A DNA stretch of 30,280 nt. It comes from Acidobacteriota bacterium (GTDB lineage Bacteria > Acidobacteriota > Terriglobia > Acidiferrales > UBA7541). Of this stretch, positions 1 to 30,280 are shown piece after piece (within the stretch, counting starts at the first letter, position 1; each line of letters opens with the position of its first letter). The DNA is taken from contig PMOP01000260.1 of NCBI GenBank assembly GCA_003161495.1, positions 1 to 30,280 on the forward strand. Direction: 5' to 3'. Position numbers and translations under genes: made by a program. The notes below the pieces were generated by a model. It had not been told where the DNA came from and did not search any database. It was given only the letters and a program-made list of their open reading frames with translations.

Positions 1-374
1 CCCGGACCTTTTACCGGCTCGCCATCCACGGTAATTTCTCCCGTGGTGGGGCGGTCCAGGCCGGCGAGCAGATGAAGAAGTGTTGATTTACCGCAGCCCG
101 AGGGGCCGACGATGCAGACGAATTCGCCTTGCTCAATTTCGAGGTCTATGTTTTGCAATGCGGGAGTGAAGGAGCCGCGCGAGTTGGCGTAGCTTCGGAA
201 AACGCCGCTCAGCGCAATACTTTCTTTTCGCGCGGGCCGGGCCGATTGCCGCGGGTCGGAATCCACAGGCGGCATTTTATCGGATTTCGGCGGGCCCGGG
301 AGCGCGCCGTTTTTAATTGGTTCGCGGTTTCCGCCGATCGACCGGTTGAACAAGTCGATCACGTAGTTCGTCAT
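1..374 (-). CDS. ABC transporter ATP-binding protein, NitT/TauT (sulfonate) type, partial
   Basis: The N-terminal 124 codons are visible and the gene runs off the left edge. The ATG at 374-372 overlaps the stop of the binding-protein gene as ATGA, the usual sign of translational coupling. The Walker A motif GPSGCGKST is at about residues 90-98, followed by [16 protein letters not shown], typical of SsuB/TauB/NrtD-like ATPases that energise uptake of sulfonates, taurine, nitrate or related compounds. About 50 hydrophilic, Pro/Arg-rich residues precede the ABC domain, longer than usual for the family. An internal Met at about residue 34 is an alternative start, but the overlap favours the first ATG. 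Signature and Walker B motifs lie outside the window. The subfamily is inferred from the partner gene; the substrate is not proven. Confidence 0.9.
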
Positions 375-1450
375 GGTATGGGTCTCGCCTTCTTTTCACG
401 CAGGACTTCATTCAACAGGGTCAGATCGTAGAGCCCGGAAATATCGGGCTGCGTTCTACCGAGAAAACCTTCGTCAAACGACTGCTGCGTGGCCTTGAGC
501 ATCGACGAGCGAAGCGGATCGTACGTCGCAGCCATCCCGGAAAACGCGTCGTCGAGGACTTCGGGCGCGAGGGGTTTTCCGGTTTCTTTTTGCAATTGAT
601 GATTCAAGATTTGCTTGGCCTGCGCGGGATTCTTGTTGATCCAATCCGTAAGCTCCACGTGAACGCGCAGAAAAGTTTTCACGAGGTCGGGGTGTTCCTT
701 GAGAAATTTGGGGCGAACGATGAGGTCCGTGATGACGAATTCATGATTCGGCCAGAGGTCGCGCTCATCGAGGAAAATCCGGCCGCCCGCCTCGTGAACG
801 AGGCGCGCCGCCCACGGTTCCGGCGCCCAGGCCGCGTCGATCTGTCCTTTCAGGAAAAGTGTGAACTGGTCGGCGTTGGTGACGGGGAGGACCTGAACGT
901 CGCCGCCTTTTTCCCGCGGCTTGAGGCCGTTGGCACGCAACCAGGCGCGCAGCGCCACGTCCTGCGAGTTACCCTGCTGCGGCGTCGCGACTTTCTTGCC
1001 GTGAAAATCGGAAGCCTGCTGAATCCCCGCGCCCTGCCGCACGACGAGCGAAGCGCCGCCGCTGGCCGCTCCGGCAATCACGCGAACCGCGTCGCCCTGC
1101 GAACGCACGTAACCTGTCACGGTAGGGTTCGGGCCGACGTAGGTGAGGTCAATGGCATTGGCAAACATCGCTTCGATGGCGGACGGCCCGGCATTGAATG
1201 CTTTCCACTCGATCTGCACGCCTGGCCCAAGAGCCTTCTCAAACTGGCCGCCGGCGCGCCCCACAAGCGCCTGGGCGTGCGTAATGTTCGGAAAATAGCC
1301 GATGCGCAGGATGACGGGCTTTTGTTGTGCGCTGACCGTGGAAGCGGCCAGAAATAGGATGGCCGGCAGGATGGCCAGCAGAATACTCGACGGCCATCCT
1401 CCCGCGAGGCTTTTATTCCGTATCAGTCGAGTTTTCGAGGCAGTTTTCAC
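371..1450 (-). CDS. ABC transporter substrate-binding protein, NitT/TauT family (aliphatic-sulfonate-like)
   Basis: A protein of about 359 residues with an N-terminal signal sequence (basic start, hydrophobic core [17 protein letters not shown], then Ala-rich cleavage region VSAQQ). The mature part begins [17 protein letters not shown] and contains the two-lobed periplasmic binding fold of the SsuA/TauA/NrtA superfamily, with [24 protein letters not shown] and APEPWAARL as family hallmarks. I chose GTG at 1450 because it puts a normal signal peptide at the start, with GGGAA 7 nt upstream; an in-frame TTG at 1489 would begin inside the U-tract of the preceding terminator. It should deliver substrate to the ATPase that overlaps its 3' end. 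Sulfonate or another organosulfur ligand is inferred from the family plus the Cys-rich attenuator upstream; nitrate-like or other ligands are not excluded. Confidence 0.88.
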
Positions 1451-1487
1451 TAAAAATTCCCGGCCCTTCTCGTCCGAATCTCGTCCC

Positions 1488-1530
1488 AAAATGAAAATCC
1501 CACCGCCAGTGATGTTCCGGCGGTGGGATT
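1488..1530 (-). terminator. Intrinsic terminator in the leader of the sulfonate-type ABC operon (attenuator terminator)
   Basis: A perfect 12-bp stem (1519-1530 with 1496-1507) with an 11-nt loop is followed on the minus strand by TTTTCATTTT. It lies after the Cys-rich upstream ORF and before the first structural gene, so it can only act as a conditional terminator. Its 5' arm is also part of the proposed antiterminator. Folding energies were not computed. Confidence 0.8.
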
Positions 1531-1579
1531 CTAGAATTGCTCGCTATGATTCTAGAGTATTTAGGTCCCGGCGCCAGAA
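1515..1579 (-). promoter_or_regulatory. Proposed antiterminator helix competing with the leader terminator
   Basis: Bases 1579-1566 (UUCUGGCGCCGGGA), which are the last codons of the upstream ORF, can pair with 1528-1515 (UCCCACCGCCGGAA), which contain the 5' arm of the terminator. Twelve of 14 positions pair (one G-U) with a 2x2 mismatch in the middle. The enclosed segment holds a further perfect 8-bp hairpin (1556-1549 with 1537-1530, from the repeated TCTAGAAT) that ends one base from the helix, so the two could stack. Antiterminator and terminator are mutually exclusive. The pairing was found by eye. Confidence 0.6.
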
Positions 1580-1644
1580 GACGCAGACATATGGCAGGTA
1601 CAACAGAGGCAGGCCTGCTTGGTCTTCTGGACGTGGTAATTCAC
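1561..1644 (-). CDS. Cys-rich leader peptide (27 codons), candidate cysteine attenuator uORF
   Basis: A short ORF starts at GTG 1644-1642 and stops at TAA 1563-1561. Residues 11-18 read ACLCCTCH, giving four Cys in six positions (12, 14, 15, 17). The GTG lies 7 nt after a consensus -10 box, so the transcript would begin at or next to the start codon, and no ribosome-binding site is present. The peptide resembles no enzyme. Its position between promoter and terminator, upstream of a sulfonate-type ABC operon, fits a leader peptide whose translation senses cysteine or charged tRNA-Cys. A ribosome stalled at codon 17 would leave bases 1579-1566 free; one reaching the stop codon would cover them. 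Cys-rich leaderless uORFs that control sulfur genes are known in mycobacteria; the analogy is mine. Confidence 0.72.
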   Translation of the reverse strand: MNYHVQKTKQACLCCTCHMSASSGAGT

Positions 1645-1651
1645 GGAAGGG

Positions 1652-1680
1652 ATTATATCGCGGTACGGTCCGAAAGTCAA
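1652..1680 (-). promoter_or_regulatory. Sigma70-type promoter for the Cys-rich leader and ABC operon
   Basis: On the minus strand TTGACT (1680-1675) is separated by exactly 17 bp from TATAAT (1657-1652), the best promoter match I found in the window. The expected start site coincides with the GTG of the Cys-rich ORF, predicting a leaderless message. The promoter lies 58 bp downstream of the tRNA-Cys gene on the same strand, so tRNA read-through could also feed the operon. Confidence 0.8.
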
Positions 1681-1737
1681 TGCACCGTCCTTAAAAATGG
1701 GAAAGTGGGCAATTGCGGGGTGTTTTCTATTGAAAAT

Positions 1738-1811
1738 TGGAGGCGCGGGGCGGGATCGAACCGCCGATAAAGGTTTTGCAGACCTTTGCCTTACCACTTG
1801 GCGACCGCGCC
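1738..1811 (-). tRNA. tRNA-Cys (GCA anticodon)
   Basis: The 74-nt sequence folds into a full cloverleaf: acceptor stem GGCGCGG/CCGCGCC, a D arm with AGTGGTAA loop, anticodon stem AAGGT/ACCTT with loop CTGCAAA (anticodon GCA), T arm GGCGG-TTCGATC-CCGCC, discriminator T and an encoded CCA. The U73 discriminator is the known identity element for cysteine tRNA. It is transcribed leftwards, toward the Cys-rich leader ORF and the sulfonate-type ABC operon. AT-rich sequence with TAGAAT-like boxes lies upstream (about 1826-1838), but no convincing -35. Confidence 0.96.
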
Positions 1812-1883
1812 TCGGCGGTATACGTATTCTATATTCTATCAGATGATCCCCTGCATCGTCTGCTTCCCGCAAAAGTACAGTCG

Positions 1884-1921
1884 AAAAAAAATCGAGGGGG
1901 GTGAATTTCCACCCCCCTCGA
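1884..1921 (-). terminator. Intrinsic terminator of the first TonB-dependent receptor gene
   Basis: A perfect 12-bp GC-rich stem (1910-1921 with 1892-1903), a 6-nt loop and eight U residues on the minus strand lie 32 bp after the receptor stop codon. It also insulates the downstream tRNA-Cys gene. Confidence 0.93.
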
Positions 1922-1953
1922 GGTTGGCAGGCTGATTTCGCCTGGCTGATTGG

Positions 1954-4900
1954 TTAGAACGTGAGCTTCAGGCCGACTTGGACGTCACGTGCGCTGCCCG
2001 AACCGACGACCGGGTTACCAGCGATGACATCAGGTGTCCCAAGCGAGCTCCCGAAGAGCGACGGCTGCGAGGGGTCATTGTTTCCTCCGCTGGAGCCATT
2101 CGATGCCCCGTACGGATTCTCAACGATGGGATGATTGAGCACATTGAAAACCTCAAGCCGGAATTGGGCTGTAAATCGCTCCTTAAACGTAAAGTTCTTG
2201 AACAGGGAGAGATCCAGGTCTTTGAAGCCCGAGTCCCGGAAGATGTTTCGTCCCATCGTGCCGAACGTTCCAGCCGTGGGAGGAGTCATAACCGAATTGC
2301 CAGTCGCGAAGCAACCACCCACCGCCAGCGTGCTGGCGTCGGGAGCTTTCGCCGCACAATTGGCGATAAGGGTTGAAGAGTTCGCGGCGGCAGTCGTGAT
2401 GCTATAAACACCGGATGTTTGCGTGCAAGAGGCGGCGCTTGAATTGATAGCACCGCCGACGTCCGTAAATCCGGAGCAATAGGGAATAGAAACCTGGGTG
2501 CCCTTGAAGTCGCCGGGGTTCCCGAAGAAATCCCATCGATCATTGGAATCACCAGTCCCGCTGAAGTTGTTCCCGTAGTCGTTCACGAGCCACGGCTGAG
2601 AACTCTGAAGGGTAACGATGCCGTTGACCTCCCAGCCTTCCAGCACCTGCCCAAAGCCCTTGATTCCTGGAATGTTGTAGGTGGTCGTGAACGTGAAACG
2701 GTTACGAACGTCGAAGTCGCTGTTGCCATAATCTCCGCCCGGATTGTTGGCGTTTTGCGAAATGAGCCCGAACCGATTTAAGGACCCGTTGTCGAGACCA
2801 TGAGCGTAGGTGTATCCGGCGATGAAAGAGAGCCCGTGAGACATTCGCTTGGTCAGGGTCGCCTGCATGCTGTTGTAGTTGGAATGGGTATCGTTGGTCA
2901 TCATATTGATAAAGCTAAAGTAAGGGAACTGGGCTGCAAACGGACGGGCGCCGTTCCCACTAGCTGAGGGAGCTTGCTGATTGATGTCACTGAAACCCGT
3001 CAGCCTTTGGCCGCGGTTGCCGACATAACCAACCTCCAACGAGAGATTATTGCCAAAGGCATGTGTTACACCAAGGCTGTAATTCATTACGTATGGAGTT
3101 TTGAGGTTCGGGTCCACGCCCATGAGGGCGCACTGGCCTGGGTCCCTCGGACCGCCGCCTGTTGGCACCAGGTGGTCACCGCAAGTGATTCCTGCGCCGC
3201 TTGGGAAAACCGTTGATTGGCCCGCAGCGCAGCTTGGAACTGCTGGATCCCAGCAGAGTTGGTTGGGTGAGTAATTGAAAGGTGCCACCTGGATCGAGCC
3301 GCTGCCGTTTGTTGCTACTCCGTTCACTACGAACGTGGCCCCGGTTGGGTTGGCGGCAAGCGTAACTGCCGAAGAATTCTGGAATTGATTCTGGTTCATC
3401 CACTCGACCGCGGTAAACGACGAGTACATGATACTGAATCCGCCCCGAACAACGGTCGTTCCTTTGCCATTGACATCATAGGCGAAACCGGCACGTGGCG
3501 AGAAATTGCCGCGTTGAGGTTGCCACATGGTATTTTCGCCCGGCGAACCCTGCTGGATCAGCCCATTCGGCGCAGACGGGTCGAAGTTGGCCCAGAGGTT
3601 GTTGGCCTCTTTAAGCGGCGAAAAGTATTCGTAGCGCAGACCCAAATTGAGCGTAAACTTCTGGGACAGGCGCCAGTCATCTTGAACGAACGCCGAGGTG
3701 TTCGTCCAAAGTATCCTGCGGGTTGGGTTTCCGACAAGGGCCTTCGCACTGCTTGGATCCCCCGCGAAAAAGTCGTCCAATGGGCAGGAGGCAAGGTTTG
3801 GAGCCTTGCCACAATCGGTAAGCCCCGGTATCAGTCCACCGGCAAAATTGACGCGGCCGCGTCCATAGTCTGGAATGTTGGAATCCGCCTCGATGTGCGC
3901 AAACTCGCCACCGAACTTGAGTGAGTGTTTGCCGACCAAATACGAGAGACTCTCCTGAACATCCCAATACGGGTTCGGTGAAATGGCTTGTGGACGGTTG
4001 TGCCAGGTACCCGACAGAGCAAAGCCACCGACTTCAATCGTGGGGAGTCCAGGCACGGTCAAGCCCGTGTTCAGTCCGGAAACCGAAGCGCCGGCATCGG
4101 CGCTAGTTGTAAGGAACGTCATACGGTTATACCCAAACCGCACTTCGTTCACCATGCTGGAGGTGGGGGTGTAATCCCAAGTGCCGGAAGTGGTCCAGTT
4201 GTTGATAATAAAGCCATTCTGGAAGATCGGATTGGTAAAACCGCGATCTTCTCCGGTACCAACATATCTGCCGATGAGCAGCACACCATTCAGGGTGTTC
4301 TTATCGTTTATGTGGTAATCGAGCTTTCCCACCCCGTTGTTGCTCTCATTTACGTTGGGTATCGTACTTAGGAAACCTGTGCTGCTTGTGGGGTTATTCG
4401 GGTAAAGACCACCAGTGCAGACGAAGCTTGCAGGCAACGGCAGCGTCTGCCCCACTGCGTTCGGACAAGCATAATTCAAGCTGACAGTGCTCACCGGAAG
4501 GCCCGCTGCATTCACAGCATTAATAGCATCCACCATGCTGGCCCCAGGCCCACCACCTGCGCCGGTTTCGGGAATGCCGCTGGTGCTGAACGCGTTGCCG
4601 ATCAAGTCTCGAAGGCCTTCATAGTTGCCGAAGAAAAATAGTTTGTCCTTTTTGATCGGCCCGCCCACTGAGGCGCCGAATTGCTTCAGCTGGGTCGGCG
4701 GCTTATCGCATAGTGTTAGAGCGCCAATCAAACAGCTGGAGCCGGTCGGCGCGGGGTTAAAGTAGTTGCGCGCATCCCAGTTGGAACTGCGGTAAAACCC
4801 GTAAGCTGTCCCGTGAAGGCCGTTGGTGCCCGACTTGATTCCGACGTTTACCACAGCGCCGGGATCCCAGCCGTATTCCGCCTTCGGAGCCTCCATGAGG

Positions 4901-5619
4901 TTGAATTCCTGGATGGAATCGATTGGGAGGATCGTCGCGGCATCGGTGATCGGGCTCGACATGCCGGCGATGGGCCGGGCATCAAAGAAATTGTGGTTGA
5001 TGACGCCATCGATCATCCAAACAGATTCATCGGGACGAACCCCGTTGGTGCTTTGGGTCCACGGTCCCCCGCCTACCTGATTCATTACGCCTGGACGCAG
5101 AGCCAAAAGGTTCTGGTAGTTGCGGCCATTCAAAGGCATATCGACGATGTCGGCGTTATCGAGTGTGCCGCCCAAAGTGGCATTAGTGGTTTCCACCAAG
5201 GGAACCTGCTCGGTGACGGTGACGGTCTGCTCCTGCTGGCCGGGCTGAACGGTCAAGTCAATTCGAACTTCCTTGCCGACTTCGAGGGCGATGTTCTGCC
5301 GCTCGAGCTTCTTGAAGCCTTTGGCTTCGGCGCGAACTGTATACATGCCGGGAGTCAAATTGGGGGCGTTATATTCCCCGGCATCGTCAGAGGTCAGGGT
5401 GCGATTGGTGCCCCTCTCGGTATCAATGACGGTAACCGTGGCGCCGGCCACGACGCCGCCGCTTTGGTCCGTCACCGTTCCGAGAATGCGGCCGGTGTTG
5501 CCTTGCGAAAATGCCGGCAGGGAAAGCAGAAGAACTCCAAATGTTACGGTCAGAAATTTGATCGCGATTCTGCACCAACCACCCGTGGAAGCTTTACTCA
5601 TCGAATCTAGAGAATTCAT
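1954..5619 (-). CDS. TonB-dependent receptor, Oar-like, with N-terminal carboxypeptidase-regulatory-like domain
   Basis: A 1221-residue outer-membrane protein. A signal peptide (hydrophobic FLTVTFGVLLLSLPAFSQG, cleavage near residue 39) is followed by a beta-sandwich domain of carboxypeptidase-regulatory type (about 42-125; GTVTDQSGGVVAGATVTV, then AGEYNAPNLTPGMYTVRAEAKGF). A plug domain follows (about 130-300; PLNGRNYQNLLALRPG, NGVRPDESVWMIDGV), then a long beta-barrel ending in LKLTF with the terminal aromatic residue typical of outer-membrane barrels. No clear TonB box was found. The family is expanded in Acidobacteria and Myxococcota and is thought to import or bind large substrates; the substrate is unknown. 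The ATG at 5619 has AGAGG 7 nt upstream. A long leader precedes it and a strong terminator follows, so it appears monocistronic. Confidence 0.93.
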   Translation of the reverse strand: MNSLDSMSKASTGGWCRIAIKFLTVTFGVLLLSLPAFSQGNTGRILGTVTDQSGGVVAGATVTVIDTERGTNRTLTSDDAGEYNAPNLTPGMYTVRAEAKGFKKLERQNIALEVGKEVRIDLTVQPGQQEQTVTVTEQVPLVETTNATLGGTLDNADIVDMPLNGRNYQNLLALRPGVMNQVGGGPWTQSTNGVRPDESVWMIDGVINHNFFDARPIAGMSSPITDAATILPIDSIQEFNLMEAPKAEYGWDPGAVVNVGIKSGTNGLHGTAYGFYRSSNWDARNYFNPAPTGSSCLIGALTLCDKPPTQLKQFGASVGGPIKKDKLFFFGNYEGLRDLIGNAFSTSGIPETGAGGGPGASMVDAINAVNAAGLPVSTVSLNYACPNAVGQTLPLPASFVCTGGLYPNNPTSSTGFLSTIPNVNESNNGVGKLDYHINDKNTLNGVLLIGRYVGTGEDRGFTNPIFQNGFIINNWTTSGTWDYTPTSSMVNEVRFGYNRMTFLTTSADAGASVSGLNTGLTVPGLPTIEVGGFALSGTWHNRPQAISPNPYWDVQESLSYLVGKHSLKFGGEFAHIEADSNIPDYGRGRVNFAGGLIPGLTDCGKAPNLASCPLDDFFAGDPSSAKALVGNPTRRILWTNTSAFVQDDWRLSQKFTLNLGLRYEYFSPLKEANNLWANFDPSAPNGLIQQGSPGENTMWQPQRGNFSPRAGFAYDVNGKGTTVVRGGFSIMYSSFTAVEWMNQNQFQNSSAVTLAANPTGATFVVNGVATNGSGSIQVAPFNYSPNQLCWDPAVPSCAAGQSTVFPSGAGITCGDHLVPTGGGPRDPGQCALMGVDPNLKTPYVMNYSLGVTHAFGNNLSLEVGYVGNRGQRLTGFSDINQQAPSASGNGARPFAAQFPYFSFINMMTNDTHSNYNSMQATLTKRMSHGLSFIAGYTYAHGLDNGSLNRFGLISQNANNPGGDYGNSDFDVRNRFTFTTTYNIPGIKGFGQVLEGWEVNGIVTLQSSQPWLVNDYGNNFSGTGDSNDRWDFFGNPGDFKGTQVSIPYCSGFTDVGGAINSSAASCTQTSGVYSITTAAANSSTLIANCAAKAPDASTLAVGGCFATGNSVMTPPTAGTFGTMGRNIFRDSGFKDLDLSLFKNFTFKERFTAQFRLEVFNVLNHPIVENPYGASNGSSGGNNDPSQPSLFGSSLGTPDVIAGNPVVGSGSARDVQVGLKLTF

Positions 5620-5660
5620 TTCTGGACCTCTCGTTTAGAAGGATTGAATTCTAATTCGGG

Positions 5661-5701
5661 CCCCTATCCCCTACCCCTTCACACCCAACTACCCAAACCC
5701 C
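5661..5701 (-). promoter_or_regulatory. Six-tract G-run (possible G-quadruplex) in receptor leader
   Basis: On the sense (minus) strand, six runs of 3-4 G are separated by loops of 3, 5, 6, 2 and 3 nt (G-tracts at 5701-5698, 5694-5692, 5686-5684, 5677-5674, 5671-5668, 5664-5661). The element ends about 42 nt before the start codon of the TonB-dependent receptor. The sequence meets common quadruplex patterns; folding in vivo is inference. Confidence 0.55.
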
Positions 5702-5946
5702 AAAAAGCCGCCGAGAAATTCCTGTTTGCGCTTCACGCGCGCAACAAAATAGACAAATGCCACGAGATCCAGACCAAATCTCGCGGCCCAACCCGTTGGC
5801 TATGGACGGTCTCTACTCGCCAATCATCGCCGCACAAATCGGGCGGCGCATAGGATTGCGCATCCTGCATTCAATAGGATTTTCGATAGACTTTTAATTG
5901 ATACTAAAATTATAAATCGACAGCACCCGACCATCTGATGGGGGCG

Positions 5947-5975
5947 AGATTAGTTCCAAAGGAATTTCAAGTCAA
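5947..5975 (-). promoter_or_regulatory. Candidate promoter for first TonB-dependent receptor
   Basis: TTGACT (5975-5970) and TAATCT (5952-5947) are spaced by 17 bp on the minus strand. It would give a leader of about 320 nt before the ATG at 5619. A TATAAT-like box nearer the gene (around 5905-5912) lacks a good -35, so the true start site is uncertain. Confidence 0.45.
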
Positions 5976-6044
5976 GGCCTATTTTGCGGGTTTTGCCGTA
6001 TTGGAACAGTTTTGTGGGAGGCTGTGCTTACAGAAATTTGCGTT

Positions 6045-7436
6045 TCAGGCGGCGGGTTTCGCGATGGGAAGCCGAATTTGGAACGTGGAACCATGACCGG
6101 GCGAGCTGTGGACTTCAATCGTCCCGGCATGGACTTCGGCGATCCAGCGGCCGATGGAAAGGCCTAACCCGACTCCGCCCAATTCGCGGGTTCGCGCCTT
6201 ATCGGCGCGATAGAATCGCTCGAACACGTTGGGCAGGTCCGCCTCGGCGATGCCGATTCCGTTGTCGCGCACCTCGGCGATGGCAAACCCGTTATTACGT
6301 TGCAAGGAGACTTCGATCTGTCCGCTGGCGGGCGTATATTTCACGGCGTTATCGATCAGGATCAGGAACAGGCGGCGCAGCGAGCTGGCGTCTCCCTGGA
6401 TCCACAGGGAGTCCGTGGAAATTTTCTCTTCAAAGGCGATTTGCTTGGCTTCCGCCAAGGCGCTGCCCTGGTGGCAGGCTTCGCGCAAGACGTCCGTTAC
6501 ATTTGTGGCGGCGAAGTGAGGCGTTTCCGTGCCCGAGTCGGCCCTGGCGAGGAACATCAACTGCTCGATCAGGCCGGAAGTTTTTTCGAGTTCGGCGAGA
6601 ACTTCGGCGATGACGTCGCGATATTCGTCGGCGGAACGCGCCTTGCGCAGGGAAAGTTCCGCGCGCGTGCGCATCACGGCGACGGGCGTGCGCAATTCGT
6701 GCGAAGCGTCGGCGGTGAATTGCGTAATTTTTTTAAAGGCTGCTTCCAGGCGATCGAGCATGCCGTTGAGCGTTTCCGAAAGCCGCTGCAACTCATCGCC
6801 GGTAGGGGGCACGACGAGGCGGCTCGATAAATTTTGCGCGCTGATCGTGCGCGCCGTCTGCGTGATCTGATCCACGGGAGCCAAAGCGCGCGTGCTGATC
6901 CAATAGCCTCCGGCCGCGGCGCACAACAGCAGCGTGGGGATGGAGATAAAAAGCAGCAGCGCGAAATCGTGCAGGGCTTCGTAGAAATCGTCCATTTCAA
7001 AAGCGGACTGGATGAGGTAGGACTGGCCTCCCACGCTGACTTTTTCGTTCCAGATGCGCAGGGGGACATCTTTCCCCATAAATTCGGTGGCTCTATTCCG
7101 GATCGTCGTGGGCCTGGGAACGCCGTAATCGCTCATGACCGTCGAGCGATAGAGCCAGTTGCCCTGATCGTCGGAAACCTGCAGGAGCGCGCCGCCAGAG
7201 CGCAGTTCGGTGTGTTCCCGGAGCCCTTCGGGGAGATCGTCCTTATGGCCTCGCTGGATGTCCCGTTCGATCAACTGGTGGACGCCCTCGGCGCGGATCT
7301 GCAGCTCCTCGTCCACGGTCCTGCGAATGCTGTGGCGCATGGCGAAATAGGCGCTCACGCCAAATGCGGACAGCATCACGGCGAGGACCGCGAAATACCA
7401 GGCGGTCAGGCGGAGCCGAATGGGAAGCGTAATCAT
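6045..7436 (-). CDS. Sensor histidine kinase of two-component system (CusS/heavy-metal-sensor-like architecture)
   Basis: A 463-residue membrane kinase. Transmembrane segment 1 (about 10-33) and segment 2 (about 157-182) flank a periplasmic sensor region of about 120 residues; a HAMP linker (about 183-236) follows. The HisKA domain has the phospho-acceptor in SHELRTP (H246). The ATPase domain has the N box LIDNAVKYTP (N363), G1 DNGIGI (391-396) and G2 GVGLGL (421-426). All catalytic motifs are intact. It overlaps the regulator gene by 4 bp (ATGA at 7433-7436), so the two are translationally coupled and the kinase should phosphorylate that regulator. The architecture resembles CusS/IrlS kinases, but the signal is not evident. 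The divergent cytochrome and receptor genes suggest a redox, metal or envelope cue. Confidence 0.93.
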   Translation of the reverse strand: MITLPIRLRLTAWYFAVLAVMLSAFGVSAYFAMRHSIRRTVDEELQIRAEGVHQLIERDIQRGHKDDLPEGLREHTELRSGGALLQVSDDQGNWLYRSTVMSDYGVPRPTTIRNRATEFMGKDVPLRIWNEKVSVGGQSYLIQSAFEMDDFYEALHDFALLLFISIPTLLLCAAAGGYWISTRALAPVDQITQTARTISAQNLSSRLVVPPTGDELQRLSETLNGMLDRLEAAFKKITQFTADASHELRTPVAVMRTRAELSLRKARSADEYRDVIAEVLAELEKTSGLIEQLMFLARADSGTETPHFAATNVTDVLREACHQGSALAEAKQIAFEEKISTDSLWIQGDASSLRRLFLILIDNAVKYTPASGQIEVSLQRNNGFAIAEVRDNGIGIAEADLPNVFERFYRADKARTRELGGVGLGLSIGRWIAEVHAGTIEVHSSPGHGSTFQIRLPIAKPAA

Positions 7437-8116
7437 GATGCTTTTGTAGTGTCCCGAATGGTGTATCCCGTTCCGCGAACGGTCTGAATGAGTTTCACTT
7501 TATGATCTCGATCCACTTTGTTGCGCAATAAACTGATGAAGGCGTCGAGCGTATTTTCCTCGATGTCGTCATTGGAATCCCAAACCGAATGAACGATCGT
7601 GTTTCTGGCAACGACTCGGCCGGAGCGCCGCATCAGGAATTCGAGCAAGCGAAACTCCGTCCGGCTCAGGGAAATCTCCTCGCCGGCGCGTGTGGCCACG
7701 TGCGTGGCCGGGTTCAAAATCAGATCCGCCACTTGCAGAAGCGTGGGGCGCGGGACGGAACCGCGCCGCGAAACTGCCCGGAGCCGCGCCAGGAATTCCT
7801 CGAAAGAAAACGGCTTGGTCATGTAATCGTCGGCGCCGATGTCGAGGCCTTTCACGACGTCGGGCACGGTGTCGCGCGCGGTAAGAACCAGGATCGGCGT
7901 TTTGTTTCCGCCCTTGCGCAGGCGCCGAGCGACCTCGAAGCCGTCGATTCCCGGCAGCATCAAGTCCAGAACGATAGCGTCGTATTCGAGAGCCTGGGCC
8001 ATTTCGAGGGCGTCGCGGCCGTCAAACGCGAGGCTTACGGAATGGTTTTCTTCCTCCAGGCCTTTCTTAAGCAGTTCGGCCATTTTCTTCTCGTCTTCGA
8101 CGATCAGGACATGCAT
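7433..8116 (-). CDS. DNA-binding response regulator, OmpR/PhoB family (CusR-like)
   Basis: 227 residues. The receiver domain (1-115) has the acidic pocket E7/D8, phospho-acceptor D51 in VLDLMLPG, T79 and K101 (MTKPF). The winged-helix output domain (about 130-222) has the typical SRTEFRLLEFLMRRSGRVVAR and the C-terminal TVRGTGYTI. I chose the ATG at 8116 because the protein then begins MHVLIVEDE, the standard start of the family, with GGGAG 10 nt upstream; an in-frame earlier start at 8146 adds ten atypical residues. It is first in an operon with the kinase. The upstream region carries an 11-bp-period direct repeat TTCAG-N6-TTCAGGTTG (8163-8144), the form of operator bound by OmpR-family regulators, so autoregulation is likely. 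Confidence 0.93.
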   Translation of the reverse strand: MHVLIVEDEKKMAELLKKGLEEENHSVSLAFDGRDALEMAQALEYDAIVLDLMLPGIDGFEVARRLRKGGNKTPILVLTARDTVPDVVKGLDIGADDYMTKPFSFEEFLARLRAVSRRGSVPRPTLLQVADLILNPATHVATRAGEEISLSRTEFRLLEFLMRRSGRVVARNTIVHSVWDSNDDIEENTLDAFISLLRNKVDRDHKVKLIQTVRGTGYTIRDTTKAS

Positions 8117-8143
8117 CGCTGACACACTCCCATCAGACCACAA

Positions 8144-8163
8144 CAACCTGAAAATGTACTGAA
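8144..8163 (-). promoter_or_regulatory. Candidate response-regulator operator upstream of the regulator-kinase operon
   Basis: On the minus strand TTCAG-N6-TTCAGGTTG gives a direct repeat with an 11-bp period. It lies 28 bp upstream of the regulator ATG. The same 9-mer appears upstream of the divergent cytochrome gene and of the second TonB-dependent receptor gene. Assigning it to this regulator is inference. Confidence 0.5.
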
Positions 8164-8251
8164 TGGCCCGCCTGTAATTCTAGGCCCTTCTTGCTGCACA
8201 GGAAAGCGCGGCCGGAACGGTTTTCATCGCTCCATCGTTCCAAGCGATATT

Positions 8252-8271
8252 TTCATGCCTTATTCAGGTTG
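8252..8271 (+). promoter_or_regulatory. Candidate response-regulator operator upstream of the multiheme cytochrome gene
   Basis: TTCAT-N6-TTCAGGTTG on the plus strand has the same 11-bp period and the same 9-mer as the site upstream of the divergent regulator gene. It ends 58 bp before the cytochrome ATG. A TAAGCT box 6 bp downstream is a possible -10. Confidence 0.5.
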
Positions 8272-8329
8272 CGCTGGTAAGCTGGCATGTCCGTGGCCCC
8301 CTCCGAATACCGTGCGGAGAAAATAACAA

Positions 8330-9979
8330 ATGAAGCGATGGAAATTGATTTTTCTTGTCATGATTGCTTTGGCCGTTTTGGGGGCGATTTACGGAGCCGC
8401 CGTGATCCGGCGAGGATTCAGCGCCACGGGTCAGCCGTCGGCTGTTGAAATTGTTATGGCGCGGACCGTGCGGAGCCTGGGCATTCCGCGAACCGCGCAG
8501 CAGGAAAAGAATCCCTGGACTGCGACGCCCGACTTGTTGCAGGAAGCGCGCGACAATTTCACGGACCACTGTGCCGTCTGCCACGGTAAGGACGGGGACG
8601 GACACTCGGGGATCGGGCCGAATCTTTATCCGAAGGCGCCGGATTTGCAGAGGGCCGAAACTCAAAATCTTAGCGACGGCGAAATTCATTACATTATTCA
8701 GAACGGCGTGCGGCTCACGGGGATGCCGGCGCTCGGAAATCCGCATGGCGGACAGGATGACAGTGCCGCTTGGAAACTCGTTCTTTTTGTTCGCTCGATT
8801 GGGCAGGCAACGCCGCCGGAAAAAACCGAACAGAGCGCAACGGCCGCCTCGGCGCACTACGTCGGTTCCGTGGCGTGCGAGAAATGCCACGCGGAGATTT
8901 ACGCGAGCTGGAAGAAGACTCCGATGGCCAATGTGGTGCGCGATCCGCGCGAACATCCGGACGCGATCATTCCCAATCTCTCCACGAATACTGTGAGCCC
9001 GAAATTCACGAAAGACCAAGTGGCCTTTGTTTACGGCGGCATCTGGAAGCAGCGCTATTTCACCAAAATCGGCGATGATTATTTTCCCCAGCCCGCGCAG
9101 TGGGACGTGAGCAACAAGAAGTGGCTCAAGTATTTTGTGCCGAAGGGAGGCGACTGGTGGGAACCGTTTTATCCTCCCGACAATTTCCAGCGGCCTACGG
9201 GGCCAACTTGCGACGGCTGCCACTCGGTGGATTACAACATTAAGACCAAGCAAGTGGCGGAGTGGAATGTGGGCTGCGAACGCTGCCACGGGCCCGGAAG
9301 CGTGCATATGGACCATGCCACGCGCGGCAATATTCTGAATCCCGGGCGGATGGATTATGTCAGCGCCAGCGATACGTGCATCCAATGCCATTCGCAGGGG
9401 CGCCCGCTCACCAATCCGATCGAAGGAAAATATTACGACTGGCCGGTGGGTTACCGTGTGGGGCTGAATCTGCGGGATTACTGGCAGCTCGAAGATCACA
9501 AGCTCGGCGAGCTGAGCTTCACGCATTTCCCTGAAGGCACGGCTCACAAAAATCGCATGCAGGGGAACGATTTTGTGCAGAGCGTGATGTACCGGCGCGG
9601 CGTCACATGTGCGGATTGCCACGACGTGCATGGCACGAAGAATTACGCGCAACTCCGGAAGCCGGCGAATGAAATTTGCATGGATTGTCATGGAGCCGGG
9701 TCCAGAAATGGGCCGCGCGAGGCAACGCTCGCGGAACACACGCATCACAAGGATGGCTCGACCGGCAGCGCCTGCGTGGCCTGCCATATGCCCAAAATCG
9801 AGGCGGAGATTCCCGGCGTGTTCGTGAGCGCGCACACGTTCGCTTTTATCGCTCCGGCCATGACGGATAAATACAAAATTCCGAATCCGTGCACGTCTTG
9901 CCACATGGATAAGAACACCGCGTGGGCTTCCGATGCCATGCGCAATTGGAAAGCGGAATCGCCGTGGCGAATGGAATAG
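8330..9979 (+). CDS. Nine-heme c-type cytochrome: monoheme cytochrome c domain fused to cytochrome c554-like octaheme domain
   Basis: 549 residues. An N-terminal hydrophobic anchor or signal (6-24) is followed by a class I cytochrome c domain (about 65-160) with CAVCH at 81-85 and the distal Met in GMPAL. A second domain begins YVGSVACEKCHAEIYASWKKTPMA (broken here as the c554-type entry motif) and carries eight more CXXCH motifs at residues 183, 294, 316, 350, 427, 450, 482 and 521. Nine hemes are therefore expected. The protein should act in periplasmic electron transfer; an enzymatic role such as nitrogen or sulfur oxyanion chemistry cannot be assigned. Acidobacterial relatives often continue into TPR repeats; this one ends 24 residues after the last heme motif. 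The start ATG has GGAG 10 nt upstream. Confidence 0.92.
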   Translation: MKRWKLIFLVMIALAVLGAIYGAAVIRRGFSATGQPSAVEIVMARTVRSLGIPRTAQQEKNPWTATPDLLQEARDNFTDHCAVCHGKDGDGHSGIGPNLYPKAPDLQRAETQNLSDGEIHYIIQNGVRLTGMPALGNPHGGQDDSAAWKLVLFVRSIGQATPPEKTEQSATAASAHYVGSVACEKCHAEIYASWKKTPMANVVRDPREHPDAIIPNLSTNTVSPKFTKDQVAFVYGGIWKQRYFTKIGDDYFPQPAQWDVSNKKWLKYFVPKGGDWWEPFYPPDNFQRPTGPTCDGCHSVDYNIKTKQVAEWNVGCERCHGPGSVHMDHATRGNILNPGRMDYVSASDTCIQCHSQGRPLTNPIEGKYYDWPVGYRVGLNLRDYWQLEDHKLGELSFTHFPEGTAHKNRMQGNDFVQSVMYRRGVTCADCHDVHGTKNYAQLRKPANEICMDCHGAGSRNGPREATLAEHTHHKDGSTGSACVACHMPKIEAEIPGVFVSAHTFAFIAPAMTDKYKIPNPCTSCHMDKNTAWASDAMRNWKAESPWRME

Positions 9980-10022
9980 AATGTCGGCCGGTTTTCAATT
10001 TATTAAATTATTAAGATTCTAT

Positions 10023-10031
10023 TCAGGTTGG
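10023..10031 (+). promoter_or_regulatory. TTCAGGTTG half-site upstream of second TonB-dependent receptor
   Basis: The 9-mer TTCAGGTTG found in both operators of the regulator/cytochrome intergenic region recurs here, 44 bp after the cytochrome stop codon. It is followed after 4 bp by TATAAG, a possible -10. The upstream half is degenerate (TTAAG with 7 bp spacing), so this is a weaker site. Confidence 0.4.
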
Positions 10032-10145
10032 AAGTATAAGATGATCGGCAAGGGGTGGCTGTCGAATTTGGAAAGAGTTCGTTTCGATTTCTTGCGGGGA
10101 ATGCCCTGTCGTTTTAAATTGCATCGAGGCCCAGAAGGAGTCCCT

Positions 10146-13100
10146 GTGAAATTCTCAATTACCATATTGCTACTATTATTACTTTGCTGCCTGCCGGCTG
10201 GCGCGCAAGTTGCTGGAGGATCGATTTCCGGAACGGTGACGGGCGAATCCGGCGGGGCGATGCCGGATGTTCACATCACGGTGAGAGATGTGGGTACGGG
10301 CCTGGCTAGAAATGCCACGACCAATCCGGCCGGGCTGTTCAATATTCCCGATCTGTCTCCCGGAAATGTTGAAATGACGATTTCGGCTACCGGATTCGTC
10401 ACGCAAGTTTGGACAGCCATAACAGTCACCGCGGGAGTGGAACGCGTTCTGAACGTGGCGATGCACTCGGGAAACCCTGAGCCGGCCGTACGCGTGGCTG
10501 CGCCTCCCGCGCTCGTAAGCGAACCGTGCCCGTCCGTGTGCGGCAGCGCAAACGCTTCGACAGTGCGCGATACGCCTTTGAACGGGCGCGACTGGGCGGC
10601 GCTGGCCACGTTGCAGGCTGGCGTTTCCTCCGTGCAGAACGGAAGCGCTACCGGAGGAGGCAACACCGATCGCGGATTCGGAGCCGCTGTTAGCATTTCC
10701 GGATCGCGGCCAGATCAGAATAGTTATCGCCTGGATGGAGTCAGCATCAACGACTACGCGAACGGTGCGCCGGGCAGCGTGCTCGGAGATAATCTGGGTA
10801 TCGACGCGGTCGAGCAAGTGGCGGTGCTAGGAAGCAACTATCCCGCCGAGTATGGACGAACTTCGGGCGGCGTCATTAACGTGGTAACACGAGGCGGCAA
10901 GGATGCGTTTCACGGTTCCCTGTATGAGTTTCTTCGCAACAGCGCACTGGACGCGCGGAATTTCTTCGACGGGCCGGTCATTCCACCGTTCAAACGAAAT
11001 CAGTTTGGAGGTTCGGCGGGCTTGCCGATCAAGAAGGGCCGTACCTTTATTTTCGGGGACTATGAAGGCTTGCGCCAATCGCTGGGAGTGACGACGGTCG
11101 ATACGGTTCCTTCGCGGGCCGCAAGAGGGATTGCGCCGGGTGGAACGACGCCTTCGATGCCCGCCGTTTTGTGTTCCATTGCACAAACGCCGCAGCAGTT
11201 GCCTCCGAATGGATGCACTCCAACGCAACTGCCGCTTGCGGGGCCAGGCGCCGCGCCCAATCCCGATCCGGTGACGCATATCGATCAGTCCATCCTGCGA
11301 TTTCTTGGCGGCAATTTCTTCCCGCTGCCGAACGGTCCTGCGATCGGCAATGGCGACACCGGGATTTATTCTTTCGCCGCGCAAGAGATCACTCCCGAAA
11401 ACTATTTCACAATCCGCTTCGATCATAAATTCAGCGACAACGACAGCATCTACGCGACGTACATCCGTGACAACTCGACAACCATACAGCCGGGCACCTT
11501 CGGCGAACTATCCTCCGATATCGTCTCCAACCGCCAGGGCGCAACGATTCACGAGGACCATATTTTCAGCTCCAACCTTCTGAACTCGGCGCGAATCGGT
11601 TTCAGCCGCGCCGTCGGCATCATCGGCAAGGTGGATCAGGTTTTCAATTCTTCCATGACGGATCCTTCCTTCGCGTTTGAACCGAACGGTTTTGCCGGGG
11701 ACATTCAGAGCATTCCGGGCGTCACCAGCTTTTTGGGAGCTCCGACCGCGGAAGGATTTATTCCATCGAGCCGCGAGATGTACTGGACCAATTACCAGGC
11801 CGGAGACGATATCGTCTTCACTCGCGGAATACATTCCTTCAAGTTCGGCGCGGAGTTTGAACGGATGCAGGACAACGAAGTTTCCGCCAGCAATATCAAC
11901 GGGCTGTTCCGGTTCGATTCCCTGACGCAATTTCTGACCAACCAGCCGTCCCTTTTTTCCGGAACCAGCACGCCGCTGCCGCTCGACATCGGAATTCGCG
12001 AGTCGCTTTTCGGCGCCTACGCCGAGGACGACATCAAGGTAAAGAAAACGCTGACCGTGAATGCCGGCGTGCGCTACGAAATGCTGACGGTGCCGACCGA
12101 GTCGCACGGGCTGACCGCGGTGCTTCCCAGCATGACGGCCGCTGCGCCAATCTGCGGCGTGGCGGCGACGGGCTGCGCCGGCACGGGACCGCTCTTCGCG
12201 AATCCTACGCTGAAAAATTTTGAGCCGCGCCTGGGATTTGCCTGGAATCCTCGTGGCGGCAAGACCCTGTTTCGCGGGGGATTCGGCATCTTCGACGTGC
12301 TGCCGCTGCCGTACGAGTTTACGCTCGCTTTTCAGCGCGCGGCACCCTTCACGCGAACCATCGTTGGAGAGACGCCTTCCCCCGGTTCGTTTTCCATGGA
12401 TCCCACGGCGGGCTCGCTGGCCTATCAACAATTCGCCGGTCAATCCGACACGAATCTGGCGTATTACGCCGACCCGCATCCCAAGCGTGATTACGTGATG
12501 CAATGGAATTTGAGCGTGGCGCAGGAGATCACGTCCACGCTTGCGCTGACCGTGGGCTACGTGGGATCGCGAGGAGTCCACGAGCCGTACCGGGTAGATA
12601 ACATCGACATGGTACTGCCGACGCTTATTTCGGCGGGTTACCTCTGGCCTTGCGGGCCCGACGGCCAGGGCGATGCCTGCCAGGCCGGTTTTCTTCCTAC
12701 CGGGACGCAGGCGAACCCCGTGCCCAGTTCCAAACTCAATCCGAATTTTGGGCGGGTCAACGCGACTCTGTGGCAGGCGAGTTCGTTTTACGATGCCATG
12801 CAGGTGGATGTCGCCAAGCGCGCCAGCCATGGATTCACGTTCCACGGCGCGTACACCTGGGGCAAAAGTATTGATACGCTCTCGGCCACGGAAGCCGATG
12901 ACGCGTTTCCGAACGGCATATTCAACCAGCTTTTCTTTGATCAGCGCACGACGCGCGGGCTCTCGGATTTCAACGTTGCGCAAACGGTCGTCGTGAGCGC
13001 CACGTGGGAAGTGCCCGGACCGCAAAAGGGTTCGCGGCTTCCGGAGTGGGCATTTGGCGGATGGCAACTCGTCGCTCTGTATAAGGCCAGCACGGGACAA

Positions 13101-13625
13101 CCGTTCACGCCTATTTTGGGCGGCGATCCGGTGGGAACAAAACTGGACGAAACGGGATTGGTTCCGAGTTTTGTTTCGGGATGCAATCCGGTGGATTCCA
13201 ATTTCAAGAAAAATCCCAACGGGCCCATCTACCTCAATCCCAGCTGCTTCATTTTGCCTCAGGCGACGGCTGCCATTGCCGCCCAGTGCCAGCCTTTTGG
13301 TCAGGGACCGGGAAGCGCGGGGATTCCCGGCACGTGCGCGAATCTTCGCGGGAACATGGGGCGCAATATCGTGATCGGGCCGGGGCTCTCGAAACTGGAT
13401 TTCTCCGTGTTCAAGAACAATTACATCCGGCGAATCTCGGAAAGTTTCAACGCGCAGTTCCGCGCGGAAATTTTCAACATTTTTAATCGCGCGAATTTTT
13501 CCTCGCCGACGGATAACACGGCCGTCTTCGATCAGAACGGTGTGCCGATCCAGAGCGCGGGGCTCATCGATTCCACGCAGACTACGTCCCGCCAGATTCA
13601 GTTCGCGCTGAAATTGATCTGGTAG
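10146..13625 (+). CDS. TonB-dependent receptor, Oar-like, with N-terminal carboxypeptidase-regulatory-like domain
   Basis: 1159 residues from GTG 10146, which has AAGGAG 5 nt upstream and begins a clean signal peptide (KFSITILLLLLLCCLPAGAQ). The reading frame is open further upstream, but those starts would bury the signal peptide. After cleavage come a carboxypeptidase-regulatory-like domain (about 25-110; ISGTVTGESGGAMPDVHITV, FNIPDLSPGNVEM), a plug (about 120-270; DTPLNGRDWAALATLQAGV, YRLDGVSINDY, YPAEYGRTSGGVINVVTRGG) and a long beta-barrel ending QFALKLIW with a terminal aromatic. Two Cys (PCPSVC) lie between the first domain and the plug. Its role is outer-membrane uptake or binding of an unknown substrate. 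It follows the cytochrome gene by 166 bp and shares an upstream 9-mer with it, which suggests co-regulation. Confidence 0.92.
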   Translation: MKFSITILLLLLLCCLPAGAQVAGGSISGTVTGESGGAMPDVHITVRDVGTGLARNATTNPAGLFNIPDLSPGNVEMTISATGFVTQVWTAITVTAGVERVLNVAMHSGNPEPAVRVAAPPALVSEPCPSVCGSANASTVRDTPLNGRDWAALATLQAGVSSVQNGSATGGGNTDRGFGAAVSISGSRPDQNSYRLDGVSINDYANGAPGSVLGDNLGIDAVEQVAVLGSNYPAEYGRTSGGVINVVTRGGKDAFHGSLYEFLRNSALDARNFFDGPVIPPFKRNQFGGSAGLPIKKGRTFIFGDYEGLRQSLGVTTVDTVPSRAARGIAPGGTTPSMPAVLCSIAQTPQQLPPNGCTPTQLPLAGPGAAPNPDPVTHIDQSILRFLGGNFFPLPNGPAIGNGDTGIYSFAAQEITPENYFTIRFDHKFSDNDSIYATYIRDNSTTIQPGTFGELSSDIVSNRQGATIHEDHIFSSNLLNSARIGFSRAVGIIGKVDQVFNSSMTDPSFAFEPNGFAGDIQSIPGVTSFLGAPTAEGFIPSSREMYWTNYQAGDDIVFTRGIHSFKFGAEFERMQDNEVSASNINGLFRFDSLTQFLTNQPSLFSGTSTPLPLDIGIRESLFGAYAEDDIKVKKTLTVNAGVRYEMLTVPTESHGLTAVLPSMTAAAPICGVAATGCAGTGPLFANPTLKNFEPRLGFAWNPRGGKTLFRGGFGIFDVLPLPYEFTLAFQRAAPFTRTIVGETPSPGSFSMDPTAGSLAYQQFAGQSDTNLAYYADPHPKRDYVMQWNLSVAQEITSTLALTVGYVGSRGVHEPYRVDNIDMVLPTLISAGYLWPCGPDGQGDACQAGFLPTGTQANPVPSSKLNPNFGRVNATLWQASSFYDAMQVDVAKRASHGFTFHGAYTWGKSIDTLSATEADDAFPNGIFNQLFFDQRTTRGLSDFNVAQTVVVSATWEVPGPQKGSRLPEWAFGGWQLVALYKASTGQPFTPILGGDPVGTKLDETGLVPSFVSGCNPVDSNFKKNPNGPIYLNPSCFILPQATAAIAAQCQPFGQGPGSAGIPGTCANLRGNMGRNIVIGPGLSKLDFSVFKNNYIRRISESFNAQFRAEIFNIFNRANFSSPTDNTAVFDQNGVPIQSAGLIDSTQTTSRQIQFALKLIW

Positions 13626-13626
13626 T

Positions 13627-13704
13627 TAAGTAGCGCGGGCTTCAGCCTGCGGGTTTTAGGCCTTGCAAGGACTAACCCCCGCAGGCTGAAGCCCGCGCCA
13701 CTTA
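13627..13704 (+). repeat. Long inverted-repeat element (REP/MITE-like), family 1
   Basis: Two 27-bp arms (13627-13653 and 13678-13704) are inverted copies with one mismatch, separated by 24 bp. The core of an arm is GCGCGGGCTTCAGCCTGCGG. It begins directly after the stop codon of the second receptor gene. It could form a large hairpin and act as a transcription terminator or mRNA 3' end. There is no U-tract. Dispersed palindromes of this type are a known feature of acidobacterial genomes; membership in a family here is inference from one copy. Confidence 0.8.
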
Positions 13705-13812
13705 CGGTTTCCTTCCACGAAACTTGCGTGTCTGATTCCCGCTAGCCTCGTTGTTGCGCGCTATAATCAAAGCCCACCCCTTCAAGACTGCTATTGTCGG
13801 GACAACGGCTCC

Positions 13813-15528
13813 ATGAACACGCATCTTCAATATTGGCTGCCAAGATCGATTTCCAGTTTAAAGGATTACAGCTGGCAGAAATTCGCCGCCGATGTTCTCG
13901 CGGGAGTTACCGTGGGCTTCGTGGCGCTGCCGCTCGCGATGGCGTTTGCGATTGCTTCGGGCGTTGCGCCGCAGGCGGGATTGTATTGCGCCATCGTCGC
14001 GGGATTTCTGATTTCCGCGCTGGGCGGATCGACGACGCAAATCGGCGGGCCCACGGGCGCGTTCGTCGTTGTGGTCTACGGCATCGTGGCGCGGTATGGG
14101 CTGGATGGCTTGTTCATGTGCACCCTCATGGCGGGCGTGCTGCTCATCATTCTGGGCGCCACGGGTCTTGGCACCGCCGTGAAATATATTCCGCGGCCGG
14201 TGGTTGTGGGATTCACGAACGGCATCGCGGTCATCATCGCCAGCACGCAGATCAAGGATTTTTTTGGCCTCAAGGTCGACAAAGTTCCCGGAGAATTTCT
14301 GGCGCGCATGGAAATTCTCGCGCGGAATTTTCACACGCTTTCTCCGCTGGAAACCGGCCTCGGCGTATTTGCGCTCATCGTGATTCTTTTCTTTATGCGT
14401 TACGTGGAGCGTGTGCCGGGATACATCGTCGCGCTGTTTGCGGGCACGGCGCTCGTGGTTCTGCTGAAGCTGCCTGTGCAAACGATCGGGACGCGCTTCG
14501 GCGGCATACCCTCCGGCTTCCCGGGACTCAGAATTCCGCAGTTCCGTTTTGATTTGCTGCGTCCGTTGATTTCTCCGGCGATCACCGTCGCCATGCTGGG
14601 CGCGATTGAATCGCTCATGTCCGCTGTTGTATCCGATCGCATGAGCGGAACGAAACACAATCCCAACGTCGAACTGATCGGCCAGGGTATTGCCAACATC
14701 ATGTCTCCGCTTTTTGGCGGCCTGCCCGCCACCGGAGCGATTGCGCGAACCGCCACGAACATTCGCTCCGGCGCAAAAACGCCCGTCGCGGGAATGGTGC
14801 ACGCGGTGACGCTTTTGGGGATTGTGCTGTTCGCCGCGCCGCTCGCGCGTTTTATCCCACTCTCCGTGCTGGCCGCGATTTTGCTCGTAGTGTCCTACAA
14901 CATGGGAGAATGGAGCGAAATTCCGGAGCTTCTGAAACTTTCCGCGCTCGACATCGGCACGTGGCTCATCACGTTTGCACTGACCGTGTTCGCGGATTTG
15001 ACGGTGGCCGTCGAAGCGGGAATGATCCTCGCGGCCCTCGTTTACATTCGCAAGGTAACGGCCACGACGACGGTTTCCCAGGTCACCGACGAATATTTGC
15101 GCGAGGGCCAGGTGCACATCCTCCAGCACAAGGAAATTCCGCCTTACGTGACCATCTTCCGCATCCACGGACCTTTTCTTTTTGGAGCCACCGATAAAAT
15201 CGACGAAATTGTCCAACGACTACCGGAACTTCCTCCCATCCTCGTGCTGCGCCTGCGAAATATGACTGCCATCGATGCCACAGGCTTGCAGGCTCTCGAA
15301 GAGTTGGCGGATGCGGTGCACGCCTCCGGCCGCGGCCTCATCCTGTGCGGCGCGCGCGAACAGCCCGCGCGCCTGATGCATCAGTCGGAATTTGAAGAGC
15401 ACGTCGGCGCAGGCAATATCAGCCCGAGCATTGCGGTTGCATTGGAACGGGCCAAGGTTCTCTATCAGGAAATTGAGCAGCGGAATCTTCAGGCGGTGGG
15501 CGGCGGGGCGAAGGGTTCGAGCACGTAA
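13813..15528 (+). CDS. SulP (SLC26) family anion transporter with C-terminal STAS domain
   Basis: 571 residues. The membrane domain (about 20-410) has the SulP hallmarks: WQKFAADVLAGVTVGFVALPLAMAFAIASG, GLYCAIVAGF, GGSTTQIGGPTGAF and the second repeat with GIANIMSPLFGGLPATGAIARTATNIRSGA (shown in parts of a continuous motif). The cytosolic STAS domain is at about 440-545 (VLRLRNMTAIDATGLQALEEL). Bacterial members move sulfate, bicarbonate or dicarboxylates, usually with Na+ or H+; the substrate cannot be read from the sequence. A TATAAT box at 13762-13767 may be its -10, giving a leader of about 40 nt; the ribosome-binding site is weak (GGGAC). It converges with the glycosyltransferase gene, with only 13 bp between stops. 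Confidence 0.94.
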   Translation: MNTHLQYWLPRSISSLKDYSWQKFAADVLAGVTVGFVALPLAMAFAIASGVAPQAGLYCAIVAGFLISALGGSTTQIGGPTGAFVVVVYGIVARYGLDGLFMCTLMAGVLLIILGATGLGTAVKYIPRPVVVGFTNGIAVIIASTQIKDFFGLKVDKVPGEFLARMEILARNFHTLSPLETGLGVFALIVILFFMRYVERVPGYIVALFAGTALVVLLKLPVQTIGTRFGGIPSGFPGLRIPQFRFDLLRPLISPAITVAMLGAIESLMSAVVSDRMSGTKHNPNVELIGQGIANIMSPLFGGLPATGAIARTATNIRSGAKTPVAGMVHAVTLLGIVLFAAPLARFIPLSVLAAILLVVSYNMGEWSEIPELLKLSALDIGTWLITFALTVFADLTVAVEAGMILAALVYIRKVTATTTVSQVTDEYLREGQVHILQHKEIPPYVTIFRIHGPFLFGATDKIDEIVQRLPELPPILVLRLRNMTAIDATGLQALEELADAVHASGRGLILCGAREQPARLMHQSEFEEHVGAGNISPSIAVALERAKVLYQEIEQRNLQAVGGGAKGSST

Positions 15529-15541
15529 AGCTATGGGCGCT

Positions 15542-17389
15542 TCAAGGATCGGCCGTTAACTTCAATTTTTCATCGAGTTGCGCGAGCGAGGGCTGGCCCG
15601 GCTCGGGCGGCTGGTTAACGTAGACAGTTTTTCCGCCGGATTCCGCAAAAACCCAGATGGAATTGCCGGGAATTCGCGCGCGAACGTCTTCTATGTGTTC
15701 CGCCGAAACGACCAGAAAGACGCGCTTCGATCCTTCCCAGAGTTTTGAAAAATCCAGGTCGTCAAAGAAACGCTTGGGCGCGTCCGGATAGTGCGAACCA
15801 AATTCCAGATTGCTTCCCGTCGCGTTATACAGCAGCACGCCGCGATGAGAATAAAAGGCAATGCCCGGAGCGACGCGAATATCTCCGTAGAGCGCAATTT
15901 GATCGTCGGGCTTCAGGGATTTGTCGAGCTCCAGCGCCAGGGTGCGGGAAGAAAGCGTGGGATTCAGAACGTCGTGGGCGATGTGCGCCGCAAGGATGAA
16001 TCCGACCATCCCGATTGCGAGCGCGATGTTCGGAAGCCACTGAATGCCGCGTTCCCGCAGCGCCCATGCGGCCACAAACGCGATCAGCACGGAAAGCGAA
16101 GATAGAATGATCGGGAGGCGCAGGTCGGCCACGGATTCCGGCGTAAGGTCGAGGAGGTGCACCATGCCGGTCAGATAATTTTCCGGGCTGCGCATTTCAA
16201 GATGATTCGCGACGTCGCTGGCAGCTGCAATGTGCATCGTGCCCCATAGAAAATATCCGGCAACCAGGGCAAGGATCACAGCCAATCCCGCCAAAACACG
16301 CTGCACGGGCCGCAGCCATTTTTTATCGGCTGTCTCGGCGTCGGCAATTCCGAGGCCCAGCAGCAGCGCCAGCGCCGGCCAAGCGCCGAAGCTGTAGTAT
16401 TCCAGGCGCGAGCCGCTTTCAATCGTGAAAAAAAGAAGAATCACGCCGGCCCAGGCAAACAGCAGCAGGCGCGCCAGCACGGCCGGATCGGTGGCCTTGC
16501 CCCAATCGCGCGCGGGAAGCGGCAACTCGCGCAGGGCGAGCGGAAAAAAGAAGCTCCACGGAAAGAGCCACACAAGGTGCGCGCTCCACCAGGCCCACAG
16601 CGGAACGGCCCCGTAATCGTGCGGCAGGCGTGTGCCCAGCGCTCGATTGATATGCTCGTTGATAAAATAGGCCCAGAAAAAACCGGGCGTGCGGATCGCC
16701 GCAAGAATGTGCCACGGCGCAGCGAGCGCCAAAAAAATCGCGGAGCTGGAGAACAAGCGAAGCTCACGCCAGCGATGCCAGCCGCGCACCATCGTAATGA
16801 ACGCCGCGATTCCTAGGAGCGGAAAGAGCAGGCCGATCAGCGAGCGAGTCATGACGGCGAAGGCGCACAAGGCCGCCGCGCCCCAGTAGCCGGCTCGCGA
16901 ATCCAGGCTTCCGGTCCAGGAGCGCAGGAATAAATAGAAAATTCCTTCAAACGCGAACGTGTAAAGCGCCTCGGGAATCATGTTGCGGGTGAAGATGAAC
17001 ATCCCAACGCTCGTGGCCGCGGCCAGAGCTCCATACAGTCCCGCGCGCTGGCCGAAAAACCTGCGCCCGAATTCAAATGTCAGCAGGACGATCCCGACCA
17101 TCGCGAGCCCGATGGGCAGGCGGGTCGCAAACTCCGTTTGCCCCAGCAATTTATAGCTGGCGGCCACCAGCCAGAAGTGCATCGGCGGGCGAATCAGGTA
17201 GCGGACGCCGTCCATGTACATCACCACATAATCATGCCGAGCGAGCATTTCCTGGGAGACCATGGCATGAGCGGCATCGACATCCTCGTCGTCCAGGGCC
17301 GGGCGTCCGGCCGTGCCGATGTACAGCCCGGCGGAAAGCACGAGCAGGCACAAGGCGATCCACCACGCGTTGATCCGGTCGATTAGCAT
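15542..17389 (-). CDS. ArnT/PMT-type membrane glycosyltransferase (GT-C fold, GT39/GT83-like)
   Basis: 615 residues with about 12 hydrophobic segments in the first 480 residues and a soluble periplasmic tail. The first extramembrane loop has LDDEDVDAAHAM (acidic residues 33-36), the position of the catalytic Asp/Glu in ArnT and protein O-mannosyltransferases. RPPMHFWLVAASYKLLGQTEFATRLP and RNMIPEAL are further family motifs. Such enzymes move a sugar from an undecaprenyl- or dolichyl-phosphate carrier to lipid A, proteins or other acceptors on the periplasmic side. Donor and acceptor are unknown. No partner genes (arnBCADEF or a pilin substrate) lie nearby. The ATG at 17389 opens the gene; a TAGAAT box at about 17424-17429 (minus) is a possible -10. 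Confidence 0.9.
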   Translation of the reverse strand: MLIDRINAWWIALCLLVLSAGLYIGTAGRPALDDEDVDAAHAMVSQEMLARHDYVVMYMDGVRYLIRPPMHFWLVAASYKLLGQTEFATRLPIGLAMVGIVLLTFEFGRRFFGQRAGLYGALAAATSVGMFIFTRNMIPEALYTFAFEGIFYLFLRSWTGSLDSRAGYWGAAALCAFAVMTRSLIGLLFPLLGIAAFITMVRGWHRWRELRLFSSSAIFLALAAPWHILAAIRTPGFFWAYFINEHINRALGTRLPHDYGAVPLWAWWSAHLVWLFPWSFFFPLALRELPLPARDWGKATDPAVLARLLLFAWAGVILLFFTIESGSRLEYYSFGAWPALALLLGLGIADAETADKKWLRPVQRVLAGLAVILALVAGYFLWGTMHIAAASDVANHLEMRSPENYLTGMVHLLDLTPESVADLRLPIILSSLSVLIAFVAAWALRERGIQWLPNIALAIGMVGFILAAHIAHDVLNPTLSSRTLALELDKSLKPDDQIALYGDIRVAPGIAFYSHRGVLLYNATGSNLEFGSHYPDAPKRFFDDLDFSKLWEGSKRVFLVVSAEHIEDVRARIPGNSIWVFAESGGKTVYVNQPPEPGQPSLAQLDEKLKLTADP

Positions 17390-17649
17390 GCGCGATCCCT
17401 AAAGGCTGCGTGAAAAACAGTTATTCTAGCATAGCAGGCCGGAGGCCTTGGAACCCCTTGAGGGTCTGCTGCAAATCCTTATTGCACACTTAGTGCTTGA
17501 GTCTCACTGACCTTTTTCTGTCCGTCCGTGCAGTTGTCTGATTGGCTCCTCAACTTTAGTCTCCCTAATACGGTTTGACGAAAGGGCCCGCGGCGCGGTC
17601 TGGCGCTCAATGGGCACATTGCAAAAGTAGCCCGGTGGAGGACATCAAG

Positions 17650-18111
17650 ATGATCCAAGTGGAAGCGTTTCAGGAATTTCGTGCCGGCCTCACATATTTG
17701 CGCGCCGGAGATGCGAACAAAGCCCTGCCTCATCTCAAATCCGCTCTCGCAGAAGAACCTTCCAATCCTTTTTATATTTCCTACATGGGAGTCGCCATCG
17801 CGGCGACCGCGCAGAAATGGGCCGAGGCGGAAGAACTTTGCCGTTCGGCGATCCGCATGAGCCGGCGCCAGGCACAGCTCTATTTGAATCTCGCCGAAGT
17901 TTACACAGCTGCGGACCGCAAACAGGATGCCGCCGATGCCCTGGCCCGCGGATTGCGCTACGCTCCGCACGACCAGCGCTTGAAAATGGGGCTCGATCGG
18001 CTGGCGACCCGCCGGCCTCCCGTGCTGCCGTTCCTGCCGCGGACGCATTTGATGAATCGGAATCTCGGCAAGCTGCGGCACCAGGCCATGCAAGTGCTGG
18101 CATCGTTTTGA
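17650..18111 (+). CDS. Tetratricopeptide-repeat protein
   Basis: 153 residues consisting mostly of three TPR helix pairs: EFRAGLTYLRAGDANKALPHLKSALAEEP, FYISYMGVAIAATAQKWAEAEELCRSAI and QLYLNLAEVYTAADRKQDAADALARGLRYAP (each continues the TPR spacing of 34 residues). A short basic tail follows. There is no signal peptide or membrane segment, so it is probably a cytoplasmic scaffold with an unknown partner. The ATG at 17650 has GGAGG 8 nt upstream; an in-frame TTG at 17575 exists but lacks such a site. It is divergent from the glycosyltransferase gene, and the gap 17390-17649 shows no other gene. Confidence 0.82.
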   Translation: MIQVEAFQEFRAGLTYLRAGDANKALPHLKSALAEEPSNPFYISYMGVAIAATAQKWAEAEELCRSAIRMSRRQAQLYLNLAEVYTAADRKQDAADALARGLRYAPHDQRLKMGLDRLATRRPPVLPFLPRTHLMNRNLGKLRHQAMQVLASF

Positions 18112-18154
18112 CCTGCAGGGGCCGCTAGACGCGCGAATAAGTTGAGCCCTGCGA

Positions 18155-18183
18155 TTGCGCCCGGATTCGCGCGGCGCTATATT
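18155..18183 (+). promoter_or_regulatory. Promoter of the zinc-ribbon gene, leaderless geometry
   Basis: TTGCGC (18155-18160) and TATATT (18178-18183) are 17 bp apart, and the ATG of the zinc-ribbon gene is 8 nt after the -10. The start site would fall within 0-2 nt of the ATG. No ribosome-binding site is present, consistent with a leaderless message. Confidence 0.55.
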
Positions 18184-18191
18184 CGTTTCCA

Positions 18192-18413
18192 ATGAAGCGC
18201 ACTCTAGGATTATTTGTATACACCGAGGAGAGGAATTGTCCTCTGTGTGGCAGCGAGCACGTCCACCGCACCAAGCGCGGACGCCTTTTGGAATTTTGGG
18301 TCCTTCTTTTCCTGCCCTACCGTCCCTACCGCTGCGGGAAGTGCCGCCAGCGTTTCTATGGCCCCAAAAAGATGCCGAAGCCGGATGTCCTCGAAGAAAT
18401 CGACAAAATCTAA
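18192..18413 (+). CDS. Small zinc-ribbon protein
   Basis: 73 residues. Two Cys pairs, CPLCGSEHVHR (near residues 16-19) and YRCGKCRQRFYG (near 48-51), make a four-Cys zinc ribbon separated by a basic and then aromatic, hydrophobic stretch (EFWVLLFLPYRPYRC). The hydrophobic stretch is too short and interrupted to be a clear membrane segment. The function is unknown; a nucleic-acid or protein binding role is possible. Coding is supported by the conserved-looking motif, the ATG and a promoter 8 nt upstream. It lies between the TPR gene and an inverted-repeat element. Confidence 0.78.
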   Translation: MKRTLGLFVYTEERNCPLCGSEHVHRTKRGRLLEFWVLLFLPYRPYRCGKCRQRFYGPKKMPKPDVLEEIDKI

Positions 18414-18475
18414 CGCTGAAGCCTCATCACGATTACAATGATTCTATTGGCGCCTATCTGCTTCGTTCTGTGGAA

Positions 18476-18569
18476 TGAGGTTTGGTGGCGCCGGCGTCCC
18501 GCCGGCGATTTTTGCGCCGTGATTGGGCCGCCAGAATCACCGGCGGGACGCCGGCGCCACCAAACCTCA
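18476..18569 (+). repeat. Long inverted-repeat element (REP/MITE-like), family 2
   Basis: Two perfect 30-bp inverted arms (18476-18505 and 18540-18569), extendable by 5 bp with one mismatch, flank a 34-bp centre. The core GGCGCCGGCGTCCCGCCGGC is itself partly palindromic. Sequence differs fully from the element at 13627-13704. It lies between the zinc-ribbon and lipase-maturation-factor-like genes. Outside the arms, CCTCATCAC at 18422 and GTGATGAGG at about 18573 form another inverted pair, so the palindrome may be nested. Confidence 0.82.
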
Positions 18570-18664
18570 ATTGTGATGAGGGCAAGCGTTCCTCTTCGTT
18601 AGCCAGGATTTCACTCCACATTTTTCTCTTGCAATGCCGTGTCTTTGCCGGGCAGGTGTGTCTG

Positions 18665-18670
18665 TATAAT
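18665..18670 (+). promoter_or_regulatory. -10 box of the lipase-maturation-factor-like gene, leaderless geometry
   Basis: A perfect TATAAT lies 8 nt before the ATG at 18679. The -35 is poor (TCTTTG at 17 bp). No ribosome-binding site lies between, so the message is probably leaderless, as for the zinc-ribbon gene just upstream. Confidence 0.5.
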
Positions 18671-18678
18671 GTGCGGCG

Positions 18679-20271
18679 ATGGACTTCGATTTCAGCGATA
18701 TCCCGCGGCGTTTGTTCGGCCCCAATTACGCGCCTCCAGGCTATCTGGCTGCGCGATGGCTTTTTCTTCGCGCGCTCGGGCTGATATTTTTTTCCGCATT
18801 TTATTCGCTGGTGCACCAGATTCGCGGGCTCATCGGCCCGAACGGAATCCTTCCCGCGCGGGACTATCTCGTCCAGGTGGCGCGCGTGCTGGGAAGCGCG
18901 CGCTTCTGGTACGCGCCCACGGTTTTTTGGTTTTCGGCGAGCGACCGCTTATTGATGGGCGTGGTCGTTGTGGGAATGGTGGCGTCGTTGCTGCTCGTCG
19001 TGAATGTCTGGCCTCGCGGGATGCTGGCGATCTGCCTGGTTGCGTTCCTGTCTTTCATTGCGGCGGCGCAGGATTTTGCCAGCTATCAATCCGATGGGAT
19101 GCTGCTGGAAGCGGGATTCATCAGCTTGTTTTTCGCGCCTTCGGGATGGTGGCCGCGATGGGGATCTTCCGATCCTCCTTCGCGCGCCAGCCGTTACATG
19201 CTCATCTGGCTGATGTTCCGCATTTATTTTGAATCGGGGATCGCGAAGATCCTGGGGCACGATCCCGAATGGCGTAATTTTACGGCCATGGATCAGTACT
19301 ATCAAAATGGGCCGCTGCCCACTTGGATCGCGTGGTATGCGCAGCAGTTGCCGCATGCGTTTCATGCGGCCACGGCGGTCCTCGTGCTCGCGCTGGAACT
19401 TGTGTTGATCTTCGGCATTTTTTTGCCGCGGCGTTCGCGCATCGTGCTGTTCTTCGTGATCACCGCCTGGCAGATTGGCATCATTCTCACCAGCAATTAT
19501 GCGCTCTTGAATTACCTGGTGCTGGTCCTCGGATTTCTTCTGCTCGACGATAAATTTCTGCTCCGGTTTTTTCCGCAAAGTGCGCGGCCCGCCTCCGTTT
19601 CTTCCGATGTCGCGCAGGTTTCGGATCTGGCACCGGCTCATGCGCCGGGCTGGCGAGGCAATCTCCGCCTGTCCGTCCAGGGAATTTTCTTGACGTGGAT
19701 TTTCTATGCGACGTCCGCGCTCCTTATTTTCATGCGGTTTCCAGCGGTGCCCCTTCCTTCGGGCCCGATCCGCGCATTCGAACCGTTTCGCATCGCTAAC
19801 GAATTCGGCCTGTTTGCGGTCATGACGCGAGGGCGGTACGAAATCGAATTCCAGGGTTCGCGCGACGGCCAGACTTGGACCGCTTACCCCTTTCGAAATA
19901 AGCCGCAGGACGTGCATGCACCCCCGAGGATTTATGCGCCTTACCAGCCTCGATTCGACTGGAACTTGTGGTTCGCCTCGCTGGGCAACTGGCGGCAGTA
20001 TCCCTTCGTTTTGAACGTAGAGGAGCGGCTGCTGGCCGGCGAGCCGGACGTGCTGGCGCTCTTTGCGGGAAACCCATTCCCGGGGCAACCGCCGGAGCAG
20101 ATTCGCGTGCTGCTCTGGCAATACTGGTTCACCGGGTGGGCTGAAAAGCGCGAGCAGGGTTTATGGTGGCGGCGAGAACAGATTGGACTATACGGTCCCA
20201 CGCTGGAGCGTGCGCCGGAGGGAAAATTCACCGTGCTGGAGATGCCGGACGCGCCTCGAAATATTCAATAA
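18679..20271 (+). CDS. Lipase maturation factor (LMF1)-like membrane protein
   Basis: 530 residues with about eight to nine hydrophobic segments. The conserved face of the family is present: SLVHQIRGLIGPNGILPARDYL, DFASYQSDGMLLEAGFISLFFAP, RIYFESGIAKILGHDPEWRNFTAMDQYYQNGPLPTWIAWY (given as consecutive motif parts) and a C-terminal soluble domain with GRYEIEFQGSRDGQTW and APYQPRFDWNLWFASL. The animal homologue LMF1 helps lipases fold in the ER; bacterial members share the fold with HTTM/VKGC-type proteins and their role is not established. There is no lipase gene in the window. The ATG is 8 nt behind a TATAAT box and has no ribosome-binding site. Confidence 0.88.
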   Translation: MDFDFSDIPRRLFGPNYAPPGYLAARWLFLRALGLIFFSAFYSLVHQIRGLIGPNGILPARDYLVQVARVLGSARFWYAPTVFWFSASDRLLMGVVVVGMVASLLLVVNVWPRGMLAICLVAFLSFIAAAQDFASYQSDGMLLEAGFISLFFAPSGWWPRWGSSDPPSRASRYMLIWLMFRIYFESGIAKILGHDPEWRNFTAMDQYYQNGPLPTWIAWYAQQLPHAFHAATAVLVLALELVLIFGIFLPRRSRIVLFFVITAWQIGIILTSNYALLNYLVLVLGFLLLDDKFLLRFFPQSARPASVSSDVAQVSDLAPAHAPGWRGNLRLSVQGIFLTWIFYATSALLIFMRFPAVPLPSGPIRAFEPFRIANEFGLFAVMTRGRYEIEFQGSRDGQTWTAYPFRNKPQDVHAPPRIYAPYQPRFDWNLWFASLGNWRQYPFVLNVEERLLAGEPDVLALFAGNPFPGQPPEQIRVLLWQYWFTGWAEKREQGLWWRREQIGLYGPTLERAPEGKFTVLEMPDAPRNIQ

Positions 20272-20514
20272 GTGTATGTTCTTCAGCTATATGCAGCCGA
20301 CTTCCTTTTGGCGCAAGTTCTCATAGACACCCCCACCGAAGCCTGCCACACTCCACCATAGTCCTAGAACTACTAGTACAATCCCTTCTAAACCATCGAT
20401 CCAACCCCTTCGGGACTATCGAGCCATAGCCGCAGTCGAGCCCGGCTCCTAACCTTGTCTCACGTCGCAGGAAGCCTACAGAAAGGCGCTTGTAACGTAC
20501 TGAGGAAAACGAAA

Positions 20515-21123
20515 ATGTTTCTCGCCATTGCCGTACTCCTGATTCATCCGCAGCTCGCAACCACGGTTTCCTTGCCGGCGGAGAAGGCCGCGGTCGATGC
20601 TTCCGCGGCGATCACCGCATCGGCTGGAACGGTGGATGCTGAAAATTCCGTCGCCACAGTGACAACTTCCTTAAGTGCCACGAACCAGCCTGTCGCGGAA
20701 CTCAAAGCTGCGCTGCCCGATCCTCCCATAGCGGTGAACGCCCCCGCGCCAATCGCATTCGTAAGGCCTGGCAAGCCCATGACGGTGTCTATCGTTGAGT
20801 TGCGGGCCGAGAATCGTCGCAAACAATTGATGTGGAGAGGCCTGGTGATCGCCACGAGCGGCGCCGCTACTTTTGATGCCTGGTCAACGCGTCACGCGAT
20901 CACGACGGCCGGCGCAGTGGAGTTGAACCCGTTACTGAAACCCTTCGCCGGCAACGGGTCCATGTACGCGGCCATTCAAGTGGGACCGCTGCTACTGGAT
21001 TATGCCGGCAAAAAGATGATGTACAGCAGGTACTCGTGGGTGCGCCGCATGTGGTGGGTGCCCCAGAGCGCGGGATTCGTCAGTTCCATGTTCTGCGGCT
21101 CGCACAACCTTGCGTATCACTAG
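20515..21123 (+). CDS. Exported protein of unknown function
   Basis: 202 residues. An N-terminal signal sequence (MFLAIAVLLIHPQLATTVSL) precedes an Ala/Thr/Val-rich low-complexity stretch (about 22-85). A conserved-looking C-terminal part follows with LMWRGLVIATSGAATFDAWSTRHAI, VELNPLLKPFAGNGSMYAAIQ and VRRMWWVPQSAGFVSSMFCGSHNL (motif parts). The pattern D-x2-ST with downstream ELNPLL resembles small membrane proteins of the DUF5658 type; this is a memory-based resemblance and unverified. The ATG at 20515 has GAGGA 9 nt upstream; an in-frame TTG at 20455 is less likely. A strong terminator follows directly. The gap before it (20272-20514) shows no gene. Confidence 0.72.
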   Translation: MFLAIAVLLIHPQLATTVSLPAEKAAVDASAAITASAGTVDAENSVATVTTSLSATNQPVAELKAALPDPPIAVNAPAPIAFVRPGKPMTVSIVELRAENRRKQLMWRGLVIATSGAATFDAWSTRHAITTAGAVELNPLLKPFAGNGSMYAAIQVGPLLLDYAGKKMMYSRYSWVRRMWWVPQSAGFVSSMFCGSHNLAYH

Positions 21124-21148
21124 AAAATTTTCTTCCCTCAGGCAATAG

Positions 21149-21184
21149 GCGTGGCCGGGACCCCTCTCCCGGCCGCGCTTTTTT
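21149..21184 (+). terminator. Intrinsic terminator after the exported unknown protein
   Basis: A 12-bp stem with one G-U pair (21149-21160 with 21167-21178), a 6-nt loop and six T residues form a strong terminator 25 bp after the stop codon. It separates this gene from the HGSNAT-like gene downstream. Confidence 0.93.
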
Positions 21185-21208
21185 GTGTACATGTTCAACG
21201 CTGTGCCG

Positions 21209-21237
21209 TTGCGGCATTGCCTGACCTGCTGTACTAT
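21209..21237 (+). promoter_or_regulatory. Promoter of the HGSNAT-like gene
   Basis: TTGCGG (21209-21214) and TACTAT (21232-21237) are spaced by 17 bp, directly after the terminator of the previous gene. Transcription would begin near 21244. GGAGGG follows at 21248-21253, a ribosome-binding site that points to a start codon near 21260. Confidence 0.6.
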
Positions 21238-21261
21238 CCCCGCCATCGGAGGGTTTTCCTC

Positions 21262-22479
21262 ATCGCCACGCCGGCAGCCATTTCGGCGCCCACAGCAAAG
21301 GCTCCAGCGCCCGCGGATTTAGCGCGCCCTGGACGCATGGTTTCGCTGGATGTGTTTCGCGGCGCGACCATTGCCGCGATGATTCTGGTGAACGACCCCG
21401 GCTCCTGGGGCCACATCTATCCTCCCCTGGAACATGCGGAGTGGAATGGGTGGACGCCGACGGACCTGATCTTCCCTTTTTTTCTTTTCATCGTCGGGGT
21501 TTCGATGACGCTGTCGTTTGCTTCGCGGATCGCGCGCGGTGTTACGCGCGGCGCGCTTGCCATTCATGTGGTGCGGCGCAGCGCGCTGATTTTCGCCATC
21601 GGATTATTTTTGAATGGATTTCCGGAATTTGATTTCAGTTCCATCCGGATCATGGGCGTGTTGCAGCGCATCGCGCTGTGCTATCTCGTCGCGGGACTTC
21701 TGTATCTGGCGACGTTTGAGAGGAAGCTTTCCATCGAGGGGCCTGCAAGCGTGCGCGCGAATTTTCGCGTGACGGCGGCCGTGGCTGTCGCATTGCTCGT
21801 GGGATATTGGGCGCTGATGACTTTCGTTCCGGTGCCGGGATACGGCGTGGGGCATCTCGGCAAGGATGACAATCTCGGCGCATACGTTGACCGAACCCTG
21901 ATGGGCGGACATTTGTGGTCCGAATCCGTGACCTGGGATCCCGAGGGATTTCTGTCCACGTTTCCCGCGATTGCCTCCCTGCTGATCGGGATTCTTGCCG
22001 GTGAGTGGCTGCGCTCGGATCGTCGCGCGGGGCGCAAAGCGCTGGGCCTCGCGGCCGCGGGCCTCGCGCTGCTCATCGCCGGGCGGTTCCTTCATCCGTA
22101 TTTTCCGATCAACAAAAATTTGTGGACGAGTTCGTTCGTGCTGTTCACGAGCGGCTTTGCGATGCTCGCGCTGGCCTGTTGTTATTGGGTTGTCGACGCG
22201 CGCTTCTGGCGGGCATGGGCGTGGCCGTTCCTTGTTTTCGGAATGAATGCAATCCTGGCGTACGCGCTGGCGGCGCTCGTTTCGGAGGTCAGCACCGATT
22301 TTGAATTCAGCGACTCGCGTGGCCATCAAACAACGCTGCACGGCTGGCTCTACGACCGCTTTTTCGTGCCGCATCTTAGCGCGGTGAACGCGTCACTCGC
22401 TTTTGCCGTCTTTTTTGTCTTCGTGATTTTTGCGCTTCTCTGGCCGTTCTATCGAGTAAAATTGTTTCTGCGGGTCTGA
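21262..22479 (+). CDS. HGSNAT-like (heparan-alpha-glucosaminide N-acetyltransferase family) membrane acyltransferase
   Basis: About 405 residues with ten or so membrane segments. The N-terminal block VSLDVFRGATIAAMILVNDPGSW, then EHAEWNGWTPTDLIFPFFLFIVG, is the signature of prokaryotic COG4299/HGSNAT proteins. The His of EHAEWNG matches the active-site His of the human enzyme by recalled alignment. Family members move acetyl groups across the membrane to sugars; the acceptor here is unknown. The start is unsettled: a promoter and GGAGGG point to codon ATC at 21262 (9 nt spacing), where no ATG, GTG or TTG occurs. The first ATG in frame is at 21337, right at the conserved block and without a ribosome-binding site. 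I give the 21262 boundary as the best estimate. Confidence 0.82.
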   Translation: MATPAAISAPTAKAPAPADLARPGRMVSLDVFRGATIAAMILVNDPGSWGHIYPPLEHAEWNGWTPTDLIFPFFLFIVGVSMTLSFASRIARGVTRGALAIHVVRRSALIFAIGLFLNGFPEFDFSSIRIMGVLQRIALCYLVAGLLYLATFERKLSIEGPASVRANFRVTAAVAVALLVGYWALMTFVPVPGYGVGHLGKDDNLGAYVDRTLMGGHLWSESVTWDPEGFLSTFPAIASLLIGILAGEWLRSDRRAGRKALGLAAAGLALLIAGRFLHPYFPINKNLWTSSFVLFTSGFAMLALACCYWVVDARFWRAWAWPFLVFGMNAILAYALAALVSEVSTDFEFSDSRGHQTTLHGWLYDRFFVPHLSAVNASLAFAVFFVFVIFALLWPFYRVKLFLRV

Positions 22480-22575
22480 TGGAGCTGAATTTCAATTTCA
22501 CGATCTCAAAGAACATCTTCCATGGATCGCTGTTTCTTACAATCTATTCACAAAACCGCAGTTTTTTAATCCGGA

Positions 22576-22609
22576 TGTAACATAGCCTTCCCACAGGTCC
22601 ATGTACTAT
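22576..22609 (+). promoter_or_regulatory. Candidate phoB promoter with Pho-type half-site
   Basis: TGTAAC at 22576-22581 matches the repeat unit of the Pho box upstream of pstS, but no second unit follows at 11 bp. TACTAT at 22604-22609 is a possible -10. Autoregulation by PhoB is therefore only weakly supported. Confidence 0.35.
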
Positions 22610-22657
22610 AGTCCTTTTGTTACCGGGCGAAACCAGCGAAGGCAGGGATGGGTGTCG

Positions 22658-23368
22658 ATGAAACGAGTTCTGCTGATCGAGGATGACCGGGACATTGTCG
22701 AGCTTGTTCGCTACAACCTGGAGCGTGAAGGTTTTCAAGTTTCCGCCGCGACCGACGGCGCGACGGGCCTCGCGCAGATACGCAAAGCCCCGCCGGATAT
22801 TCTGCTGCTGGATTTGATGCTGCCTAAAATTTCCGGGTTGGATATCTGCAAGGAAATTCGCCGCGATACATCTTTGAATCGCCTGCCTATTCTGATGCTG
22901 ACGGCGCGAGGCGAGGAAGCCGACCGCGTGGTTGGATTGGAAATGGGCGCGGACGATTATGTGACCAAGCCTTTCAGCCCACGGGAGCTTGGCGCGCGCG
23001 TAAAAGCCTTGCTGCGTCGCACAGAGCCCGCGAACGAGCCGCGGCGCCTGATCGAAGCGCGCGGATTGTCGATCGATCCTTCTTCCTATCGAGTAGCGCG
23101 CGACGGCAAACCGGTGACGCTATCGACCCTTGAGTTTCGTTTGCTGTATTATCTGGCTACGCGCCCGAACCGTGTCTTTACGCGCGATCAGTTGCTGGAT
23201 GCGGTTTGGGGAACCGAGCGCTTCGTGACGCCGCGCAGCGTGGATGTTTATATTCGCCGGCTGCGTGAAAAAGTCGAAATCGACGCCGATCATCCCGCCT
23301 TCCTGAAAACCGTGCGCGGCGCGGGTTATATGTTTGAGAGCGAAGGCCAGGCCGATAAACAGGAGTAA
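22658..23368 (+). CDS. phoB: Phosphate regulon response regulator PhoB
   Basis: 236 residues. The receiver domain has E8/D9/D10, phospho-acceptor D52 in LLDLMLPKISG, T82 and K104 (VTKPF). The winged-helix DNA-binding domain has STLEFRLLYYLATRPNRVFTRDQLLDAVWG and ends with KTVRGAGYMFE, close to PhoB of other phyla. The ATG at 22658 gives MKRVLLIEDD, the family start; an upstream GTG two codons earlier cannot be excluded. Assignment as PhoB rather than another OmpR-type regulator rests on the adjacent PAS-containing PhoR kinase, phoU and pst genes. When phosphorylated it should bind the 11-bp direct repeats upstream of pstS and phoU. Confidence 0.92.
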   Translation: MKRVLLIEDDRDIVELVRYNLEREGFQVSAATDGATGLAQIRKAPPDILLLDLMLPKISGLDICKEIRRDTSLNRLPILMLTARGEEADRVVGLEMGADDYVTKPFSPRELGARVKALLRRTEPANEPRRLIEARGLSIDPSSYRVARDGKPVTLSTLEFRLLYYLATRPNRVFTRDQLLDAVWGTERFVTPRSVDVYIRRLREKVEIDADHPAFLKTVRGAGYMFESEGQADKQE

Positions 23369-23375
23369 ATCCGTC

Positions 23376-24734
23376 TTGCGCGTAAGCCTATTCTGGCGGC
23401 CGGTATTGATTTGCCTGGCGCTGGTGGTCGCGATTTTACTTGCTGTGGAGTGGTTTTCTCCGGATACCCTGCAAAAGATATCCCCGGCCGTGGCGATTTT
23501 CCTGCTAGTTGCAGGAGCCGCATTCTTTTTATCTTCCCGCACAGTCACGTTGCGTATCCGCCGCCTGAAGGAATTCGCAGCGCGCGCCGGCGCTGGGGAC
23601 TTTAGCGCGATCGAACGCGATCACCATCAGGATGAGCTCGCGGATCTGTCCGCGGCGCTGGGCCGCGCCGTCAATGGACTCGGGCAAACCATTCGCACGC
23701 TCACGGACGAACGCAATCGCTCGTCGGCGATTCTTGGGAGCATGGTCGAGGGCGTCGCCGTGGTGGCGGCGGACGAACGAATTCTTTTCTGCAATGGGGC
23801 CTTTGAGCAGATCCTCGAGCTGCCTTCGGGCAGTTCGCAGGGCAGAACACTTGTGGAAGCGTTGCGGCAGGCAGACCTGATCGCGCTGGTTCGACAAACA
23901 CTTTCGGCGGTCGAAGAACAGACCGGCGAAGTTGAGGTAGGAACGGTGCGCCGCCGGAATTTCAGCGTCACGGCCGCGCCTGTGCGCGCAGCCGGAGCAA
24001 ATGGCGCGGTCATGGTGCTGCATGACATAACCGAGTTGCGACGCCTGGAGCGCGTGCGGCGCGATTTTGTGGCCAATGTCTCTCACGAATTCAAAACGCC
24101 GCTGACCGCGATACAGGGCTTCGGGGAAACGCTGCTCAGCGGGGCGCTGGATGACAAAGCCAATCGCGAGCGCTTTGTCGAAATTATTTGCGAGCACGCC
24201 CGGCGCCTTGCCCGCCTCACCGATGATTTGTTGAAACTTGCGCGAATCGAAGCAGGCCGCCTGGAACTGGAAATTCGCTCGATCCGCGTGGAGGCTCTCG
24301 TGAACAGCTGCATCGAAACGGCGCGCCTCAACGCGAAGGCCAGAGGGTTGGAAATATTTGTCGACTTGCAGGAGAACGTCCCTGCAGTTCGCGGAGATGG
24401 CGCGCAGCTTGGAGAAGTGTTGCAGAACTTGCTCGACAACGCGGTGCAGTACACGCCCTCGGGCGGAAAAATTGAGGTGAAGGCGCGTTCCAACGGGCAG
24501 GAAGTCGTTTTTACAGTTAGCGACACGGGCATCGGCATTCCCGAATCCGACCTGGAGCGCATCTTCGAGCGGTTCTATCGCGTGGATGCCGCGAGATCGC
24601 GCGAGGCGGGCGGTACCGGTCTCGGCCTAGCGATCGCCCGTCACATCGTGGAGGCCCACGGCGGCCGCGTCTGGGTGGAAAGCGCCATCGGCCAAGGTTC
24701 CCGCTTTCATTTCAGCATTCCCTGCGCTTCTTGA
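23376..24734 (+). CDS. phoR: Phosphate regulon sensor kinase PhoR
   Basis: 452 residues from TTG 23376, which lies 10 nt after AGGAG at 23361-23365 inside the end of phoB; the frame is open to 23334, so the start is provisional. Two closely spaced membrane segments (about 6-27 and 34-54) leave almost no periplasmic domain, as in PhoR, which senses through the Pst transporter and PhoU rather than by an external ligand. A HAMP-like linker (about 55-110) and a PAS domain (about 118-215) follow. HisKA has SHEFKTPLTAI (H237). The ATPase domain has LLDNAVQYTPSGG, DTGIGI and GGTGLGLAI. All catalytic motifs are intact. It is co-transcribed with phoB. Confidence 0.92.
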   Translation: MRVSLFWRPVLICLALVVAILLAVEWFSPDTLQKISPAVAIFLLVAGAAFFLSSRTVTLRIRRLKEFAARAGAGDFSAIERDHHQDELADLSAALGRAVNGLGQTIRTLTDERNRSSAILGSMVEGVAVVAADERILFCNGAFEQILELPSGSSQGRTLVEALRQADLIALVRQTLSAVEEQTGEVEVGTVRRRNFSVTAAPVRAAGANGAVMVLHDITELRRLERVRRDFVANVSHEFKTPLTAIQGFGETLLSGALDDKANRERFVEIICEHARRLARLTDDLLKLARIEAGRLELEIRSIRVEALVNSCIETARLNAKARGLEIFVDLQENVPAVRGDGAQLGEVLQNLLDNAVQYTPSGGKIEVKARSNGQEVVFTVSDTGIGIPESDLERIFERFYRVDAARSREAGGTGLGLAIARHIVEAHGGRVWVESAIGQGSRFHFSIPCAS

Positions 24735-24847
24735 TGTGGAAACGTACGCGCACAATTGTCGAGCTTTTCACGTGAATTTGCGCTGGGCGGTTGCCTGAAG
24801 AAAAGACATTTTGCGTGCTTCTTTTGTTTCGCCGGATATTTACTTCT

Positions 24848-24880
24848 GTGTCATTCTCCGTTCACAAAATCCGATTATGC
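24848..24880 (+). promoter_or_regulatory. Candidate Pho box and promoter upstream of first phoU
   Basis: TGTCATTCTCC followed by GTTCACAAAAT places two TCA triplets 11 bp apart, resembling the TGTCA repeats of a Pho box with two mismatches in the second unit. TTATGC at 24875-24880, about 10 bp further on, fits the -10 of a PhoB-activated promoter. This is weaker than the pstS site. Confidence 0.4.
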
Positions 24881-24919
24881 TGGCCATGGCACGAAACTAG
24901 ATGGGGCAAAGGCGGGGCC

Positions 24920-25642
24920 ATGGCGAGTTCGGCTTCCAAAATACAGACGGTCTACGAGGATGTGCTGGCTAACTATTTGATTTCGATGGCGCGCACGGTG
25001 GAAACGAGCGTGGGCTCCGCGCTCGACGCGCTCCTGCGTCCCAATCTTGAGGCGGCCGCGCAACTTTCGAGCAAAGTTTTCCTGGTGGAACCGCGCGTCA
25101 ACGAATTTGAAATTTTGATCGACGACCACGCCGTGAGGATGCTGCGAACCGGGCTGCTGGATGACGAAGAAATCCGCCGCGTCGTCGCCTCGCAGAAAAT
25201 CGCCAACGATCTCGAACGCATCGGCGATCTGGCCGTGAACATTTCCGAGCGCGTGATTTCACTGGCGGGAATGAATGTGATGGAAACGCCGCGCGACCTG
25301 GAACCGATGGCCGGCGCTGTGCGCGGAATGCTGGGGCGCAGCCTGGGCGCTCTGATTTTTCGCAATGTGGTGCTGGCCGGCGAAGTGCTTGAGGCCGACG
25401 ATGTGGTGGACCGCTATCGCGACCAGATTTTCGAGCACTTGCTCTCCCGCATGACCGAGGAACCAGGGCAGGCCGCGCCACAGCTTCAATTTGTGCTGGC
25501 CACGCGATATCTCGAGCGCATCGCGGATCACTCCACGAATATAGCCGAGGACATTATTTTCTGGGTTCGGGGCCTCGACGTGCGCCACGGACGTACACGG
25601 ATGGTTGTCGAAGAAGCCAATTATCCGGAAAAGAGAAACTGA
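24920..25642 (+). CDS. phoU: Phosphate-signalling protein PhoU (first copy)
   Basis: 240 residues, all helical, with the two repeated PhoU three-helix bundles. The metal-binding E/DxxxD-type motifs are visible as IANDLERIGDLAVNISERV in repeat 1 and ATRYLERIADHSTNIAEDI in repeat 2 (motif parts). PhoU is a cytoplasmic protein thought to bridge the PstB ATPase and PhoR to signal phosphate sufficiency. The ATG at 24920 follows AAAGGCGGGG; earlier in-frame codons lie in an untypical sequence, and an out-of-frame ATG at 24901 is not used. The gene sits between phoR and pstS, 185 bp after phoR with its own candidate Pho box, and is distinct from the second phoU after pstB. Confidence 0.92.
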   Translation: MASSASKIQTVYEDVLANYLISMARTVETSVGSALDALLRPNLEAAAQLSSKVFLVEPRVNEFEILIDDHAVRMLRTGLLDDEEIRRVVASQKIANDLERIGDLAVNISERVISLAGMNVMETPRDLEPMAGAVRGMLGRSLGALIFRNVVLAGEVLEADDVVDRYRDQIFEHLLSRMTEEPGQAAPQLQFVLATRYLERIADHSTNIAEDIIFWVRGLDVRHGRTRMVVEEANYPEKRN

Positions 25643-25698
25643 GTTGCGCCGCACAATCTTGGCGCAGAACGGCGAGCTTCGTGTTGCAAACCCACCCC

Positions 25699-25740
25699 GG
25701 GCCGGCGCTCCCCTGGTGTCGGCCCACCTCCCCTTTCTTT
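25699..25740 (+). terminator. Possible terminator after first phoU
   Basis: A 10-bp stem with two G-U pairs (25699-25708 with 25716-25725) and a 7-nt loop is followed by a pyrimidine-rich stretch with short T-runs (CCTTTCTTTG), not a clean U-tract. It may end the phoB-phoR-phoU transcript before the Pho-box promoter of pstS. Confidence 0.4.
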
Positions 25741-25799
25741 GTATGTGTCACATAGCAAGGCAGTTGTGAGGAATTTCCGATTTTTGCCGGTCTGCTTGG

Positions 25800-25834
25800 C
25801 TTGTAACGTGACTGTAACAATTCGGAGTCAAAAT
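25800..25834 (+). promoter_or_regulatory. Pho box and promoter upstream of pstS
   Basis: TGTAAC at 25802-25807 and again at 25813-25818 form an 11-bp direct repeat, the spacing and form of a PhoB-binding box (TGTCA-type repeats in proteobacteria). About 10 bp downstream, CAAAAT at 25829-25834 could be the -10, giving a start site some 18 nt before the pstS ATG. No -35 box is needed at PhoB-activated promoters. Binding by the PhoB encoded here is inferred. Confidence 0.72.
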
Positions 25835-25858
25835 GAGACATGGCTCATGGGAGATAAA

Positions 25859-26881
25859 ATGCGAATCGTAAAAGTGCTTAGCCTGTTTGCAGTTCTGCTG
25901 GCTGTGGCCACGTTTGCCGCTGCCGCCGGGCAAGTGTTGTTGAACGCCGCTGGTGCGACGTTTCCTTACCCGATGTATTCCAAGTGGTTTGATGTCTATC
26001 ATCAAGCTCACCCAGGCATCCAGATTAATTATCAATCGATCGGTTCGGGGGGCGGAATTCGCCAACTGATCGATAAGACCGTGGATTTCGGCGCCTCCGA
26101 CGGTCCGATGAACGACGATCAGCTCAAGCAATCCAGCGTGCCGATCCTGCATTTTCCAACTGTCCTGGGCGCGGACGTGCCGAGCTATAACGTACCGGGC
26201 GTGAGCGCGGAATTGAATTTTACTCCAGAGGCGCTCGCGGGAATTTTTATGGGCAAAATTACTAAGTGGAACGATCCGGCGATCACGTCGGCAAATCCTG
26301 GCGTGAAACTTCCTTCCGATGACATCGTGGTTGTGCATCGATCGGATGGGAGCGGCACGACCTACATCTGGACCGATTATCTTTCCAAGATCAGCCCCGA
26401 ATGGCAGAAAAATGTGGGCAAGGCGACATCCGTGAACTGGCCGGTGGGTTTGGGCGGCAAGGGTAATGAAGGAGTAGCGGGGCTAATCGAGCAGACGCCG
26501 GATTCGATGGGTTACATCGAGTTGATTTATGCCATCCAGAATAAAATTGCATATGGACGCGTGAAAAATTCCTCGGGCGCGTTTGTGAAGGCTGACTTGG
26601 CCAGTGTTTCCGCGGCGGCAGCAGCGACGGCGAAGTTCATGCCCGATGATTTCCGTGTTTCGATCACGAATCCCGAAGGGAAAGCGGCCTACCCGATCGC
26701 CAGCTTTACGTGGCTGTTGATTCCCGCGAAGTTTGGCGATTCCGCCAAACGCGATGCCGTGAAGGACTTCCTGAAGTGGATGCTGACGGACGGGCAGCAA
26801 TACTGCGAAGGCCTGTCGTACGCGAAATTGCCGAAAGAAGTTGTCGCGAAGGAAACGAAAGCGATCGCGCTGATTCAGTAA
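25859..26881 (+). CDS. pstS: Phosphate ABC transporter periplasmic substrate-binding protein PstS
   Basis: 340 residues. A signal peptide (MRIVKVLSLFAVLLAVATFAA, cleavage near AAAAG) precedes the mature protein, which starts LLNAAGATFPYPMYSKWF. Phosphate-binding loops are visible as GATFP, YQSIGSGGGIRQ, DFGASDGPM and HRSDGSGTT. The length fits the family. The ATG at 25859 has GGGAG 5 nt upstream; an in-frame ATG four codons earlier and others further up are less likely because they precede this site. It binds phosphate in the periplasm and hands it to PstC/PstA. It is the first gene of the pst operon, behind an 11-bp-repeat Pho box, so strong induction on phosphate starvation is expected. Confidence 0.95.
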   Translation: MRIVKVLSLFAVLLAVATFAAAAGQVLLNAAGATFPYPMYSKWFDVYHQAHPGIQINYQSIGSGGGIRQLIDKTVDFGASDGPMNDDQLKQSSVPILHFPTVLGADVPSYNVPGVSAELNFTPEALAGIFMGKITKWNDPAITSANPGVKLPSDDIVVVHRSDGSGTTYIWTDYLSKISPEWQKNVGKATSVNWPVGLGGKGNEGVAGLIEQTPDSMGYIELIYAIQNKIAYGRVKNSSGAFVKADLASVSAAAAATAKFMPDDFRVSITNPEGKAAYPIASFTWLLIPAKFGDSAKRDAVKDFLKWMLTDGQQYCEGLSYAKLPKEVVAKETKAIALIQ

Positions 26882-26916
26882 TTGCTTTGAGTCGGGTCAG
26901 AGGCAAAGCGAACGAA

Positions 26917-27906
26917 ATGGCCACCACACCGAACGCGGCAACGCCCACGGATTTCACGGTGAGTCCGCGTTCCTGGCTGCGCCGGTGGACCGGCGCGGAT
27001 GAAATCGCGCATTTCATCACACTCGTTGCGGCGGCGGCGCTTCTGCTGATAGCCGTTCTTCTGGTGTATCAGCTATGGACCCTTTCCGCGGAAGCGCGGG
27101 CCAAATTCGGGTGGAGTTTTTTCATAACGAAAACCTGGGATCCGGTCGCCGGCGATTTTGGGGCGCTGCCGTTTATTTACGGCACGCTGGTGACTTCGGC
27201 GGTCGCGTTGTTCATCGCGGTTCCACTTGGCGTGGGAGCTGCTATTTTTCTCGCCGAATTAGCACCACCGAAACTTTCTTCTTCTCTGACCTTTGTGAGC
27301 GACCTGCTGGCGGCGGTCCCCAGCGTGATTTACGGTTTGCTGGGCGTGTTCCTGCTGGTGCCGGTGATGCGGACGACCGTTCAGCCGGCGCTGAAAAAGA
27401 CGCTGGGATTTTTGCCGCTGTTTCGGGGGCCATCGTACGGAATCGGTTTTCTGACGGCGGGAATCGTCCTTGCGATCATGATCGTGCCGTTTGTGCTTTC
27501 GGTTTCGCGCGAAGTTCTTCTGGGGGTTCCACGCGATCAGCGCGAGGCGGCGCTGGCGCTCGGCGCGACGAAATGGGAATCGACCTGGAAAGTTGTAGTG
27601 CCGGCGGCGCGAATTGGAATCTTCGGGTCTGTGTTTCTGGCACTTGCGCGCGCGCTCGGTGAAACCATGGCCGTCACCATGGTCATCGGCAACAATCCCA
27701 AAATTGCCGCATCGCTTTTTTCGCCAGGATATTCCATCGCATCTGTGCTGGCCAATGAATTTTCCGAAGCCACAGGAAATTTGTATTTGAGCGCCTTGAT
27801 TGAACTCGGCCTGGTGCTATTTCTGCTGACGTTTGTTTTGAATGGGCTCGCGCGGCTCCTGATCCTCGTCACCACGGCGCGCGGCAGCGGGGTGCTACCC
27901 ACATGA
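26917..27906 (+). CDS. pstC: Phosphate ABC transporter permease PstC
   Basis: 329 residues with six membrane segments after a hydrophilic N-terminus of about 30 residues. Conserved blocks include WDPVAGDFGALPFIYGTLVTS, VPLGVGAAIFLAEL, LLAAVPSVIYGLLGVF, and the EAA-type cytoplasmic loop REAALALGATKWESTWKVVVPAA that contacts PstB. ALGETMAVTMVIGN follows. The ATG at 26917 lies 35 bp after pstS; the ribosome-binding site is weak (AGAGG 13 nt upstream). The stop overlaps the pstA start by 4 bp. With PstA it forms the inner-membrane phosphate channel. Confidence 0.95.
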   Translation: MATTPNAATPTDFTVSPRSWLRRWTGADEIAHFITLVAAAALLLIAVLLVYQLWTLSAEARAKFGWSFFITKTWDPVAGDFGALPFIYGTLVTSAVALFIAVPLGVGAAIFLAELAPPKLSSSLTFVSDLLAAVPSVIYGLLGVFLLVPVMRTTVQPALKKTLGFLPLFRGPSYGIGFLTAGIVLAIMIVPFVLSVSREVLLGVPRDQREAALALGATKWESTWKVVVPAARIGIFGSVFLALARALGETMAVTMVIGNNPKIAASLFSPGYSIASVLANEFSEATGNLYLSALIELGLVLFLLTFVLNGLARLLILVTTARGSGVLPT

Positions 27907-28754
27907 GCCCGCGGCTGGCCTGGAGAAAATCGCTCAACTTCGTCATGCTTTCTCTCACGGGATTGTGCGCGCTGCTTACTGTTTCCGCGCTGTTTTTTAT
28001 TCTTGGCTACCTGGCCTGGAACGGCGGAAAAGATTTGTCGTGGAGTTTTTTCACGCACTTGCCTGCCCCTGTTGGTGAACAGGGCGGAGGCATGGCCAAT
28101 GCCATTGTGGGCAGCCTGAAACTTTTGTTGCTTGCGGCACTCTTCGGCGTTCCCATCGGACTTCTGGGCGGCGTGTACCTGGCGGAGTTTGGCGGAAGAA
28201 CGCTGCCGTTTCTGGTGCGGTACACGGCGGACTTGATGAACGGCGTACCGTCGATCGTCATTGGAATTTTTGCCTACGCCCTGGTGGTGATGCCGATGCA
28301 TCACTTCTCAACGTTGGCGGGCGGTATCGCGCTCGGGATCATGGTGATCCCCACGGTGTTGCGCAACACGGAAAGTTTTTTGCGGGATGTGCCGCTAGCG
28401 TTGCGCGAGGGCTCCTTTGCATTGGGCGCGAACAAATGGCGGATGATTGCGACGGTGGTACTGCCCGCCGCTGCGCGCGGGATATTAACGGGCGTCTTGC
28501 TGGCCCTGGCTCGCGTGGCCGGAGAAACGGCGCCGCTGCTGTTCACCGCGTTTGGCAATCGCTACTGGAGCCCCGGCTGGATGCAGCCGACCTCATCGCT
28601 TCCCGTAGTGATATACACTTATGCGACCGGCCCTTACGAAGACTGGCATCGTCAGGCGTGGGCGGCGGGCCTGGTGCTGCTCGGTTTGGTACTGGTCACG
28701 AATATTTTGGTTCGCGCGTTTTTGACGCGCGGGACCGCTTATGAGAGGACTTGA
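27903..28754 (+). CDS. pstA: Phosphate ABC transporter permease PstA
   Basis: 283 residues with six membrane segments. Family blocks: [49 protein letters not shown], the EAA-type loop [23 protein letters not shown] and [17 protein letters not shown]. The ATG overlaps the pstC stop (ATGA, 27903-27906), so translation is coupled. It pairs with PstC in the membrane. Confidence 0.95.
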
Positions 28755-28756
28755 CG

Positions 28757-29602
28757 ATGAGTTCCGCATTTCCACTCATGGCCAATTCAGGGGCGTCTGC
28801 GGTGTCCTCCACGACTAAATCGACTGCACATACTCCTGCCATGACCACATCAGGCGCCAACGCGCTGCGAATGAAAGTCACGAAGATCAATTTCTACTAT
28901 GGCAAGAATCACGCGCTGCACAATGTGTCGATGGATGTAGCAACAAACAAAGTGACGGCGATGATCGGACCGTCGGGCTGCGGCAAATCTACGCTCTTGC
29001 GGACGCTGAACCGGATGCACGAAACGCTCCGGCACACGCGCCTCGAAGGTGAAATCGCCCTGGATGGCGTGAATATTCTTACGCTGGACGTGACCAAGTT
29101 GCGCCGAATGGTGGGGATGGTCTTTCAGAAGCCCAATCCATTTCCGAAATCCGTATATGAAAACGTGGCTTACGGACTGCGGATCAATGGGCATGAGGGA
29201 CGACTGGACGATGCGGTGGAGAAGAGCCTGCGCCGCGCCGCTTTGTGGGACGAAGTGAAGGACAAGCTGCATAAGTCCGCCTACGCGCTCTCCGGCGGCC
29301 AACAGCAGCGGCTGTGCATCGCCCGGGCGCTGGCGGTCGATCCCGAGGTGCTTTTGCTCGACGAGCCTTGCTCCGCGCTGGACCCTGTGAACACGGCGAA
29401 GATCGAGGAGTTACTGTTCGAATTGAAGCCGTCGTGCACTCTGGTGATTGTCACCCATAATATGCAGCAGGCGGCGCGCGTCAGCGATTCGACGGCATTC
29501 ATGCTGAACGGCGAGCTGATCGAGTTCTCAACAACCGGACATATGTTTACCACGCCTTCGGATCCGCGCACCGAGGCGTACATTACTGGCCGCTTCGGAT
29601 GA
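28757..29602 (+). CDS. pstB: Phosphate ABC transporter ATP-binding protein PstB
   Basis: 281 residues. Walker [10 protein letters not shown] (71-79), the PstB-specific [20 protein letters not shown] around the Q loop, signature [15 protein letters not shown], Walker [14 protein letters not shown] and the switch His in [13 protein letters not shown] are intact. It drives phosphate import through PstCA and is the expected contact of PhoU. A Ser/Thr/Ala-rich N-terminal extension of about 38 residues precedes the usual start ([13 protein letters not shown]); the ATG at 28757 has AGAGG 8 nt upstream, while the internal ATG at 28871 has none, so the extension is probably real. Confidence 0.95.
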
Positions 29603-29674
29603 GGCTTCGCATTCGGATGACGATTGTAGGAGCATCTTTAGCGGTGTAGTCTGTGCAGGGAGAGGACGTAAAGA

Positions 29675-30280
29675 ATGGAACGCCATTTCGAACGCGATCT
29701 GGAAGAGCTGAAGGAACGGCTGCTGTGGATGGGCAGCCTCGCCGACCGAGCCGTGCACCAGTCGGTTCATTCGGTGCTCGATGCGGACGAAAAGCTCGCG
29801 CAGATCGTGCTGAAGGAAGAGAACGCCATCAACGAGCTGCAAATCGAGATCGATGATCGCGTGGTGCAATTGCTCGCGCTGCAGCAGCTGATGGCCGCCG
29901 ACCTCCGCTTTGTGCTGGCCATCGCGCGAATCAACAACGATCTTGAGCGGATCGGCGATCAGGCCGTGAATATCGCGCACTCGGCCACGCACATTGTGCG
30001 GCATCCTCGCGTGAAGCCATACGTCGACCTGCCCCGCATGGGCGAGCTTGCCGAAAAAATGATGCGGGACAGCCTGGATTCGCTGGTGCGCCGCGATATT
30101 GAACTGGCGCGCTCGGTGCTTGCTCGCGACGATCAAGTGGATCAGTTGCGCGACCAGATTTTTCGTGAGTTGCTCAGCTACATGATGGGCGATTCTTCCG
30201 TCGTGTTTCCCGCGTTCGAGCTGATCCTGGTGGCTAAAAATCTGGAGCGCATCGCCGACCACGCCACCAACATTGCCGAG
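29675..30280 (+). CDS. phoU: Phosphate-signalling protein PhoU (second copy), partial at right edge
   Basis: 202 codons are visible from ATG 29675 (AGAGG 9 nt upstream) and the frame is still open at the right edge; only about 15-30 residues should be missing. It begins MERHFERDLEELKERLLWMG, the classic PhoU start. The metal-binding helices appear as INNDLERIGDQAVNIAH in repeat 1 and KNLERIADHATNIAE in repeat 2. It follows pstB by 72 bp, the canonical phoU position. It differs clearly from the first copy, which lacks this N-terminal form, so the two are old paralogues rather than a recent duplication. Confidence 0.94.
   Translation, partial: MERHFERDLEELKERLLWMGSLADRAVHQSVHSVLDADEKLAQIVLKEENAINELQIEIDDRVVQLLALQQLMAADLRFVLAIARINNDLERIGDQAVNIAHSATHIVRHPRVKPYVDLPRMGELAEKMMRDSLDSLVRRDIELARSVLARDDQVDQLRDQIFRELLSYMMGDSSVVFPAFELILVAKNLERIADHATNIAE

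Follow-up and report, generated by a model that had tools for sequence, protein, structure and literature searches.

A probable cysteine-responsive transcription attenuator on a putatively leaderless transcript in an acidobacterium

Overview

The leader of an ABC transporter operon in the window -- the whole 30,280-nt stretch of DNA analysed here, an entire contig whose end falls within the operon's second gene -- is most probably a cysteine-responsive transcription attenuator of the trp/his type, carried on a leaderless transcript; judging from sequence, we put the probability of this reading at roughly 85%. The Cys-rich frame at the start of the transcript probably lets soil acidobacteria activate their sulfur genes only when cysteine is short.

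Three helices compete in the leader: a:b, the antiterminator b:c and the terminator c:d. In the proposed mechanism, the transcript would start at or next to the GTG of an upstream ORF (uORF), and a ribosome would load on the 5' end and follow the polymerase closely. With Cys-tRNA(Cys) scarce, this ribosome would stall on the Cys cluster and cover segment a; b, being free, would pair with c as it emerges, c:d would not form and the transporter genes would be transcribed. With ample cysteine, the ribosome would reach the stop codon just past b and mask it, c would pair with d and transcription would stop; with no translation, a:b would form and the terminator would win again.

The window locus

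The features of the locus are listed in Table 1. A first-pass annotation had described the promoter, a 27-codon uORF with its four Cys codons and a terminator followed by a U-tract, all of which were found again, the terminator stem having 13 bp (1529-1517 with 1509-1497, then the U-rich tail TTTTCATTTT) where 12 had been given. An alternative helix using the 5' arm of the terminator was likewise recovered, and segment b lies where its left arm had been placed, in the last uORF codons. On the checks that sequence allows, the interpretation given there holds for the most part. The attenuation geometry drawn from these parts was correct, but only two of the three competing helices had been described, a:b being missing; the hairpin between b and c and the tRNA-Cys(GCA) gene had also been passed over.

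Table 1. Features of the leader and its surroundings in the window
Feature	Position	Strand	Remarks
tRNA-Cys(GCA) gene	1811-1738	-	ARAGORN and Rfam tRNA model; directly upstream of the leader promoter
Promoter TTGACT-17-TATAAT	1680-1652	-	-35 starts at 1680, -10 ends at 1652; 11/12 matches
uORF VNYHVQKTKQACLCCTCHMSASSGAGT	GTG 1644 to TAA 1561	-	27 codons; putatively leaderless
Segment a (CCAGAAGAC)	1630-1622	-	Partner of b; folds and a:b swap test
Helix a:b	1630-1622 with 1582-1574	-	Inside the uORF
Control codons Cys12, Cys14, Cys15, Cys17	1611-1594	-	In the uORF
Segment b	1582-1566	-	Last uORF codons; alternative partners a or c
Antiterminator b:c	1579-1566 with 1528-1515	-	12/14 positions paired
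Hairpin TCTAGAAT/ATTCTAGA	1556-1530 (arms 1556-1549 / 1537-1530)	-	Between b and c, within b:c
Segment c	1529-1515	-	Terminator 5' arm and antiterminator partner of b
Intrinsic terminator c:d	1529-1487	-	Includes the U-tract
SsuA/TauA-like periplasmic binding protein gene	1450-371	-	Pfam NMT1_2; GTG 1450 is the assumed start
ABC transporter ATPase gene (SsuB-like)	374-3	-	Pfam ABC_tran; cut by the contig end

The start codon lies 7 nt past the end of the -10 element. The control codons are placed by a codon-pattern match at 1594-1617, and Cys clusters are found in related leaders too; the hairpin between b and c is conserved in the four aligned leaders of the window's genus. The top-scoring solved relatives of the binding protein are an aliphatic-sulphonate- and a taurine-binding protein, with modest scores, so that the label "sulfonate-type" given to the operon in the first-pass annotation is fair but unproven. 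A strong 13-bp terminator-like site with a T8 tail (1921-1892) follows the outer-membrane barrel gene in the window.

Related leaders

Searching with SsuA led to two related loci, L009 (86% identity) and L010 (80%), which carry VKSYVQKTKQACLCCTCCTCASSGAGV and MILDVQTIKQACLCCLCCMSASSGAGRLIL, respectively, each with a similarly spaced promoter, a terminator and an upstream tRNA-Cys gene, and with ORFs for all three transporter parts. L010 was missed by the first uORF screen because a porin-like gene sits between its leader and ssuA. A codon pattern run against the family hit 4 of 89 genomes, each belonging to the genus of the window; the last of these hits, L092 (the same place as L096), is upstream of an outer-membrane barrel gene, and its uORF, with those of L009 and L010, is a close homologue of that in the window.

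A covariance model built from these four leaders (R1) matched in 68 of 95 genomes of the order (E<=0.01), a tally that also counts antisense and weak matches; hence 110 of the 147 listed places were taken and scanned for uORFs, and one was found in 107 (75 Cys-type, 28 Thr-type and 4 other). A second model (R2), spanning about 39 nt before the uORF stop codon through the terminator, matched in 132 of 399 genomes of the class (E<=0.001), 71 of them in the window's family and 61 in others. Among the 40 loci fetched with it, 34 of which are outside the window's family, 22 have an ORF with at least four Cys in nine codons in the 75 nt upstream of the match (0.38 expected). In a sample of the phylum, 23 of 396 genomes had matches, 12 of them outside the class, with a best E value there of 5.1e-9. 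The full sampled set, including the class and phylum loci, holds 117 Cys-type leaders, from 83 genomes, and 28 Thr-type leaders; since they were found with models containing the terminator, its presence in them is no independent evidence. The Cys clusters, whose conservation the first-pass annotation had named as a check, thus recur widely, though the number and spacing of Cys differ from leader to leader. Three leaders are present in the genome of the window itself: besides the one described here, there is one at the end of a contig and another that precedes a siroheme-type reductase gene.

As a control, R2 was run on 50 genomes whose loci carry a label other than Acidobacteria, and it matched twice (E 1.8e-4 and 7.2e-4); of these matches, L269 looks like a true Cys/Met leader and L270 shows no leader. 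L269 (1645-1568, - strand), from a genome labelled Omnitrophota, has a Cys/Met-rich uORF and a terminator, with GCTCTCTT in the uORF matching AAGAGAGC in the hairpin; its uORF has a Shine-Dalgarno-like site and is therefore not leaderless, and the gene downstream looks by eye like a PAPS reductase. Similar switches may exist outside the Acidobacteriota.

A putatively leaderless start

Of the Cys-type leaders, 85 of 117 carry a promoter of the form TTGNNN-16/18-TANNNT within 75 nt upstream of the uORF, against 3.8 expected from shuffled sequence. The distance from the end of the -10 element to the start codon is 5-10 nt in 68 of them, against an expected 0.5, the start codons having been picked without reference to promoters. 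Only 9 of the 28 Thr-type leaders have this pattern (1.1 expected). Shine-Dalgarno-like 4-mers are present in 11 of the 145 Cys- and Thr-type leaders. The promoter spacing suggests that the uORF starts at the 5' end of the transcript.

Folding of the leader

The 175-nt leader of the window folds better than all 200 of its dinucleotide shuffles (z -3.58), and the leaders of three relatives have fold z-scores of -4.69, -4.71 and -4.47. With a ribosome modelled at the Cys codons and the 3' arm of the terminator not yet made, b:c is the minimum-energy fold in the window; blocked to just past the Cys codons, the window and L010 give b:c enclosing the middle hairpin, while in L009 and L092 the antiterminator is present with additions. 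With everything blocked to the stop codon, the terminator alone forms in all four leaders. When the complete leader is folded, the terminator is favoured over the antiterminator even with a stalled ribosome, which means that switching would need to happen while the transcript is still being made. The uORF stop codon of L010 and L092 is displaced 9 nt downstream relative to the window, and a ribosome there would mask b less fully. When segment b of the window was shuffled by mononucleotide, 24 of 2000 shuffles did as well as the real b:c duplex taken alone; a single sequence is therefore weak evidence for this helix, and it is the relatives that make the case.

Covariation, swap tests and the reading frame of b

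Pairs were counted in a MAFFT alignment (A5) of 68 Cys-type leaders, left after seven divergent ones of the 75 had been dropped by eye; it was used because the covariance-model alignment (A3) was too gappy. For b:c, 86.5% of cells are paired, with double changes in 6 of the 12 pairs (27 such cells) and a covariation score of 0.108, and on each of the five measures all 500 shuffles fall short; when the partner is slid, 36-48% are paired. For c:d, 96.1% of cells are paired in the 68 leaders, again with none of 500 shuffles as high. The shuffles for these two helices do not control for descent; within that limit, the covariation that had been looked for in both is there.

The pair between alignment columns 25 and 110 is U-A in 30 leaders, C-G in 15, U-G in 4 and G-C in 1, with 15 unpaired and 3 gapped among the 68. 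In the common frame, column 25 falls on the third position of a Ser codon, and column 110 lies in the loop of the terminator, so that b:c is the only one of the helices that explains this pair; both of its main types recur over several genera and before several operons. Read together, the bases of a, b and c are U/A/A in 22, C/G/G in 10 and G/U/C in 1 of the 68 leaders, the other 35 fitting one partner or neither, but since the a-side base was read off the predicted a:b duplex, its pairing is built in, and the claim for a:b thus rests on the swap test. There, the mean energy of a leader's own a:b was -15.36, against -13.03 for swapped segments (n=68), with none of 5000 permutations as low. The same test for b:c gave -20.91 against -19.67 (n=75), also with 0/5000 as low, the leader's own energy being better than its mean swapped value in only 46 of the 75. 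In the Thr-type leaders, the b:c swap test showed no effect (698 of the 5000 permutations did equally well, and 12 of 27 leaders beat the mean), perhaps because there is little variation among them.

The motif of segment b was found in 54 Cys-type leaders, being read in frame 0 in 51, frame 1 in two and frame 2 in one; the resulting peptide is VSSG in the common frame-0 case, VFWL in L254 and L256 and CLLA in L257. Three leaders before aspartate kinase genes (L230, L233 and L239) read b in frame 2, as CLLE, CLLE and ALLE. Segment b is thus read in three frames, and so is conserved as RNA rather than as peptide. Runs of Thr before aspartate kinase are carried on the same RNA frame.

Downstream genes

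The genes behind the leaders were tallied as the first reference gene within 3.2 kb downstream, the reference set being drawn from the same loci and named from single representatives. The genes fit the amino acid of the leader: one of sulfur or cysteine metabolism comes first in 102 of the 117 Cys-type leaders, although, many leaders being orthologous, these counts are not independent events. The commonest are 3-mercaptopyruvate sulfurtransferase-like genes (31), CysD (23) and siroheme-type reductases (22), followed by family 2A encapsulin (9), cysteine synthase (4), SsuA, TauE and CysG (3 each), sulfate-binding protein (2) and DsrE2 and CysH (1 each); the sulfurtransferase, reductase and DsrE2 representatives score below the NCBIfam cut-offs. 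The siroheme-type reductases could be nitrite or sulfite reductases. The exceptions are nine outer-membrane genes (seven barrels and two porins), one asd and five with no reference match, two of which are L129, with 286 nt of contig left, and L188, before a tRNA-Cys gene. Behind the Thr-type leaders lies aspartate kinase in 27 of 28 and asd in the other.

Large outer-membrane barrel genes follow the Cys leaders at L096, L097, L098 and L265, and are candidates for the uptake of sulfur compounds. At eight encapsulin-type loci (L240, L241, L244, L245, L248, L254, L256 and L257), a Cys leader precedes a cysteine desulfurase of the type that is the cargo of family 2A encapsulins, with the shell gene also called in six of the eight; the family 2A encapsulin of Synechococcus rises on sulfur starvation, according to the part of PMC8049743 that deals with it. 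Other codons are seen as well: WYWW in L282, before a DAHP synthase and a trpE-like gene; CWW in L289, before a trpE-like gene; Met and Cys in L284, before O-acetylhomoserine sulfhydrylase-like genes (for L283, which is the same place, the reading covers just the end of the uORF); and the branched-chain codons of VLLLIGVSVVLLI in L292, before ilvD and a gene judged by eye to be ilvB.

SsuA proteins of at most 67% identity were found on 18 acidobacterial-labelled contigs. In all 12 that were examined (L011-L020, L023 and L025), the start of an Rrf2-regulator-like ORF lies directly upstream of ssuA, three of these ORFs having been sent to Pfam and matched as Rrf2, which rules out ssuA orthology alone as a predictor of the leader; G010 (SsuA 67%) nonetheless has a Cys leader. 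The position of the 12 Rrf2-like ORFs suggests that protein and RNA regulators replace each other upstream of ssuA.

A tRNA-Cys gene lies upstream of the Cys leader in three genomes of the window's genus (those of the window, L009 and L010). It is also found on the same strand, downstream of the sulfurtransferase gene, in 14 of 33 loci with a leader and that gene (L099, L100, L101, L104-L109, L117, L141, L150, L160 and L200), some of the 33 ending too early to tell. In L188 (- strand), a Cys leader at 3747-3585 is followed after about 36 nt by a tRNA-Cys gene at 3548-3475, so that the sensor tRNA may control its own transcription there.

Alternative explanations

The Cys-rich peptide might itself be functional (for example metal- or redox-binding), the uORF being translated for the sake of its product. 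Clustered cysteines can coordinate metals, and a VQKTKQACLCC-like core is common to the leaders of the window's genus, but the number and spacing of Cys vary, Thr runs take their place on the same RNA frame before aspartate kinase, and the peptides searched (ten in NCBIfam and eight in Pfam) match no family at the curated score. The three reading frames of b, kept as RNA, disfavour such a peptide, and we regard it as very improbable. Even less credible is that the terminator belongs to the transcript of the upstream tRNA-Cys or outer-membrane gene and that the uORF is a chance ORF. The tRNA-Cys gene does lie directly upstream of the leader, but a promoter stands between it and the uORF, the outer-membrane gene has the terminator-like site of its own, and the Cys cluster and the spacing of the promoter come back much more often than chance would give, including at loci with no tRNA-Cys found close by; the recurrence of the Cys cluster in relatives rejects a chance ORF.

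The most serious rival, though still an unlikely one, is that the uORF acts on translation or on Rho-dependent termination, as has been suggested for the cysteine uORFs of mycobacteria, the hairpin being an ordinary terminator. It draws on the leader peptides of mycobacterial cys operons, given without conserved terminator hairpins in the relevant part of PMC1262725, and on a review whose section on mycobacterial leaderless ORFs has them act on downstream translation (PMC9031893). Against it, b covaries with the arm and loop of the terminator, a pairing which would have no role there. Transcription attenuation remains the preferred reading.

A possible modular leader

We consider it reasonably likely that the Acidobacteriota use one modular chassis, a leaderless uORF with segments a, b, c and d, reloaded with different codons. 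The Cys regulon would then take in sulfate assimilation, sulfonate and sulfate uptake, 3-mercaptopyruvate sulfurtransferase, compartments of encapsulin and cysteine desulfurase and, in places, a tRNA-Cys gene, while Thr codons would serve aspartate kinase and Met, Trp and branched-chain codons a few other cases. If true, this chassis would be the first cysteine attenuator with an intrinsic terminator, and a main sensor of amino acids in a phylum where hardly any attenuator has a known function; in a 2010 survey, almost none of the predicted acidobacterial attenuators had an associated function, as given in the portion of PMC2965389 on this phylum. Acidobacteria are widespread in soil, and the leaders would give a rule for how many of them may sense cysteine and threonine. 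They would also tie sulfur-storage encapsulins and a tRNA-Cys gene to the cysteine supply, and join, in one conserved RNA, putative leaderless translation with classical attenuation.

Relation to known systems

No Rfam family matched the leader RNA in the window or in six leader loci; the T-box model gave nothing at the gathering score in the window or at E<=1 in the six loci, no SAM riboswitch (S-box) aptamer was detected in any of these leaders, and both identities were rejected. A SAM riboswitch was seen in L110 (1113-1226, - strand) near a Met/Cys-rich leader, on the opposite strand and outside the leader. No report of an acidobacterial case of this attenuator was found in one limited literature collection. 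The T-box leaders of Firmicute cysteine genes sense tRNA aminoacylation and control an intrinsic terminator, as the acidobacterial leaders would also do; unlike them, the latter have a translated ORF as the likely sensor, and no Rfam T-box match.

Mycobacterial cys operons were predicted in 2005 to have Cys-rich leader peptides (PMC1262725), later described as leaderless and cysteine-dependent (Canestrari 2020, as cited in the relevant part of PMC9031893). As far as the sections of PMC9031893, PMC4633059 and PMC1262725 on these polycysteine uORFs go, the acidobacterial leaders resemble them in having, ahead of sulfur genes, short ORFs that contain runs of Cys and that are leaderless in mycobacteria and putatively so here. 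The mycobacterial leaders, as PMC1262725 presents them, have no conserved terminator, whereas terminator and antiterminator covary here, with c:d 96.1% paired; because the terminator is present, the acidobacterial leader falls outside the mycobacterial kind as it has been described. The likeness to mycobacterial and to proteobacterial leaders is one of features.

Leader-peptide attenuation is classical in the trp, his and thr operons of proteobacteria. Like those attenuators, the acidobacterial leaders have an ORF rich in the regulated amino acid, with clustered cognate codons (in the window and in the 117 Cys-type and 28 Thr-type leaders), and three mutually exclusive helices, on comparative evidence an antiterminator and a terminator that exclude each other and the protector helix a:b of the swap test; they also have an intrinsic terminator, and genes of the cognate pathway downstream (102 of 117 Cys-type, 28 of 28 Thr-type). 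They differ from the proteobacterial attenuators in the probably leaderless uORF, in the cysteine signal to which they would respond, and in carrying the codons of different amino acids on related RNA segments.
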